From positions 1 to 57,839 of the forward strand of contig JAFTYG010000060.1 in NCBI GenBank assembly GCA_017461365.1: a stretch of 57,839 nt of DNA, in the 5' to 3' direction. The translations under genes were made by a program, and so were the position numbers. The DNA comes from Clostridia bacterium (lineage in GTDB: Bacteria > Bacillota > Clostridia > Oscillospirales > CAG-272). This document shows, in pieces, positions 1-57,839 of the stretch. Position 1 is the first letter of the stretch; every line of letters begins with the position of its first letter. The notes beneath the pieces are model-generated. The model did no database searches, had not been told where the DNA came from, and saw nothing but the letters and a program-made list of their open reading frames with translations.

Positions 1-128
1 ATGTTGTTGGCACTCGTTACGCTGTCGGTAAACCACGCGTAGGTCGTACCCATGAGCATTGTAAAGCAAAGCAACAGTGAAATTACACTTGCTATCAGTG
101 CTCTTTTTGTGGATTTCTTATTAGTCAT
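1..128 (-). CDS. Secreted protein with SipW-type signal peptide (N-terminus only)
   Basis: Only the first 42 codons lie in the window. The visible protein starts MTNKKSTKRALIASV, continues with a hydrophobic stretch (ISLLLCFTMLMG) and ends in TTYAWFTDSVTSANN. The sequence TYAWFTDSVTSAN after a hydrophobic core is the hallmark of SipW-cognate signal peptides, which precede TasA/camelysin-like fibre or surface proteins in Firmicutes. The ATG at 126-128 is preceded by an AAGGAGG box about ten bases upstream, so the start is secure. The rest of the protein runs off the left edge, so its mature domain cannot be named. Confidence 0.85.
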   Translation of the reverse strand, partial: MTNKKSTKRALIASVISLLLCFTMLMGTTYAWFTDSVTSANN

Positions 129-180
129 TTTTTCTTTTCCTCCTTAAATTTTTATTTTGGGTGACTAATATCCAATTACC

Positions 181-208
181 ATTATAGCACATTTCTCCAA
201 AATGTCAA
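181..208 (-). promoter_or_regulatory. Promoter of the SipW-type gene
   Basis: On the minus strand TTGACA (203-208) is followed after 16 bases by TATAAT (181-186), with TGC in front of the -10 giving an extended -10. It lies about 55 bases upstream of the start codon at 128. Confidence 0.8.
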
Positions 209-237
209 GATATTGCCCTCAATTTTGTAGCATTACA

Positions 238-290
238 CATAAGAGACTTCTTATTATTGTAAAAATTTACATATAAAGCATAAGAGACTT
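238..290 (-). promoter_or_regulatory. Two identical 12-bp boxes upstream of the SipW-gene promoter
   Basis: CATAAGAGACTT occurs at 238-249 and again at 279-290, exactly 41 bases apart (close to four helical turns), just upstream of the -35 box at 203-208. The phasing suggests a regulator site, but no regulator is identified. Confidence 0.4.
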
Positions 291-344
291 ATTTTGAATG
301 TGGGTGTATGGAAGTGTAGCGGTGGGGGAAATTATTGTGCGGCA

Positions 345-470
345 AGCTCGGGCGACCAATGGTCGCCTCTACGAGCAAACTCCAATTTGACGCCACGGAG
401 CGTAGCGGAATAGGAACTCCATTCGTGCCTTTTATCTTTTTGCCTTTCGCCGATGGCGAAAAGGCAAAAG
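345..470. repeat. Intergenic palindromic repeat cluster
   Basis: This stretch holds no gene. It contains GGGCGACCAATGGTCGCC (near 349-366), which recurs twice around 51.3-51.4 kb, then a CAAACTCCAATTTGACGC motif that recurs at 28.8 kb. It ends with a hairpin built on GCCTTTCGCC and GGCGAAAAGGC (near 440-466) that is repeated in inverted orientation near 53.8 kb. I infer REP-like dispersed palindromes. Confidence 0.6.
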
Positions 471-482
471 ATAAAAAGACAA

Positions 483-510
483 ACAGACCTCGGAATTCTC
501 CGAGGTCTGT
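483..510 (-). terminator. Terminator downstream of rpsU
   Basis: This is a perfect 11-bp stem (ACAGACCTCGG / CCGAGGTCTGT) with a 6-base loop. On the minus strand it is followed by TTGTCTTTTTAT, so it fits a rho-independent terminator for rpsU. The other strand has GTTTTC after the stem, so it may act weakly in both directions. Confidence 0.75.
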
Positions 511-547
511 TTTCAATAATTGTAAGAAAACTACTTGTATTTAATAA

Positions 548-724
548 TTACTTGTATTTTCTCTTGCGAGCTGCTTCCGACTTCTTTTTGCGCTTAACGC
601 TGGGCTTCTCATAGTGTTCTCTCTTGCGAAGCTCGGTGAGGACGCCGGAACGAGCCATTGCACGCTTAAAGCGACGAAGTGCGCTATCCAAGGATTCGCC
701 TTCTTTTACTCTAATTTCTGCCAT
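548..724 (-). CDS. rpsU: 30S ribosomal protein S21
   Basis: This 58-residue basic protein begins [20 protein letters not shown] and ends in a lysine/arginine-rich tail ([15 protein letters not shown]), the full length and pattern of bacterial S21. S21 sits on the small ribosomal subunit near the Shine-Dalgarno helix and is needed for initiation on many mRNAs. A longer in-frame reading from 772 exists, but the ATG at 722-724 has a GGAGGGAGGG box directly upstream and matches the family start. The gene has its own promoter and terminator and stands alone, which is common for rpsU in Firmicutes. Confidence 0.96.
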
Positions 725-777
725 TTTCTGTTTTCCCTCCCTCCGCATATTGCCAGAGACAATCAAAATCACATAGT

Positions 778-806
778 ATTATACACTATTTTCCTATCTT
801 TGTCAA
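778..806 (-). promoter_or_regulatory. rpsU promoter
   Basis: Minus strand TTGACA (801-806), a 17-base spacer, and TATAAT (778-783): a full consensus promoter about 55 bases upstream of the rpsU start. Confidence 0.85.
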
Positions 807-825
807 TAGCTTTTTATTATATTTT

Positions 826-2922
826 TTATTTTTCCTTACTTTCTATATAATCTATCGCAAGCGCCGCCAGTGATGCAAAGCCGTGGTCTCGGCTTCCCTT
901 TCCTTCCATATACTCCCAGAGCGTTCCCGTTGACTCGACCATTCCGCCAAAAAAGCGTTTGAGATCGGTGCGCAAAAGCTCGGGCTCATCTATCTTCATA
1001 AGCGTGAGTATTCTCAAATAAAATCCGATAAATGCATTTACGGGCACGTATTCTATGCCCTCGGCATCAAAATATGCAAATCCCGAGCGTACGTGGGCTT
1101 TGAGCTTTTCATATTTTTTATCGTTCAGGTCAAATCCTCCGAAGAGTATTGCGTAATACTGCCCCGCCTCCGAGGAATTTTTCGTATTTACGAGCTTACC
1201 GTCCCAATCCTTTACGGCGTTATCTACAAACACCTCTCCGTCAAAGGAAAGCGCTGCCGTTCTCTTTGCCACTCTCTCGGCTTTCTCTGCGAGCGTTTTG
1301 TCCCCGTATAGCTCTGCCGCCGCTCTAAGCACCTCGGCATAGAGAAAGTTTGTGGGATAGTTTACGTTCTGAACCCAATCGTTTGCTGTCGACCACTCTA
1401 CAAAGTTCCACGACGGCAGATCTTGTAGGAGTCCGTCTGCGTTTTCGTGACTCTCAAGGAAGGAGATCACACCGTAAACGCTATCTCTGAACAGCTCTTT
1501 ATCAATGCTTGTATTTCTTTTGGTAAGGTACTCCTTGACCTCAATTACGTACCACATATCCCACTGTGGGATAAACTTTCCGTTTTCGTGCTCGTCGGCG
1601 GGGTAGCACATGGGAAGAACTCCCTTGGGATATTCTCCGTTATATTCGTAAAGTCTGTAGTTTTCAAGGAATGCGTCCTCGACACTGCTCTTTCCCGTGA
1701 GGAAATATTCGGCTCTGCCCGTAAAGAAGCTATCGCAGAGCCAGCCCGCTCTCTCTCTCGAGGGGCAATCTGTATAGAGGTCGACGGCGTTATGAACGAA
1801 GGTCGACTCTGCCGCCTTATATATCTCTGCAAGCTCCGTATCCTTGATTTTTCTTGGGATGAGGCGCTCTCTGTCCTGCTCGAAGGTACGCAGACAGAAG
1901 GAATTCAGTCTGACGGTTCCCATCTTTACCATAACCGTAGCGAGGCGGCAGGTATAGGGCTCGAAGCTCTCGGCGTCGATCTTATCGCCTGCTTTAGCCG
2001 TATATTCGAACACGTTCTGCATATTTATGCGTGTGAACTCGAATTTATTTGGTGAGCAATATTCCGAAAATCCGACTACCACGTCAGCATCCTCGAGCGC
2101 GTCAGCGCAAATTCCGATAAAGCCCGTTTCTATTTTTCCGAGGTCGACTATAACGTAATCGCCTGCTGAGAGCTGTATGGGCAGGCTTCCCTTACCCGTT
2201 TTCTGCTCCTGTCTCTGCTTTTGTATCCAACGGAAAGGCTTATAGGGTATCTCATCCTCATCAAACCGTCCCCACTCCTTGCTTATCGCGAAGGATGTGC
2301 GTGTGAGGCGGCAAGGGAGATCGGCTTCGTATCTGAAGCGTCCCGACGAAGCAAATCCATCGGCGTATATGACATCATACTTCGGGTAAGGAACGCGGCG
2401 CTCAAGGTACTTGGGCGTATTCTCGGCGGCGGTGAGCTTTACTGCGTATTTTTCGCTGTACGGTTCTTTTTCGGAAAGGTCGAACACCTCTCCGAAGTGT
2501 CTTTGCGCCGAATACCGTTCGGTCTTTTGCAGGCATTTAGCTGAGCGGTAGCCCGAAAAATCTCTGCCCGTATAAAGGATAGGCTCATCTCCGCGTCGAA
2601 GCTCTGCGACGACGAAGGAGCTCTGACGGACGGTTGAGAGTGATCCGCAGTTATATCCCGCGACCTCTATGACTATCTCGTTCTTTTTTCCCTCTATGGA
2701 AAATCTGTCGAGGGGTAGGACGTCGACTCTTGCGTATCCTCCCGCCGCTCTTGCGGGGCCGAAGGCGACGAAGCGTCCGTTTACCGTCAGGCGGTAGAAC
2801 GAAAACGCGGATATGTACAGTGTAGTATCTTTAAGGCTGTCTGTCTCGGCGCGCAGCTCAAGGCGATAGTTAAGCTCTCTTTCCTTTCCCTCGGCAAAGA
2901 CGGGGATTGCTTTTTTGAACAT
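826..2922 (-). CDS. Alpha-L-rhamnosidase-like glycoside hydrolase (GH78-type)
   Basis: This 698-residue protein has no signal peptide, so it probably acts in the cytoplasm on imported oligosaccharides or glycosides. The N-terminal third is beta-rich (FYRLTVNGRFVAFGPARA resembles the family's Bac_rhamnosid_N module). The middle carries TDCPSRERAGWLCDS, the acidic motif at the entrance of the (alpha/alpha)6 barrel of GH78 enzymes, normally DCPxRDERLGW in the classical subfamily. A tryptophan-rich barrel follows. The length is short for GH78 (often 850-1100), so accessory domains are missing. The start has GAGAGG about seven bases upstream. The substrate could be another deoxy sugar or glycoside. 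No transporter is adjacent. Confidence 0.75.
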   Translation of the reverse strand: MFKKAIPVFAEGKERELNYRLELRAETDSLKDTTLYISAFSFYRLTVNGRFVAFGPARAAGGYARVDVLPLDRFSIEGKKNEIVIEVAGYNCGSLSTVRQSSFVVAELRRGDEPILYTGRDFSGYRSAKCLQKTERYSAQRHFGEVFDLSEKEPYSEKYAVKLTAAENTPKYLERRVPYPKYDVIYADGFASSGRFRYEADLPCRLTRTSFAISKEWGRFDEDEIPYKPFRWIQKQRQEQKTGKGSLPIQLSAGDYVIVDLGKIETGFIGICADALEDADVVVGFSEYCSPNKFEFTRINMQNVFEYTAKAGDKIDAESFEPYTCRLATVMVKMGTVRLNSFCLRTFEQDRERLIPRKIKDTELAEIYKAAESTFVHNAVDLYTDCPSRERAGWLCDSFFTGRAEYFLTGKSSVEDAFLENYRLYEYNGEYPKGVLPMCYPADEHENGKFIPQWDMWYVIEVKEYLTKRNTSIDKELFRDSVYGVISFLESHENADGLLQDLPSWNFVEWSTANDWVQNVNYPTNFLYAEVLRAAAELYGDKTLAEKAERVAKRTAALSFDGEVFVDNAVKDWDGKLVNTKNSSEAGQYYAILFGGFDLNDKKYEKLKAHVRSGFAYFDAEGIEYVPVNAFIGFYLRILTLMKIDEPELLRTDLKRFFGGMVESTGTLWEYMEGKGSRDHGFASLAALAIDYIESKEK

Positions 2923-2950
2923 ATTTTTTCCTCTCTTTATCTTCTATAAA

Positions 2951-2978
2951 AAGAACGGGGCATCTCAGCCCCGTTCTT
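2951..2978 (-). terminator. leuS terminator
   Basis: A 10-bp stem AAGAACGGGG / CCCCGTTCTT with an 8-base loop, followed on the minus strand by TTTTTATAG. It separates leuS from the GH78-like gene. Confidence 0.88.
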
Positions 2979-3013
2979 AAAGGCTTTACTTAAACGTAAA
3001 ATCCTCTTTTTTA

Positions 3014-5419
3014 TTATCTTATGACTATATTTACGATCTTATTGGGAACGGCGATCTCCTTGACTATCGTCTTTCCTTCGATCGCTGCCGCGACCTTTTC
3101 GTCCGCCTTTGCTGCGGCTATTGCCTCGGGCGCGGGGCAATTCAGAGGAACGGCGATGGTCGAGCGCACCTTACCGTTTATCTGTACGGCGATCTCAACG
3201 GTATTATCGACCGTCTTTGCCTCATCGTACTCGGGCCACTTTGCAACCGAGCAGAGAGTTTTATTTCCGAGCATTTCCCATATCTCCTCGGAGATGTGAG
3301 GCGCGAAGGGGCAAAGGAGGCGAACGAGAACCGAGAGCTCATCCTTTGTTATCGAGCCGTGCTCGTACACGGTATTGACATAGCTCATCATAGCGGCGAT
3401 GGCGGTATTGAACTTCATATCGTCGATGTCGCTTGTGACCTTCTTTATCAGCTTATGGAGTGCGACCTCCATTTTGTCGGAGGAAACGCCCTCGCCCTTT
3501 ACCATATCGGTGAGGTCGGCTATTCTGTCAAGAAATCTCTTACAGCCCTTGACGCTACTATCCGACCAAGGAGCCGCTGCGCCGTAGTCTCCCATAAAGA
3601 GGATGTAGGTACGGAGAACGTCTGCGCCGTACTTATCGACGACCTCGTTGGGATCGACGACATTGCCGCGCGACTTGGACATCTTCTCTCCATCGGGGCC
3701 GAGGATAAGTCCCTGCGCGGTTCTCTTTGCGTAGGGCTCTTCGGTATTGACCTCGCCCATGTCGTAAAGGAACTTATGCCAGAAGCGCGAGTAGATCATA
3801 TGTCTCGTTACGTGCTCCATACCGCCGTTGTACCAATCGACGGGCATCCAATATTTAAGCTTTTCGGGATCTGCGAGGCACTTATCGTTGTGGGGATCGA
3901 CGTAACGGAGGAAATACCACGACGAGCCTGCCCACTGAGGCATGGTGTCGGTCTCTCTCTTTGCGTCGCCGCCGCACTGCGGGCACTTGCAGTTTACAAA
4001 TTCGGGGATCTTAGCCAGAGGGCTCTCGCCGCCCTCGCCAGGCTCAAAGTTCTTTACGTCGGGGAGTCTTAAGGGGAGCTCCTCCTCGGGTACGGCTACC
4101 ATTCCGCAGGTCGGGCAGTGGACTATCGGGATAGGCTCGCCCCAATATCTCTGACGGTTGAACGCCCAGTCCTTCATCTTATACTGTACGCCCTCTTCTC
4201 CGATGCCCTGCTCCTCGAGGTAGGCTATCATTCTCTTGATGGAGTCCTTTTTATTCGTGAAGCCGTTGAGGAAGTCGGAGTTTACCATATCGCCGTCGCC
4301 CGTATAAGCCGCCTCGTCGATATTTCCGCCCTTTATGACCTCGATTATATCTATTCCGAACTTCTTTGCGAATTCATAGTCGCGCTCGTCGTGCGCGGGA
4401 ACTGCCATGATAGCGCCCGTGCCGTAGCCCATCATTACGTAGTCAGCGGCGTAGATCGGGATCTCCTTACCGTTGACGGGATTGATGCCGCAGATGCCCT
4501 CGATGCGAACGCCCGTTTTATCCTTATTGATCTGCGTACGCTGGAATTCGGTCTTTTTCGCGCACTCGGTCTTATACGCCTCAAGCGCGTCCATATTCGT
4601 TATCTTATCCTTGAGCTTCTCAATTATGGGATGCTCGGGAGCGATAACCATAAATGTAACTCCGAAGAGGGTATCAGGTCTTGTGGTGTAGATGCGCAGG
4701 CTCTCGTCTGTGCCGCCGACCTTGAAGTTTACGAACGCGCCCGTGGATTTGCCTATCCAGTTGATCTGCTGCTGCTTGACCTGAGGCAGATAGTCTACCT
4801 CGTCGAGTCCCGAGAGGAGTCTGTCGGCGTATTTGGTGATACGGAGATACCAAACGTCCTTGGATTTCTGAACGATGTCGCTGTGACAGATGTCGCATTT
4901 TCCGCCCTGCGAGTCCTCGTTGGAGAGAACGACCTTACAGTGGGGACAGTAGTTTACAAGCGCAGTATCGCGGAAGGCGAGACCGTTTTTGAAGAGCTCG
5001 AGGAATATATGCTGAGTCCATCTGTAATAATCCTCGTCGGTCGTGTCGATGGTTCTTGTCCAGTCGAATGAGAAGCCTACTCTCTTTAACTGATTTGTGA
5101 ACTTCTCTATATTTCTGTCGGTAAGTATTCTCGGATGCGTGTTAAACTTTATTGCCGAGTTCTCTGTAGGCAGACCGAAGGCGTCAAAGCCTATGGGGAA
5201 AAGGACGTTATAGCCCTGCATCCTCTTTTTTCTGCTGACCACCTCAAGTCCCGAATATGCCTTTATGTGTCCGACGTGCATACCCGCTCCGCTGGGATAG
5301 GGGAATTCTACAAGTCCGAAAAACTTAGGCTTCTCGGAATTGTCCTGCGCCTCAAATACGCGCTCGTCCTCCCAACGCTTTTGCCATTTTTTTTCAATGT
5401 CCAAACAATCGTATCTCAT
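3014..5419 (-). CDS. leuS: Leucyl-tRNA synthetase
   Basis: This 801-residue class Ia synthetase attaches leucine to tRNA-Leu in the cytoplasm. The HIGH motif appears as HVGH at residues 48-51 after PYPSGAG, and KMSKS is at residues 579-583. A zinc ribbon (CPHC...CDIC) lies near residues 160-180, followed by the CP1 editing domain with TTRPDT and its ADYVMMGYGTGAIMAVPAHDERD loop. The length is typical of bacterial LeuRS. It lies 42 bases downstream of rsfS, so the two are likely co-transcribed. No T-box leader is seen in front of the rsfS-leuS pair. Confidence 0.98.
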   Translation of the reverse strand: MRYDCLDIEKKWQKRWEDERVFEAQDNSEKPKFFGLVEFPYPSGAGMHVGHIKAYSGLEVVSRKKRMQGYNVLFPIGFDAFGLPTENSAIKFNTHPRILTDRNIEKFTNQLKRVGFSFDWTRTIDTTDEDYYRWTQHIFLELFKNGLAFRDTALVNYCPHCKVVLSNEDSQGGKCDICHSDIVQKSKDVWYLRITKYADRLLSGLDEVDYLPQVKQQQINWIGKSTGAFVNFKVGGTDESLRIYTTRPDTLFGVTFMVIAPEHPIIEKLKDKITNMDALEAYKTECAKKTEFQRTQINKDKTGVRIEGICGINPVNGKEIPIYAADYVMMGYGTGAIMAVPAHDERDYEFAKKFGIDIIEVIKGGNIDEAAYTGDGDMVNSDFLNGFTNKKDSIKRMIAYLEEQGIGEEGVQYKMKDWAFNRQRYWGEPIPIVHCPTCGMVAVPEEELPLRLPDVKNFEPGEGGESPLAKIPEFVNCKCPQCGGDAKRETDTMPQWAGSSWYFLRYVDPHNDKCLADPEKLKYWMPVDWYNGGMEHVTRHMIYSRFWHKFLYDMGEVNTEEPYAKRTAQGLILGPDGEKMSKSRGNVVDPNEVVDKYGADVLRTYILFMGDYGAAAPWSDSSVKGCKRFLDRIADLTDMVKGEGVSSDKMEVALHKLIKKVTSDIDDMKFNTAIAAMMSYVNTVYEHGSITKDELSVLVRLLCPFAPHISEEIWEMLGNKTLCSVAKWPEYDEAKTVDNTVEIAVQINGKVRSTIAVPLNCPAPEAIAAAKADEKVAAAIEGKTIVKEIAVPNKIVNIVIR

Positions 5420-5461
5420 TTTTCTTTTCCTTTTATGTGTGTATTCAGATCTCAGATCGCC

Positions 5462-5827
5462 TCAATCGGCGTAAAGCTTGTCAAGATTATAAAACTCGCG
5501 CGACTCGCGGCTGAAAATATGCACGATAACGTTACTGTAATCGAGGATGAGCCACGAATTGTTGTCTCTTCCCTCAACTCCGTAAGGCGCGACGCCTCTT
5601 TCTCCTATGCGGAATTCTACCTCTCCCGCAAGTCCCTTTATCTGCGTGCTCGAGTTACCTGTGCAGAGCACGAAATACTCAGCGATCACCGTTTTGTCCT
5701 CAACGTGGAGCACCTTTATATCTCTTCCCTTTTTTGAGTCGAGCACCTCTGCGATAGCCTCTGCAAGCTCCTTCGCGTCCGCTCCCGTCAGTGGAGTTTT
5801 TACCTCTGCTGTTTCAAACTGATCCAT
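5462..5827 (-). CDS. rsfS: Ribosomal silencing factor RsfS
   Basis: This 121-residue protein of the Iojap/RsfS family binds L14 of the large subunit and blocks subunit joining when nutrients are scarce. The family core is visible: AEYFVLCTGNSSTQIKGLA, the glycine-containing loop GVEGRDNNSWLILDY, and VHIFSRESREFYNLDKLY at the C-terminus. It sits between an LCP gene and leuS in the order found in many Firmicutes. The ATG is preceded by AAAGGC. Confidence 0.95.
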   Translation of the reverse strand: MDQFETAEVKTPLTGADAKELAEAIAEVLDSKKGRDIKVLHVEDKTVIAEYFVLCTGNSSTQIKGLAGEVEFRIGERGVAPYGVEGRDNNSWLILDYSNVIVHIFSRESREFYNLDKLYAD

Positions 5828-5868
5828 TCTTTTAGCCTTTCATTTTATTAAAATCTTCAACTCTTATT

Positions 5869-5897
5869 ATTTTAATGCAAAAAAGTCATTTTGTCAA
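5869..5897 (-). promoter_or_regulatory. Internal promoter for rsfS-leuS
   Basis: Minus strand TTGACA (5892-5897), 17-base spacer, TAAAAT (5869-5874). It lies right at the end of the LCP gene, so rsfS-leuS can be transcribed independently. Confidence 0.7.
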
Positions 5898-5900
5898 TAC

Positions 5901-6929
5901 CTATTTAGGTATTTGGGCGATACTTTCAAATACTGCTTTCCCGTCGGCTATATTTTTTGCGGTATAGACCTCATACGGGCTGTATCCCTCGTAAATACGT
6001 CTGAAGCTATCGTACCTCTTATTGAGAAAAAGCCTTTCTCGGTCAAAGCTCCCCGCTCCCGCTCCGAAATATTTTGCAAGCGCCTCTTCCATCGCTTTTC
6101 CCGAGAGCGAATAATAGGACGCTCCGCTCTCCTCTGCCACCACAGCCTCCCCGGGGGCTGTCATAAAGAATACATTTTCGTTCTCTATTTTCAAAAGCGT
6201 TTCGGCAAGCGCCGCTCCGTCGGCAGGTGTGACGTTAGTATCGGTCTTTCCGAGAAGCGCCGCTATCACCCTTGCAACCGTCAACGCATCGGCGTTTTTC
6301 CTTGCGCTCTCAATAAGTCCGCAAAGAAAGACCTTTTGCGCGTCTATACGTCCGAGATCGCCGTCGACGTAACCCGAGCGGTATCGTATGAACTGCTCTG
6401 CCGTTTTGCCGTCGAGCGTTTGCTTTCCCGCTCTCAGGGATATATAGAGTCCTTGTTCGGGATCGCTGTAATACATAGGCGACTCAAGCGTTATCTCGAC
6501 GCCGCCTATAGCGTCGACCGCGTCTCTGAGGGCGTCGGGTGAGAGCACGAGATAGCTATCTATATCTACACCGAGGCTATCCGAAAGGAGCTCGCAAAGC
6601 CCCTTTGCTCCAAGCGCGCCGTACGCTCCGTTGAGCTTTTTATAGCTATTCTCGGTATATGCCGCGTAGGTATCTCTCGGTATCTGCATGACCGATGCGG
6701 TATTATTTTTCGTATCGACCGAGACGAGCATTATGACGTCGGTAAGCCCCGAGGCGCGGTCGCATCCCGCAACGAGTATATTCGTTCGGGTTTCATCTGC
6801 GGACACGGCGATGCTATCGGTAGCTGTTACGTCGTCCTTTTCGGTCGTCAAGGGGATAGATATGCAGGCGGTAAGAGCTACGGTGAGCATTACCGACAGG
6901 GTGATTGTGAGGAGCTTGGTTTTTTTCAT
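5901..6929 (-). CDS. LytR-CpsA-Psr (LCP) family cell-wall protein
   Basis: LCP enzymes sit on the outer face of the membrane and transfer undecaprenyl-linked glycopolymers onto peptidoglycan. The 342-residue protein has a basic N-terminus, a hydrophobic segment (residues 4-20) and LTAC at about residues 19-22, which may be a lipobox. The LCP domain follows: TNILVAGCDRASGLTDVIMLVSVD, then the polyphosphate-binding arginine motif IPRDTYA and the LNGAYGALG segment. RYRSGYVDGDLGRIDAQK is the family's usual R(Y/H)R...D.GR..RQ region. The gene occupies its usual place between yqeK and rsfS, but a dispersed repeat separates it from yqeK. Confidence 0.92.
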   Translation of the reverse strand: MKKTKLLTITLSVMLTVALTACISIPLTTEKDDVTATDSIAVSADETRTNILVAGCDRASGLTDVIMLVSVDTKNNTASVMQIPRDTYAAYTENSYKKLNGAYGALGAKGLCELLSDSLGVDIDSYLVLSPDALRDAVDAIGGVEITLESPMYYSDPEQGLYISLRAGKQTLDGKTAEQFIRYRSGYVDGDLGRIDAQKVFLCGLIESARKNADALTVARVIAALLGKTDTNVTPADGAALAETLLKIENENVFFMTAPGEAVVAEESGASYYSLSGKAMEEALAKYFGAGAGSFDRERLFLNKRYDSFRRIYEGYSPYEVYTAKNIADGKAVFESIAQIPK

Positions 6930-7013
6930 TTTAAATCTCGCTTTTTATTTATATTGGAAATATGTAAAAAGCGGGTTGGGGGAAAGTTAGTGAACAAGTT
7001 GTATTATGTAAAA

Positions 7014-7276
7014 ACATCCCAAATGGACAAAGTGCAGTAAAGCGACTTCGTCGCAAGATCCTTCGAATGTTTCCGAGGATGCCCCCATAAACGGTTCGGG
7101 CTCAGGATGACAAGTTAGTGTATGTTAGGTAAGTTACGTTGTACAAGCACCAAAGTATGGTGCGACAACATATATATACAACCCTCTCCACCCTACATTA
7201 CGTGTCATCCTGAACGGCTTGCTACCTTGCAAGCCATGTGAAGGATCTTTTTTGCGTCAGCAAAATTTACCTTTAG
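7014..7276 (+). repeat. Dispersed inverted-repeat element, copy A
   Basis: This is one of five copies in the window of an element that starts near AGTGCAGTAAAGCG and ends near CAAAATTTACC(T)TTAG. The two halves are inverted relatives: CGCAAGATCCTTC near the left end answers GAAGGATCTTTTTTGCG near the right end, and CAGGATGACA answers TGTCATCCTGA. Smaller hairpins (GCGACTTCGTCGC; GGCTTGCTACCTTGCAAGCC) are nested inside. Copy A lies between yqeK and the LCP gene, inside an otherwise conserved operon. It encodes no protein. The rest of 6930-7336 shows nothing recognisable. Confidence 0.85.
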
Positions 7277-7336
7277 AGAAAAACAAAACAGATTTTCTCC
7301 GCATAATGAAATAACACACACTAATTTATTGTCCCA

Positions 7337-7957
7337 TCACTTTTCAGAAATAAGCCAATTTCTTGCCTCAAATGTATCTGCGCTTACTACTGTTCCGTCC
7401 TCGATAAGACCTTTAACCGTCATATCAAATGACATTATCAGAGTATCATTCAGATGCGCAAGTCTCTCTGCCTCGGTCATTTTCTCGGGCTCTTTCGAAA
7501 AGAAATACTCCCGAAGCCGCACGCAGTCCTCAAACGTCCTCGACATATCGATATAATCGGCAAGGTAAACAAGCTTTTCGCATATACTCATATCCCGTCT
7601 ACCCGTAGTATGCCACCTAACCGCCGAAATTATATCATCCTCAGCAAATTCGGGATAAAGCTCAGGGATAAGCGCCGCCGCTGTCCTTGCGTGAAAGGTC
7701 TTGGGGGCGCAGACGTCCTCCTTTGTTACCTCTAGTCCCTTTTGCGCGCAGATCATTATCTGTCTTTCGGTGGAATATTCCTTTGTTATATCGTGCAGAA
7801 GCGCCGCCGCCCTGAGCGTCATTATTTTTTCGGGAGCGTAGAGCTCTCCGAGGCGCGCAGCCATTTTTTCGACCTCGGCGGTATGTCTGTATCGCTTCTG
7901 CGACATTTTATTTTCTATATCGCTCCGCAGAGCCGAAAGCATATTTTCGGTTATCAT
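7337..7957 (-). CDS. yqeK: HD-domain hydrolase YqeK (diadenosine tetraphosphatase type)
   Basis: Members of this family cleave Ap4A symmetrically to ADP. The 206-residue protein has the HD-superfamily metal ligands: RHTAEVEKMA (His near 25), LLHDITKEY (the HD pair near 54-55), FHARTAAALI and RWHTTGR, and then YLADYID. It follows nadD by five bases and keeps the yhbY-nadD-yqeK order seen across Firmicutes. Confidence 0.93.
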   Translation of the reverse strand: MITENMLSALRSDIENKMSQKRYRHTAEVEKMAARLGELYAPEKIMTLRAAALLHDITKEYSTERQIMICAQKGLEVTKEDVCAPKTFHARTAAALIPELYPEFAEDDIISAVRWHTTGRRDMSICEKLVYLADYIDMSRTFEDCVRLREYFFSKEPEKMTEAERLAHLNDTLIMSFDMTVKGLIEDGTVVSADTFEARNWLISEK

Positions 7958-7962
7958 TTATT

Positions 7963-8589
7963 TCAGCCTCGATCAATATACAGTCTGTTTTCACGGATAA
8001 ATTTTTCGACCGACGGGGGAACCATGGCGGAAATATCTCTTCCCTCTCTTACCGCCCTTTTTATCTCTGTGGACGAGATCTTCACGGGCTCGGTGATTAT
8101 CTTTCGGAACATCACGCCGTGCTTTTCGTAGTATTCCCCGAGCTTCGCCACTATCCTCTTGGTAATTACGGGATCGTCCTCACGTCTGACGTATGCGGGA
8201 TAACACATTTTGAGTATATCCTCATATCTGTACCACGTGTCAAAGCTCAGCACCATATCGGTACCGCAGAGCAAAAACAGCCGTGTATTCGGGCGTTCGA
8301 GCTCCTTTAGGGTATCGTAGGTATAGCTTTTTCCGCCTCGGCTTATCTCGACGTCGGAAATAACGACTCCGTCGATATTCTCAAACGCGAGCTCGCACAT
8401 TTTCAGGCGGTAGAGCGGATCGTCAAAGCTATCGGGCTCTTTATGCGGCGGTATGCAGTTCGGTATGACGAAAAGATAGTCGAGCTTCATCTGCTCCATA
8501 AAAGCCTTTGCTGCCGCAACGTGTCCGTTATGCACAGGGGCGAACGTACCGCCGAAAACGCCCACTCTCAGCATATCCATTCCGTTCAT
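7963..8589 (-). CDS. nadD: Nicotinate-nucleotide adenylyltransferase
   Basis: NadD adenylates nicotinic acid mononucleotide to deamido-NAD, the penultimate step of NAD synthesis. The 208-residue protein has the nucleotidyltransferase signature GVFGGTFAPVHNGH at residues 10-23 and the second signature KISSTEIKRAVREG near residue 175, which is the ISSTxIR motif. The chosen ATG overlaps the yhbY stop codon in ATGA, indicating translational coupling. Methionines at residues 4 and 6 are alternative starts. Confidence 0.95.
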   Translation of the reverse strand: MNGMDMLRVGVFGGTFAPVHNGHVAAAKAFMEQMKLDYLFVIPNCIPPHKEPDSFDDPLYRLKMCELAFENIDGVVISDVEISRGGKSYTYDTLKELERPNTRLFLLCGTDMVLSFDTWYRYEDILKMCYPAYVRREDDPVITKRIVAKLGEYYEKHGVMFRKIITEPVKISSTEIKRAVREGRDISAMVPPSVEKFIRENRLYIDRG

Positions 8590-8873
8590 AGCTCTATTCT
8601 TTTATTGTTCACCGACTCGCGGTAAAGGATTATTTTTCTTCCCACGACGCCCACTACGTCTGCGCTCGTCGCTTCGGCAAGCTCGTTTGCCATATCCTTG
8701 GGCGTTTCCATTGAATTTTCAAGAACGGTGAGCTTTATGAGCTCTCTTGCTTCAAGCGCGTCGGAGACCGTCTTGATAAGATTTTCCCCAATACCGCCCT
8801 TGCCTATCTGCATAATTGCGGGGATGCCGTTGGCAAGTCCGCGCAGATATGCTCTCTGTTTTGACGTTATCAT
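8586..8873 (-). CDS. yhbY: YhbY-family RNA-binding protein
   Basis: This 95-residue CRS1-YhbY domain protein associates with pre-50S ribosomal particles in related bacteria. The family motifs LTSKQRAYLRGLA (here ITSKQRAYLRGLA), the GKGGI loop and the GRKIILYR strand are all present, and the length is the usual single-domain size. The stop codon overlaps the nadD start, and the gene follows rdgB closely. Confidence 0.94.
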   Translation of the reverse strand: MITSKQRAYLRGLANGIPAIMQIGKGGIGENLIKTVSDALEARELIKLTVLENSMETPKDMANELAEATSADVVGVVGRKIILYRESVNNKRIEL

Positions 8874-8883
8874 TATTCTTTCC

Positions 8884-9477
8884 TCATTTTAATGTTTTAA
8901 GATATTTTGCGAAAAGCTCTATGGCTTTGCCTCTGTGAGACACGGCGTTCTTCTCCTCTGCGCTGAGCTCTGCAAAGGTCTTGCCGAGCGGTTCGTAATA
9001 AAACAGCGGATCGTAGCCAAAGCCGCCCTCGCCTCTGTATTCGTCGATGATCACTCCCTCGGTTTCGCCGCGGAAGAAGTGGTACGTGTTTTTTTCTTCG
9101 GGTAAAACACACGCGATAGTACAAACGAACCTTGCCGAGCGGTCAGCCTTATCGCTCAGATTTTTGAGAAGCAGAGCGTTATTTTCCTTATCGTTGCCGT
9201 GCTCCCCCGCGTATCTTGCCGAGTACACGCCCGGCGCGCCGTCAAGGGCATTCACAGAGAGCCCTGAGTCCTCGCCTATGCCGATATATCCGCTCTTTGC
9301 CGCCGCCAGAGCCTTGATGCACGCGTTATCCTCAAAGGTCTTTCCGTTCTCCTCGATCTCGCCGTAAATTCCGACGTCATCGAGCGAAAGTATCTCAACG
9401 CCGTCGATATATTTACCGAGCGTTGCCTGCCATTCGCTTATTTTGTGTTTGTTTCTTGATGCAAGTACGATCTTCAT
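8884..9477 (-). CDS. rdgB: Non-canonical purine NTP pyrophosphatase (RdgB/HAM1)
   Basis: The enzyme hydrolyses dITP, XTP and ITP to monophosphates and keeps deaminated purines out of DNA. The 197-residue protein shows MKIVLASRNKHKISEW at the N-terminus, EDNACIKALAAA, GEDSGLSVNALDGAPGVYSARYAG, and the SHRGKAIELF C-terminal motif, all diagnostic. A slightly longer reading begins with TTG at 9486 inside the ftsY stop region; I prefer the ATG at 9475-9477 because the family starts right before KIVLA. Confidence 0.95.
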   Translation of the reverse strand: MKIVLASRNKHKISEWQATLGKYIDGVEILSLDDVGIYGEIEENGKTFEDNACIKALAAAKSGYIGIGEDSGLSVNALDGAPGVYSARYAGEHGNDKENNALLLKNLSDKADRSARFVCTIACVLPEEKNTYHFFRGETEGVIIDEYRGEGGFGYDPLFYYEPLGKTFAELSAEEKNAVSHRGKAIELFAKYLKTLK

Positions 9478-9478
9478 A

Positions 9479-10384
9479 TCATTCAAACAACGCCTTTACG
9501 AATTCCTTATTATCAAACTCCTGCATATCGTCGATCTTTTCACCGACGCCGATGAATTTAACGGGTATGCCGAGCTCGCTCTTGATCGAGATAGCGATAC
9601 CGCCCTTTGCGGTGCCGTCGAGCTTATTGAGCACAAGTCCCGTAATATTTGCCGCATTGCGGAATTCCTTTGCCTGAATTATGGCGTTCTGTCCCGTTGT
9701 GGCATCAAGTACAAGCAAGTTCTCTCTTGCCGCGTCGGGCAGCTCTCTGTCGATGACTCTGTTTATCTTAGCAAGCTCGTTCATAAGGTTTACCTTATTG
9801 TGAAGTCTGCCCGCAGTATCTATTATAAGCACGTCCGCCTGCTTTCTCTTGGCGTATGCTATCGCGTCGTAAACGACAGCCGCAGGATCGCTTCCCTCAT
9901 TCTGCTTTACGATGTCCGCGCCCGATCTCTCGCACCAAACGGCAAGCTGATCTATCGCCGCCGCTCTGAACGTATCTGCCGCCGCTACGACGACCTTTTT
10001 GCCCTTGGAGACGAGGCGGTTGGAGATCTTACCTATCGAGGTGGTCTTGCCCGCGCCGTTTACGCCGATAACGAGGATAACAGAGGGAGTTGTGGAAAGG
10101 TTAAGCTCCTCGCCCTCTCCTATCATATCCTCAAGTATTCCGCGCAGAGCCGCCGTTACCTGATCCTTTTCTTTAAGTCTGCCCGATTTTACCTCATCGC
10201 GCAGCTTTTCCATTATCTCCTCGACAGCTCCGACTCCGATGTCCGACATTATAAGAAGCTCCTCGAGCTCCTCAAGCAGATCCTCGTCGACCTTTACGAA
10301 TGCCTTGAGCACCTCGTCTATCTGTCCGAATATCGCCTTTTTAGTCTTTGAAAGCCCCGCTTTCAGCTTATCCAAAAATGCCAT
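9479..10384 (-). CDS. ftsY: Signal recognition particle receptor FtsY
   Basis: FtsY is the SRP receptor GTPase that delivers ribosome-nascent chain complexes to the Sec translocon. The 301-residue protein has a short N-domain and then the G-domain: G1 GVNGAGKTT at residues 107-115, the AADTFRAAA insertion motif, DTAGR, and LNKLDGTAKGG. There is no long acidic A-domain, as is usual in Firmicutes. The start overlaps the end of smc by 17 bases. Confidence 0.97.
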   Translation of the reverse strand: MAFLDKLKAGLSKTKKAIFGQIDEVLKAFVKVDEDLLEELEELLIMSDIGVGAVEEIMEKLRDEVKSGRLKEKDQVTAALRGILEDMIGEGEELNLSTTPSVILVIGVNGAGKTTSIGKISNRLVSKGKKVVVAAADTFRAAAIDQLAVWCERSGADIVKQNEGSDPAAVVYDAIAYAKRKQADVLIIDTAGRLHNKVNLMNELAKINRVIDRELPDAARENLLVLDATTGQNAIIQAKEFRNAANITGLVLNKLDGTAKGGIAISIKSELGIPVKFIGVGEKIDDMQEFDNKEFVKALFE

Positions 10385-13300
10385 CCCATTCTTCTCCCTT
10401 TTTCTTAGAAATATCGTTTACGTCAAGCTCGAGCACCTTTGAGATACCTCTCTCGGGCATCGTTACTCCGTAAAGTCTGTTTGCCGCCTCCATAGTTCCG
10501 CGGCGGTGTGTTATCATAATAAACTGCGTTCCGCTTGCGTATCTCTTGATATACTCGGCAAGCCTTGCCACGTTTACCTCGTCAAGCGCCGCTTCTATCT
10601 CGTCGAGGATACAGAAGGGCGTGGGGTTCGCCTGAAGTATCGCAAAGAAGAGCGCAACGCCGATAAATGACTGCTCGCCTCCCGAGAGCTGTACCATATT
10701 TTTGATTATCTTTCCGGGGGGCGCCGCCTTTATCTCGATGCCCGATTCGAGCACGTTGTCGGGATCGGACAGCGACAGCTCCGCAGAGCCTCCTCCGAAA
10801 AGCTCGGAGAAGGTCTTATTGAAGTTTTCGTTTATCTGATTGAAGGAGTCGATAAACGCAGTTTTCATCTCGCCCTCGAGCTTTCCGATAATATCGAGAA
10901 GATCGGCGCGCGATGCTTCGAGGTCGTTTATCTGCCCCGCCATATAATCGTATCTTGCCTTGACGTCCTTATATTTATTCACCGCGTCAAGATCGACGTT
11001 TCCGAGAACTCTGAGCTTATTGCGGCACTCTGTCTGCTTTGCAGCAGTTTCTCCTCTCGTCTCAGCCGTTAGCTGAGGATAGCCCAGCGCCATAGCGTCG
11101 GCGCGCGTCAGCTCATGCTCGTCCCAGAGCTTTGAGGCGAGCTTATCCTGCTCGGCGCGAAGGTTATTAAGGCGGTTTTCGAAGCGCGTGTACTCCTTGA
11201 AGATCAGCTCCTTTTGCGCGAGCTTTTCACGCGTTTTCTGCGTTACCTCGTTTATCTTGCGCTTGAACTCGGCGTTTCCGTCCTCGAGCCTTGCGCGCTT
11301 TTCGTTGAGCTCGTCGAGTATCCTCTGCCCCTCGGCAAAGTTCTCTCGGTTCTCAGTTCTTTCGCGCTCGTATTCGGCTATCCGACCTTCAAGCAGCTCT
11401 GTCCTCGACCTCTGCTCCTCGACAGACGCGAGAAATTCTCTTTGTCTTGCCTCGGACTCGGCTGAGAGTCTTTCCTCGGTCTCTATGTCCTTTTTCATCT
11501 CGTTCATCGAGATGTAAATTTCGGTCATTCTCGCCTCGGCGTCGTTCTTCCTGTCGAGCGCGTCGTTGCGCTTTACGTCCATATCCGAGCGCGCGGCACT
11601 TATCTCGCTTATCTGTACCTCGAGCTCACCCTGTCTTACGACAAGATTTTTTCTGTCCTCCTCATACTGCTCGCGCTCCTTGAGGAGTCCGCCGTAGTCG
11701 GCTTTGAGCTTTTCTGTGAGCGCTTCGTTTGCTTCGAGCTTTGCCGTTACCTGCTCGAGTCGGTTATTCTCCGAGTCGCGCATTACCTTGATAAGGCTCA
11801 TCTTCTGCTCTGCCGAGTCCTTGTCCTCCTCGATCTCGGTTATTTTTTCTCCGAGCTTCGAAAATTCCGCGGAGAGCTTTTCTATCTTCTTTTCAAGCTC
11901 GGCGGCGTCAGCTTCAAGGCGTTTTATCTCAGCCGCTCTTCCGAGGATATTTCCGTTTTTGCGGACCGATCCTCCCGTAAGCGAGCCGCCGACGTTTATC
12001 TGCTGACCGTCAAGCGTTACGGCGCGAACTCTGTAGCGCAGGCTCTTTGCCATCGCCGTTGCGTTATCGACCGTATCGAATATAAGCGTTCTGCCGAGAA
12101 GTCCCGAGAGTATATTCTCAAATTTTCTGTCAGCCTCAACAAGCTCGTCGGCAACCGCGATATAGCCCGTAAAGCCCATCGCCTCCTTCATTTCGGGGGT
12201 GGACGTCTGACCTCTCATTGATGTCAGCGGGAAGAAGGTGGCTCTTCCCTCCTCGGCTTTTTTAAGGGCGAACATCGCCGCCTTAGCGACGCTTTCGTCC
12301 TCAACGACGATATGCTGGAGGTTTGCGCCGAGAGCTGTCTCTATCGCCGTTATATATCTGTCCTCAACGCGTATGAGCGTGGAGAGCGGGCCGTATATCT
12401 TTCCGCATTTATTGCCGAATCGGTCTGTAATACCGCCCTCGGCGTATTTTTTCATAACGAAGCGGACGCTTCCCGCGTAACCCTCAAGATGCTGCTCCAT
12501 AGTCTTGAAGGTCTCTATTCTCTGCACCACCGAATTTCTGCGCAGGCGCATATCGGTGAGCGTTTCGTTTTTGTCCTGTCTCTCGGAATAAAGGTCGGAG
12601 AGCGTTGCCGTATATCCGTCGAGCTCTGCGGTAGTCTTTTCCGCCGCATCGTCGTAATTTGCGACGGCACCCTTTATCCGCTCGCACTCGGCGCGCATAT
12701 TCTCCGAGTTTTTCTCGTAGCCCTCTATCTCACGGAGCACTGCCATATTCTTGTCGCTCTCACTGTCGCGCGAGTTATCTATAAATTCTATTCTCGCCTT
12801 GACTGCGGTAAGATCTCCCTCGAGCGCGCGTATATCGGACAGCGCGCTGTCAATATTGAAGTCAAGCTCTCTTGCCTCTGCCGCCGCGCGTGCCTGCTCG
12901 GACTTTTTGTCCTCGTATTCCTTTTCCTTTTCAGATAGAGAGGCGCGTATATCGGATATTTTTGCCGCGCGCTCCGCCTCTGCCGTCATTTCCGCCTCTG
13001 CTGAGCGCTTTGCCGATGCCGCCGCGCCCTCTGCCGCCGCGATCATTTCCTTTGTATGAAGAATATTCGCCTCGGTTATCCTGTATGCGCTGTCGAGCCC
13101 GTGGTTTATCTCGGTCTGCTGTCTTATTTCTTTCAAAAGCTCCTCGGACTCGGCGGCGTTTGACTGCGATATTTCAAAGAGCTTATCGCTCTGTACCTCG
13201 AGCGCCTTTACCGCGTCGTCGGCGTTTTGCAGATCGAACTCGGCGTTGCGGAAGCTCTCCTCGCACTTATTTACGTCGGCGCGGAGCTTTTCGGTGTCAT

Positions 13301-14000
13301 AGAGCCAGAGCTGAACGTCGACCTTCTTTTTCGTTTCTAAAAGCTCGATAGCCTTTTTTGCTTTCTCGGCTTCCTTTTGCAAAGGCACGACCTGCGCCTC
13401 GACCTCCGAGAACACGTCTCGGATACGCGTCATATTTTCCTCGGTGTGCGCAAGCTGTCGCTCGGTCTCGCTCTTTTTGTGGCGGTACTTTGCGATACCC
13501 GACGCGTCCTCGAAAATACTTCTTCTCTCGTCGCTCTTACGCGAGATCATCTCAGCGATCTTACCCTGACCGATGATAGAATATCCGTCGCGTCCGACAC
13601 CCGTATTCATAAATAGCTCGTATATATCGCGGAGTCTTACGGCGCGTCGGTTTATGTAATATTCGCTCTCTCCCGAGCGGTAGTAGCGTCTCGTTACCGT
13701 TACCTCGTCGTAGGGGCAATCGAGTCTGCCGAGCATACCCGTATTGTCAAATGTGACAGACACCTCGGCAAAGCCCATAGGTCTGCGGCTGTCCGCTCCT
13801 CCGAAGATGATGTCCTCCATCTTCGTGCCTCGGATGCTTTTTGAGGATATTTCGCCAAGCACCCAACGCATAGCGTCGGAGATATTCGATTTTCCGCTTC
13901 CGTTAGGGCCGACGATGACGGTAGCTCCGCCCTCAAAGGTCAGCTTGGTTTTATCGGGGAAGGATTTAAAGCCATGCAGCTCGAGTGATTTAAGATACAC
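10368..14000 (-). CDS. smc: Chromosome segregation protein SMC
   Basis: SMC is the ATPase of the condensin complex that compacts and segregates chromosomes with ScpA and ScpB. The 1210-residue protein has the Walker A motif GPNGSGKSN at residues 31-39, long coiled coils rich in Glu/Lys/Arg/Ala on both sides, and a glycine-bearing hinge in the middle (GAVSTLIRVEDRYITAIETALGANLQ-type region near residues 510-670). At the C-terminus it has the ABC signature LSGGEQSF and Walker B CILDEIEAALDEVN. Downstream coupling to ftsY is the usual Firmicutes arrangement; rnc is not visible upstream. Confidence 0.97.
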   Translation of the reverse strand: MYLKSLELHGFKSFPDKTKLTFEGGATVIVGPNGSGKSNISDAMRWVLGEISSKSIRGTKMEDIIFGGADSRRPMGFAEVSVTFDNTGMLGRLDCPYDEVTVTRRYYRSGESEYYINRRAVRLRDIYELFMNTGVGRDGYSIIGQGKIAEMISRKSDERRSIFEDASGIAKYRHKKSETERQLAHTEENMTRIRDVFSEVEAQVVPLQKEAEKAKKAIELLETKKKVDVQLWLYDTEKLRADVNKCEESFRNAEFDLQNADDAVKALEVQSDKLFEISQSNAAESEELLKEIRQQTEINHGLDSAYRITEANILHTKEMIAAAEGAAASAKRSAEAEMTAEAERAAKISDIRASLSEKEKEYEDKKSEQARAAAEARELDFNIDSALSDIRALEGDLTAVKARIEFIDNSRDSESDKNMAVLREIEGYEKNSENMRAECERIKGAVANYDDAAEKTTAELDGYTATLSDLYSERQDKNETLTDMRLRRNSVVQRIETFKTMEQHLEGYAGSVRFVMKKYAEGGITDRFGNKCGKIYGPLSTLIRVEDRYITAIETALGANLQHIVVEDESVAKAAMFALKKAEEGRATFFPLTSMRGQTSTPEMKEAMGFTGYIAVADELVEADRKFENILSGLLGRTLIFDTVDNATAMAKSLRYRVRAVTLDGQQINVGGSLTGGSVRKNGNILGRAAEIKRLEADAAELEKKIEKLSAEFSKLGEKITEIEEDKDSAEQKMSLIKVMRDSENNRLEQVTAKLEANEALTEKLKADYGGLLKEREQYEEDRKNLVVRQGELEVQISEISAARSDMDVKRNDALDRKNDAEARMTEIYISMNEMKKDIETEERLSAESEARQREFLASVEEQRSRTELLEGRIAEYERERTENRENFAEGQRILDELNEKRARLEDGNAEFKRKINEVTQKTREKLAQKELIFKEYTRFENRLNNLRAEQDKLASKLWDEHELTRADAMALGYPQLTAETRGETAAKQTECRNKLRVLGNVDLDAVNKYKDVKARYDYMAGQINDLEASRADLLDIIGKLEGEMKTAFIDSFNQINENFNKTFSELFGGGSAELSLSDPDNVLESGIEIKAAPPGKIIKNMVQLSGGEQSFIGVALFFAILQANPTPFCILDEIEAALDEVNVARLAEYIKRYASGTQFIMITHRRGTMEAANRLYGVTMPERGISKVLELDVNDISKKKGEEWDGIFG

Positions 14001-14003
14001 TGA

Positions 14004-15038
14004 TTATCTCCTCTCGTTACGTTTTCTACAATACTCTAATATTATATTATAACCTATAATCTCATTTTTTTCAAGCACTTTTACGCGTGTTATTCCATAT
14101 TTTTCGCAAATTCTGAGCTTATTTCTTCTTTTTTGCCCCACAGCCTTCGACGTTGAGCCGCGCGAGACGTATATGCACAGCTCTCCGCCGTCTATATCGA
14201 GCGTGTCAAGCTCCTCGCAAATGCGTCTGAAATATAGCTCGCTCATAGCCATCTCACCGATAGCCGAATGGTTTGCCCCTGCTACGACGCAGCTCTCGTC
14301 AGAAAGATTTTCCGAAGCACAGAGCCCCACTCGGATACAGGGCACGCCCGCGCGGTCAAAAATATCAAGGACGTTCGCCGTCCTCTCGACCGCCACCTCG
14401 TCGGTGAGCGGTATATAGCTCCCGTTTTCGGTCATATCGGCAAGGGCGGTATCTCTGAACACTACCGTAGGATATACTCTTGCTCCGTCGGCGCCAAGCT
14501 CGATTATCCTTTTCGCCGTCAGCATCTCGCTTTCGGCGTCGGACTCGGGAAGTCCTATCATCATCTGCCCGATAAGCGTAAAGCCGTAGCTCTTCACCGC
14601 TCTGCAAGCTCTCTCAGCGCAACGCGCGTCATGTCCTCTGCCCGAGGCTGTCAGCACCTTGTCGGACAGACTTTGAAGCCCAAGTTCAACGGTGCGCACT
14701 CCGTAGTGCGAAAGGACGGTAAGTATCTCGTCGTCTATATAATCGGGGCGAGTGGAAAGCCTTATGGAGCGCACCCTTCCGCTGTCGATATATTTCTGCG
14801 CTCTGTCAAGCAGATCGACCATAAGAGCGCGGTCAATGCCCGTAAACGAGCCGCCGAAGAAGGCTATCTCGCACTCGTCGTCCTCTCCGACGGTCGTGAG
14901 CGCCTCGTCTATCTCACGCTCGACCGACGCGGGATCGAATGACATATGCCCCGAAATCGAGCGTTGATTGCAGAAAACGCAATTGTTAGGACAACCCAAA
15001 TGGGGGATAAATATTGGTATGTTTATGTGGCGTGGCAA
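14004..15038 (-). CDS. Radical SAM protein (Elp3-like)
   Basis: This 344-residue protein begins with HINIPIFIPHLGCPNNCVFC, where the CxxxCxxC triad would bind a 4Fe-4S cluster and S-adenosylmethionine. FFGGSFTGI, RLSTRPDYI and VELGLQSLSDKVL follow the Elp3-type radical SAM pattern. Such proteins often precede rnc or smc in Clostridia, but the reaction is not established and no acetyltransferase domain is visible. The start is a TTG at 15036-15038 with GGAGG placed eight bases upstream. It is the first gene of the smc-ftsY-rdgB-yhbY-nadD-yqeK run. Confidence 0.85.
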   Translation of the reverse strand: MPRHINIPIFIPHLGCPNNCVFCNQRSISGHMSFDPASVEREIDEALTTVGEDDECEIAFFGGSFTGIDRALMVDLLDRAQKYIDSGRVRSIRLSTRPDYIDDEILTVLSHYGVRTVELGLQSLSDKVLTASGRGHDARCAERACRAVKSYGFTLIGQMMIGLPESDAESEMLTAKRIIELGADGARVYPTVVFRDTALADMTENGSYIPLTDEVAVERTANVLDIFDRAGVPCIRVGLCASENLSDESCVVAGANHSAIGEMAMSELYFRRICEELDTLDIDGGELCIYVSRGSTSKAVGQKRRNKLRICEKYGITRVKVLEKNEIIGYNIILEYCRKRNERR

Positions 15039-15069
15039 TTATATCACCTCCGTATTTCTTCACCCCACC

Positions 15070-15098
15070 ATTATACCATAATCGCGATGTTTTTTCAA
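15070..15098 (-). promoter_or_regulatory. Promoter of the radical SAM-smc-ftsY operon
   Basis: Minus strand TTGAAA (15093-15098), 17-base spacer, TATAAT (15070-15075), about 30 bases upstream of the TTG start. It is the best promoter for the whole run down to yqeK. Confidence 0.8.
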
Positions 15099-15150
15099 TA
15101 TCAAAATCATTTCGGTAAATGCGAAATGGAATTTGATGAGCAAATTTGAG

Positions 15151-15215
15151 TTTGTCTTTTTCGCCGTTGGCGAAAAGTCGATATGTTCGCACACACATTA
15201 TCGTAGAGATCGGCG
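15151..15215. repeat. Dispersed hairpin repeat (TTCGCC/GGCGAA with GTTCGCACACACA)
   Basis: A TTTTTCGCCGTTGGCGAAAA hairpin is followed by GATATGTTCGCACACACA and CGTAGAGATCGGCGTCC. The same combination appears at 38.9-39.0 kb and in a diverged form at 57.6-57.7 kb. No coding capacity is seen. The rest of 15099-15354 shows nothing else recognisable. Confidence 0.55.
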
Positions 15216-15354
15216 TCCGTATATATTTGCGTTCAAACAATGATTTGAACATCCCGATAAATTCTAAACTGAACTTTACAACAGCCCCTAAAAGGCTCTG
15301 AATCCAAAAAGGCGAAGAAAAAATAAAAAAATTAAACTTTTTTTCAAAAAAGGC

Positions 15355-15383
15355 TTGACAAATCCTTTTATTCGTGGTAATAT
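15355..15383 (+). promoter_or_regulatory. tRNA operon promoter
   Basis: TTGACA (15355-15360), a 17-base spacer and TAATAT (15378-15383), ending 29 bases before the first tRNA. This fits a strong stable-RNA promoter. Confidence 0.88.
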
Positions 15384-15412
15384 ATTAAGGCAGTTTTCCG
15401 AAACCGCAATAT

Positions 15413-15486
15413 GCGAGTGTAGTTCAATGGTAGAATCCCAGCCTTCCAAGCTGGTCGCGTGGGTTCGATTCCCATCACTCGCTCCA
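15413..15486 (+). tRNA. tRNA-Gly (anticodon TCC)
   Basis: A 74-base cloverleaf: acceptor GCGAGTG paired with CACTCGC, anticodon loop CTTCCAA giving TCC, T-arm GGTTCGATTCC, and an encoded CCA end. It is the first gene of a three-tRNA operon. A small hairpin follows (AAATGCCGCA / TGCGGCATTT, near 15491-15516), which may mark processing. Confidence 0.96.
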
Positions 15487-15525
15487 ACGTAAATGCCGCA
15501 CACTGTTGCGGCATTTATGCAGTAA

Positions 15526-15602
15526 GTGCCTTTAGCTCAGCCGGATAGAGCAACTGCCTTCTAAGCAGTAGGTCGGGGGTTCGAATCCCTTAAGGCACGC
15601 CA
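15526..15602 (+). tRNA. tRNA-Arg (anticodon TCT)
   Basis: A 77-base cloverleaf: acceptor GTGCCTT paired with AAGGCAC, anticodon stem ACTGC/GCAGT around loop CTTCTAA (anticodon TCT, reads AGA/AGG), T-loop TTCGAAT, and an encoded CCA. Confidence 0.96.
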
Positions 15603-15605
15603 TAC

Positions 15606-15683
15606 GGAGGGATTAGCGCAGTTGGTTAGCGCGTCAGGTTGTGGCCCTGAAGGCCGTGGGTTCGAATCCCATATCTCTCCCCA
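15606..15683 (+). tRNA. tRNA-His (anticodon GTG)
   Basis: A 78-base cloverleaf. The anticodon loop TTGTGGC gives GTG. The encoded G at 15606 acts as G-1 and faces C at 15680, the identity pair that histidyl-tRNA synthetase requires, followed by an encoded CCA. The inverted repeat bounding the next island begins only two bases after the CCA. Confidence 0.96.
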
Positions 15684-15698
15684 GAAAAACGAGTTGCG

Positions 15699-16671
15699 TT
15701 AGGGGCGTACCCTAAAGGACAGTTTTGTAAGAATACGGCATACCATGAAAGAGGTATGCCGTATTCTTATTTTTTTGAAAGATATTTCTTTTCTCAATTT
15801 ACGATATTCGGAGGGTGTCATATTTGTAACTGACCGAAATGCTCGTATAAAGGTAGAAAGAGAACCGAAGCCGACCTGATATGCAACATCTATTAAAGGG
15901 ATGCCTTGCATAATGAGTGATTGACTTTCCGCTATTCGTCGTTTCATGATATGATCCGATATCATTGTATCAAAATATTTTCTGAACAATCTTGAAATGT
16001 ACTCTCTGCTTTAAAAGAAATGCTCTGCTACCTGTGATACTGATGATATTTTGGAAAAATTACTGTCAATATATTTCTGTAATTTGAGAATGCTTTCGGG
16101 CAAGAATAAAGCATCGCTTTTCGATTGACAGTCTTTTTGATTCAACAAATAGAAAATATGAATGATGTACGAAAGTCCCAAAGCATCTTCGAGCGGTGAA
16201 GGTGCTTCGGCAAATATTTTTTCAAACATCCGAGAATATCCATAAGCTTTTGCCTTGATTCCAAAGAGACAAACGCAAGAATATCTCCATCTTTTATTCG
16301 GCTTAAAAATGATGTGAGAGTACTGTGTCCGATAGCATCAAACGCCGAAGGATATAAATAAAATACGTGACGCTTATAGTGCGTGCTTTCGCAATTGATC
16401 ACGGACATATGAATTTACCGGGGGATAAAAATAATATCTCCGTATTTCGGATGATAAACGCACCCCTCGCAAACATATTAAATGTCCCCCTCTTCAAAAA
16501 TGACCAATTCATAGTAGTCGTGATAGTGAAGATTGGAAGGATCGTGCGGCGATCATATACGGTATCTCTGTAAGAATAGGAAAGCATATCGCCTACGATA
16601 TGGTTTTTCCAATTTATGATTTCGGGATACAGAGTCTTTTGGTGTTCTATATAGTGGGAAAGCAGTTTCAT
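15699..16671 (-). pseudogene. Broken AraC-family regulator
   Basis: Three pieces line up as one AraC protein. The N-terminal part (16399-16671, starting MKLLSHYIEHQ) ends at ...SPGKFICP. The middle part (16142-16408, MSVINCESTHYKRHVFYLYP) continues it after a one-base shift near 16410. The C-terminal part resumes after a second shift near 16228 and carries an in-frame TAA at 16011-16013 inside the first helix-turn-helix (VAEHFF*SREYISRLFRKYF). The second helix-turn-helix with PLIDVAYQVGFGSLSTFIRAF is intact. Two frameshifts and a nonsense codon argue for true decay, although assembly error is possible for any one of them. Its 3' end runs into the tRNA terminator. Confidence 0.85.
15728..15776 (+). 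terminator. Terminator of the tRNA operon
   Basis: A 17-bp perfect stem (TAAGAATACGGCATACC / GGTATGCCGTATTCTTA) with an 8-base loop, then TTTTTT. It is among the strongest hairpins in the window. It lies just inside the left inverted repeat, so it also shields the island from tRNA read-through. Confidence 0.9.
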
Positions 16672-16688
16672 ATTATCTACGAAAAAAT

Positions 16689-16741
16689 ATCACAAATTGA
16701 AATATATTTATCACATAATAAAAAGATATTCAATTTGTGAT
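16689..16741. promoter_or_regulatory. Inverted operator-like sites between AraC remnant and GDPD gene
   Basis: ATCACAAATTGAAATAT (16689-16705) is mirrored by ATATTCAATTTGTGAT (16726-16741) in the divergent spacer. The arrangement fits an AraC-type operator controlling the GDPD-FAD pair, but the cognate regulator is now broken. A -10-like TATACT lies near 16746-16751 without a convincing -35. Confidence 0.45.
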
Positions 16742-16804
16742 GTGATATACTATATTATATCAATTATATCAGAATTATTTGAATTGTCAAGCGGAGAAAA
16801 CAAA

Positions 16805-17530
16805 ATGAAGATATTTGACATTCCAAAAACACATTTTATCAGTCATCGGGGATTTACACCACTCGCTCCCGAAAATTCGCTCCCATCCTTTTATTATGCG
16901 GGACTGCTCGGGCAATGGGCGATCGAGACAGATGTTCATATCACGCGCGACGGAGAGATCGTATGCTGCCACAACGATACAATAGACAAATATTGTAACG
17001 GAGTCGGTAAGATTTCAGAAATGTCATATAGCGAGCTATGCAGATTTGAGATCGTCAACGGCAACCGCGTGGAGTGCTTCGATAAAGAGGAAAGAAAAAT
17101 CCCGTTATTTTCCGAATATCTGTCGATATGCAGGCAATTTGGAAGCATTCCGTTTATCGAACTCAAAACCGATGATGCGGAATATGTGATCCATCAATTA
17201 CATAAAAACGGCTTTTCGGATAGTGAGGTCGTTATGAGCTCGACCGTACTGTCAAGGCTTGATGCTTCCAGACGCTCTGCCCCCGATATGTTTGTGCATT
17301 GGATATTTGCGGAGGAAAACAAATTGGCAGAGCTATGCAATCTTGGAAACGCGGGATTTTCCTTATGTATTTCCGATTCTTTTACTTGCGATGAAAAAAA
17401 GATCGTGATGGCTCACAACATGGGACTGAAGGTCTGCTTGCGTGCCGCAGACGATGTAGCAAGCCTTGAGCATATGAAAGCACTTGGGCTTGATTATTTA
17501 CCAACGAACAAAATGCATGACAAAAGATAA
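16805..17530 (+). CDS. Glycerophosphodiester phosphodiesterase family protein
   Basis: This 241-residue cytoplasmic protein of the GDPD TIM-barrel family begins MKIFDIPKTHFISHRGFTPLAPENS. ISHRGF and APENSLPSF carry the catalytic His and Glu of the family, ETDVHITRDGEIVCCHNDTIDKYCNGVGKI holds the metal-binding E-x-D and second His, and FIELK supplies another ligand. The reading extends upstream to 16697, but the ATG at 16805 has GGAG in front and begins at the family start. It lies 11 bases before the FAD oxidoreductase gene, so the two form one unit. With an FAD dehydrogenase beside it, the substrate may be a sugar or polyol derivative; that is inference. Confidence 0.85.
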   Translation: MKIFDIPKTHFISHRGFTPLAPENSLPSFYYAGLLGQWAIETDVHITRDGEIVCCHNDTIDKYCNGVGKISEMSYSELCRFEIVNGNRVECFDKEERKIPLFSEYLSICRQFGSIPFIELKTDDAEYVIHQLHKNGFSDSEVVMSSTVLSRLDASRRSAPDMFVHWIFAEENKLAELCNLGNAGFSLCISDSFTCDEKKIVMAHNMGLKVCLRAADDVASLEHMKALGLDYLPTNKMHDKR

Positions 17531-17541
17531 AGGAGAAAAAT

Positions 17542-19359
17542 ATGATCGAAGTATTAAAAACCAAGCATCACTCTGTTGATATTTGCGTAATAGGCGGAGG
17601 TATTGGAGGTATGTTTACCGCCATATCTGCGGCAAGACACGGCGCGAAAGTCGCACTGATGCATGACCGTCCCGTCCTTGGTGGCAATGCCAGCAGTGAG
17701 ATCAGAATGTGGATATCGGGAGCGGGTACGCGTGTCCGTGATCTGCAAGAGACGGGCATTATGGAGGAATTGCAGCTTGAAAATATGTACCGTAATCCCA
17801 AAAGAAATTGGAGCACGTGGGATGCTCTTCTTTTTGAAAAGGTACGCTTTGAGCCGAATATAGACCTTATCCTCAACTGCACCTGTAATGATGCAAATAC
17901 CGAAAACGGAGTGATCAAAAGCGTAAAGGGATTTCAGTTAACCACCTATACTTGGCATGAGGTGGAGGCAAAGATATTTGTTGACAGCTCGGGAGACAGT
18001 ATTTTAGCCCCCCTGACGGGCGCGGAATATAAAGTGGGACGAGAGGCAAAAAGCGAGCACGGTGAGGAATTTGGGCTTGCGGTCGCTGACAAGCATACGA
18101 TGGGTATGAGCATCTTACTTCAGTGCCGCGAGACCGATCATCCCGTAGACTTTACTCCGCCTACGTGGGCATACGATTTTCCCGACGACGAGTCGATGAA
18201 TAATAAGCCGCATAACATTTACGCGATCAATACCAATTTTTATTGGATCGAGCTTGGCGGCATGCAGAACAGTATCGACGACACGGAAGAGATACGCGAC
18301 GAGCTTTTAAAAATTGCCTTTGGCGTATGGGATCACATGAAAAATCACGGAGATCACGGTGCTGAAAACTGGGAGCTTGAATGGGTAGGATTTTTGCCCG
18401 GTAAGCGTGAAAGCCGCAGATACGTGGGAGATTATGTTTTGACTCAGCACGATGTTGAAGGATGTCCGCGCTTTGAGGATACGGTGGCATATGGCGGTTG
18501 GCAGATCGACAATCATCTACCCGGTGGCTTCCGCATGGATGCGAAAGACGGCGGTCATTTGCAAAAGCGCAGGCTTTCCGAGCCTTATTCCATTCCTCTG
18601 CGTGCGCTTTATTCCAAAAATATCAGCAATCTGATGTTCGCGGGCAGAAATATCAGTGCATCTCATGTGGCGTTCAGCTCTACACGCGTGATGGGAACCA
18701 TCGGCGTGATCGGTCAGGCGGTGGGAACTGCTGCTGCGGTCGCTGTAAAATACGGGATTTCCCCAAGAGAAGCCACAAAGAGCAACATTTCCGAAATACA
18801 AAAGATGTTGATGGATGATGACTGCTTCCTACCCGGATTTCGTCGGACTCCCTCAAAGCTTTCCGAGAGCGCTGCGCTGACCGCCGATTACGGCGATCCG
18901 TCGGCATTGTTGAACGGTATAGACCGTCGCATATGGGGCAATGATAACGGATATTTTGGAAAAACCAACAAGGCAATAACATACACTTTTGATTCACCAA
19001 AATACATAAACGGTGTCAGATTGGTATTTGATAGTGATCTTGACAGAGAATACACCGACGGAAATCCCGATGCTTTGCATACCTCGTCAACATTATTTTT
19101 CCCTAAAAGCTACAATAATACGAGCTTTGGCTTTCCAAAATGCCTGATTAAGCGTTATAAAATTGAAATTTTGGACGAATTGGAAAATTGGAATACGGTT
19201 GTTGAGATATTCAACAATCATCAACGCTTCGTCAAGCACGAATTGAATGTGGTAACAAAAGCGGTACGCTTGATTCCGCTCAGCACCTATCACAGCGAAA
19301 GGAAAACTGAAGATTACGGGTCATCTACTGCACATATATTCAACTTTGAAATTTATTAA
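17542..19359 (+). CDS. FAD-dependent oxidoreductase (FAD_oxidored family)
   Basis: The 605-residue protein starts with a Rossmann FAD-binding motif, ICVIGGGIGGMFTAISAARHG (residues about 14-34), followed by GGNASSEIRMWISGAG, the signature of the FAD_oxidored family (Pfam PF12831). FVDSSGDSILAPLTGAEY and LMFAGRNISASHVAFSSTRVMGTIGVIGQAVGTAAA are the second and third FAD-contact regions. The last 150 residues (TYTFDSPKYINGVRLVFDSDLD...) look like a discoidin-type beta-sandwich, which is often attached to this family in glycan-degrading bacteria. No signal peptide is visible. AAGGAG precedes the ATG. The substrate is unknown. Confidence 0.85.
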   Translation: MIEVLKTKHHSVDICVIGGGIGGMFTAISAARHGAKVALMHDRPVLGGNASSEIRMWISGAGTRVRDLQETGIMEELQLENMYRNPKRNWSTWDALLFEKVRFEPNIDLILNCTCNDANTENGVIKSVKGFQLTTYTWHEVEAKIFVDSSGDSILAPLTGAEYKVGREAKSEHGEEFGLAVADKHTMGMSILLQCRETDHPVDFTPPTWAYDFPDDESMNNKPHNIYAINTNFYWIELGGMQNSIDDTEEIRDELLKIAFGVWDHMKNHGDHGAENWELEWVGFLPGKRESRRYVGDYVLTQHDVEGCPRFEDTVAYGGWQIDNHLPGGFRMDAKDGGHLQKRRLSEPYSIPLRALYSKNISNLMFAGRNISASHVAFSSTRVMGTIGVIGQAVGTAAAVAVKYGISPREATKSNISEIQKMLMDDDCFLPGFRRTPSKLSESAALTADYGDPSALLNGIDRRIWGNDNGYFGKTNKAITYTFDSPKYINGVRLVFDSDLDREYTDGNPDALHTSSTLFFPKSYNNTSFGFPKCLIKRYKIEILDELENWNTVVEIFNNHQRFVKHELNVVTKAVRLIPLSTYHSERKTEDYGSSTAHIFNFEIY

Positions 19360-19410
19360 GAAATTTCAATTATGCTTTTGTGTCCACAAAAGCAGTGCTT
19401 GCCAAGAAAA

Positions 19411-19446
19411 AAAGGACGAGGAATTTTTACAATTCTTCGTCCTTTT
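19411..19446 (+). terminator. Terminator after the FAD oxidoreductase gene
   Basis: AAAGGACGAGGAATT pairs with AATTCTTCGTCCTTT with one mismatch and is followed by TCCTG rather than a long T-run, although TTTT is inside the 3' arm. It is the likely end of the GDPD-FAD transcript. Confidence 0.6.
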
Positions 19447-19521
19447 CCTGTCGGGAGGTAACGTATTCTATTTAATTTGCAAAACTATCCTTTAGAGTAC
19501 GTCCCATTGCAACTCGTTTTT

Positions 19522-19690
19522 TATCCAAGCCGCAGGCTTAGCATATACCTTCGGTGAATGACGGGCTGCGCCCTTATTGCATTGACGCACGAAGTGCGGC
19601 GTATATCATCACGCGCCAGCCTGTATTGCCTGCGGCTTGATATACCGCAACAAGTTGCGGATGATATACAAGGCTTCGCCTTGATTTGAT
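19522..19690. repeat. Cluster of small palindromes just outside the island
   Basis: Consecutive short hairpins fill this gene-free stretch: AGCCGCAGGCTTAGC, CGCACGAAGTGCGGCG, GCCGCAGGC again in reverse as GCCTGCGGC, CCGCAACAAGTTGCGG and AAGGCTTCGCCTT. They are separated by GATATAC / TATATCATC steps. I take it as a REP-like array at a permissive insertion site. Confidence 0.5.
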
Positions 19691-19709
19691 TGTAAAAGTG
19701 TGATATAAT
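19681..19709 (+). promoter_or_regulatory. Upstream promoter of the yqeG operon (P1)
   Basis: TTGATT (19681-19686), a 17-base spacer and TATAAT (19704-19709). Confidence 0.6.
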
Positions 19710-19744
19710 ATACCTGAGATCTTTATTGGCAAGTTGATCATTCG

Positions 19745-19773
19745 TTGACAATGCAACAATTTTGTGATATACT
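19745..19773 (+). promoter_or_regulatory. Proximal promoter of the yqeG operon (P2)
   Basis: TTGACA (19745-19750), a 17-base spacer and TATACT (19768-19773), 36 bases before the ATG of yqeG. It is stronger than P1. Confidence 0.75.
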
Positions 19774-19809
19774 ATATGTAAAACACAACTGTACAAAGGA
19801 GCTTCTGCG

Positions 19810-20337
19810 ATGAAAAGTAAAAAACGAGGGCTTTCCTATCTTCTCACCCCCGACTTTATGTTCGATACCTACAGAGACGTAACTCCCGAGTTTCTTCTCT
19901 CTCACGGTATCACGGCACTTCTTATCGACATTGACAACACTCTCGCTCCCTACGAGCAGGCAGAGCCCGACCAAAAAATACGCGAGTGGTTCAGCTCCCT
20001 TGAAGAAAACGGCATCAAGGCTTCTCTTATCTCAAACAATCACCCTCCGCGCGTCGAGCTCTTCAACAAGACCTTGGGGCTACCTGCATATCCCGACAGC
20101 GGAAAACCCGGAAGCAAAGCGATACTTGCGGCTATGGCTGAGATGGGCTCGACGGTCGAAAACACGGCGGGGCTCGGCGATCAGCTTCTCACCGACACGC
20201 TCGCCGTCCACCGTCTCGGTATGCTCTCTCTGATCGTGCCGCCTATCAAGGACAAGACCACGCCCTTTTTCAAATTCAAGCGTCTGCTTGAAAAGCCGTT
20301 TATCGGGCGTTACAAAAAGCTACATAAAAACGGTTAA
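19810..20337 (+). CDS. yqeG: YqeG-family HAD phosphatase
   Basis: This 175-residue HAD IIIA hydrolase has the nucleophile motif LIDIDNTLAPYE (residues about 38-49), motif II SLISNN and motif IV GLGDQLLTDTLA. The family (Bacillus YqeG) is usually found near yqeH and aroE or, in Clostridia, with M24 peptidase genes; its physiological substrate is poorly defined. It starts at ATG 19810 after AAAGGAGC and lies 21 bases upstream of the TIM-barrel gene. Confidence 0.9.
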   Translation: MKSKKRGLSYLLTPDFMFDTYRDVTPEFLLSHGITALLIDIDNTLAPYEQAEPDQKIREWFSSLEENGIKASLISNNHPPRVELFNKTLGLPAYPDSGKPGSKAILAAMAEMGSTVENTAGLGDQLLTDTLAVHRLGMLSLIVPPIKDKTTPFFKFKRLLEKPFIGRYKKLHKNG

Positions 20338-20358
20338 AAGCAATTAAGGAGAAAAATT

Positions 20359-21228
20359 ATGATAAAGCAAGACAGACCTACGTTTGGCCCGGGAGGCAAC
20401 AGCGAGTCCTTCTATAACGAGGGCTTCAAATCCACACTTCAAGCACCCTCATGGCTGAAGGCGCGCGGACTTGACGCATATGAATATCAGGCGGGAAACG
20501 GACTCACCGCCTCGGATGCCACGCTCTCTGCCGTCGGCAAAAAAGCGGCTGAGTATGGCATACTTATGTCTCTTCACACGCCATATTTCATTTCTCTGTC
20601 GGGTGTGGTTGAGGAAAAGCGCCTCAAAAGCATCGAATATATCTCAAAGTCTCTCCACGCGGCAGAGCTGCTTGGCGCGGACACGATAGTCATACACACG
20701 GGAAGCGCCGCGAAGATCTCACGCGAGGAGGCTCTTTCGCTTGCCTCGGACACGCTTGAGAAAAATCTTGAGGTCAACGGCGGCACAAGCATCCGCATGG
20801 GACTTGAAACTATGGGCAAGCTCAATCAGCTCGGCACGCTTGACGAGGTAATAGAGCTCTGCAAAAGACATCCCGTCTACCATCCCGTTGTCGATTTCGG
20901 ACATCTTAACGCTCGAAATATAGGCGGATATTTTACCGATTGCGACAGTTACAGACGTATATTCGACAAAATAGGCTCCTCTCTCGGTGACGAGTACGCC
21001 TACAATCTTCACTGTCATTTTTCAAAGATAGAATATACCTCCGCGGGCGAAAAGAAGCATCTGACCTTTGAGGACACGCAGTACGGCCCCGAATTTGACG
21101 GGCTTGCAGAGGCGATCGTACGCGAGGGCGTTTGTCCGCGCATAATCTGCGAGTCGGCGGGTACTATGGCTGAGGATGCTCTCTCAATGAAAAATATGTG
21201 GCTCTCGGCAAAGGAGGCTCTGTCATGA
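20359..21228 (+). CDS. Endonuclease IV-like TIM barrel protein
   Basis: The 289-residue protein follows the AP endonuclease family 2 pattern: MSLHTPYFISLSG early in the barrel, LGADTIVIHTGSA, GLETMGK, HPVVDFGHLNAR, NLHCHFSKIEY and CESAGTMAEDAL. These supply the His, Glu and Asp residues expected to bind the three zinc ions of deoxyribonuclease IV. The match to Nfo is good, but the family also includes isomerases, so the DNA-repair role is probable rather than certain. The RBS is AAGGAG, and the stop overlaps the next start. Confidence 0.8.
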   Translation: MIKQDRPTFGPGGNSESFYNEGFKSTLQAPSWLKARGLDAYEYQAGNGLTASDATLSAVGKKAAEYGILMSLHTPYFISLSGVVEEKRLKSIEYISKSLHAAELLGADTIVIHTGSAAKISREEALSLASDTLEKNLEVNGGTSIRMGLETMGKLNQLGTLDEVIELCKRHPVYHPVVDFGHLNARNIGGYFTDCDSYRRIFDKIGSSLGDEYAYNLHCHFSKIEYTSAGEKKHLTFEDTQYGPEFDGLAEAIVREGVCPRIICESAGTMAEDALSMKNMWLSAKEALS

Positions 21229-22301
21229 CAAGGCTCGAACGCTTTGGGGAGGCGCTGAGGGCCGCGGGCGCAGAGTGCGCCGTTATTTCCTCGGAAATAA
21301 ATCAGCGTTACCTTTCGGGCTTTCCCTTTTCCGACGGATATATCCTTGTAACTCCCGACGAGGACTTTCTTCTCACCGACTCGCGGTATATCGAGGCGGC
21401 GAAAAAGCACGTAAATGATCTTTCGGTAATACTTGCCTCGGGCGGAATGCTTGCAAGTCTTAAAAGGCTCATTTCCGATAAGGGCATCTCCGAGGTAGCT
21501 ATTGAAGAAGCGGATCTATCCTGCGCCGACCTAAAAAAATTCACCGAGGAATTTTCGGGCGTTGAGATAAAGTTCGGAGCGTCGGAGATACTCAAAGGAC
21601 TAAGAGCCGTAAAGAGCGCCGACGAGATAGCGAAAATATCCGAGGCTCAGCGCCTCACCGACGAAGCGTTTTCGCACATACTTGATTTTCTCTCACCCGA
21701 GCGCACCGAGAGCGAGGTAGCGTTGGAGCTTGAATTTTTCATGCGCCGTCGCGGCGCGGAGGGCGTGGCGTTCGATACGATAGCGGTCTCGGGAGAAGCG
21801 TCCTCTCTTCCCCACGGTGTGCCGTCGGATGTACCTCTTCGGCGCGGATTTCTTACTATGGACTTCGGCGCAAAGGTAGACGGCTACTGCTCGGACATGA
21901 CGCGCACGGTTGTCATCGGTCGGGCGGACGAGGAGATGAAGCGCATTTACAGCACAGTGCTGACGGCTCAGCAGACCGCCCTCTCCTTCATACGCGGAGG
22001 TATCCCCTGTCGTGATGCCGACGAGGCGGCGCGCTCGGTCATACGCGAGGCGGGCTTTGGCGCGAATTTCGGACACAGCCTCGGTCACGGCGTTGGGATG
22101 TTCATACATGAGTTTCCAAATCTTTCGCCCAAGGCAGATCCGTCGTCGGTGCTACGCGCAGGTAACGTTGTGACGGTCGAGCCGGGAATTTACATTGAGG
22201 GCAAGTACGGTTGCCGCATCGAGGATATGATAGCGATACGCGAGGACGGCTCGGTGCACAATTTTACGCAGAGTCAGAAGAATTTGATAGAAATAGTGTA
22301 A
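21225..22301 (+). CDS. M24-family Xaa-Pro aminopeptidase
   Basis: Creatinase-fold metallopeptidase of 358 residues. The N-terminal domain begins MTRLERFGEALRAAG and has INQRYLSGFPFSDGYILVT. The catalytic domain has MDFGAKVDGYCSDMTRTVVIG (two Asp ligands), FGHSLGHGVGMFIHEFP (His ligand), VTVEPGIYIEGKYGCRIED (two Glu ligands), all five expected metal ligands. The longer reading from 21198 is rejected because ATG 21225 has AAGGAGG eight bases upstream and overlaps the previous stop as ATGA. It probably releases N-terminal residues before proline in peptides. Confidence 0.93.
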   Translation: MTRLERFGEALRAAGAECAVISSEINQRYLSGFPFSDGYILVTPDEDFLLTDSRYIEAAKKHVNDLSVILASGGMLASLKRLISDKGISEVAIEEADLSCADLKKFTEEFSGVEIKFGASEILKGLRAVKSADEIAKISEAQRLTDEAFSHILDFLSPERTESEVALELEFFMRRRGAEGVAFDTIAVSGEASSLPHGVPSDVPLRRGFLTMDFGAKVDGYCSDMTRTVVIGRADEEMKRIYSTVLTAQQTALSFIRGGIPCRDADEAARSVIREAGFGANFGHSLGHGVGMFIHEFPNLSPKADPSSVLRAGNVVTVEPGIYIEGKYGCRIEDMIAIREDGSVHNFTQSQKNLIEIV

Positions 22302-22339
22302 AAAACAGGATTGGCTTTGATATGAGCCAATCCTGTTTT
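22302..22339. terminator. Bidirectional terminator between convergent M24 peptidase and metA
   Basis: AAAACAGGATTGGCT pairs with AGCCAATCCTGTTTT around an 8-base loop. The plus strand continues GCGTTTTT and the minus strand continues TTTACAC, so it serves both convergent genes. Confidence 0.85.
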
Positions 22340-22345
22340 GCGTTT

Positions 22346-23263
22346 TTATTCAATTTCCTCGATATTATAAGGTGTCGACTGATAAACGAAATAATTGAGC
22401 CAATTGGTATAAAGCAGATTTCCGCAGCTACGCCATTTGACAATAGGCGCCTTTGTATCGTCGTCGTCGGGAAAATAATTTTTCGGAATATCAATAGGCA
22501 AGCCCGCATTCTTATCGCGCAGATATTCATTCTTCAAGGTGTCGGCGTCATACTCCGAGTGTCCCGTGACGAATATCTGTCTGCCCTTGTCGGTACTGCA
22601 AACGAACACGCCCGCCTCTTCGGAGCTTGCGAGTATCTTAAGCTCAGGCACAGCCTCAATGTCCTCTCGTCGGCTCTCGGTATGTCTCGAATGCGGCACC
22701 ACAAAGGTATCGTCAAAGCCTCGGAAGAGTATCGACTGCTTGTAATCAAGAGTATGCTCGAACACGCCGAAGAGCTTTTTGTCAAGCTGATGCTTTTTTA
22801 TTCCGTAATGGTAGTAAAGTCCCGCCTGAGCGCCCCAGCAGATATGGAAGGTACTCGTAACGTGAGTCTTGCTCCACTCCATTATCTCGCACAGCTCCTC
22901 CCAATAGTCGACCTCCTCAAATTCCATATGCTCGACGGGCGCGCCCGTGATTATCATGCCGTCGTATTTGTTGCCCTTGACCTCGTCAAAGGTCTTGTAA
23001 AAGGCAAGCATATGCTCGGCGGCGGTGTGCGTGGGCTTGTGCGTCGCCGTCTGCAAAAGCTCGAGCTCGACCTGCAAGGGGGTGTTTCCGATAAGCCTTG
23101 CGATCTGCGTCTCGGTCGTTATCTTCTGCGGCATAAGGTTGAGCATAAGTATCTTCAACGGGCGGATGTCCTGTGTCATGGCCCGAGTTTCGGTCATTAC
23201 GAATATATTTTCATTGAGAAGCACCTGCGTGGCAGGCAGCAGATTAGGTATTTTGATCGGCAT
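22346..23263 (-). CDS. metA: Homoserine O-acetyltransferase (MetA type)
   Basis: The 305-residue protein activates homoserine for methionine synthesis. It starts [23 protein letters not shown], typical of MetA, and has the catalytic Cys in [16 protein letters not shown], the His in [12 protein letters not shown] and the Glu two residues after that His. Residue 111 is Glu ([12 protein letters not shown]111). In this family Glu at 111 goes with acetyl-CoA use and Gly with succinyl-CoA, so I predict an acetyltransferase. It lies 27 bases downstream of metY, whose substrate would be the O-acetylhomoserine made here. Confidence 0.94.
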
Positions 23264-23290
23264 ATACTACCGCTCCCTTCTCATTTGATT

Positions 23291-24577
23291 TCAGTTAAGT
23301 GCGTCGAGCGCCTGCTTGATGTCGGCAATAAGGTCGTCGCTGTTCTCGATACCGCACGAAAGGCGTACAAGGTCGCCCGAGATACCCGCCGCGACAAGCT
23401 CCTCCTCGTTCATCTGACGGTGAGTTGCGCTTGCGGGGTGCAGGCAGCAGGTCCTTGCGTCGGCAACGTGTGTCTCTATAGCGGCTATCTTAAGGTTACC
23501 CATAAATTTCTCTGCCATCTCTCTGCCGCCCTTGACACCGAAGCTGACTACTCCGCAGGTGCCGTTCGGCATATATTTCTTTGCAAGCTCGTAATACTTA
23601 TCGCCCTCAAGCCCGGGGTAGGTTACCCAAGCTATGCGGTCGTCGGTGCTGAGATATTTTGCTATCGCAAGCGCGTTTTCGCAGTGTCTCGGCATTCTGA
23701 CGTGCAGGCTCTCAAGACCGAGGTTGAGCAAAAATGCGTTCTGAGGAGACTGAATAGCTCCAAAGTCGCGCATAAGCTGTGCTGTCGCCTTTGTTATGAA
23801 CGCGCCCTCAAGACCGAAGCGCTCGGTGTAGGTCACTCCGTGATAGCTGTCGTCGGGGGTGCAGAGCCCGGGGAATTTATCGGGATATTCAGTCCAATCA
23901 AATTTACCCGAGTCGACTATACAGCCGCCTACTGCCGCTCCGTGACCGTCCATATATTTTGTGGTGGAGTGAGTAACTATATCAGCTCCCCACTCGAAAG
24001 GTCTGCAATTTACGGGGGTAGCAAAGGTGTTGTCGATAATAAGCGGAACGCCGTGTGCGTGAGCCGCATTTGCAAAGCGCTCTATATCGAGAACAGTCAG
24101 CGCGGGATTTGCGATGGTCTCACCGAATACCGCCTTGGTATTTTCTCTGAACGCCGCGTTAAGCTCCTCCTCGGTGCAGTCGGGAGAAACAAAGGTGAAG
24201 TCTATTCCCATTCTTTTAAGGGTTACGGAAAACAGATTGTACGTTCCTCCGTAAATGGTGGAGCAAGCCACAACGTGATCTCCGCAGGATGCGATATTGA
24301 ATACTGCAAAGAAGTTAGCCGCCTGACCTGACGAGGTAAGCATAGCGGCGCTTCCGCCCTCAAGCTCGCAGATCTTTGCGGCAACGCTGTCGTTGGTGGG
24401 GTTCTGCAGACGGGTATAGAAATATCCCGACGCCTCAAGGTCGAAGAGCTTTCCCATATCGGCGCTTGACGCGTACTTGAAGGTGGTGCTCTGAATGATC
24501 GGTATTTGTCTCGGCTCTCCGTTTCCGGGGGTATAGCCGCCTTGAACGCATTTTGTTTCTATTTTGTATTCGGACAT
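23291..24577 (-). CDS. metY: O-acetylhomoserine sulfhydrylase
   Basis: This 428-residue PLP enzyme of the Cys/Met metabolism family makes homocysteine from O-acetylhomoserine and sulfide. YFYTRLQNPTND and the STTFKYAS segment are family landmarks. DNTFATPV and HSTTKYMDGHG hold the PLP-binding Asp and Lys, and HPASATHRQ and RLSCGIE follow at the C-terminus. Length and motifs fit MetY better than cystathionine lyases. The AAGGAGG box sits directly before ATG 24577. It is the first gene of a metY-metA operon with its own consensus promoter. Confidence 0.95.
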   Translation of the reverse strand: MSEYKIETKCVQGGYTPGNGEPRQIPIIQSTTFKYASSADMGKLFDLEASGYFYTRLQNPTNDSVAAKICELEGGSAAMLTSSGQAANFFAVFNIASCGDHVVACSTIYGGTYNLFSVTLKRMGIDFTFVSPDCTEEELNAAFRENTKAVFGETIANPALTVLDIERFANAAHAHGVPLIIDNTFATPVNCRPFEWGADIVTHSTTKYMDGHGAAVGGCIVDSGKFDWTEYPDKFPGLCTPDDSYHGVTYTERFGLEGAFITKATAQLMRDFGAIQSPQNAFLLNLGLESLHVRMPRHCENALAIAKYLSTDDRIAWVTYPGLEGDKYYELAKKYMPNGTCGVVSFGVKGGREMAEKFMGNLKIAAIETHVADARTCCLHPASATHRQMNEEELVAAGISGDLVRLSCGIENSDDLIADIKQALDALN

Positions 24578-24597
24578 TTTTTGCCTCCTTGATGTTT

Positions 24598-24654
24598 TTG
24601 ATCAACTTTATTACATCATTATATCACACTTTTTCCGCGTTTGCAATAAGTTGA
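24598..24654. promoter_or_regulatory. Inverted repeat flanking the metY promoter
   Basis: ATCAACTTTATT (24601-24612) is mirrored by AATAAGTTGAT (24645-24655), one half just downstream of the start point and the other overlapping the -35. This would place a dimeric repressor across the promoter. The regulator is unknown. Confidence 0.45.
24618..24646 (-). promoter_or_regulatory. metY-metA promoter
   Basis: Minus strand TTGCAA (24641-24646), 17-base spacer, TATAAT (24618-24623). The leader is only about 35 bases, too short for a SAM riboswitch or T-box. Confidence 0.8.
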
Positions 24655-24673
24655 TTTAAATTTCTGATAAAAT

Positions 24674-24707
24674 ACGGAGCTGTTCCGTCTCGACAGAACA
24701 GCTCCGT
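24674..24707 (-). terminator. Terminator of the YD-repeat gene
   Basis: ACGGAGCTGTTC pairs with GAACAGCTCCGT around a 10-base loop; the minus strand continues ATTTTATC. Confidence 0.75.
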
Positions 24708-24732
24708 GGGTATATTTCGTCAACACCGAGTC

Positions 24733-26433
24733 TCAGGGGGTATATGTAACGCGCGGATCGTCATATTCCCACTTTTTATACATGGCGTTTGTTTTTTCAG
24801 GCGAGACGGTCAAATAGACAGCTTTTTGCTCGCTTCCGTATTCGTCATAGTCGGTTATAACGGCGGAAAATCCCACATCAAGTCCGACTCTCAGCTTCAG
24901 CACGGCATCGCGCTTATTATTATACACATAGATCACGGCATAATTTCTGCCATTATACACGTCAATTACAAGTCTTACGTTTCCTCCGAAGCCGTAAACG
25001 TAATACGCCGTAACGTTATATACTTCATCATAGGTTCCGCCGCGAAGAGTATCTTCCATAAGCACGTGTCCGCGATACTCAAGGTATTCTATCTTACCGT
25101 CGTTTTTACCGACCGTCTTGATAACCTCTCCGCCAATGTCATATGTGTATTCGGTGGTTTGGACAGAGCCGCTTTCTCCTATGTGCTTTACCGTCATCAG
25201 TCTGCCGTCATCATAAATATATTCGTCGATACGGGTATTGCCCAAGACATCCGTATGCGTTTCTTTTATCAGCAGACCGTTGTCGCCGTAAACGTATTCG
25301 TCTGTCGACGTCCTGCCCTCTGTGTCGGTATAGCTTTTCTTTATGACGTTACCGTTATCATCGTAAACCCATTTACGGACAGCAGTCGTTCCGTCGCTGT
25401 AAGTGATCCTCTGCTCGGTCACTTTACCGCTACCGTTATAGGTGTATTCATAAGTATAGGTTCCTTCATCGGTCATACTCACGAATTTTATCAGCATAGC
25501 GCTGTCGTCATAAAAATACTTTAGGGCTCTCGTGCTTCCGTCGGAATTCACAGTCACATCCTCCAAGGGCTTGCCATCCGCTCTGTATTTGTATGTGCGT
25601 ACCGTAACCGTTCCGTCGGAATTCATGGTTTCCTCTTTAATGCGCCTTCCCTCGCCGTCATAGGCGTATTTATCGATAAAGACCTTTCCGCGTACAGTGC
25701 TGACGTTCACTAAAACGTTTCCGTTCTTGTCGTAGACGTCCTCGTAAGAGGTCGCCTCTCCGTCGGGAGTCACCGTTGTAACGCCTGTTACTCTTTCATG
25801 AGTATCGTATTCGACCTCAAAAATACTTCCGTCGGAAGAGGTCTTAGTCACCTTTTCGATATTTCCTGTTTCACCGTAGCTGACGGCATACCTCAGGTCG
25901 GGCATAGTAAAGAGCGACTCTGCAAGCTCACCGCCGTCGCCGTACAAATTTTCGCGTTTATAAACTCTTCCGTCGTCAAAGGTATGTACGGAGCTCAACA
26001 GCTTTCCGTTTTCGCCGTAGATATATTCGCTGTCGCAATCGGTATTTTCTTTGAGAAAGTCATAATAATACCCGTTGATCTCGCTGATATAATGCAGAGT
26101 TACCTCTGCCGTTGTCTCGCCGTTCGAGGAATAGGTATGCGCCTCCTCCTTTTCGCTTACAACTTGGAAGCGCTGAAGATAATCCTCGCTGTCCTCATAT
26201 CCGCGAATGTCTCGGAAAAGCTTATACGCTTCATCATATTCGCCATTCTCTATATGCTCAATCGCGGCGTCGTATTTAAGGGCGGGAGCGGCAATACTCC
26301 ACGCGGCGGCAGGCACGACGAGCACCGTACACAAAAGGAGCGCGGCGATAATAACGGGCGCGACGATGGACGTTACCGTTGAAAAGACGTGAAAAGATCT
26401 CTTTTTAGGGGTTCTTTTTGCTTTTTTCTCCAT
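24733..26433 (-). CDS. Membrane-anchored YD-repeat (RHS-like) protein
   Basis: The 566-residue protein has a basic cytoplasmic start (MEKKAKRTPKKRS), one transmembrane helix (about residues 20-50: VTSIVAPVIIAALLLCTVLVVP), then a short TPR-like segment (AIEHIENGEYDEAYKLFRDIRGYEDSEDY). About a dozen degenerate repeats follow, each of 20-25 residues and of the form YxYDxxGxVxxxxxxxxDG (for example EYVYGDNGLLIKETHTD), spanning roughly residues 130-430. This is the YD/RHS beta-repeat pattern without a toxin domain. It would sit outside the membrane with the helix as anchor. ATG 26433 is chosen because AAAGGAG precedes it; a longer TTG-type reading to 26490 lacks an RBS. The function is unknown. 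Confidence 0.75.
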   Translation of the reverse strand: MEKKAKRTPKKRSFHVFSTVTSIVAPVIIAALLLCTVLVVPAAAWSIAAPALKYDAAIEHIENGEYDEAYKLFRDIRGYEDSEDYLQRFQVVSEKEEAHTYSSNGETTAEVTLHYISEINGYYYDFLKENTDCDSEYIYGENGKLLSSVHTFDDGRVYKRENLYGDGGELAESLFTMPDLRYAVSYGETGNIEKVTKTSSDGSIFEVEYDTHERVTGVTTVTPDGEATSYEDVYDKNGNVLVNVSTVRGKVFIDKYAYDGEGRRIKEETMNSDGTVTVRTYKYRADGKPLEDVTVNSDGSTRALKYFYDDSAMLIKFVSMTDEGTYTYEYTYNGSGKVTEQRITYSDGTTAVRKWVYDDNGNVIKKSYTDTEGRTSTDEYVYGDNGLLIKETHTDVLGNTRIDEYIYDDGRLMTVKHIGESGSVQTTEYTYDIGGEVIKTVGKNDGKIEYLEYRGHVLMEDTLRGGTYDEVYNVTAYYVYGFGGNVRLVIDVYNGRNYAVIYVYNNKRDAVLKLRVGLDVGFSAVITDYDEYGSEQKAVYLTVSPEKTNAMYKKWEYDDPRVTYTP

Positions 26434-26481
26434 GGTGTAGCTCCTTTCCGATAAATAAAAAACACTGTCAAGGCTATTCCA

Positions 26482-26524
26482 AACCAACAAGCGGCTCGAT
26501 TTTAAGCGAGCCGTATGTTGGTTT
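26482..26524 (-). terminator. Terminator of the GH2 gene
   Basis: AACCAACAAGCGGCTCG pairs with CGAGCCGTATGTTGGTT with one internal mismatch. The T-run after it is better on the plus strand (TTTATTCATTT), so the polarity is not certain. It lies directly after the GH2 stop. Confidence 0.55.
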
Positions 26525-26531
26525 TATTCAT

Positions 26532-28283
26532 TTATTCTTCAATTACCGCTTTTTTCGCAAATATTCTTGCGTACTTTTCGGGCGCGAACTTGAAGCGACG
26601 GTCATAGGTCATAAGTCCATTCTGCTCCTGCTCAACGTCGGTGAGCTGTGTGTAGCAGTATCCGAAGATATGGGGATTTTCAAGAAGCGCATCGGTAAGT
26701 CCTTCAAGTCTGTCGAAGAACTCACCCTCTGTCGTTACCGACTTGCCGTAGCCCCACGCCGTTGCGTCCTCTGCCATTACCCACTTTATTCCGCCGTACT
26801 CACTGACGAATACAGGAAGCTCGGTCTTATATACCTGACGCTTGGGGTACTTTCTTGCGATCTGGTCGCGGAGGATGCCCTTATCCATCTCGGCATAGTA
26901 GGAACGGAAGGTTGCGGGATCCTGCTCGTAGTCGTGCACGTCGTGTACGTCGGTGCGCGTGGTCGGGAAGGAGCCGCTGTTCGCGATAACAGGACGGGTG
27001 TTGTCAAGCGCCTTGGTTACGTCGTAGACCATATCGATGAGCGCATTGCACTGCTGTCTGCCGTTCTTATCCCACGTCTCGTTGAAGGGACACCAGCCGA
27101 TGACCGACGGGTGCGAGAAGTCTCTCTCTACCTCCTCGAGCCATTCGGGAAGAAAATGCTCGATATTCGCAAACTCGGTGTGGTCAAAGCCCCAGTTGCC
27201 CGCCTCAGCCCATACCATATAGCCGTGTGTGTCGGCGTGGTAAAGGAATCGGGGCTCAAATACCTTCTGGTGAAGTCTTGCACCGTTGAAGCCGAAGGAC
27301 ATCGACGCTTCGATGTCAAATTTCAGCGCGTCGTCCGAGGGGGCTGTGATTATTCCGTCGGGATAGAAGCCCTGATCGAGTACGAATCTTCCGAATACCG
27401 TCTTGCCGTTTATCTGCAAGCCGTTCTCCTTCGTCAGCTTCACCTCGCGCAGACCGAAATAGCCGTTCATCACGTCGGTCTTGTCTCCCGAGATAAGCTC
27501 AAAGGTAAGATCGTAAAGTCTGCCCGCGCCGCACTCCCAAAGGTGCTTCTCCGCAAGGTCTATCTTTACGAACGCCGAGAGTGACGTAAGCTTCGTTTCA
27601 GCCTCTCCCATAGGCTTGCCCTCATAAAACGCCTTTACGCGGAGCGTGTCGCCCACCTTCGCGCCGACCGTCTTGACCTCAAGAGCCACCGAGGGCTCCG
27701 AAATGTTGGGATATGCCTTGTAGGAAGCAACGTAAGCCTCTTCAACAGCCTCAAGCCATACCGTCTGCCAGATACCCGTTGTTCTTGTATAGAAGCAACC
27801 GTAAGAGCCGAGACGTGTGGACTGCTTACCCGAGAACTGCTTGCCCGAGCGTATATCGTCCTCTGCGTAGATAGTTATGTAGTTGCCCGTCTCTGCAAGA
27901 GCGTCGGTGATGTCGTAGGAGAAAGCGATATATCCGCCCTTGTGCTTAGTGCCTACGCGCTTGCCGTTTACGAATACTCTCGTTGTGTGGTCGCAGGCGT
28001 CGATGCGAAGAATGACGCGCTTACCCGACCACTCGGCGGGAATTTCAATATTCTTTCTGTACCATACGGCATTCATAAAATCAGTGTGTCCCACACCCGA
28101 CAAAACGCTCTCGGGAGAGAACGGAACCGTGATCTTGCCGTCAAGTGAGTCGCGCTCAAAAAACTTCTTTTCAAGTCCGACCTTTGCGTTGTCGATCTCG
28201 AAATCCCACTCGCCGTTAAGGTTTATCCACGCATCACGCTTTCGGTCGGGACGGGGATGCTCGCATCTTGGAATGTTGTTCAT
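26532..28283 (-). CDS. Glycoside hydrolase family 2 (beta-galactosidase/glucuronidase-like)
   Basis: This 583-residue cytoplasmic enzyme has three GH2 domains: an N-terminal jelly-roll with the sugar-binding segment WYRKNIEIPAEWSGKRVILRIDACDHTTRVFVNG, an immunoglobulin-like domain, and a TIM barrel. GWCPFNETWD (around residue 400) carries the acid/base Glu in the NE motif, and PVFVSEYGG (around 490) the nucleophile Glu. The length matches the short GH2 group lacking C-terminal domains. No signal peptide. The exact sugar cannot be told; galactoside, glucuronide or mannoside activity is possible. Confidence 0.85.
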   Translation of the reverse strand: MNNIPRCEHPRPDRKRDAWINLNGEWDFEIDNAKVGLEKKFFERDSLDGKITVPFSPESVLSGVGHTDFMNAVWYRKNIEIPAEWSGKRVILRIDACDHTTRVFVNGKRVGTKHKGGYIAFSYDITDALAETGNYITIYAEDDIRSGKQFSGKQSTRLGSYGCFYTRTTGIWQTVWLEAVEEAYVASYKAYPNISEPSVALEVKTVGAKVGDTLRVKAFYEGKPMGEAETKLTSLSAFVKIDLAEKHLWECGAGRLYDLTFELISGDKTDVMNGYFGLREVKLTKENGLQINGKTVFGRFVLDQGFYPDGIITAPSDDALKFDIEASMSFGFNGARLHQKVFEPRFLYHADTHGYMVWAEAGNWGFDHTEFANIEHFLPEWLEEVERDFSHPSVIGWCPFNETWDKNGRQQCNALIDMVYDVTKALDNTRPVIANSGSFPTTRTDVHDVHDYEQDPATFRSYYAEMDKGILRDQIARKYPKRQVYKTELPVFVSEYGGIKWVMAEDATAWGYGKSVTTEGEFFDRLEGLTDALLENPHIFGYCYTQLTDVEQEQNGLMTYDRRFKFAPEKYARIFAKKAVIEE

Positions 28284-28433
28284 TTTTTCTGTTTCCTTTC
28301 AGAATTTTTATTTATTATTTTTCATTTTTTATGTAATTTAGTCAAGGCTTAAAATTGGAGTTTGTAGAGATGTTAAAGTTTCAATTACGGGTTAATATCT
28401 GTTTCTTTTACGGGAGTACATTCGTTCTTTATT

Positions 28434-28772
28434 CTAAGGTAAATTTTGCTCACGCAAAAAAAGATCCTTCACATGGCTGCAGGGTAGCAAGCCGTCACGT
28501 AGCACAGCGAAGTAGTGACACGAAGTGTAGCGTGTGCGTATTTGTACATACAAATGTCGCATCGTACTTTAGTGCATATATGATTACTTCTCATACACTA
28601 ACTTGTCATCACAGAGCATTTTTGCCGTTGGCAAAAGGAACCGCTTATGGGGGCATCTAAAGAAACAGTCGAGCAAGAACTTTGTTCTTGCCATTTCGCT
28701 AACAGCGAAATAGGCGTATCGGAGTAGAGGATCTTGCGGCGTAGCCGCTTTACTGCACTGTCCCCCATTTGG
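28434..28772 (-). repeat. Dispersed inverted-repeat element, copy C (reverse)
   Basis: This is the same element as copy A in reverse orientation, longer by inserts. From its 3' end (28434) it reads CTAAGGTAAATTTTGC, AAGATCCTTCACATGG and then, after a spacer, ACTTGTCATCACAGAGC. Next come the hairpins TTTTTGCCGTTGGCAAAA, CAAGAACTTTGTTCTTG and ATTTCGCTAACAGCGAAAT, then GCGGCGTAGCCGC and CACTGTCCCCCATTTGG. An additional TAGCACAGCGAAGTAGTGAC stretch is unique to this copy. It lies between nrnA and the GH2 gene. No protein is encoded. Confidence 0.85.
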
Positions 28773-28846
28773 AATATATTTACATACATTAAACACCCCT
28801 ACAAATTCCAATTTGACGCACTAACCTTTTTGCGTAAGCGAAATAG

Positions 28847-29851
28847 TTATTTTTTCATTTGCTCTCTTACCGCGTTAAGTACCATTTCCTCCGCCTCGCG
28901 GACGTTTGCCGCCTTAACGGTGCACCCTGCGGCTCTCATGTGTCCGCCGCCGCCGAAGAGCGCGCAGACCTCCGAAACGTCAAAGTCGGAGGAGGAGCGC
29001 ATAGATACCCTGAAAAGGGGCGCATCCTCGGGCTGTCTTACCGAAAACGCCACCTCAACTCCCGATACCGAGCGAGGAATGTCTATGATAGTCTCAAGAT
29101 TTTCGTCGGACAGGCTCATCGAAAATTTCGACGAATACGGGAACGTGACGGATGCTATCCTGCCGCCGTCAAATAACTGCATACGCCTTGCCGCCTCTCC
29201 CTCAGCCTTTACCTGCTTGAAGGTCTTTGCCTCAAAGAGCTTTCGGTTTATGTCTGTCTGCTCAGCTCCCGCCTCGATAAGCTCAGCCGCAGTGCGGAAG
29301 GTCTTTGGCGTGGCGTTGGCAAAGCGGAAACAGCCCGTGTCCGAGCAGATAGCCGCGTAAACGCTGTTGATCACTCTGTGCGGTATCTCGGGTATTTTTC
29401 CCATCTCAACGAGACGCTTGGCGACCTCAAAGATGATCTCTCCCGTCGCCGACGCGTCGGAGTCCACATAGTTGTCGGCGTAAACGCTTCCCATCGCGTG
29501 GTGGTCAATCATAATGTCGATGTATTTGTGAAGCCTGTCGTAAAGAGAGCCGAGCTGTGCGGGGGACGCAGAGTCAACGCTTATAACTCTGTCGTGATCG
29601 AGCTCCATGCCCTCTTCAAGAAGAACACTGCCCTGAGTGCCGTCGGTGATAAAACGCAGACGGTCGGGCACCTCGTCTGCGCAAGCGCAGATGGCGGGAA
29701 TGTCCATCATACGAAGAAGCTCGCGAAGCGCGAACGCCGAGCCTATTGCGTCGGCATCCGAGCGAACGTGATAGATTATAAGAGTTTTTCTCGGCTGACA
29801 CAGACGCAAACAGAGCTCGTCCATCGAAAGCCGCTTGAATTGCTCAGTCAT
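28847..29851 (-). CDS. nrnA: Bifunctional oligoribonuclease/PAP phosphatase (NrnA-type DHH protein)
   Basis: NrnA finishes degradation of short RNA oligomers and hydrolyses pAp. The 334-residue protein has the DHH-family motifs YHVRSDADAIGSAFAL (metal ligands D-x-D), VISVDSASP, IDHHA (the DHH motif) and, in the DHHA1 substrate-binding domain, GGGGHMRAAG near residue 305. Order and spacing are complete. The start overlaps the end of rbfA by eight bases, a conserved rbfA-nrnA arrangement in Firmicutes. Confidence 0.95.
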   Translation of the reverse strand: MTEQFKRLSMDELCLRLCQPRKTLIIYHVRSDADAIGSAFALRELLRMMDIPAICACADEVPDRLRFITDGTQGSVLLEEGMELDHDRVISVDSASPAQLGSLYDRLHKYIDIMIDHHAMGSVYADNYVDSDASATGEIIFEVAKRLVEMGKIPEIPHRVINSVYAAICSDTGCFRFANATPKTFRTAAELIEAGAEQTDINRKLFEAKTFKQVKAEGEAARRMQLFDGGRIASVTFPYSSKFSMSLSDENLETIIDIPRSVSGVEVAFSVRQPEDAPLFRVSMRSSSDFDVSEVCALFGGGGHMRAAGCTVKAANVREAEEMVLNAVREQMKK

Positions 29852-30215
29852 CGCTCTCCGCCTCTTCTTCCTCGGGCGTTATCTCGATGCTGTTAAGAAG
29901 CTTTGAGATATGCGCGCCGTGAGCGATCGAGTGATCCTCGTAGAAGGTAAGCTCGGGAGTCATACGCAGGTTCATTCTCTGCGCAAGCATCTTGCGGATG
30001 TAGCCTGCCGAGGATTTCAATCCCTTGGCGACCTCTTTTTTATCGCCCATCATAGCCGAATAGTAGACCTTTGCGTATTTGAGATCGGGCGTTACGTCAA
30101 CAGCGGTGACGCTGATAAACGCATCCTTTACGCGCGGATCCTTTACCTCGCGCAGAGCCATTGCAAGCTCCTTTTGCATTTCGTCGTTTATTCTTCCTCT
30201 TCTGTAATTTGCCAT
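29844..30215 (-). CDS. rbfA: Ribosome-binding factor A
   Basis: A 123-residue KH-fold protein that helps mature the 5' end of 16S rRNA during 30S assembly. It starts MANYRRGRINDEMQKELA, with VKDPRV, ISVTAVDVTPDLKYAKVYYS and the C-terminal ELTFYEDHSIAHGAHISKLL, all diagnostic. infB and nusA, the usual partners upstream, are not here; instead it has its own promoter (30257-30285). Confidence 0.96.
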   Translation of the reverse strand: MANYRRGRINDEMQKELAMALREVKDPRVKDAFISVTAVDVTPDLKYAKVYYSAMMGDKKEVAKGLKSSAGYIRKMLAQRMNLRMTPELTFYEDHSIAHGAHISKLLNSIEITPEEEEAESDD

Positions 30216-30256
30216 ATTTTCCTCACTGCTTGAAGCTATAATTATTCATTGTACTT

Positions 30257-30285
30257 ATTATAACACGTTTTCATGGTAAAATCAA
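30257..30285 (-). promoter_or_regulatory. rbfA-nrnA promoter
   Basis: Minus strand TTGATT (30280-30285), 17-base spacer, TATAAT (30257-30262). Confidence 0.75.
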
Positions 30286-30346
30286 GGGGAATTGAAAAAA
30301 TGCGGAATGCATACTCCGCATTTACTTGCCATTTTTCAATTTTATC

Positions 30347-30375
30347 TTGCAAAATCGTTTCTTTTGTGATACAAT
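30347..30375 (+). promoter_or_regulatory. Promoter of the SLC13-type permease gene
   Basis: TTGCAA (30347-30352), 17-base spacer, TACAAT (30370-30375), 40 bases before the ATG. An 8-bp hairpin AATGCGGA/TCCGCATT lies just upstream (near 30299-30322) between the two divergent promoters. Confidence 0.75.
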
Positions 30376-30415
30376 TATGCAGGTAAATTTTTTTATTTTG
30401 AAATTGAGGAAAACT

Positions 30416-31525
30416 ATGAAGGTTTTAGACTTTTTAAAAAAGAACGTGGTGATGGTTATTGCCTTTGTCGCGGCGGCAGTCACGGCATTTTTCGTTCCGC
30501 CAGATAAGGAATATCTCGGATATTTCGACTTCAAAACGCTCGCCTGCCTTTTTTGTGTGCTTGCGGTCGTCTGCGCGCTGAAAAATATCAACTTTTTCTA
30601 TCTCATCGCCAAAAGGATAGTCATTCTTTTCAAGAACGCCAAGGTGTGCGTGCTCGTGCTCGTTTACATAACCTTTATCGGCTCGATGCTCATAGCAAAC
30701 GATATGGCGCTCCTGACCTTTTTGCCCCTCGGCTATCTTGTGCTGTCCGAGACGGGCAAGAAAAAATATATGGCGTTTACCTTTATTATGCAGAACATCG
30801 CCGCAAACCTCGGCGGAATGCTCACGCCGTTCGGAAATCCGCAGAACCTCTATCTGTACACAAAATTCAATATTCCCAATCTTGAATTTATGGCAATAAT
30901 GGCGCCCCCGTTCATTCTCTCGATAGTCCTTATCACGGTCTGCTGTCTCATATTCGTCAAGGGTGAGCCCTTGTCGGTGCCCGATACTCCCGTACCGATG
31001 AACAAAAAAAGAGCGGTGCTCTATCTTTGCCTCTTCACCCTCTCGATCGCCATAGTTTTCAGGGGAATTCCTTATTGGATAGGTCTTATCGTCATTCCCG
31101 CGGTGCTTCTCTTTGCCGATAGACGCGCGCTCAAGATGGTCGACTATCCTCTGCTTCTGACGTTTGTTTTCTTCTTTATTTTCTCGGGAAACATGGCGCG
31201 TATCGGAGCGGTAAGAGAGCTGTTCTCATTTCTTCTCGGAAAGAGCACGCTCATCTTTTCGATACTCTCCTGTCAGGTCATAAGCAACGTTCCCTCGGCA
31301 ATACTGCTCTCGCAGTTCACCGATAACTACCGCGAGCTCCTGCTCGGCGTGAATATCGGCGGCGTGGGAACGCTTATATCCTCCTTGGCAAGTCTCATTA
31401 CCTTCCGCGAGTACGTCAAGAATAACCCCGGAAAGAAGAGATACGCGTTTTATTACCTCTTGCTCTTCTCGGCGTTCAACTTCGCGTTCCTGATAATACT
31501 TACGGTATTTATGATGATAATATAA
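30416..31525 (+). CDS. SLC13/ArsB-type anion permease
   Basis: An inner-membrane protein of 369 residues with about ten hydrophobic segments. FTFIMQNIAANLGGMLTPFGNPQNLYLY resembles the anion-binding loop of the DASS/CitT and ArsB-NhaD superfamily (the SNP/GNPxN-type motif), and LSCQVISNVPSAILLSQF is the second symmetry-related loop (SNVP). It probably carries a carboxylate or another anion with Na+ or H+. ATG 30416 is used because GAGGA precedes it; a longer reading to 30326 has no RBS. It stands alone with its own promoter and terminator. Confidence 0.8.
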   Translation: MKVLDFLKKNVVMVIAFVAAAVTAFFVPPDKEYLGYFDFKTLACLFCVLAVVCALKNINFFYLIAKRIVILFKNAKVCVLVLVYITFIGSMLIANDMALLTFLPLGYLVLSETGKKKYMAFTFIMQNIAANLGGMLTPFGNPQNLYLYTKFNIPNLEFMAIMAPPFILSIVLITVCCLIFVKGEPLSVPDTPVPMNKKRAVLYLCLFTLSIAIVFRGIPYWIGLIVIPAVLLFADRRALKMVDYPLLLTFVFFFIFSGNMARIGAVRELFSFLLGKSTLIFSILSCQVISNVPSAILLSQFTDNYRELLLGVNIGGVGTLISSLASLITFREYVKNNPGKKRYAFYYLLLFSAFNFAFLIILTVFMMII

Positions 31526-31543
31526 AATTATATTCAAAAATCA

Positions 31544-31576
31544 AGAGAGCTGAACCGCGTCAGTGATTCAGCTCCC
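31544..31576. terminator. Bidirectional terminator between permease and Ldh2 gene
   Basis: GAGAGCTGAA pairs with TTCAGCTCCC (GAGCTGAA core) across a 12-base loop. The plus strand continues TTATTATT and the minus strand continues TTGATTTTTG, fitting the two convergent genes. Confidence 0.7.
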
Positions 31577-31583
31577 TTATTAT

Positions 31584-32744
31584 TTAGTGGGTTGTATTGG
31601 TTCCACCGTATATACTGTCGTAATCTCTTGTTCGCGCGCCCGAGACGTCTACCTTTCCGAGATATTTCTCGCTGTCCATTCCAAGGTAGTCGCAGATCGC
31701 CATCATTTCGGACACGGTGCTTATATCTACGTCTATGCCGTTTTCCATTTTTTCCTTGTAGGAAGCCGCTTCCTTTTCGCCGTGCGTAAGTATCGGTACG
31801 TTCTCGTCAGCTCTCTTCGCGTCGCGAAGCTCCTGCAAAATGGTCGACAGATGCGCCTTTATCTCCTCCGCGTCTCCGAAGATCTTAGGATCGATAGCTA
31901 TGAACGAATGGCAGGTGCCCGCGCCGACGCCCTTTCCTCTGACGTGATGGTTTGAGGTCGCTCCGCTCGAGGTGATCGAAGAGAAGAGCTCGCACATCAT
32001 ACTAAAGCCGTAGCCCTTGTGACTTCCGAACTCGGTGCTCGCCCCGCCTACGGGAAGTATTCCGCCCACGTGCTCCTTGCCGTCGATACATTCAAGCACC
32101 TCACAAGCGTCGGTGCTGACGTTTCCGTCCGCTCCCACGCACCAGCCGTCGCTGAGCGCCTTATCCGCCTTGTGGTAGACCTCAAGCTTTCCTCTCGGAA
32201 CGACCGTCGTTGCGGCATCAAACCAGAAAGGAATGGGATCTGCGGGCATAGCGAATGCTATCGGGTTAGAGCCGAGGATAGGCTGACACGAGCCCGTATG
32301 TACCATTATTGACTGAGAGTTTGTCGTGCAGATACCCATAAGTCCCGCATCGACCGCCATCTTTGTGTAATATCCCGCTATACCGAAGTGGTTGGAGTTG
32401 CGGACGGTAACGAATGCCATTCCGCTCTGCTTTGCCTTATCTATCGCCATATTCATAGCGTAGGCGGAAATTATCTGTCCCATTCCCGAATGTCCGTCAA
32501 TAACTGCCGACACGGGTGTTTCGAACACTACCTCGGGGCGCGCATCAACGCGCACGCTTCCCTTTTCTATCGCCTTATGATAGCGGACGAGTCTCTGCGT
32601 TCCGTGCGAAGCAATTCCGTAAAGATCGGCAAGCAAAAGCACGTCGGTTATCTGCTCTGCCTCCTCCCTTGTAAATCCAAATCCAAAAAATGCGTCCTCG
32701 CAAAATGTTTTGAGCTGTTCTGCGCTATACTTTACAGTAGCCAT
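31584..32744 (-). CDS. Ldh2-family malate/lactate-type dehydrogenase
   Basis: This 386-residue oxidoreductase belongs to the MDH/LDH-2 (AllD, YlbC, ComC) family, which reduces 2-oxo acids or ureidoglycolate with NAD(P)H. Landmarks are DLYGIASHGTQRLVRY, VTVRNSNHFGIAGYY (His near 120 is the usual catalytic residue), PILGSNPIAFAMP and GSHKGYGFSMMCELF. A divergent AraC regulator and its candidate operators share the promoter region, so expression is probably induced by a sugar acid or related substrate, which I cannot name. Confidence 0.88.
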   Translation of the reverse strand: MATVKYSAEQLKTFCEDAFFGFGFTREEAEQITDVLLLADLYGIASHGTQRLVRYHKAIEKGSVRVDARPEVVFETPVSAVIDGHSGMGQIISAYAMNMAIDKAKQSGMAFVTVRNSNHFGIAGYYTKMAVDAGLMGICTTNSQSIMVHTGSCQPILGSNPIAFAMPADPIPFWFDAATTVVPRGKLEVYHKADKALSDGWCVGADGNVSTDACEVLECIDGKEHVGGILPVGGASTEFGSHKGYGFSMMCELFSSITSSGATSNHHVRGKGVGAGTCHSFIAIDPKIFGDAEEIKAHLSTILQELRDAKRADENVPILTHGEKEAASYKEKMENGIDVDISTVSEMMAICDYLGMDSEKYLGKVDVSGARTRDYDSIYGGTNTTH

Positions 32745-32770
32745 AATATTCCTCCAAGGTTTTTTCTTAA

Positions 32771-32799
32771 ATTGTACTCCTTTGGAATGAATAAATCAA
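32771..32799 (-). promoter_or_regulatory. Promoter of the Ldh2 gene
   Basis: Minus strand TTGATT (32794-32799), 17-base spacer, TACAAT (32771-32776), about 26 bases upstream of the start. Confidence 0.75.
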
Positions 32800-32807
32800 T
32801 AGCATAT

Positions 32808-32886
32808 CGTTCGGTTATATGTGCAGATCGTTCGGATTTTTATGAATTTCAGCTTTTTTTGCTCAAATAAGTTGATTTTCGTTCGG
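32808..32886. promoter_or_regulatory. Three CGTTCGG operator-like repeats in the Ldh2/AraC spacer
   Basis: CGTTCGG occurs at 32808-32814, 32829-32835 and 32880-32886, all in the same orientation. The first two are 21 bases apart (two helical turns) and lie just upstream of the Ldh2 -35. The third sits between the -35 and -10 of the AraC gene's own promoter. This is the arrangement expected for an AraC protein that activates the target and represses itself. Confidence 0.65.
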
Positions 32887-32900
32887 ATATGTGATAAAAT
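32872..32900 (+). promoter_or_regulatory. Promoter of the AraC gene
   Basis: TTGATT (32872-32877), 17-base spacer that contains a CGTTCGG site, TAAAAT (32895-32900). Confidence 0.7.
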
Positions 32901-32931
32901 CATCTTAGCAAAAAGATATTCGGAGGGCGGT

Positions 32932-33750
32932 ATGGACAAGGAAAAGGTATTTGAGCTGTATGAAAAAAATCCGTGGCACGACGTAACCGTCGAGCGCAAG
33001 GAGGGCTACGGCACGTCGGTGACGGGCTACCACAAGCACAGCTATTATGAGATAAATCTCATACTTTCGGGCGAGGTAAGCATACTGCTCCGCGACCGAA
33101 GCGAGGAGGGATACGGCGGACGGATAGTTCTTACGCGTCCCGAAACTCCCCACTACGTAAGCTGCGACGACAGTATGCTTTATCGGCGCGTATATCTGCT
33201 TTTTACCGACGAATTTATTGCCGATCGCATATACGAATGGAACAGACTCTCTACCGTCTTTGGCGCATCGGGAAACGTTCTGAGCCTCAGCGCCGAGGAG
33301 GCAGACCGCTGTCTTGCGGTCATAAACGAGATCGACCGAGAGAGCGAGCCTACCTCAAAGCGAATTCTTATATACTATCTGCTCTCGCGTCTGTTGCCCA
33401 TCAGCGAAAGAGAGAGCGCAAATCAAAAGAGGCTTCCGCCCTACATCATAGAAGCGCTTGCCTATGTAGAGCGAAGCTATGCGAATAAATTTACAGCCGA
33501 CGATATGGCTCGCGAGCTCCACGTTGGCAGGACTACGCTTATGACGGGCTTTAAGCGTTACACAGGCAAAACGGTCAAGGAATACGCCGACGGGTGCCGC
33601 CTCAACCGCGCAATGAGACTTCTTGAGGACGGACAGACGCTTGAGAGCGCCGCGCGGAGCTGCGGATTTTCAGACGCGGGAAGTCTTATACGGAGCTTCA
33701 AGCGCGAGTTCGGAACTACACCGCATAAGTACGTTAATAAAAAGATTTAA
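32932..33750 (+). CDS. AraC-family transcriptional regulator
   Basis: This 272-residue protein has an N-terminal cupin sensor (GYHKHSYYEINLILSGEVSILLRD, and RPETPHYVSCDD) and a C-terminal pair of helix-turn-helix motifs: FTADDMARELHVGRTTLMTGFKRYTGKTVKEY and LESAARSCGFSDAGSLIRSFKREFGTTPHKY, the second matching the AraC signature. ATG 32932 is preceded by GGAGGGCGG and is preferred over a longer reading from 32821 that would run through the operator region. It is divergent from the Ldh2 dehydrogenase, its likely target. Confidence 0.92.
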   Translation: MDKEKVFELYEKNPWHDVTVERKEGYGTSVTGYHKHSYYEINLILSGEVSILLRDRSEEGYGGRIVLTRPETPHYVSCDDSMLYRRVYLLFTDEFIADRIYEWNRLSTVFGASGNVLSLSAEEADRCLAVINEIDRESEPTSKRILIYYLLSRLLPISERESANQKRLPPYIIEALAYVERSYANKFTADDMARELHVGRTTLMTGFKRYTGKTVKEYADGCRLNRAMRLLEDGQTLESAARSCGFSDAGSLIRSFKREFGTTPHKYVNKKI

Positions 33751-33833
33751 GACACCAAGCCGCCTCTCTCCGCGCCTTTGGATATTTTTTCCTTCACAAC
33801 AATAGAATTTATACTTTTGTGCAAAAATTTTTC

Positions 33834-33862
33834 TTGACACATTATTGAAAAAGTATTATAAT
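33834..33862 (+). promoter_or_regulatory. Perfect consensus promoter before the TIM-barrel gene
   Basis: TTGACA (33834-33839), 17-base spacer and TATAAT (33857-33862): a full match to the vegetative consensus. A leader of about 55 bases follows. Confidence 0.92.
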
Positions 33863-33924
33863 GAAGTCGGAAAGAAATTTTTCGCCATAATATTAAATAA
33901 TATTAAAATTTAAGGAGAACAGAC

Positions 33925-34731
33925 ATGAAAGAATTCGGACTTCAGATCTATTCCATCAGAGATCATTTCACCACCCCCGAGGACACACGCGAGTCTTTCA
34001 GAATAATGAAAGAATGCGGATATTCCCACGCTCAGACAGCGGGCACGTACTCCTATATGCCTGCAGAGGATTTTAGAGCTCTTGCAGATGAATACGGCAT
34101 CAAGCTGATGGGTACTCACTACAGCTGGACGCTGATATGCAATGAGGTCGAGGAGACCGTAAAGTACCACAAGACTATCGGCGCAGAGTACGTCGGAATA
34201 GGCTCTATGCCCAAGGAGGCAAGAGAGAGTAAGGACGCGCTGCTTGCATTTATCGCTAAATTCAACGAGATGGCAAAGATCTACGTTGAAAACGGCTTTA
34301 AGGCTCTGACCTATCACAACCATTCGTTCGAATTTGTGAAGATCGAGGGCAAGACCATTATGGATTACCTTATCGAGGGATTTGATCCCAGATATACCGC
34401 ATTCGTGCTTGACTCCTTCTGGGCGCACGTCGGCGGAGAGGATGTCCGCGCTCTTATCGAGCGTCTTGACGGCCGTATCGCCTGCGTACATCTCAAGGAT
34501 CTCGATCCCTGCTTCAAATACGAATTGGCTGACGGTAAGACCATGAGCTATCTGCCCAAGCGTATCGAGGTCGGCTGCGGAAATATGAAGTTTGAGGGCA
34601 TCATCAAGACCGCCGAGGCTTGCGGATGCAAATATTTCACCGTAGAGGACGAGCATTATACCACGGGCGAGTCTTACGATTCTGTAAGGATCAGCGCGGA
34701 AAACATAAAGGCAAAGTTTTTGGAAAAATAA
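33925..34731 (+). CDS. Sugar phosphate isomerase/epimerase family TIM barrel (1)
   Basis: A 268-residue AP_endonuc_2-fold protein of the isomerase/epimerase type (xylose isomerase-like superfamily). Landmarks are FGLQIYSIRDHF at the start, THYSWTL, YHNHSFEFVK, AFVLDSFWAHVGGEDV, HLKDLDP and IEVGCGNMKFEGII, providing the Glu, Asp and His metal ligands. Such proteins often act with Gfo/Idh/MocA dehydrogenases on keto-sugars or inositols. AAGGAG precedes the ATG. It is oppositely oriented to a related barrel at 36.0-36.9 kb with an oxidoreductase between them. Confidence 0.85.
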   Translation: MKEFGLQIYSIRDHFTTPEDTRESFRIMKECGYSHAQTAGTYSYMPAEDFRALADEYGIKLMGTHYSWTLICNEVEETVKYHKTIGAEYVGIGSMPKEARESKDALLAFIAKFNEMAKIYVENGFKALTYHNHSFEFVKIEGKTIMDYLIEGFDPRYTAFVLDSFWAHVGGEDVRALIERLDGRIACVHLKDLDPCFKYELADGKTMSYLPKRIEVGCGNMKFEGIIKTAEACGCKYFTVEDEHYTTGESYDSVRISAENIKAKFLEK

Positions 34732-34758
34732 CGCTCTTCTCAGATCAAGAGCGCGCGT

Positions 34759-34789
34759 AAAGGGGCTGTCTCAGCGAGACAGCCCCTTT
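34759..34789. terminator. Terminator between convergent barrel and oxidoreductase genes
   Basis: A perfect 14-bp stem AAAGGGGCTGTCTC / GAGACAGCCCCTTT with a 3-base loop. The T-run after it is weak on both strands, but the stem is strong. A related stem occurs at 49474-49505. Confidence 0.75.
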
Positions 34790-34829
34790 GATCTTTATAA
34801 TATTAAGCTTGATCGCTATGCGGCAGAGA

Positions 34830-36017
34830 TCATATCTCGGGGATAACGATCTCAACCTCGCGTCCTGCCTCAGCAGACTTTGCGATACCGTCGATGATAG
34901 CCTGATTGTAGATGATCTGGCTCGAGGGAACGGGAGCGGGTGTGCCGTTCTTGCAAGCGTCGAGGAAGGTACGGATCTTCTTGTCGAACAGACCGTCCTT
35001 GTCCTTCTTGCTGATGAGCGGGATTGTTGTCTGTGTCTGAAGTCCGCCTACCTCATGATAGAGAGTCATAGGAGCTTCAAACGTTCCGTTCCAGCACTCT
35101 GTGGAAGGAACACGGAGAGAGCCCTTTGTACCCATGATGATCGTGTCACCGGGGGTGTCGAGGTTCATAGCCCAAGCTATACGGAAGTCGAGAACGATGC
35201 CGCCCTCAAGACGGATGAATGCTGCTGCGAAGTCGTCAACGCCGAACTTTGCTGCATACTCCTCACCCTTGCCTGCCTTGTATCCGCTGTAGTTGGGATC
35301 TGTGCCGAAGAACGCGGACTTGTAGCCCGAAACGGTCAGGGGCTTGGGATAGCCGATAGCGTTGAGAACGAGGTCGAGGGAATAGCATCCGATGTCACCG
35401 AGCGCACCGATACCTGCGGTAGCATCCTCGATAAAGGTCGTACCGAAGGGCGTGGGGATACCGCGACGGCGTCCGCCGCCTGTCTGAATGTAGTAGATCT
35501 GACCGAGAACGCCCGAGTCAACGATCTTCTTGATCTCCTTCATGTTCTCGTCCATTCTGGGCTGGAAGCCGATAGAAAGGATCTTGCCGCTTGCCTTCTC
35601 TGCCTTCATAACCTCAACAGCCTCGTCAAGAGTTACCGTGAAGGGCTTCTCGAGAAGAACGTGAATGCCTGCGTTGAGCGCGTCAATTGCGGGCTGTGCG
35701 TGCTGACGGTTGTAGGTACAGATGGATACAGCGTCAAGATTGAGGCTCTTATCCTCGAGCATCTCCTTGTGAGAAGCGTAATCTGTCTTTGCGCCCTCTA
35801 TGCCGTACTTCTCCATGAATGCCTTAGCCTTACCGGGAACGAGATCTGCGCCTGCAACGATCTCAACGTCGGGCTGGTTGAGATAAGACTTCATATGAGA
35901 GCCCGCGATCCAACCGCATCCGATAATACCAATTCTCATTTTTTTACTTGTGTCGACTGCGACACCATCATCCTGGGCGGTAAATGTGTTAAGTCCGTCC
36001 ATTGACTTGTCTGCCAT
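34830..36017 (-). CDS. Gfo/Idh/MocA-family oxidoreductase
   Basis: This 395-residue NAD(P)-dependent dehydrogenase is preceded by 26 extra residues and then MRIGIIGCGWIAGSHMKSY, the Rossmann dinucleotide motif. GIHVLLEKPFTVTLDEA carries the EKP catalytic Lys, and DIGCYSLDLVLNAIG the second conserved region. Members oxidise sugar or polyol hydroxyls at C-2 to C-5. It is downstream of a TIM-barrel gene in the same operon. The N-terminal stretch (MADKSMDGLNTF...) is unusual; ATG at residue 27 would be an alternative start, but no RBS is obvious there. Confidence 0.88.
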   Translation of the reverse strand: MADKSMDGLNTFTAQDDGVAVDTSKKMRIGIIGCGWIAGSHMKSYLNQPDVEIVAGADLVPGKAKAFMEKYGIEGAKTDYASHKEMLEDKSLNLDAVSICTYNRQHAQPAIDALNAGIHVLLEKPFTVTLDEAVEVMKAEKASGKILSIGFQPRMDENMKEIKKIVDSGVLGQIYYIQTGGGRRRGIPTPFGTTFIEDATAGIGALGDIGCYSLDLVLNAIGYPKPLTVSGYKSAFFGTDPNYSGYKAGKGEEYAAKFGVDDFAAAFIRLEGGIVLDFRIAWAMNLDTPGDTIIMGTKGSLRVPSTECWNGTFEAPMTLYHEVGGLQTQTTIPLISKKDKDGLFDKKIRTFLDACKNGTPAPVPSSQIIYNQAIIDGIAKSAEAGREVEIVIPEI

Positions 36018-36059
36018 TTTGAGTTACCTCCGTATAATAATTTTTTATTTTTTCAGTGA

Positions 36060-36875
36060 TCAATAGCCGAGAGTTCTGAGATATTCTCTGCTCTTAGCGA
36101 TGCTTTCCATGGGTGTGAGTCCCATAGAGGGGTTGTCCTGCTCAACAACTACCCACTCAGCGCCCGACTCTTCAGCCGCCTTGAGGATAGAGGGGAAATC
36201 CTGACATCCGCTTCCGACGGGACGGAGCTCGAAGTTGCTCGGTCTCTTGGGAGCCTCTGTCTTGATACCGATAAGCTCGTACATATTCTCGGACTTCTCG
36301 CCTACGAAATCCTTGAGGTGAACAACGGGCGTACGTCCGCTGTACTTCTTGATGTATTCAGCGGGAACCTCTCCGCCTACGTTTACCCAGCATACGTCAA
36401 GCTCGGTCTTGAGCAGATCTGCGGGTACTTCTTCATAAAGTATATCCAACGCGTACTTTCCGTTGAGCTTCATGAACTCAAAGTCGTGGTTGTGGTAAAG
36501 AAGCTGAATTCCGAGCTCCTTTGCAGCAGCGCCGAGTGTCTTAACGTTTTCTATAACCTCGGGGAAGCAATCGGTACCGGGGCGGTAGTCTGCCGTAAGA
36601 TAAGGAACGGCAACGTACTTACATCCGATAGTCGCGTATTTAGAGAGAATTCCCTTGGGCGCGCCCATCATATCAAGATAAGGAACGTGAGCCGAGATCG
36701 GAACGAGACCTATCTCGTCGCACATCTTCTTGATGTCCTCGGGAGAATTGCCGTAAAGTCCTGCGAACTCTACGCCGTCGTATCCCATCTCTTTAATTTT
36801 TTCAAGTGTGCCGCGCAGATCCGCCTTTGCGTCCTCGCGTACAGAATAAACCTGAACTGCTACAGGCAATGCCAT
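36060..36875 (-). CDS. Sugar phosphate isomerase/epimerase family TIM barrel (2)
   Basis: A 271-residue barrel that begins MALPVAVQVYSVREDAK. DGVEFAGLYG, YHNHDFEF, TELDVCWVNVGGEVPAEYI, HLKDFVG and RPVGSGCQDFPSIL supply the expected metal ligands. It is related to the barrel at 33.9 kb but clearly diverged. It heads a two-gene operon with the Gfo/Idh/MocA oxidoreductase (43-base gap), behind a consensus promoter. The pairing suggests metabolism of a keto-sugar, inositol or glycoside, by family analogy only. Confidence 0.85.
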   Translation of the reverse strand: MALPVAVQVYSVREDAKADLRGTLEKIKEMGYDGVEFAGLYGNSPEDIKKMCDEIGLVPISAHVPYLDMMGAPKGILSKYATIGCKYVAVPYLTADYRPGTDCFPEVIENVKTLGAAAKELGIQLLYHNHDFEFMKLNGKYALDILYEEVPADLLKTELDVCWVNVGGEVPAEYIKKYSGRTPVVHLKDFVGEKSENMYELIGIKTEAPKRPSNFELRPVGSGCQDFPSILKAAEESGAEWVVVEQDNPSMGLTPMESIAKSREYLRTLGY

Positions 36876-36910
36876 TGGTAATACCTCCGTATTTTTAAAA
36901 TTGTACCTTA

Positions 36911-36939
36911 ATTATATGGCAATTTTTTGCTTTTTTCAA
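36911..36939 (-). promoter_or_regulatory. Promoter of the TIM barrel-oxidoreductase operon
   Basis: Minus strand TTGAAA (36934-36939), 17-base spacer, TATAAT (36911-36916). Confidence 0.8.
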
Positions 36940-37029
36940 GTCAAATCATTTATTTTATAAGACAAATATTGCTAAGTTGGAAAAATATTTCAAGGTTTTC
37001 GCCGTTTTATATAATTTAGGTGGCAGATT

Positions 37030-37659
37030 TTACAACAAATCGACCAAACGGGCAATATCTGCGGCTATCTCCTCGGGCGATCTGTAAGCGTCGAGGACGG
37101 CGATATTATCGGTTTTTCCGAGGTCATCGAACACCCGAAAGAACGCGCCTCTGACGCGCTCAAGAGTCTCTTTATTTTCATATATCTCAACGCTCTCCCG
37201 TCCTCTGCTTATGCGGTCGAGACTCTGCTCGGGCGTAAGATCGAGGTATATGCATATGTCGGGGCGCGTTATCTCGGGGCAACCGAGGTTCATCGACCTT
37301 ACCCATTCGTAGCTTGTGGAATGTCCCTGATACGCGAGCGTGGAATAATAATATCTGTCGCAAATTATGTCCTGTCCGCCGTCAAGTATCGCCCGTATTC
37401 CGTCGGTCGGATGGATATTGTGGGCTATTCTGTCGAGTACGAACATCACCGCCATCTCACATTCGCTTTTTTTCACCTTGCCTCCGAGCGCCTCTCTGAG
37501 CGCAACTCCCGTAGGGAAAGGCGTGGGCTCTGCCGTTCTGTACACGCGCCTGCCCTGCCCCTCGAGGTATTCACGAAGAAGCTCTGCCTGCGTGGTCTTT
37601 CCCGCGCCGTCTATTCCTTCAAGGACGATAAAGCGTCCCCTTTTGCTTTGTGTGACCAT
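37030..37659 (-). CDS. tmk: Thymidylate kinase
   Basis: The enzyme phosphorylates dTMP to dTDP. The 209-residue protein starts MVTQSKRGRFIVLEGIDGAGKTTQ, in which GIDGAGKTT is the P-loop, with CDRYYYSTLAYQG (the DR-Y motif) and the LID region (SRGRES). The reading can be extended to 37752, but those residues translate repeat DNA; ATG 37657-37659 has AAAGGA in front and is right. Confidence 0.95.
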   Translation of the reverse strand: MVTQSKRGRFIVLEGIDGAGKTTQAELLREYLEGQGRRVYRTAEPTPFPTGVALREALGGKVKKSECEMAVMFVLDRIAHNIHPTDGIRAILDGGQDIICDRYYYSTLAYQGHSTSYEWVRSMNLGCPEITRPDICIYLDLTPEQSLDRISRGRESVEIYENKETLERVRGAFFRVFDDLGKTDNIAVLDAYRSPEEIAADIARLVDLL

Positions 37660-37710
37660 ATTTTTTCCTTTCGTTGTAGAATTGATCGATGCATTTAATG
37701 TATATAAATT

Positions 37711-37963
37711 TATCCCCAATGAGGACAGTGCAGTAAAGCGACTTCGTCGCAAGATCCTTCGATTGTTTCCTTAGATGCCCCCATGAGCGGTTCGGTCTCA
37801 GGATGACAAGTTAGTTTGTGAGAAGTAATTATATAAAGCATCGAAGTACAGTGCGACAAATGTATAAACGTTTTTTCAAACTAACGAACGTGTCATCCTG
37901 AACGGCTCGCTACCCTGCGAGCCATGTGAAGGATCTTTTTTGCGTGAGCAAAATTTACCTTAG
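37711..37963 (+). repeat. Dispersed inverted-repeat element, copy D
   Basis: From TATCCCCAATGAGGACAGTG to CAAAATTTACCTTAG. It has the GCGACTTCGTCGC hairpin, CGCAAGATCCTTCG, CTCAGGATGACAAG and the mirrored TGTCATCCTGAACGG, GGCTCGCTACCCTGCGAGCC and GAAGGATCTTTTTTGCG. It lies between birA and tmk, just upstream of the tmk start. Confidence 0.85.
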
Positions 37964-38054
37964 ATTTGCTGTGATTTGTTTACTTTTTGTTTCTCATTCA
38001 AACGTAACATTTTTAAATTTAAACTCCCCAACAAACTCCAATCTGAACATTCCT

Positions 38055-38819
38055 TTAATTCCTCACCCTCACCGATATTTCACCGCTTGCGAGAATGTGT
38101 GTGCTTTCATCTTTATCCTTAACGTACAGACGTCCTCTGTTATCAATATCTACGGCTATGCCCTCATAGCTCTTCCCGTTTTCGACGTATCGTATCTCCT
38201 TGCCGAGAACCATGGAATATTGCTTGTATTCCTCAATGAAGTCCGCCGATGGAAGCTCCTTCCATACGTTATAAAGCTCCGTCGCGCACGCCGCGCAAAG
38301 GGCGTTCCGCGCATCGACCTCCGACACGCCGAGAGAACCCGCAATATCGGCTATATCGCTTGGAAAATCAGCCGTGGACAGATTGATGCCCACGCCGACT
38401 ATTATCATTTTTTCATTTTCACGCGCAATAAGCTCGCAAAGTATTCCGCATACCTTGCGTCCGCCGAGATACAGGTCGTTTACCCACTTTATGTCGGTCT
38501 CCCTGCCCGTCACCGCCCTTATCGCCCGACGTACGGCAACGGCGGCGGCTGACGTCATAAGCAGAGTATCGGCAAGGCTGTCGTGCGCGGGAAGCAGAAG
38601 CGACATATATATTCCCGTACCCTCGGGGGAATAGAAGCTCCTGCCCATGCGTCCTCTGCCCGCAGTCTGTCTGTCCGCAACGAACAGCGAGGGAGCGCTC
38701 CCACCCGAGAGCGCGTATTTCTTCGCCTCGGTATTTGTGGAGTCGGTCTCAGCGTATATTCTGAGCTCTGCGATCTCTGCGGGAATAGCGTTTTTGATCT
38801 TTTCTTTGTTGTAGGTCAT
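38055..38819 (-). CDS. birA: Biotin-[acetyl-CoA carboxylase] ligase
   Basis: This 254-residue biotin protein ligase attaches biotin to the carboxyl carrier protein. ETDSTNTEAK, ADRQTAGRGRMGRSFYSPEG (the GRGRxGR biotinyl-AMP loop near residues 53-60), TDIKWVNDLYLGGRKVCGILCE and GVGINL are all present, with the small C-terminal SH3-like domain at the end. The N-terminal DNA-binding domain of bifunctional BirA is absent, so it should not repress transcription itself. Confidence 0.95.
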   Translation of the reverse strand: MTYNKEKIKNAIPAEIAELRIYAETDSTNTEAKKYALSGGSAPSLFVADRQTAGRGRMGRSFYSPEGTGIYMSLLLPAHDSLADTLLMTSAAAVAVRRAIRAVTGRETDIKWVNDLYLGGRKVCGILCELIARENEKMIIVGVGINLSTADFPSDIADIAGSLGVSEVDARNALCAACATELYNVWKELPSADFIEEYKQYSMVLGKEIRYVENGKSYEGIAVDIDNRGRLYVKDKDESTHILASGEISVRVRN

Positions 38820-38850
38820 ATTTTTGTTCTTTCCGATGTTACTTTATTTA

Positions 38851-38879
38851 AGTATAGCATATTCGGGAGAATTTTGCAA
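38851..38879 (-). promoter_or_regulatory. birA promoter
   Basis: Minus strand TTGCAA (38874-38879), 17-base spacer, TATACT (38851-38856) with TGC before it (extended -10). Confidence 0.75.
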
Positions 38880-38892
38880 GAGGGGGAGAAAT

Positions 38893-39065
38893 AAATGCAC
38901 AATGCAAAATGCTCAGTGCACAATTGAGGTAATTTTTCGCCAACGGCGAAAAATGTATGGATGCGCCGCTATGTTCGCACACACAAGCCGTAGAGACCGG
39001 AGTCCTCGACGATCCGAAAAAAGGAGTTCTTCTCAATCAAACGGCAAACTCCATTCTGCTAAACG
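38893..39065. repeat. Composite dispersed repeat (TGCACAATGC motif plus TTCGCC hairpin)
   Basis: AATGCACAATGCAAAATGC (from 38893) is followed by AGTGCACAATTG, then the TTTTTCGCCAACGGCGAAAA hairpin (near 38932-38951), CTATGTTCGCACACACA and CGTAGAGACCGGAGTCC. The first part reappears near murA at 56.1 kb and the second at 15.2 and 57.6 kb. No gene is seen between 38880 and 39256. Confidence 0.55.
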
Positions 39066-39256
39066 GACCGTCAATTTGACACGCGAATATGGATGCACGG
39101 TCCCTATTACCTTGTTTCAACTAAAGCTCGACAAAGTTAAGAAACAAAAAACCTCTCAATTTGAATTTTTCAGCTCAAAAAATGTCAGCTATTGTTGTAT
39201 TATTCTGCATAAATGTGAAAAAATTGTAAATAATTTGAATTTTTCGCCGTCCACTC

Positions 39257-39285
39257 TTGCAAAATCAAAAATTTAATGTTATAAT
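39257..39285 (+). promoter_or_regulatory. Citrate synthase promoter
   Basis: TTGCAA (39257-39262), 17-base spacer, TATAAT (39280-39285), 34 bases before the start codon. Confidence 0.8.
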
Positions 39286-39319
39286 GTAAAGGATAAACAT
39301 TTCGGAGGTAATGATTTCT

Positions 39320-40702
39320 ATGGATAAAGAAAAGAATATCAAGGATAACGAAATAGAAACGAACAACGCTTTCGACGGCTTTTTGTCCGCCGCAAAGGCC
39401 GCCAACACCGTTCCCGAGGATGCCTTTGAGAACTTCCGCGTAAAGCGCGGCTTGCGTGAGGTAGACGGCACGGGAGTTATGGCGGGCGTTACAAATATAG
39501 GAAACGCTCACGGATATATGCTCTACGAGGGCGAGCGCATCGCAGACGAGGGAAAGCTCGAATACAGAGGCTACAGTATGTCCTCTATCGTAGACGGAGT
39601 GAGCGCTGAGAACAGATACGGCTTTGAGGAATGCGCGTACGTTCTCCTTTTCGGCAAGCTCCCCACAAAGGAAGAGCTCGACAGCTTTTCAGACCTTCTT
39701 GCAAGCAAGCGCCGTCTCCCCGATAACTTTACCGAGGACGTGCTTATGAAGGCCCCCTCCCGTTCGATAATGAACAAAATGGCTACGGGCGTGCTTGCGC
39801 TCTACGCGTACGACGAGAACCCCGACGACACAAGTCTCGAAAATCTTCTCCGTCAGAGCATAGAGGTAATAGCGAGACTTCCCGTCATAGCGGCGCAATC
39901 CTACGCAATATACCGCAGCAGATTTCACGGAGCAAGCCTGACGCTCCACACACCCGTTGACGGTCTCAGCACGGCGCAGAACTTTATGCGTATCCTCAGA
40001 CCTGATATGAAATACACCGAGGAAGAGGCAAGACTTCTCGACCTCTGTATGATAATCCACGCCGAGCACGGAGGCGGAAACAACTCCACCTTCTCCTGCC
40101 GCGTTCTTTCCTCCTCGGGTACAGATACGTACTCGGCTATCGCGGCAGCTATCGGCTCACTCAAGGGCCCTCTCCACGGCGGAGCTAACATAAAGGTACA
40201 AGAAATGTTTGACTGCATAAAGTCAAACGTAGGCGACATCACGGACGAGGACGAGGTAACGGCATTCCTGACGAAGATACTCCGCAAGGAGGCGTACGAC
40301 GGAAAGGGACTTATCTACGGTATGGGACACGCGATCTACACGAAGTCCGATCCCCGTGCGGTAATGCTTAAAAAGTACGCAGAGGATCTTGCGATAAAGA
40401 AGGGCTACGGCGACGATTTCCACCTGCTCGAAACTATCGAAAAGGTAACTCCCGAGCTCTTCCGTCAGCACAAGGGCTACAATAAGACGATGTGCGCGAA
40501 CGTCGACCTTTACTCGGGACTTGTTTACCGTATGCTCGATATTCCCGTCGAGCTCTACACGCCTCTCTTTGCCATCGCCCGTGTTTCGGGATGGTGCGCT
40601 CACCGCATCGAGGAATTGCAGACGGCGAAGAAGATCATCCGCCCCGCATACAAGAGCCTCGCAAAGCCGCAGGAATTCATTCCTATGGACAAGAGAATAT
40701 AA
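39320..40702 (+). CDS. Citrate synthase
   Basis: This 460-residue enzyme condenses acetyl-CoA and oxaloacetate to citrate (a 2-methylcitrate synthase role is possible). CMIIHAEHGGGNNSTFS holds the first catalytic His, GPLHGGANIKVQEM and GKGLIYGMGHAIYTKSDPRAVML the second His and substrate-binding region, and NVDLYSGLVYRMLDIP the catalytic Asp. It is longer than the usual 370-430 residues because of an N-terminal extension of about 45 residues, as in other Clostridia. ATG 39320 is chosen because GGAGG at 39304-39308 is 11 bases away; ATG 39311 would be only two bases from it. No aconitase or isocitrate dehydrogenase gene is adjacent. Confidence 0.93.
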   Translation: MDKEKNIKDNEIETNNAFDGFLSAAKAANTVPEDAFENFRVKRGLREVDGTGVMAGVTNIGNAHGYMLYEGERIADEGKLEYRGYSMSSIVDGVSAENRYGFEECAYVLLFGKLPTKEELDSFSDLLASKRRLPDNFTEDVLMKAPSRSIMNKMATGVLALYAYDENPDDTSLENLLRQSIEVIARLPVIAAQSYAIYRSRFHGASLTLHTPVDGLSTAQNFMRILRPDMKYTEEEARLLDLCMIIHAEHGGGNNSTFSCRVLSSSGTDTYSAIAAAIGSLKGPLHGGANIKVQEMFDCIKSNVGDITDEDEVTAFLTKILRKEAYDGKGLIYGMGHAIYTKSDPRAVMLKKYAEDLAIKKGYGDDFHLLETIEKVTPELFRQHKGYNKTMCANVDLYSGLVYRMLDIPVELYTPLFAIARVSGWCAHRIEELQTAKKIIRPAYKSLAKPQEFIPMDKRI

Positions 40703-40712
40703 AACTTACGAC

Positions 40713-40746
40713 ACGGAGTCGAGCCGCAAAACGGTTCGGCTCCGTA
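40713..40746 (+). terminator. Citrate synthase terminator
   Basis: ACGGAGTCGAGCCG pairs with CGGTTCGGCTCCGT with one or two mismatches, followed by AAATTTTTGAG. Confidence 0.7.
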
Positions 40747-40801
40747 AATTTTTGAGAGATTTTAAATTTAGAATTTATAAAGAGCTCGAATTGTATAAAA
40801 G

Positions 40802-41143
40802 CATTCCCGATGAACAGAGTGCAGTAAAGCGGCTTTGCCGCAAGATTCTCTACTCCGCTGTGCCTATTTCGCTGTTAGCGAAATGGCAAGAACAAGTTCT
40901 TGCTCGAATGTTTCCGAGGATGCCCCCATAAACGGTTCCTTTTGCCAACGGCAAAAATACTCTGTGATGACAGGTTAGTTGACATAAAGAAAATATGTAT
41001 GTGCTAAAGTTTATTACGGGTACCTTATGTATGGATTTATGCATAGGTTTATCGCCAAACATACACTATCTGTCATCCTGAACGGCTCGCTACCTTGCGA
41101 GCCATGTGAAGGATCTTTTTTGCGTTAGCAAAATTTACCTTAG
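40802..41143 (+). repeat. Dispersed inverted-repeat element, copy E
   Basis: A long copy (about 340 bases) with extra hairpins ATTTCGCTGTTAGCGAAAT, CAAGAACAAGTTCTTG and TTTTGCCAACGGCAAAA between the common ends. It starts near GATGAACAGAGTGCAG and ends at CAAAATTTACCTTAG, with TGTCATCCTGAACGG and the CTCGCTACCTTGCGAG hairpin in its right half. It lies between citrate synthase and the ABC operon. Positions 41144-41300 hold nothing recognisable. Confidence 0.85.
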
Positions 41144-41310
41144 GTTTACAAGGATTGTTTTTTGTCGTACATAAAATCTTAATTTAAATACTCAATAAAT
41201 TCAAAATTAGAGCTACCATTATTGTGTATATCAGTCAAAAAATATTCACAAAAAATACAGAGGAACTTTAGACAAATTTGTTCGCTGTTCATAGATTGTT
41301 TATATATTTA

Positions 41311-41319
41311 TGCTATAAT
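41311..41319 (+). promoter_or_regulatory. Extended -10 promoter of the ABC operon
   Basis: TGCTATAAT is an extended -10 motif; no good -35 at 17 bases is seen. It gives a leader of about 75 bases to the GldA-like start at 41402. Confidence 0.6.
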
Positions 41320-41401
41320 GTATCCGTATTATGGTCTTTTGGCAGAAAGACTGAAAAAAGGCTGAAATTACAGGAAAAATATAGGAAAGGAATTCCGAAA
41401 A

Positions 41402-42493
41402 ATGATAAAAATCGAACATCTGGTAAAGAACTACGGCACAAACTGCGCGGTAGACGATATCAGCTTTGAGGTCAAAAAGGGTGAGATAGTCGGACTTCTC
41501 GGCCCCAACGGAGCGGGTAAGAGTACGACAATGAATATCCTTACGGGCTATCTCTCCGCCACCTCGGGCAACGTCTCTATAGCAGGCCTCAACGTTCTTG
41601 ACAATCCTCTGGAGGTAAAAAAGCACGTTGGATACCTCCCCGAGCAGCCTCCGCTCTATCTTGATATGACAGTTGAGGAGTATCTCATCTTTAACTATAA
41701 CCTCAAGGGCTGTAAGCTCAACAGAAACAAGCACTTAGAGGAGATCTGCGACGTCGTTAAGATAAAGGACGTTTATAAGAGAGTTATCAAAAACCTCTCC
41801 AAGGGCTACAGACAGAGAGTCGGCATCGCGCAGGCGCTTATCGGAAGCCCCGAGGTCATAATCTTTGACGAGCCTACCGTCGGCCTCGATCCCAAGCAGA
41901 TAATCGAGGTAAGAAACCTTCTGCGTAATCTCGGAAAGGACCACACCGTTATTCTTTCCACACATATCCTCCAGGAGGTACAGGCTGTCTGCGACCGTAT
42001 CGTTATCATAAATAAGGGTAAGATAGTTGCCGATGAGCTCACCGAGAACATAACGCGCGCCGTTGAGAACAACAGACGCTTCAACGTAAAGATCTGCGGT
42101 CCTCAGAAGGAGGTACTCAATATGCTCCGCTCGCGCCCCGGTATCGTTTACGCCGAGGTACTTGCAGAGCGTGACGGCGATGCTTACTGCTATACCATCG
42201 AGAGCGAGGTCGGCGTGGACATCAGAAAATCTCTGTTCTACGCGCTTGCCGAGAGAAACTGGCCGCTTATCGGTATGGAGGCTCTCGGAATGAGCCTTGA
42301 GGACGTATTTATAGCTATCGTCGATCAGACGTCGGCAAACAAGAACCGTTACGAAAAGCGCGACGCAAGAAAGTCTCAGAAGAGACATGGCGACGCAGAG
42401 CAGGATATTGCAAAGACGGTTATCGAAAACACGGGCAAGAAGCAGGGCGGCGAATTCTCCGCGCTCTTCGGTGACGATGAAGAAGAAAAGTAA
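41402..42493 (+). CDS. ABC exporter ATP-binding protein (GldA-like)
   Basis: This 363-residue cytoplasmic ATPase has Walker A GPNGAGKST at residues 34-42, a signature motif LSKGYRQRVGIAQAL, Walker B VIIFDEPTVGLDP and the STHIL switch His. The C-terminal part (from about 230) is a GldA-type extension and ends in an acidic tail with basic residues (KRDARKSQKRHGDAEQ...). It heads a four-gene operon with a permease, a GldG-like protein and a DUF4340 protein. In Bacteroidetes the GldAFG set serves gliding, but Clostridia without gliding carry the same set, so an exporter of unknown cargo is more likely. Confidence 0.9.
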   Translation: MIKIEHLVKNYGTNCAVDDISFEVKKGEIVGLLGPNGAGKSTTMNILTGYLSATSGNVSIAGLNVLDNPLEVKKHVGYLPEQPPLYLDMTVEEYLIFNYNLKGCKLNRNKHLEEICDVVKIKDVYKRVIKNLSKGYRQRVGIAQALIGSPEVIIFDEPTVGLDPKQIIEVRNLLRNLGKDHTVILSTHILQEVQAVCDRIVIINKGKIVADELTENITRAVENNRRFNVKICGPQKEVLNMLRSRPGIVYAEVLAERDGDAYCYTIESEVGVDIRKSLFYALAERNWPLIGMEALGMSLEDVFIAIVDQTSANKNRYEKRDARKSQKRHGDAEQDIAKTVIENTGKKQGGEFSALFGDDEEEK

Positions 42494-42505
42494 GGAGGAA
42501 GAAAA

Positions 42506-43252
42506 ATGTTTGCCATTTATAAAAAAGAACTGAGATCTTACTTTATTAACGCCATCGGCTACGTTTACGTCGGCGTATTCCTTGCGGCGGCGGCGCTTCT
42601 CTGCTGTTACACCACTATAGGCTCGAACAGCTACGACACGTCATCCTATTTCACCATGCTTCTTTTCGCGTTCATCGTGCTTATTCCCCTGCTTACAATG
42701 AAGCTCTTCGCAGAGGAAAAGAAGCTCCGCACAGAACAGCTCCTGCTGACCGCCCCCGTGTCCATATGGGGAATGGTGCTCGGCAAGTTCTTAGCGGCAG
42801 CAACCCTCTTTGTGGGAACCGTTCTCGTTTCCTGCATAAACTTTATTCCCATGTACATCTACGCAAGCGCAGAGCGTCTTGCCGATGAGTACGGCGTAAC
42901 CTACATAGGACCTATGACGGGCGAGATAGTCACCTGCATCGTAGGTATAATCTTCATAGGTCTCGCATTTATAGCTATCGGTATGTTCGTTTCCTCTCTT
43001 ACGGAAAACCAGCTGGCGGCGGCTGTTATTACCATAGTCATCATTCTTGTTATGCTTATCCTCGATATGCTCAAGCAGTACATCGAGATCGACGCTGTCC
43101 GTTTCGTCATAAACTGGGTATGCGTCATGAGCCGCTTCTCCAACTTCACACAGGGAGTCCTCGATTATGCGTCAATGCTCTATTACGTATCTATATCGGG
43201 CGTATTCCTCCTCCTTACGGTGCGCGTATATGACAAGCGCCGTTGGGGTTAA
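42506..43252 (+). CDS. ABC exporter permease (GldF-like)
   Basis: A 248-residue inner-membrane protein with six hydrophobic segments. It begins MFAIYKKELRSYFINAIGYVYVGVFLAAAALL, and KLFAEEKKLRTEQLLLTAPVS is the conserved cytoplasmic coupling region of the ABC-2 family next to the ATPase. It follows the ATPase gene by 12 bases, with AAGGAGG at the start. Partner of the GldA-like ATPase. Confidence 0.88.
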   Translation: MFAIYKKELRSYFINAIGYVYVGVFLAAAALLCCYTTIGSNSYDTSSYFTMLLFAFIVLIPLLTMKLFAEEKKLRTEQLLLTAPVSIWGMVLGKFLAAATLFVGTVLVSCINFIPMYIYASAERLADEYGVTYIGPMTGEIVTCIVGIIFIGLAFIAIGMFVSSLTENQLAAAVITIVIILVMLILDMLKQYIEIDAVRFVINWVCVMSRFSNFTQGVLDYASMLYYVSISGVFLLLTVRVYDKRRWG

Positions 43253-43270
43253 TGAAAGGCGGTACATAAT

Positions 43271-44941
43271 ATGAAAATGAAAACAGGAATGGGCAAAAAG
43301 CTCCGTTACGGCGGCGTAACGGCGGCGCTCACAGCGGCTATAATCGCAATAATAATCATTGTAAACATAATCTTCTCGGCGCTGGCGCAGAAAAATCTCT
43401 GGTACAGCGACCTGACACCCGAGCTTGTATTCACGCTTTCCGAGAACTGCGTAACGCTTCTCCGCGACGGCGACTCCGAATTTGAGAACAGCACCTCCCC
43501 TATAAAGAAGATCGATGAGTTCCGTGCGGCGGCAAAGGCTGAGAACCCCGACGCCAAGGACGAGGATATAATGATAAACATTATATTCTGCAACGACGAG
43601 CTGACCTGGACCGAGGATACGGCTCAGAGATACGTTCTTGAAACGGCAAAGCAGCTACAGAAGGAATTCCCCGACTACATCAACATCGAATACGTTGATA
43701 TAATAAGAAACCCCACAGCCGTTACAAAGTACGGCTCGGGCGTTACCACAACGAGCGTTATCATCGAGTGCGGAAGTGAGTTCCGCGTACGCGCTCTCAA
43801 GGCATTCTACGTTTTCGATGAGGACGACTCCGAAACACCTTGGGCGTATAACGGCGAAAAGATACTCGCGGCTTCTATCCTCGCTGTAACGAGAGCCGAC
43901 ACCCCCGTTGTCTGCATCACCACAAACCACGGTGAGCAGCTCCCCGGCGAGAGCTTTCTTCTTACGCTCGTCAACGCGGGCTACGACATACTGCCGATCG
44001 ACCTCTCGACCGACGAGATCCCCGCAGATTGCAGACTTATCATAGTCTCCTCCCCCGACACCGACTTTATGGTAGCCGACGGTATCACAGAATACGATGA
44101 GATCGAAAAGCTCGACATCTTCCTTGACGGCTCAAGCTCGCTTATGGTATTTATGGATCCCACGCTCACCACGAGACTCACGAACTTTGAGGATTATCTT
44201 GAGGAATGGGGCGTAAAGTTTGACAGAGTGAATATGGGCGACGGAACCTACGAGCCCTACCGTATTCAGGACAACTCTCAGGCGCTTGATGCAAACGGCT
44301 ACACCATCCTCGGCGATTACGTTGACTACGGTCTCGGCGGAGAGATTACCGAGGAGCTTGCCGAGATGAACAGAAAGATAGCCTTCCCCAACGTAATGTC
44401 TATCTCCTACTCCGATCAGGTAACTATGACAGCGCTGATGGACGAGGATGAGACGACCTATCTCGGCGACTACGGCTACCTCAACGTCAACAGCGCATAC
44501 CGCGAGATATACGACATATTCGTCTCGAGCGATGACGCCGTTGCATGGGTAGGTCAGCAGACAGATCCCGTCGAGACTGCAAAGAACGGCAACAACTTCA
44601 AGCTCATGACCGTAACGGTCGAGGACGATTACGTTCAGGAGAGCAACTACACAAGCACTAACGAAGCGTCCTACGTTATCGCTACGGGATGCTCGGAGTT
44701 TGCGCTTGACGAAATGCTCCACGGACAGTACGGAAACAATATGTTCCTTGAATATACTCTCCGTATAATCGCTCACGAGCCCGTACCCGTAGGACTTACC
44801 TTCAAGCCCTTCGGTGACTATACAATAGACACGGTGACGACAGCTGAGGCTACCCAGTACACAGTGGTATTTACGGTAGTTCCGCTCATCCTGTCTCTCG
44901 GCATCGGTATCTTTGTTATTGTAAGGAGAAAGAACAGATGA
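43271..44941 (+). CDS. GldG-like ABC-type auxiliary protein
   Basis: The 556-residue protein has an N-terminal transmembrane helix (about 13-36: GVTAALTAAIIAIIIIVNIIF), a large extracytoplasmic domain, and a C-terminal helix (VVFTVVPLILSLGIGIFVIVRRKNR). The ABC_transp_aux pattern is visible in the TP(ELV)FTLSENC start of the domain and in PVVCITTNHGEQ. It lies 18 bases after the permease and overlaps the next start as ATGA. It probably links the exporter to the cell envelope. Confidence 0.82.
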   Translation: MKMKTGMGKKLRYGGVTAALTAAIIAIIIIVNIIFSALAQKNLWYSDLTPELVFTLSENCVTLLRDGDSEFENSTSPIKKIDEFRAAAKAENPDAKDEDIMINIIFCNDELTWTEDTAQRYVLETAKQLQKEFPDYINIEYVDIIRNPTAVTKYGSGVTTTSVIIECGSEFRVRALKAFYVFDEDDSETPWAYNGEKILAASILAVTRADTPVVCITTNHGEQLPGESFLLTLVNAGYDILPIDLSTDEIPADCRLIIVSSPDTDFMVADGITEYDEIEKLDIFLDGSSSLMVFMDPTLTTRLTNFEDYLEEWGVKFDRVNMGDGTYEPYRIQDNSQALDANGYTILGDYVDYGLGGEITEELAEMNRKIAFPNVMSISYSDQVTMTALMDEDETTYLGDYGYLNVNSAYREIYDIFVSSDDAVAWVGQQTDPVETAKNGNNFKLMTVTVEDDYVQESNYTSTNEASYVIATGCSEFALDEMLHGQYGNNMFLEYTLRIIAHEPVPVGLTFKPFGDYTIDTVTTAEATQYTVVFTVVPLILSLGIGIFVIVRRKNR

Positions 44942-47298
44942 GTTTGATGCGAAAGCGAGTCATCGCTATAATCGCGGCAGCTCTTGCGATCATCATTCTC
45001 GGCATATCGCTTGCGGCAGTTATGCAGTACGTTGACACTATCGAATTTGTCGACGTCGACGGCACAAAATACTACGCCCGCAATAAAAATGCCGTGTACA
45101 AGCTATATGCCAAAGGAAGCAAGGAGCCGCTGCCTACCGACAGTCAGTACGGCTACTATATCACAAATGCGGGAACTCTCGTAAACCTCGACTCCGAAAC
45201 GGGCGAGGCGACCGAGTACATCCCCGTTGAGACAGAGGGAAACGAAAACGTGGGCTACAATGACCGCGTGCTTATCTTCCCTCACGTTGAAAAGAAAAAT
45301 ATCCTCTCGCTCGAGGTACACAACGAATACGGAAGCTACACCTTCCAGCGCGTAAACGAGGATCTTGAGCTTGACGCGAGCGGAGATTTCATAATCAAGG
45401 GCTCTCCCCTCACGTCTTACAATCAGGAGCTCTTTGCCGAGCTTTACGTCGGCGCGGGCTACACACTGACGCTTATGAAGATCAAGGATCCCATCAAGCG
45501 TGACACCGACGGCAACGTCTGCTCTCACGAAGAGGCGTGCGAGTGCGGATTTTCCGAATACGGACTCGTTGCCGAGGAAAGAGAAAAGGAAGTAGTCGAT
45601 GAGGACGGCGAGACCGTTGTCGACAAAGAGACGGGCGAGGCTTTGACAGAGACCTACAGCTATGAGCCCGCCTACTACATCCTTACGGATACCGACGGCA
45701 ACCGCTATAAGCTCCTTATCGGAGATATGCTCGTTACGGGCGGCGGATACTACGCGCAGTACGTCAGCCTTGACGGAGATACCGAGACAAAGCGAGACGC
45801 TGTCTACGTTATCGACACGTCCTCGGGCGGCGCTCTGACAGAGCCCATCGAGACCTACGTTACCCCCACGCTCTGCTATCCTCTGCCTATGAACAGATAC
45901 TACGACGTTGACGATTTCGTCATCGGAAACAGATTGGCGGACGAGTACACGGGACAGGAGCTTGAGGACCTTTACAAGAGAGTTATATCCTTCTCTTACA
46001 TCGACCTTTCCGAGCGTGAAAACACTATGGCTGCGACCACGCCCTATGAGTTCAAGCTCGATCTTGCAGGCTACGGCGCATCCGACTCGGCGATAAACGC
46101 CTGCCTTTACAATTTCTATTCGCCCACACTTACAAGAACCGTCAAGTTCGCGCCTACAGACAGCGATCTTCTCAAATACGGATTCTGGGTGGAAAAGCTT
46201 GATGAAAACGGAAACGTCGTCAAGAACGAAAAGGGCGAGATCCAATACGAAATTTTCGCAAAGTATTTCATCGCCTACGATTTCGACGTATGGGATGATA
46301 ACGGAAACGTAACGTCGACAATACATCAGGACATCCTCATCAGCGATATTGATTACGAGGAAACGGGAAAATATTACATCTTCACCTCCGAGACGGTAAC
46401 CGCTAAGGACTCGAACGGCAAGGACGTTTCCACATTCTACGCCTACGACTTTATCTGTGAGGCTGAGGGATATATGTTTGAATTCCTGCTCTGGGATGAA
46501 TACGATTGGGTAAATCCCGCTTACGTCGATCAGAATATTGCATTTATCGACAAGATCACGCTTACGTCTCCCGACTACAGCGCGATATTCGACGTTGACA
46601 ACTCAAAGTCAAGTCAGGAGGACGGACTCAGCTCGACGCTGCTCTCGGTAACGGCATCGCAGAACGGCGGAGCATCCCGCACGACCTTCTCGTCCTATGA
46701 GGCGCTTGACAAAAACAACTATTATTGGATCATAACCTCTACGGGTATCACCGTTTATAACGCTACCACAGGCAACGAGGCTGAGATCAACAAGGAGATA
46801 GCCTACTACGATTACAACGCCCTCGGCTCTCAGGTGCGTTGCAGAACGGGATACATTGAATGCGCGGATAAGAAGATAGAGGTAACGGCAAATTACGTCA
46901 ATGTCTACTCGACCTCGGGAACACTTCAGCAATCCATCCTGAGATATGACACCGATCTGTGGAGAAAGTTCTATCAGACGCTTCTCTACGCTTCGCTCGA
47001 GGGCTCATATGAGCTGACAGAGGAAGAGGAGCTTGCTCTCATCTCCAACCCCGACAATCTGCTCCTTACTATGGAGATAGATATGAAGGACGCTGAGTCT
47101 GCGGGAGGCACCGAGGTGAATATGGTCTACAAGTTCTATAAGCTCTCGTCAAGAAAGGCTTATATAATGATAAGCAGTGACGGCGGCGAGACCTTCAACG
47201 GCGGATTTTACGTTTACCGCAACAAGGTAGATAAATTTATGTCCGACGCGCAAAAGTTCTTTGCGAACGAAACGATCGTCCCCGACGCGAAGAGATAA
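44938..47298 (+). CDS. DUF4340 domain membrane protein
   Basis: The 786-residue protein begins MSLMRKRVIAIIAAALAIIILGISLAAV, one N-terminal helix that anchors a long extracytoplasmic domain rich in Asp, Glu and Tyr. DUF4340 is the usual partner of GldG-like proteins in Clostridia and relatives; its function is unknown. A short Cys-containing loop (CSHEEACECGF, about residues 198-208) could bind metal. AAGGAG precedes the ATG and the gene is coupled to the GldG-like gene. It ends the operon at 47298. Confidence 0.78.
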   Translation: MSLMRKRVIAIIAAALAIIILGISLAAVMQYVDTIEFVDVDGTKYYARNKNAVYKLYAKGSKEPLPTDSQYGYYITNAGTLVNLDSETGEATEYIPVETEGNENVGYNDRVLIFPHVEKKNILSLEVHNEYGSYTFQRVNEDLELDASGDFIIKGSPLTSYNQELFAELYVGAGYTLTLMKIKDPIKRDTDGNVCSHEEACECGFSEYGLVAEEREKEVVDEDGETVVDKETGEALTETYSYEPAYYILTDTDGNRYKLLIGDMLVTGGGYYAQYVSLDGDTETKRDAVYVIDTSSGGALTEPIETYVTPTLCYPLPMNRYYDVDDFVIGNRLADEYTGQELEDLYKRVISFSYIDLSERENTMAATTPYEFKLDLAGYGASDSAINACLYNFYSPTLTRTVKFAPTDSDLLKYGFWVEKLDENGNVVKNEKGEIQYEIFAKYFIAYDFDVWDDNGNVTSTIHQDILISDIDYEETGKYYIFTSETVTAKDSNGKDVSTFYAYDFICEAEGYMFEFLLWDEYDWVNPAYVDQNIAFIDKITLTSPDYSAIFDVDNSKSSQEDGLSSTLLSVTASQNGGASRTTFSSYEALDKNNYYWIITSTGITVYNATTGNEAEINKEIAYYDYNALGSQVRCRTGYIECADKKIEVTANYVNVYSTSGTLQQSILRYDTDLWRKFYQTLLYASLEGSYELTEEEELALISNPDNLLLTMEIDMKDAESAGGTEVNMVYKFYKLSSRKAYIMISSDGGETFNGGFYVYRNKVDKFMSDAQKFFANETIVPDAKR

Positions 47299-47328
47299 CC
47301 TACTTTTCTTTTGAAAAAGAAAAGTAGG
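47299..47328 (+). other. Stem-loop after the DUF4340 gene
   Basis: CCTACTTTTCTTTT and AAGAAAAGTAGG form a 12-bp stem around GAAA directly after the stop codon. There is no T-run after it (CAAAAGAAAAC), so it may be a mRNA 3' protection or pausing stem rather than a terminator. The tandem array starts right after it. Confidence 0.5.
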
Positions 47329-47338
47329 CAAAAGAAAA

Positions 47339-47618
47339 CACTGCATTGTCAGGACAATAAGAGACAAGCAAAAAACACTGCATTGTCAGGACAATAAGAG
47401 GCAAGCAAAAAGCACTGCATTGTTAATACAATAAGAGGCAAGCAAAAAGCACTGCATTGTCAGGACAATAAGAGGCAAGCAAAAAGCACTGCATTGTTAA
47501 TACAATAAGAGGCAAGCAAAAAGCACTGCATTGTTAATACAATAAGAGGCAAGCAAAAAACACTGCATTGTTAATACAATAAGAGGCAAGCAAAAAACAC
47601 TGCATTGTTAGTAAATTG
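47339..47618 (+). repeat. Tandem array of 37-bp units, seven full and one partial
   Basis: Unit starts are at 47339, 47376, 47413, 47450, 47487, 47524, 47561 and 47598, an exact 37-base period. Each begins CACTGCATTGT and ends GGCAAGCAAAAA-type sequence, and each contains a small hairpin with ATTGT and ACAAT arms. Two loop types occur: CAGG in units 1, 2 and 4, TAAT in 3, 5, 6 and 7. The eighth is broken (ATTGTTAGTAAATTG). There are no variable spacers, so it is not a CRISPR. Confidence 0.9.
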
Positions 47619-47619
47619 A

Positions 47620-47648
47620 AAAGCAGACTCGCACGAGTCTGCTTTTTG
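47620..47648 (+). terminator. Terminator after the tandem array
   Basis: AAGCAGACTCG pairs with CGAGTCTGCTT across a 2-base loop, then TTTTGTT. It ends any plus-strand transcript from the exporter operon or the array. Confidence 0.85.
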
Positions 47649-47707
47649 TTATAGGGAGATCAAGTCACCGTTTGACATTGAAAATTTTATAAAAAAATAA
47701 AAAAGAG

Positions 47708-47736
47708 TTGACAAAAAGTCAACACCGTGATACAAT
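47708..47736 (+). promoter_or_regulatory. Promoter of the antisense RNA
   Basis: TTGACA (47708-47713), 17-base spacer, TACAAT (47731-47736): a strong promoter with only a short transcript before the terminator below. Confidence 0.82.
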
Positions 47737-47742
47737 GGTAAC

Positions 47743-47829
47743 GGAGAGAACCGACAATGGTTGCTCCCAACGTAAATTGTTAAAGAATTAACCGCTCATG
47801 TTGGTTGCAGAGGCGGTTAATTCTTTTTA
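47743..47829 (+). ncRNA. Putative type I antitoxin RNA (RatA-like position)
   Basis: From the promoter at 47708-47736 to the hairpin AAAGAATTAACCGC / GCGGTTAATTCTTT (47782-47826, perfect 14-bp stem) with TTTTT, the transcript would be about 87 bases. It has no start codon with an RBS. Its 3' end overlaps the last 13 bases of the Hol_Tox-like toxin gene on the other strand and its body would pair with the toxin mRNA's 3' end. This is the arrangement of RatA with txpA. RNA data would be needed to confirm it. Confidence 0.65.
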
Positions 47830-47906
47830 TTATGATTGTCTATGTATGCCAAAAGAGATATTATAAGTCCTGCGAACAGGAACAACAGCTCCCAAGTAAC
47901 GTACAT
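47817..47906 (-). CDS. Hol_Tox-like small membrane toxin (29 residues)
   Basis: The peptide reads MYVTWELLFLFAGLI and ends with LLAYIDNHNKKN, so it has one transmembrane helix and the conserved Y-I-D-N-H-N-K-K tail of the putative holin-like toxin (Hol_Tox) family. Members are type I toxins that damage the membrane. The track-length reading from 48038 is longer but runs through an upstream promoter. ATG 47904-47906 lies eight bases after GGAGG; an ATG at 47910-47912 is only two bases from it. The leader can fold CTTCCC/GGGGAG to hide the RBS, as expected for type I toxins. Confidence 0.75.
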   Translation of the reverse strand: MYVTWELLFLFAGLIISLLAYIDNHNKKN

Positions 47907-47952
47907 CAGCATAACCTCCCCTCTTCGGGAAGGCAAAAAGTTGTCAGTCAAG

Positions 47953-47981
47953 ATAATAGAAAAAATTATTGCCGAAATCAA
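47953..47981 (-). promoter_or_regulatory. Promoter of the toxin gene
   Basis: Minus strand TTGATT (47976-47981), 17-base spacer, TATTAT (47953-47958). The leader is about 40 bases and contains the RBS hairpin. Confidence 0.65.
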
Positions 47982-48021
47982 CTCTTTTTGATAATAATAC
48001 AATTTATTTCTCAAAAAGCCC

Positions 48022-48050
48022 TTGATTTTTTCCGTCAAATATGAGATAAT
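48022..48050 (+). promoter_or_regulatory. NSS transporter promoter
   Basis: TTGATT (48022-48027), 17-base spacer, GATAAT (48045-48050). Confidence 0.6.
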
Positions 48051-48090
48051 AATATGGTATGTAACAAAATGACAGAATTAGGAGTTTTAA

Positions 48091-49467
48091 ATGGAGAAAA
48101 AAAGAAGTAGCTTTACAGGAAAGCTCGGATTTGTTCTCGCTGCGGCAGGCTCGGCAGTGGGGCTCGGAAACCTTTGGCGATTTCCCTACCTTGCGGCTCA
48201 GTACGGCGGCGGTATTTTTTTGCTTGTCTACGCCATCCTTTCGGTAACGTTCGGCTTTTCGCTTATGGTAGCCGAAATATCTATCGGAAGAAAAACAGGA
48301 CTTTCGGCAATAGGAGCATTCCAGAAGCTGAACAAAAAATGCACCTTTATCGGTTATCTTGCGGCGATAGTTCCCGCAATGATACTTCCCTACTATTCGG
48401 TTATCGGCGGTTGGGTGATCAAGTACCTCGTTGTTTTCACAACGGGACAAGCCGACGTTGCGGCTACCGACGGATATTTTGAGGGCTTCACAGCAAGCAC
48501 GGGACAGTCGATACTCTTCTTCTCGATATTCCTTGCGATAACGGCTGTGGTCGTTCTCTTCGGAGTAGAAAAGGGCGTTGAAAAGGTAAGTAAGATAATG
48601 ATGCCCATACTCGTCGTGCTTTCGGTCGGAATTGCAGCCTACGTCTGCATATCAAACGCGCTCAATGGCGATTGGGACGGTATTCTCTACTATATCAAGC
48701 CCGATTTTTCAAACTTCGGTATAATGACGGTCGTTGCGGCAATGGGACAGCTATTCTATTCGATGTCGCTTGCGATGGGTATTATGATAACCTACGGCTC
48801 TTATATGAAAAAGGACGTCAGCATTGAGTCCTCGTCTCATCAGATAGAGTTTTTCGATATGGGCGTTGCCTTCCTCGCAGGTCTTATGGTGGTTCCCTCG
48901 GTCGTAAGCTATTCGGGCATTGAGGGACTCAACAAGGGCCCCGGGCTTATGTTCGTAACTCTCCCCAAGGTATTCAACGATATGGGCCCCGTGACGGGAA
49001 ATATCGTCGGCGCGGTGTTCTTCGTGCTCGTTCTCTTTGCGGCTCTGACCTCGTCGATCTCGCTTATGGAGACGGTCGTATCTATCATTCAGGATAAATT
49101 CCACATTGAAAGAAAGCTCACCTGCCTCATAGTCCTCATCGGCGCATTCCTCATCGGTCTGCCCTCCGCGCTCGGCTTCGGCGTATGGTCGGGTGTTTCA
49201 CTTCTCGGAATGGACATTCTCACATTTGTCGATTTCGTTACGAACAGCATTATCATGCCGATCGTTGCGATACTCACCTGTATCGTTATCTGCTACGTAA
49301 TAAAGCCCAAGGCAGTCATTGAAGAGGTTGAGGTATCGGGAAAATTCCACCTCAAAAAGCTCTTTAACGTAATGATCTATGTAGCACCCATACTTCTTCT
49401 TGTTATTCTTGTGTTCTCGGTGTTCGAGGCATTTGATATAACCTTCGGCGGATTTTTGAAATTCTAA
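48091..49467 (+). CDS. Sodium:neurotransmitter symporter family transporter (NSS)
   Basis: A 458-residue inner-membrane protein with 11-12 transmembrane helices. GSAVGLGNLWRFPYLAAQYGGG is the unwound TM1 that binds sodium and the substrate in LeuT-fold symporters, and ALTSSISLMETVVS the TM8 region. Bacterial members carry amino acids such as Leu, Tyr or Trp; the exact substrate is not readable. TTAGGAG precedes the ATG. The gene has its own promoter and terminator. Confidence 0.93.
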   Translation: MEKKRSSFTGKLGFVLAAAGSAVGLGNLWRFPYLAAQYGGGIFLLVYAILSVTFGFSLMVAEISIGRKTGLSAIGAFQKLNKKCTFIGYLAAIVPAMILPYYSVIGGWVIKYLVVFTTGQADVAATDGYFEGFTASTGQSILFFSIFLAITAVVVLFGVEKGVEKVSKIMMPILVVLSVGIAAYVCISNALNGDWDGILYYIKPDFSNFGIMTVVAAMGQLFYSMSLAMGIMITYGSYMKKDVSIESSSHQIEFFDMGVAFLAGLMVVPSVVSYSGIEGLNKGPGLMFVTLPKVFNDMGPVTGNIVGAVFFVLVLFAALTSSISLMETVVSIIQDKFHIERKLTCLIVLIGAFLIGLPSALGFGVWSGVSLLGMDILTFVDFVTNSIIMPIVAILTCIVICYVIKPKAVIEEVEVSGKFHLKKLFNVMIYVAPILLLVILVFSVFEAFDITFGGFLKF

Positions 49468-49473
49468 AAAATC

Positions 49474-49505
49474 GGGGCTGTCTCCTATGTTAATGAGACA
49501 GCCCC
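49474..49505. terminator. Bidirectional terminator of the NSS gene and the DUF2974 gene
   Basis: GGGGCTGTCTC pairs with GAGACAGCCCC. The plus strand continues TTTTATTA and the minus strand GATTTTTTAG, serving both convergent transcripts. Confidence 0.85.
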
Positions 49506-49510
49506 TTTTA

Positions 49511-50596
49511 TTATTTCTTAACTATCGTTATCGCGTTATGCTTTATAAGTATCGAGATACATTTAAGGATGACGTTTCGCGTTTTCGGCTCAAGCGAGCT
49601 CCACGCCTTGACGAGCTTTACCTTTTCACTGCTCAGCTCGGTAAGCGTTTTCGCATTCGTCGACGACAGCGTTTCAAATACCGTATCCACAAATTGCTCG
49701 CGCTCCTCGGGCGTCATTTCATCGAGCCACGCTTTTAGCTTTTCATCTATCAGCCTGCTGTCCTCGGTAACGGTATCAAGATGCAGAAAGCTACCGCCCA
49801 TTACCTCCCACGTATGTCCGTGATGCTGGAGAAGCCCCGTGGCATTGCTCTTTATCACCTCGTAATTTTCTTCGTGCTCAAGAAGCATACCAACGACCGA
49901 GGATTGAGGCACGATGGTGCGTATCCTGTCTTTCATTTCGGCATAGTCCCTGCCGCTTATAAAATTTTTGTCAAAGCCGGGGCCGTCGTTACTGAAAACG
50001 CCGAGGATATGCTCTTTCGCACGCTCGGGCGCTTTGACCGCCGCGTAGACCGCAAGATTTCCACCCTTGCTGTGTCCGCCAAGATAGAATTTGCCGTTTA
50101 TGTCCTCGGACACTCTCGCAAAATACTCTGCCGCCGAGAGCTGCGCGGGAACGGGAAGCATAAAGCTCATATTGAAATCCTCTTTCCATCCCGTCAACGT
50201 ATCGTCTGTTCCTCTGTAGGTCACAAAATATTTGTCCCGTGTTATTCGGAACGTAAGCGCCGCGAATTGCTTGGGCTCCTCATCGTCGGTCTCGCATATG
50301 TAATGTGAAAGCCTTATACCCGCAAAGCGCCTTGTTTTCGCGGCTTTAACGGCTACCGCCACCGTCTCGGGTGGCACAAATCTACCCAGCGTGCTCGGCT
50401 TACCGTTACAAAGCTTCAGATATTTGCGCATCGTCTCGAGAAAGGTGATCGAGCCTCCCTCCTCGGCAGTCGGAACGATACCGCCGAAATCAAGATAGCT
50501 TATCATAGACAGTATCAGGCTGTCGACCTCGCAGAGTCCCACCTCAAAGAAGCGCAGATCGCCTCTCCAATCAAGATAATCTGACAAAGTTCCCAT
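49511..50596 (-). CDS. DUF2974 (Mbeg1-like) alpha/beta hydrolase
   Basis: A 361-residue protein of the lipase-like family DUF2974. It begins MGTLSDYLDWRGDL as in other members and has the nucleophile elbow GGHSKGGNLAVYAA (Ser in GHSKG, near residue 175), preceded by VTYRGTDDTLTGWKEDFNMSF. The catalytic Asp and His are not obvious by eye. No signal peptide. It is 11 bases downstream of the DUF6472 gene. The substrate is unknown. Confidence 0.85.
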   Translation of the reverse strand: MGTLSDYLDWRGDLRFFEVGLCEVDSLILSMISYLDFGGIVPTAEEGGSITFLETMRKYLKLCNGKPSTLGRFVPPETVAVAVKAAKTRRFAGIRLSHYICETDDEEPKQFAALTFRITRDKYFVTYRGTDDTLTGWKEDFNMSFMLPVPAQLSAAEYFARVSEDINGKFYLGGHSKGGNLAVYAAVKAPERAKEHILGVFSNDGPGFDKNFISGRDYAEMKDRIRTIVPQSSVVGMLLEHEENYEVIKSNATGLLQHHGHTWEVMGGSFLHLDTVTEDSRLIDEKLKAWLDEMTPEEREQFVDTVFETLSSTNAKTLTELSSEKVKLVKAWSSLEPKTRNVILKCISILIKHNAITIVKK

Positions 50597-50607
50597 ATGT
50601 CACCCCG

Positions 50608-50796
50608 TTATATCTGCTTGTGTACGCTTTTGTATTCGTCATAAAATCTGTAATAAGGACAGCTTTTCGTATTTCTTCCGAGAAAATCGACCATCTCGTC
50701 CTCGTCAAGTCGGAGGTCGCAGACGTAGGCGTCTATCTCCTCATCGTAATCGTAAAATTCACAGCTTTCGCAATTTGTCGCCTGCTTATTTACCAT
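50608..50796 (-). CDS. DUF6472 family small cysteine protein
   Basis: This 62-residue acidic protein has four cysteines in the arrangement C-x2-C (NCESCEFYDYDEE), C (AYVCDLRLDEDEM) and C (KSCPYYR), probably binding a zinc ion. The pattern is that of a small family seen across Clostridia, often beside ruvX. Its function is unknown. It lies between ruvX and the DUF2974 hydrolase, all on one transcript. Confidence 0.8.
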   Translation of the reverse strand: MVNKQATNCESCEFYDYDEEIDAYVCDLRLDEDEMVDFLGRNTKSCPYYRFYDEYKSVHKQI

Positions 50797-50807
50797 ATTT
50801 TTCTCCG

Positions 50808-51260
50808 TTATTTAATATATTTCAATCTGTCGAGACAGTTTTGCAAAATTATCTGCGCCGACAGCGTATCAATGACCGTCTTGCGCTTCTTGCCCCTTGT
50901 ATTTGTTTCGTTGAGGTATCGCGACGCGGTCATAGTCGTCATTCGCTCGTCGAACATAGCGACAGGCAGTCCCGTTCTTTCCGAGAGCATAAAGGCAAAT
51001 TTTCTGCATCTTGCCGCTCTTGAGCCCTCGCTTCCGTCCATATTTACGGGAAGTCCGACCACAACGGCAGAGACCTTCTGCTCTCGCGCCACGTCAGCCA
51101 CAGCGTCGGCGCATTTTTCTATTCCGCCGGGGGATATGTAGCCTATGCCCGACGCGAGAAGCCGCGACGGATCTGACACGGCAAGACCTGTTCTTGTGTC
51201 ACCGAAATCCACGCCGAGCAATTTTCCCGACGTAGCGGCGATCTTTTCAATATCGTTCAT
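50808..51260 (-). CDS. ruvX: Holliday junction resolvase-like protein RuvX (YqgF)
   Basis: A 150-residue RNase H-fold protein of the RuvX/YqgF family, involved in 16S rRNA 5' processing and reported as a Holliday junction resolvase-like nuclease. GKLLGVDFGDTRTGLAVSDP holds the first acidic residue, VVVGLPVNMDGSEG and MFDERMTT the second and third, and the C-terminal DTLSAQIILQN is conserved. The preceding genes are on the same strand in order ruvX-DUF6472-DUF2974. Confidence 0.92.
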   Translation of the reverse strand: MNDIEKIAATSGKLLGVDFGDTRTGLAVSDPSRLLASGIGYISPGGIEKCADAVADVAREQKVSAVVVGLPVNMDGSEGSRAARCRKFAFMLSERTGLPVAMFDERMTTMTASRYLNETNTRGKKRKTVIDTLSAQIILQNCLDRLKYIK

Positions 51261-51309
51261 TTTTCAGTTCCTTTTTTATTATTTATGGTAAAGGCTTTTT
51301 TACCCACAT

Positions 51310-51420
51310 ACCCGTAGGGGCGACCATTGGTCGTCCGAACCCGCCTCTACGGTATGTGTAATCTGTTTTTTATCGAATTTTCTTTTTTGCGCGGACGACC
51401 AATGGTCGCCCCTACAATAT
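51310..51420. repeat. Paired GGGGCGACCATTGGTCG repeats
   Basis: GTAGGGGCGACCATTGGTCG (near 51315-51334) and its inverted relative GACCAATGGTCGCCCCTAC (near 51397-51415) flank a 60-base AT-rich spacer. The same sequence occurs at 349-375. The pair would fold into one long hairpin. No gene lies in 51261-51460. Confidence 0.6.
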
Positions 51421-51460
51421 GTTAGATAAATTCAAGCTCCCCGACAAATCCCAATTTATA

Positions 51461-52657
51461 TCAAGCCTTATTCAATATATCCTCCGCCATCTTTATAAGC
51501 ATTTCCCTCTCATTCAGCCGAGGCTCTTCTATCACCGCCGCAAGAAGGGCGCCAAGCACCCTTCCTACCTCCTTGCCCGTCACGCCTATCTCCATAAGAT
51601 CCTTGCCCGTCACACACAGATCACGAAGCGACGTGGGCGCGGTGTTTTTCTCTACCCATAAAGGAGCGTCCGCACACGACAGACCGAGCAGGACAGACGC
51701 GCAAGCCGCGCTCCTTGCGTAGGCTCCGCACTCGCCTATGAGCTTTCTTGCGTCGGCAGGGCTTTCCACAGCGCGCCGAGATCCGCGAATAACAGCCAAT
51801 GCCGCCGTCGTCAGCGCATTGGAATATTTAAGTCCGCGCAACACCGATCGCGCCGCATCCTCTGACGCCTCCGATAAAAAGAAGCCAAGCCTTGCACCCT
51901 CATCGCAGGGCATTTTTGAAATAAGCGAAAAGATCCTCTCGCTCGGTCGGTACTCACCTGTAATATATGTCAAAGCCTCGGCTTTTGTCATAAGCGTCAG
52001 CGCCGCTTCGGGCTCTTTCGACGTAATCAGCTTCAAAAATTCGACCGCTATGCGCTCACGCGCAATATTCGCAAGCCCCTCTCTCTGCTCTTTCGCGCCC
52101 GAAAGCGTCCCGTAGTCGATCTCAAAGCCGAGCTGAGCCGAAAAACGAAATGCACGCATTATCCGCAGAGCGTCCTCCGAAAAACGTCGGCGGCTGTCAC
52201 CTACGGCGCGTATTATTCCGTCCCTCAGGTCGTCTCTGCCACCGAACGGATCGACAAGTCCCGAGCGATCGTTATACGCCATGGCGTTTACGGTAAAGTC
52301 GCGCCTTGCGAGATCCTCCTCGATGCGCCCCGTAAAGCTCACGCCGTCGGGGTGTCGGCTGTCTGTGTAGCTTCCGTCAATGCGAAAGGTGGTTATCTCA
52401 ACGGGAGCGCCCCCCACGATCACCGTGACAGTGCCGTGCTTGATGCCCGTTTCTATAACGCGCATATCCGAGAAAAGCTCCGCCGTTCTCTGCGGCAAGG
52501 CAGACGTGGCAAGGTCGAAATCGCTCGGAGCTCTACCGAGCATTATATCGCGAAGCGAGCCGCCGACAATATACGCATCCTCCCCCGCCGAATAAAAGCG
52601 GTGGCAAACGTCCCATATGTGCGCGGGAATATTATTTTCTATGTGAATATCGCGCAT
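51461..52657 (-). CDS. cca: CCA tRNA nucleotidyltransferase
   Basis: This 398-residue class II nucleotidyltransferase adds or repairs the 3' CCA of tRNAs. YIVGGSLRDIMLG and DFDLATSA are the metal-binding and phosphate-binding motifs, RRDFTVNAMAYND and the ...EDALRIMRAFRFSAQLGF region bind the incoming nucleotide and tRNA. There is no HD domain. All three tRNAs seen here encode CCA, so it probably acts mainly in repair. It lies 40 bases downstream of the TIGR01440 gene. Confidence 0.93.
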   Translation of the reverse strand: MRDIHIENNIPAHIWDVCHRFYSAGEDAYIVGGSLRDIMLGRAPSDFDLATSALPQRTAELFSDMRVIETGIKHGTVTVIVGGAPVEITTFRIDGSYTDSRHPDGVSFTGRIEEDLARRDFTVNAMAYNDRSGLVDPFGGRDDLRDGIIRAVGDSRRRFSEDALRIMRAFRFSAQLGFEIDYGTLSGAKEQREGLANIARERIAVEFLKLITSKEPEAALTLMTKAEALTYITGEYRPSERIFSLISKMPCDEGARLGFFLSEASEDAARSVLRGLKYSNALTTAALAVIRGSRRAVESPADARKLIGECGAYARSAACASVLLGLSCADAPLWVEKNTAPTSLRDLCVTGKDLMEIGVTGKEVGRVLGALLAAVIEEPRLNEREMLIKMAEDILNKA

Positions 52658-52697
52658 AACGGCTCCTTTCGTAATAGATATTAACTGCGGACTGCGT

Positions 52698-53309
52698 TTA
52701 ATTGTATCTTGCTCTTTCCCCGCCGATGTATTTCGGTCTCGTTCTCGCGCAGATTATCGGCGCTTCACCGAGAGCCTTTACCGAAAGTCTCACGGGAACG
52801 GCAACCTCGCGCAAGTGCATACCGATAAGCGTTCCGCCGATGTCGAGCCCCGCGTGCGCCCTGATATGCTCTACGGCAACGGGAGAGGAAAATCTTTCAT
52901 AGCAAGCCGCCGCAAAGGAGCCACCCGCCTTGGGTACGGGACGGACGCACACAACGTCAATACCAAGTCTCTCAGCGAGCTCGTTCTCGATTATTATAGC
53001 TCTGTTCAGGTGCTCACAGCACTGCGCCGCAAGGTATATCCCCTTTTCATTCAATACGGGAAGCATACCGTCAAGTATCGCATCCGCCACAGACGGCACG
53101 GATGCCTTTCCTATCTTATTTCCCGTTACCTCGGACGAGGAACAGCCCACAACAAGTATCTGACGCGCGCAAAGCCCCGATGCTTCAATAAGCTCGCGCG
53201 TGAGCTTTTCGGCATCGGCGCGTATCATAGCAAGAAAAGCCCTCGCCTCGTCCGCCGAGGAAAACTCCGCCGTACCGTCGGCTCTTACTTCTATATTTTC
53301 TTTTATCAT
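52698..53309 (-). CDS. TIGR01440/UPF0340 family protein (YwlG-like)
   Basis: This 203-residue protein belongs to UPF0340. QILVVGCSSSEVTGNKIGKASVPSVADAILDGML and AAQCCEHLNRAIIIENELA are diagnostic, as is IGMHLREVAVPVRL near the C-terminus. It is conserved in Firmicutes, with no established activity; Bacillus YwlG is the best-known relative. ATG 53307-53309 is preceded by GAAAGG; an ATG at 53330 would be within that RBS region. Confidence 0.88.
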   Translation of the reverse strand: MIKENIEVRADGTAEFSSADEARAFLAMIRADAEKLTRELIEASGLCARQILVVGCSSSEVTGNKIGKASVPSVADAILDGMLPVLNEKGIYLAAQCCEHLNRAIIIENELAERLGIDVVCVRPVPKAGGSFAAACYERFSSPVAVEHIRAHAGLDIGGTLIGMHLREVAVPVRLSVKALGEAPIICARTRPKYIGGERARYN

Positions 53310-53399
53310 AATACTAATACCTTTCAACATAAATACACTTTACAGTAACTATTCAGACAATCTTCAAATTGGAGGTTATCGGGATGTTTGATATGTGTA

Positions 53400-53728
53400 A
53401 ACATATCCCCAATGAGGACAGTGCAGTAAAGCGACTTCGTCGCAAGATCCTCTACTCCGCTGTGCTCCGTGGCAAGAACAAGTTCTTGCTCGACTGTTTC
53501 TTTAGATGCCCCCATAAACGGTTCCTTTTGCCAACGGCAAAAATGCTCTGTGATGACAAGTTAGTGTATGAGAAGTAAATGGATATATGCCAAAGTTTAT
53601 TACGGGCACCTTATTATAGGTTTATGCATATGTTCGTCGCCCAACATCCACTATCTGTCATCCTGAACGGCTTGCTACCCTGCAAGCCATGTGAAGGATC
53701 TTTTTTGCGTAAGCAAAATTTACCTTAG
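53400..53728 (+). repeat. Dispersed inverted-repeat element, copy F
   Basis: A 330-base copy with CCCCAATGAGGACAGTGCAG at the left end and CAAAATTTACCTTAG at the right. It has GCGACTTCGTCGC, CAAGAACAAGTTCTTG, TTTTGCCAACGGCAAAA and GGCTTGCTACCCTGCAAGCC hairpins. It lies between the divergent YwlG-like and rluA-type genes. Confidence 0.85.
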
Positions 53729-53775
53729 AGAAAAATGAAAGAAATTTTTTGCGTATAATGAAACATCCCACCGCA

Positions 53776-53830
53776 CGAACCTCGTTCGTGCCTTTTGCCT
53801 TTTCGCCATCGGCGAAAGGCAAAAAGACAA
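53776..53830. repeat. GCCTTTTCGCC/GGCGAAAGGC hairpin repeat
   Basis: This stretch includes TTCGTGCCTTTTGCC and the hairpin TTTTCGCCATCGGCGAAAG, and is a relative of the stretch at 420-470 in inverted order. It follows element copy F. Nothing else is recognised up to the promoter at 53937. Confidence 0.5.
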
Positions 53831-53936
53831 TCCCAAATTTGAATATTTATCCTAATAATTACACCTTATATTAACATTATACCACCGCGGCGCATATAAA
53901 TCAAGAAAAATATTATATTGATTTGTAAATAAAATC

Positions 53937-53965
53937 TTGTAATATCACGAATATAATGGTATAAT
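53937..53965 (+). promoter_or_regulatory. Promoter of the rluA-type gene
   Basis: TTGTAA (53937-53942), 17-base spacer, TATAAT (53960-53965). Confidence 0.75.
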
Positions 53966-54005
53966 ATAGTATGAATTGGTATGCTCGCGCTCGGGAGGAT
54001 CGGAC

Positions 54006-54971
54006 TTGGATATTTTTATAGATAGCTCAAAGGACGGCTTGACCGTTCTTGAATACATAAAAAAGCATACGGCGATCTCCTCGGCACACCTGAAGCACCT
54101 GAAGTTTTCGGAGAGAGGTATCCTTGTAAACGGCTCTCACGTCACGGTGCGCTACACGCTCAGAAACGGCGATATTCTTTCCCTCGCCACCGAGGACAGC
54201 CAAAAGGACGCCCAGCATATCGAGCCCTGCGATCTTCCGCTTGAGATAATTTACGAGGACGGCGACTGCGCAGTCCCCTCAAAGCCTGCGAATATGCCCA
54301 CGCACCCATCACACGGACATTACGGCGATACCGTGGCAAACGCTCTGGCGTTCAGGTATGCGCATACAGGGGAGCCCTTCGTATTTCGCCCCGTCAACCG
54401 ACTCGACAGAAACACAAGCGGACTTTTGCTTATCGCCAAGAACAGAATAGCCGCGGGCGAGCTGTCGCGCGCTATGACCGAGGGCAGAATAAAAAAGGTC
54501 TATATCGCGCTTCTTGACGGAGAGCTTCCAAGCTCCGAGGGAAGCATAGAGACGTATATGCGGCGCACCGCCGAGAGTATAATCGTGCGAGAGAACTGCC
54601 CTGCCGACGGCGGCGGAGACTACGCGCTGACAAAATACCGCACGATCAAAGTAAAAAACCGACACACACTTGTCGCGGCAAGCCCCGTCACGGGAAGAAC
54701 GCACCAGCTCCGCGTTCATTTTGCGGGACTCGGCGCGCCTATCACAGGAGACGATATGTACGGAAGCGCGTCCGAGCTTATAGACAGACACGCTCTCCAT
54801 TCGGCGGCGCTCTCCTTTCCGCGCGTTAGCGACGGAGAAAGAGTTGTCACACGCTCACCTCTGCCCGAGGATATGGCAAAGGCGGTCAGCGAAGTGTTCG
54901 GAGAGCTCGACACCGAGGCGATGCTTCATATGTGCGAGCAATTTCTTTTAGAGAACGACAAAATAAACTAA
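54006..54971 (+). CDS. RluA-family RNA pseudouridine synthase
   Basis: A 321-residue protein with an S4-like N-terminal domain (LTVLEYIKKHTAISSAHLKHLKFSERGILVNG) and the RluA catalytic core: FRPVNRLDRNTSGLLLIAK, where the Asp of RLDRxTSG is the catalytic residue, then KKVYIALLDG and VTGRTHQLRVHFAGLGAPITGDDMYG. It modifies uridines in rRNA, probably 23S, but the target is not certain. The start is taken as TTG 54006 because GGAGG at 53994-53998 is seven bases upstream; a longer reading from 53976 has no RBS. Confidence 0.9.
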   Translation: MDIFIDSSKDGLTVLEYIKKHTAISSAHLKHLKFSERGILVNGSHVTVRYTLRNGDILSLATEDSQKDAQHIEPCDLPLEIIYEDGDCAVPSKPANMPTHPSHGHYGDTVANALAFRYAHTGEPFVFRPVNRLDRNTSGLLLIAKNRIAAGELSRAMTEGRIKKVYIALLDGELPSSEGSIETYMRRTAESIIVRENCPADGGGDYALTKYRTIKVKNRHTLVAASPVTGRTHQLRVHFAGLGAPITGDDMYGSASELIDRHALHSAALSFPRVSDGERVVTRSPLPEDMAKAVSEVFGELDTEAMLHMCEQFLLENDKIN

Positions 54972-54993
54972 AAGAATGAAAAGAAGGTAAAAA

Positions 54994-56115
54994 ATGAACA
55001 AAGAAATTCCAATCGAAGAGACCGCCGAGGCGATGCCTCCAAAAAGGAAATTTCCGCTATTTGCGAAAATATTTTTAGGGATAGGAGCGTTTTCGGCTCT
55101 GCTATATATCGCGTTTCTTCTCAGCGAGGATTTTGCCGACTTCTTTAACCGATATATAAGCTCGGTCTTTCGCGCGGTAATGGCTTACGCCACGTCGTGG
55201 ATCCCCTTTTCCTTGGGCGAATTTTTGCTGATACTTACCCCCGTTATCTTCGCGGCGATCGTGATATACGGCACAAAAAAATACGCCGACACGTGGCGCG
55301 ACGTATTTATATATTGCGGCTCTCTCGTCTCGGTGATAACTCTTATATTCGCCGCGTTTACGATAGGCTTTGCGCCCGCATACAGAGGAGCTACGCTTGA
55401 CAAAAAGCTCGGTCTTGACCGACAAAAGGTCAGTGCCGAGGAGCTTTACGCAACAGCCCTTATTCTGTCCGAAAAGGTCAACGAGGAGAGCGAAAAAATA
55501 ACCTATAATACAAAGACCGACTTTTCGGTAATGCCCTACGGCATCGACGGAATGAACGACAGACTTATAGACGCATACGACGTCGCTTGCGATAAATATA
55601 CATTTGTTCAGCGGCTTGACAGTAAATTAAAGCCCGTAATGCTTTCCGAGCTTATGTCATATACTCATATTACGGGGGTGTATTCATTTTTCACGGGCGA
55701 GGCGAATATAAACGTAGCCTTCCCCGACTACACTATTCCCTACACCGCCGCTCACGAGCTTTCGCACCAGAGAGGTATAGCGCGTGAGGACGAAGCGAAT
55801 TTTATGGCTTTCCTTGTCTGCATAGACTCGGAGGATGCTTACATCCGTTATTCGGGCTATCTCAATCTTTTCGAATACGTAAGCTCCGCTCTTTACAGCG
55901 CCTCGCCCGAGCTTTACTATGCCGCCGTCGACACACTGAACGCCGACGTCAGACGCGAGATGAGGGCATATTCCGCGTTTTTTGATAAATACCGCGACTC
56001 CACGGCAAGCAAGGTATCGGAGACGGTAAACAATACCTCCCTCATCCTTCAAGGAACAGAGGGAACAAAGAGCTACGGAATGGTCGTAGACCTTGCCGTG
56101 GCGTACTATAAGTAA
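54994..56115 (+). CDS. DUF3810 membrane protein with HExxH motif
   Basis: This 373-residue membrane protein has a basic N-terminus and three hydrophobic segments (about 22-42, 78-95 and 105-130), then an extracytoplasmic or periplasmic-facing domain. TAAHELSHQRGIAREDEANF carries HELSH, an HExxH zinc-metalloprotease motif, followed 14-15 residues later by ED/EAN that could supply a further ligand. DUF3810 members are unassigned. The gene follows the RluA gene by 22 bases and precedes murA. Confidence 0.82.
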   Translation: MNKEIPIEETAEAMPPKRKFPLFAKIFLGIGAFSALLYIAFLLSEDFADFFNRYISSVFRAVMAYATSWIPFSLGEFLLILTPVIFAAIVIYGTKKYADTWRDVFIYCGSLVSVITLIFAAFTIGFAPAYRGATLDKKLGLDRQKVSAEELYATALILSEKVNEESEKITYNTKTDFSVMPYGIDGMNDRLIDAYDVACDKYTFVQRLDSKLKPVMLSELMSYTHITGVYSFFTGEANINVAFPDYTIPYTAAHELSHQRGIAREDEANFMAFLVCIDSEDAYIRYSGYLNLFEYVSSALYSASPELYYAAVDTLNADVRREMRAYSAFFDKYRDSTASKVSETVNNTSLILQGTEGTKSYGMVVDLAVAYYK

Positions 56116-56275
56116 TGCACAATGCACAATGCAAAATGAATGTAGATATTGATTTTATTCAAAAGCATTGACATTATCAGGCATTGTGAATTATCTAAAA
56201 CTTAAAATGACTGCTTTTTGCCAAAGCAAAAAGCCACCTTAATTGTGCACTGTGCACTGTGCATTGTGCATTTCT
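56114..56275. repeat. Inverted TGCACAATGCACAATGC repeat before murA
   Basis: AATGCACAATGCACAATGC (from 56115) is mirrored by GCACTGTGCATTGTGCAT (near 56254-56272). A CTTTTTGCCAAAGCAAAAAG hairpin lies between (near 56213-56232). The same family appears at 38893. The right arm ends only about 15 bases before the murA start, so the fold may reach the RBS region. Confidence 0.6.
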
Positions 56276-56287
56276 ACCGGAGGTTTT

Positions 56288-57547
56288 ATGGACAAATATA
56301 TCATCCGAGGCGGCAAGGCGCTGTACGGAGACGTTAATATAGGCGGAATGAAAAATTCCGCGCTCCCCGTACTTTTCGGCACCGTTGCTGTTGGAGGAAT
56401 ATGCACTATCGAGAATATCCCCGACGTCAGCGACATATTTCAGACCTTTGAGATACTCCGAGAGATAGGCGCAAAGGTAAGGCTCGTGACGACCGATACG
56501 GCTATCATCGACACAAGAAACGTCGAGGTCCGTTCGCCGTCGGTAGGGCTGGTCGATAAAATGCGCGCCTCAACGTATCTTCTCGGCGCGATGCTCGGAC
56601 GGTTCGGTGAAGGTCTTGTCGGTATGCCGGGCGGATGCAACTTTGGCGCGCGCCCCGTAGGTCAGCATATCAAGGGCTTTGAGGCGCTCGGAGCAAAGGT
56701 CGAATACAACGAAAAGGGTGAGCTGCACGCAAAGGCGGAGAATGGACTTCGCGGTACTGTGATATACTTTGATATTGCTTCGGTCGGCACAACGCTTAAC
56801 GTAATGCTTGCGGCAGTTCACGCCGAGGGCGTAACGGTGCTTGAGAATTGCGCCCGAGAGCCACATATTGCCGATACCGCCAGCTTTCTCAACGCCTGCG
56901 GAGCGGACATAAGCGGAGCGGGAACGAGCACCATACGCATACGCGGCGTAAAGGAGCTTCACGGATGCACGTATAGGATCGCCCCCGATATGATCGAGGC
57001 GGGCACTTATATGGTGGCGGCGGCGGCAACGGGCGGCAAAGTGACGGTTCGCAATATTATCCCGAAGCACATGGACGCCGTATCTATGAAGCTTCGCGAG
57101 ATAGGCGTTTCGGTAGAGCCGTCGGGAGACAGCGCGCTTACGGTATCATATAGCGGCAGAGGGCGCGGAACGGTGATAAGAACCAACCCTTATCCGGGCT
57201 TTCCGACCGATATGCAGCCTCAGTTCGCCGCGCTTCTCTGTCTTTCCTCAGGTATAAGCACCGTAACCGACGGCATATGGAAGAACCGTTTCAAGTACGC
57301 CGAGGAGCTCTGCAAGATGGGCGCGGATATTGAAATATCCGAGGGCGAGATACATATAACGGGAGTCGAGGGACTTCACGGCGCCGACGTAAAGGGCAGC
57401 GATCTTCGCGCGGGCGCGGCGCTCGTTATCGCGGCGCTCTCGGCAGACGGCGTCAGTACGGTGAGCGGACTTGAATATATCGACCGCGGATATGAGGACT
57501 TTTTGGGCAAATTAAAACGCCTCGGCGCGGATATACGAAGAGAATAA
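56288..57547 (+). CDS. murA: UDP-N-acetylglucosamine 1-carboxyvinyltransferase
   Basis: The first committed step of peptidoglycan synthesis: transfers enolpyruvate from PEP to UDP-GlcNAc. The 419-residue protein has GGMKNSALPVL near the start, MRASTYLLGAMLGRFG, and VGMPGGCNFGARPVGQHIKGFEALGA, whose Cys is the catalytic residue that reacts with PEP and is the target of fosfomycin. PGFPTDMQPQFAALLC and WKNRFKYAEEL are typical too. The reading extends to 56243 through repeat DNA, but ATG 56288 follows GGAGG and fits the family start. Confidence 0.96.
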   Translation: MDKYIIRGGKALYGDVNIGGMKNSALPVLFGTVAVGGICTIENIPDVSDIFQTFEILREIGAKVRLVTTDTAIIDTRNVEVRSPSVGLVDKMRASTYLLGAMLGRFGEGLVGMPGGCNFGARPVGQHIKGFEALGAKVEYNEKGELHAKAENGLRGTVIYFDIASVGTTLNVMLAAVHAEGVTVLENCAREPHIADTASFLNACGADISGAGTSTIRIRGVKELHGCTYRIAPDMIEAGTYMVAAAATGGKVTVRNIIPKHMDAVSMKLREIGVSVEPSGDSALTVSYSGRGRGTVIRTNPYPGFPTDMQPQFAALLCLSSGISTVTDGIWKNRFKYAEELCKMGADIEISEGEIHITGVEGLHGADVKGSDLRAGAALVIAALSADGVSTVSGLEYIDRGYEDFLGKLKRLGADIRRE

Positions 57548-57549
57548 AA

Positions 57550-57585
57550 CAAGAGCTGAGTCACAAAAATGTGCCTCAGCTCTTG
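57550..57585 (+). terminator. murA terminator
   Basis: AAGAGCTGAG pairs with CTCAGCTCTT across a 14-base loop, followed by GCTTTTGCG. Confidence 0.75.
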
Positions 57586-57610
57586 CTTTTGCGTATATTT
57601 AACCCTTCAA

Positions 57611-57839
57611 ATTTGAGTTTATCTTTTTCGCTTACGCGAAAAGGCAAGAACTTCGTTCTTGCGGCGGGATGTTTGATATGTTCGCACAAACAAGGATAAC
57701 CGTGGGCAAACTAACATCAAAGCCTTCTCCCGTAGGAGAACTACTCCGCTACGCTACGTGTAAAGTTTGCAAGCAAACTCTAGGTGGCACGACGAAGGAG
57801 TGACGGATGAGGAGCTCGAGACTTGTACAAATAGCGATC
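57611..57839. repeat. Composite dispersed repeat at the right edge
   Basis: TTTTTCGCTTACGCGAAAA and CAAGAACTTCGTTCTTG hairpins are followed by ATGTTCGCACAAACA, as in the 15.2 and 39.0 kb family, then CCTTCTCCCGTAGGAGAA and GTGGCACGACGAAGGAGTGACGGATGAGGAG-type sequence that looks like a further intergenic repeat of gut Clostridia. No gene is visible in 57548-57839. Confidence 0.5.

What the first reader, a model, noticed from the sequence alone, without database searches (positions are those of the whole stretch)
47708..47981. Compact type I toxin-antitoxin locus: Hol_Tox-like 29-residue peptide with a convergent antisense RNA
The minus-strand peptide ends in YIDNHNKK, the tail of the Hol_Tox toxin family, and its promoter (47953-47981), hidden RBS and single helix fit a type I toxin. 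On the plus strand a strong promoter (47708-47736) and a perfect 14-bp terminator define an RNA of about 87 bases that overlaps the toxin's 3' end. Gene finders miss both. The layout is that of txpA/RatA, but the pair sits on a chromosome beside an exporter operon with no prophage in sight.
Basis: partly seen in the sequence, partly recalled or inferred. Interest (0 to 1): 0.78.

Follow-up and report, generated by a model that had tools for sequence, protein, structure and literature searches.

The report
Truncated copy of toxin–antitoxin RNA family
This stretch holds a gene for a 29-residue membrane peptide facing a small antisense RNA; it belongs to a multi-copy toxin–antitoxin family of gut bacteria, but this copy seems to have lost the toxin's own promoter and leader while keeping the antitoxin.

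Summary
The pair is real. The peptide (47817-47906, -) passes Pfam's Hol_Tox cut-off (24.5 vs 23.3 bits). The + strand RNA (about 47743-47830) has an 11/12 promoter and a perfect 14-bp terminator and belongs to a conserved, covarying 85-nt RNA family without an Rfam match at gathering score. A covariance model finds 7 copies in this genome and 35 strong ones in 12 of 30 genomes of the genus; a capped pattern scan finds 114 stretches in gut Firmicutes. 94 of 121 scorable loci have a facing single-helix peptide. Two corrections. The proposed toxin promoter (47953-47981) is no better than chance, while the six other own-genome copies have 11-12/12 toxin promoters and a long leader that is missing here: this copy is probably a silent or weak toxin with an intact antitoxin. 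And in complete copies the toxin leader is a same-sense, co-evolving copy of the antitoxin's 5' end, so a read-through mRNA would close 5' to 3' as hok and aapA mRNAs do. 18 of 121 loci carry the RNA without a peptide, 12 of these with an 11-12/12 promoter. Nothing was measured.

The parts
47708..47736 (+). promoter of the antisense RNA, TTGACA-17-TACAAT, TG before the -10
   Evidence: 2 of 2000 shuffles reach 11/12; 11/12 or better in 72 of 82 relatives with a detected peptide
47743..47830 (+). antisense (antitoxin) RNA, about 87 nt, ends inferred from promoter and terminator
   Evidence: model R1 match 79.5 bits, a training sequence; conserved and covarying in 87 relatives
47743..47768 (+). 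5' hairpin of the antisense RNA, conserved CCG...CGG core
   Evidence: fold; alignment and pair counts
47782..47826 (+). shared hairpin, perfect 14-bp stem, terminator for the antisense RNA; overlaps the last codons of the peptide
   Evidence: T tail favours the antisense direction in relatives
47817..47906 (-). 29-aa Hol_Tox-type peptide
   Evidence: Pfam 24.5 vs 23.3 bits; subfamily median dN/dS 0.07
47914..47934 (-). predicted hairpin that hides the SD (GGGGAGG, 47921-47915)
   Evidence: fold; SD paired in 64 of 78 relatives
47953..47981 (-). weak promoter-like site proposed for the toxin, probably chance
   Evidence: 9/12; reached in 307 of 500 shuffles
47697..47723 (-). possible terminator in the toxin direction, built around the antisense -35 box
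   Evidence: 19 of 115 relatives have one against 32 of 575 shuffles

Best explanation
The locus is a 5'-truncated member of a multi-copy type I toxin-antitoxin family of gut Firmicutes. In complete copies a strong promoter drives a toxin mRNA with a leader of about 100 nt: a 5' hairpin, a module matching the antitoxin's 5' end, and a hairpin hiding the SD. The shared hairpin terminates the antisense RNA well but looks like a poor terminator for the toxin, so the mRNA probably runs on through the complement of the antisense RNA. Its 5' module can then pair with its own 3' end (a closed form like those of hok and aapA), and about 85 nt are open to the antisense RNA. The antitoxin, a strongly promoted RNA of two hairpins, would bind that 3' part, blocking translation or leading to decay, in competition with the mRNA's own 5' end. 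The free peptide would be a small single-helix membrane toxin with a basic tail. In the window copy the native toxin promoter and leader are gone and the antisense RNA is intact, so the likely state is a silent or weakly expressed toxin with a working antitoxin. Shown from sequence: peptide family, RNA conservation and covariation, promoters, loss of the leader. Inferred: read-through, closure, antisense action, toxicity, silence of this copy.
For: Hol_Tox over cut-off; peptide selection, median dN/dS 0.07 in 72 usable of 105 pairs. Antisense RNA: 90.9% of cells paired, 106 double-changed cells against 46.4 shuffled, 0 of 500. Promoter 11/12 or better in 72 of 82 and 38 of 51 loci, against 14 of 2000 random 60-mers. 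94 of 121 loci with a facing peptide. SD paired in 64 of 78. Toxin promoter 11/12 or better in 57 of 77. Leader/3'-end pairing: cognate -40.0 vs non-cognate -32.5 kcal/mol, better in 62 of 76; 164 double-changed cells against 73.4 shuffled, 0 of 500; 12 or more module bases in the closure in 51 of 57 folds. Poor T tail in the toxin direction (2.57 vs 5.98 of 8). Window copy: homology ends at 47940; no native promoter.
Against: No transcript, toxicity or repression was measured. Only 19 of 115 loci show a toxin-direction terminator beyond the antisense RNA, so read-through is uncertain. Swapping 3' ends between loci lowers the closure only from 20.9 to 17.9 paired bases and the cognate end wins in 40 of 57. 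In full-length folds the SD is paired in 44 of 57, in cut ones in 57 of 57, so closure does not clearly tighten SD hiding. The antisense 5' end shows no cognate preference for the SD region (40 of 76). Related loci are not independent, and gene conversion between the arms could mimic part of the co-variation. The window's peptide frame is intact, so the copy could still be expressed.
Confidence: 0.6

Rival explanations
1. The window copy is a complete, working txpA/RatA-like locus: the toxin is driven by the weak site at 47953-47981 and no long leader is needed.
For: Intact peptide frame and SD hairpin; a 9/12 promoter-like site at a suitable distance.
Against: 9/12 is expected by chance (307 of 500 shuffles) and the six other own-genome copies have 11-12/12 toxin promoters and a leader.
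Confidence: 0.18
2. The peptide is not a toxin but a small membrane regulator like ComI, kept in check by the antisense RNA.
For: Sub-threshold match to ComI (19.3 vs cut-off 55 bits); ComI of Bacillus licheniformis is a 28-aa single-helix competence inhibitor (passages of PMC5503854).
Against: The match is far below the ComI cut-off while the Hol_Tox cut-off is passed; dispersed and tandem copies, decayed copies and solo RNAs fit a selfish or addictive unit better. No toxicity data either way.
Confidence: 0.12
3. The matching arms are the ends of a small mobile element, and the leader/antitoxin likeness serves its movement, not RNA pairing.
For: Copies are dispersed and sometimes tandem; the segment is specific to this lineage next to a gene whose upstream homology starts at 48007 in a sister genome.
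Against: Both promoters lie outside the arms and are conserved too; the arms keep fixed differences, with two nearly invariant G-U pairs; no recombinase among the ten proteins scanned beside the six other own-genome copies.
Confidence: 0.08

Closest known systems
Hol_Tox peptides (Pfam PF16935) and ComI (NCBIfam NF052249)
   Same: Short single-helix peptide with basic tail; Hol_Tox cut-off passed
   Different: ComI cut-off not reached; only 8 of 25 representative peptides that face this RNA match Hol_Tox at E 0.01 or better
txpA/RatA and the other Bacillus subtilis type I pairs
   Same: Convergent toxin and antisense RNA overlapping at their 3' ends; RNase III decay described for txpA-RatA (passages of PMC6563280)
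   Different: No Rfam family reached gathering score here; complete copies carry a leader that mirrors the antitoxin's 5' end. I recall no such module in txpA/RatA
Clostridioides difficile pairs such as CD2517.1-RCd8
   Same: Convergent pairs in Clostridia, several per genome; hydrophobic toxin with charged tail (passages of PMC6563280 and PMC7699646)
   Different: Those toxins are described as without homology to known type I toxins and many lie in prophages; I did not compare their sequences
hok/Sok and aapA/IsoA
   Same: Full-length toxin mRNA closed by a 5'-3' long-distance interaction, with SD-hiding hairpins (passages of PMC6733600)
   Different: Unrelated hosts; here the closing 5' module is a same-sense likeness of the antitoxin's 5' end, and closure is only predicted

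Membership tests
Hol_Tox (PF16935) | score above the curated cut-off | tested here: met
   24.5 vs 23.3 bits for the 29-aa frame; the 73-aa reading scores 21; a six-frame genome search scores the place 22.1, under the cut-off
ComI (NF052249) | score above the curated cut-off | tested here: not met
   19.3 vs 55 bits
type I toxin-antitoxin | small hydrophobic peptide opposed by an antisense RNA gene | tested here: met
   conserved in 94 of 121 scorable loci
type I toxin-antitoxin | peptide is toxic and the RNA relieves it | not testable with these tools
   needs expression experiments
txpA/RatA-like convergent pair | convergent transcripts overlapping at their 3' ends | tested here: inconclusive
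   layout met, but the toxin promoter of this copy is not supported
RNA families of Rfam 15 (RatA and Fst antitoxins recalled as such families) | match at gathering score | tested here: not met
   three tRNAs only in the window; only sub-threshold matches
hok/aapA-like closed mRNA | 5' leader complementary to the mRNA's 3' end, co-varying, in complete copies | tested here: met
   56 relatives, 31 pairs, 85.3% formed against 77.8% shuffled; 51 of 57 folds
hok/aapA-like closed mRNA | the same feature in the window copy | tested here: not met
   leader missing upstream of 47940

The most novel reading that the evidence does not exclude
A widespread toxin-antitoxin family in which the antitoxin RNA is a same-sense mimic of the toxin mRNA's own 5' leader: it competes with that leader for the mRNA's 3' end, so the mRNA is held shut either by itself or by the antitoxin. 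Copies decay stepwise (leader lost as in this window, then peptide lost) into promoter-bearing solo antitoxin RNAs, some on mobile elements, that may protect the cell or the element against other copies.
Probability: 0.3. Interest if true: 0.78.

Novelty: new variant of a known kind. Interest (0 to 1): 0.55.

Why it matters
It would add a multi-copy RNA antitoxin family, absent from Rfam 15 as far as tested, to Clostridia and Erysipelotrichia of animal guts. One conserved antitoxin scaffold faces many different small peptides, the mirrored leader/antitoxin module gives a testable closure mechanism in Gram-positives, and solo antitoxin RNAs raise the question of anti-addiction RNAs.

Tried and rejected
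Bidirectional terminator: set aside, because T content after the shared stem is 2.57 of 8 in the toxin direction and 5.98 of 8 in the antisense direction (112 loci). Pairing of the antisense 5' end with the SD region: no cognate preference (-16.76 vs -16.39 kcal/mol, better in 40 of 76); with the distal leader in the antisense sense also none (-21.64 vs -21.56, 45 of 76). A U-turn (YUNR) motif is in 81 of 85 terminator loops, but no control was run and I give it no weight. Plasmids: no match; phages: four weak partial matches, none covering 80% of the query, which was a relative's locus (L014), not the window. PHROGs: one weak hit among 25 peptides. Literature: the listings showed no title or abstract start describing this RNA family; only passages of PMC6563280, PMC5503854, PMC7699646 and PMC6733600 were seen, so an earlier description elsewhere is possible.

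Rows dropped. The tables behind hold R1 matches of 34.5 bits or more, copied by hand; left out were matches on the opposite strand of the same palindrome, one 5'-cut match in L129 and weaker matches. further drops one unlike match (L110, 5842) and exact duplicates; up to 17 'toxin' and 9 'degenerate' calls there were made by eye, and 9 loci too near the end of the fetched stretch were not scored. The pattern scan was capped; titles were shown for 80 of its 114 stretches. Searches used loci with a peptide and an SD-like motif found by script (78, 76 and 77 loci). One search used 57 loci with a toxin promoter of 10/12 or more and a GGYGGY leader motif; one search dropped one more (L179). R1 was trained on 17 of the 35 strong matches.

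Full report
Observation. The minus strand at 47817-47906 encodes MYVTWELLFLFAGLIISLLAYIDNHNKKN. It reaches 24.5 bits against Pfam Hol_Tox, whose cut-off is 23.3; in a six-frame genome search the same place scores 22.1, just under it. NCBIfam ComI gives 19.3 bits against a cut-off of 55. The plus strand has TTGACA-17-TACAAT at 47708-47736; 2 of 2000 shuffles of 80 bp around it reach 11/12. A perfect 14-bp stem followed by T closes an RNA of about 87 nt. The SD GGGGAGG lies in a predicted hairpin. Among the neighbours are three ABC-exporter proteins, a 786-aa protein without a Pfam match and a sodium:neurotransmitter symporter; none of the eight proteins scanned looks mobile.

The family. A DNA search of the own genome found four clear copies besides the window. 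A covariance model of the antisense RNA, built on 17 sequences, raised this to seven copies of 47 bits or more (C41, C29, C14, C2, C45 = window, C16, C61), and found 35 such matches in 12 of 30 genomes of the genus; all 17 training sequences are among the 35. At E 1e-6 or better 7 of 245 genomes drawn from the class matched, the own one included. The viral collection gave four stretches. A relative's locus gave no match in plasmids and four weak partial ones in phages. In the window Rfam gave three tRNAs and nothing else at gathering score; searches of the locus and of five relatives' loci with looser limits gave only sub-threshold matches.

The RNA. On 87 non-redundant relatives two hairpins are 90.9% paired, with 106 double-changed cells against 46.4 in shuffles (0 of 500); slid versions are 36-55% paired. 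One terminator arm is also coding, so part of that constraint is shared. The antisense promoter scores 11/12 or more in 72 of 82 loci with a detected peptide and SD and in 38 of 51 others, against 14 of 2000 random 60-mers, some of which may fall on the element itself.

The peptide. Of 130 distinct loci, 9 were too near the end of the fetched stretch. Of the 121 others, 94 have a facing single-helix peptide, 9 a degenerate one and 18 none (up to 26 of these calls by eye). Among 15 distinct coding sequences of the window's subfamily the median dN/dS over codons 2-25 is 0.07 (72 usable of 105 pairs). The peptides are diverse: 8 of 25 chosen representatives match Hol_Tox at E 0.01 or better. The SD is paired in the predicted leader fold of 64 of 78 loci.

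The leader and the mirror module. In complete copies the toxin has its own promoter (57 of 77 loci at 11/12 or more, best site in the stretch), in most followed by a 5' hairpin and a module such as GGAGAGCACCATAACACGGTGGCGGTTGCTTCC. That module is a same-sense likeness of the antisense RNA's 5' end. The complement of the antisense 5' end pairs with the distal leader at -40.0 kcal/mol on average for cognate and -32.5 for non-cognate partners, better in 62 of 76. On 56 loci, 31 leader/3'-end pairs are 85.3% formed (77.8% shuffled), with 164 double-changed cells (73.4 shuffled; 0 of 500); slid versions are 39-52% paired. Two of the pairs are nearly always G-U (48 and 54 of 54), so the arms keep fixed differences and are not simply homogenised copies. 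In folds of 57 predicted full-length mRNAs, 51 place 12 or more module bases in this pairing; with 3' ends swapped between loci the mean falls from 20.9 to 17.9, and the cognate end is better in 40 of 57. In mRNAs cut at the shared hairpin the SD is paired in 57 of 57, in full-length ones in 44 of 57, so closure does not simply hide the SD better. Because the relation is same-sense, the antisense RNA and the mRNA's own 5' end would compete for one site.

Does the mRNA read through? The shared stem is followed by 2.57 T of 8 in the toxin direction and 5.98 in the antisense direction (112 loci), and 19 of 115 loci have a toxin-direction terminator-like hairpin around the antisense promoter, against 32 of 575 shuffles. 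The window has one at 47723-47707. This favours read-through but does not prove it.

The window copy. Homology to the relatives that carry the leader stops at about 47940. The six other own-genome copies have 11-12/12 toxin promoters and a leader; the window's best is 9/12, which 307 of 500 shuffles reach. In a sister genome, G029, the ends of the same two flanking genes are neighbours, with the symporter on the other strand; homology upstream of the symporter begins only at 48007, and no RNA match of 47 bits or more was found in that genome (best 33.2). So the segment looks specific to this lineage, and the proposed toxin promoter lies within it. I conclude that the window carries a 5'-truncated copy with an intact antitoxin. 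Another own-genome copy, C29, has stop codons in the peptide frame but keeps a 12/12 toxin promoter. The flanking genes of the six other copies that were scanned (ten proteins) are ordinary chromosomal ones; one 999-aa protein had no match.

Solo antitoxins. 18 of 121 loci have no detected peptide and no leader module, and their upstream stretches do not resemble those of toxin loci, except L181 (1403), a second RNA directly beside a complete locus; 12 of the 18 keep an 11-12/12 promoter, the others 8-10. One solo RNA lies between a serine recombinase and the N-terminal part of a P-type ATPase, identically in two viral contigs and a genus genome. Two other viral contigs carry the pair, one near an integrase and a tail gene (L209), one near a CI-like repressor (L211). 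The pattern scan selects on the RNA, so these fractions are not unbiased estimates.

Mechanism. My best reading is a type I toxin-antitoxin system whose complete members add a closed mRNA like those of hok and aapA3 (passages of PMC6733600). In Clostridioides difficile an antitoxin with three mismatches still acted on a non-cognate toxin (passages of PMC7699646), so partial cross-talk among copies is conceivable. Toxicity, repression and processing are untested.

Noticed in passing
window 47335-47610: 37-bp tandem repeat, 7.5 copies, 94% matches, between the upstream operon and the locus.
   Followed up: partly
window 47299-47348: A palindrome (CTACTTTTCTTTTGAAAAAGAAAAGTAG...) that recurs across the own genome: a search with 47299-47640 gave 49 matches, nearly all to this first part, some near contig ends or in close series.
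   Followed up: partly
L068 (G022:C34) and L069 (G022:C28): Clusters of the pair: four RNA copies within 4.3 kb and two within 1 kb.
   Followed up: partly
L208, L210, L161: Solo antisense RNA between a serine recombinase and the N-terminal part of a P-type ATPase gene, in two viral contigs and a genus genome.
   Followed up: partly
L209 and L211: Viral contigs carrying the complete pair near an integrase and tail gene, or near a CI-like repressor.
   Followed up: partly
L067 near 4951 (G000:C61): Variant whose strongest SD precedes a different, overlapping frame about 35 nt upstream of the likely peptide start; possibly translational coupling.
   Followed up: no
L063 near 5012 (G000:C29): Own-genome copy with stop codons in the peptide frame but a 12/12 toxin promoter and an intact antisense RNA.
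   Followed up: partly
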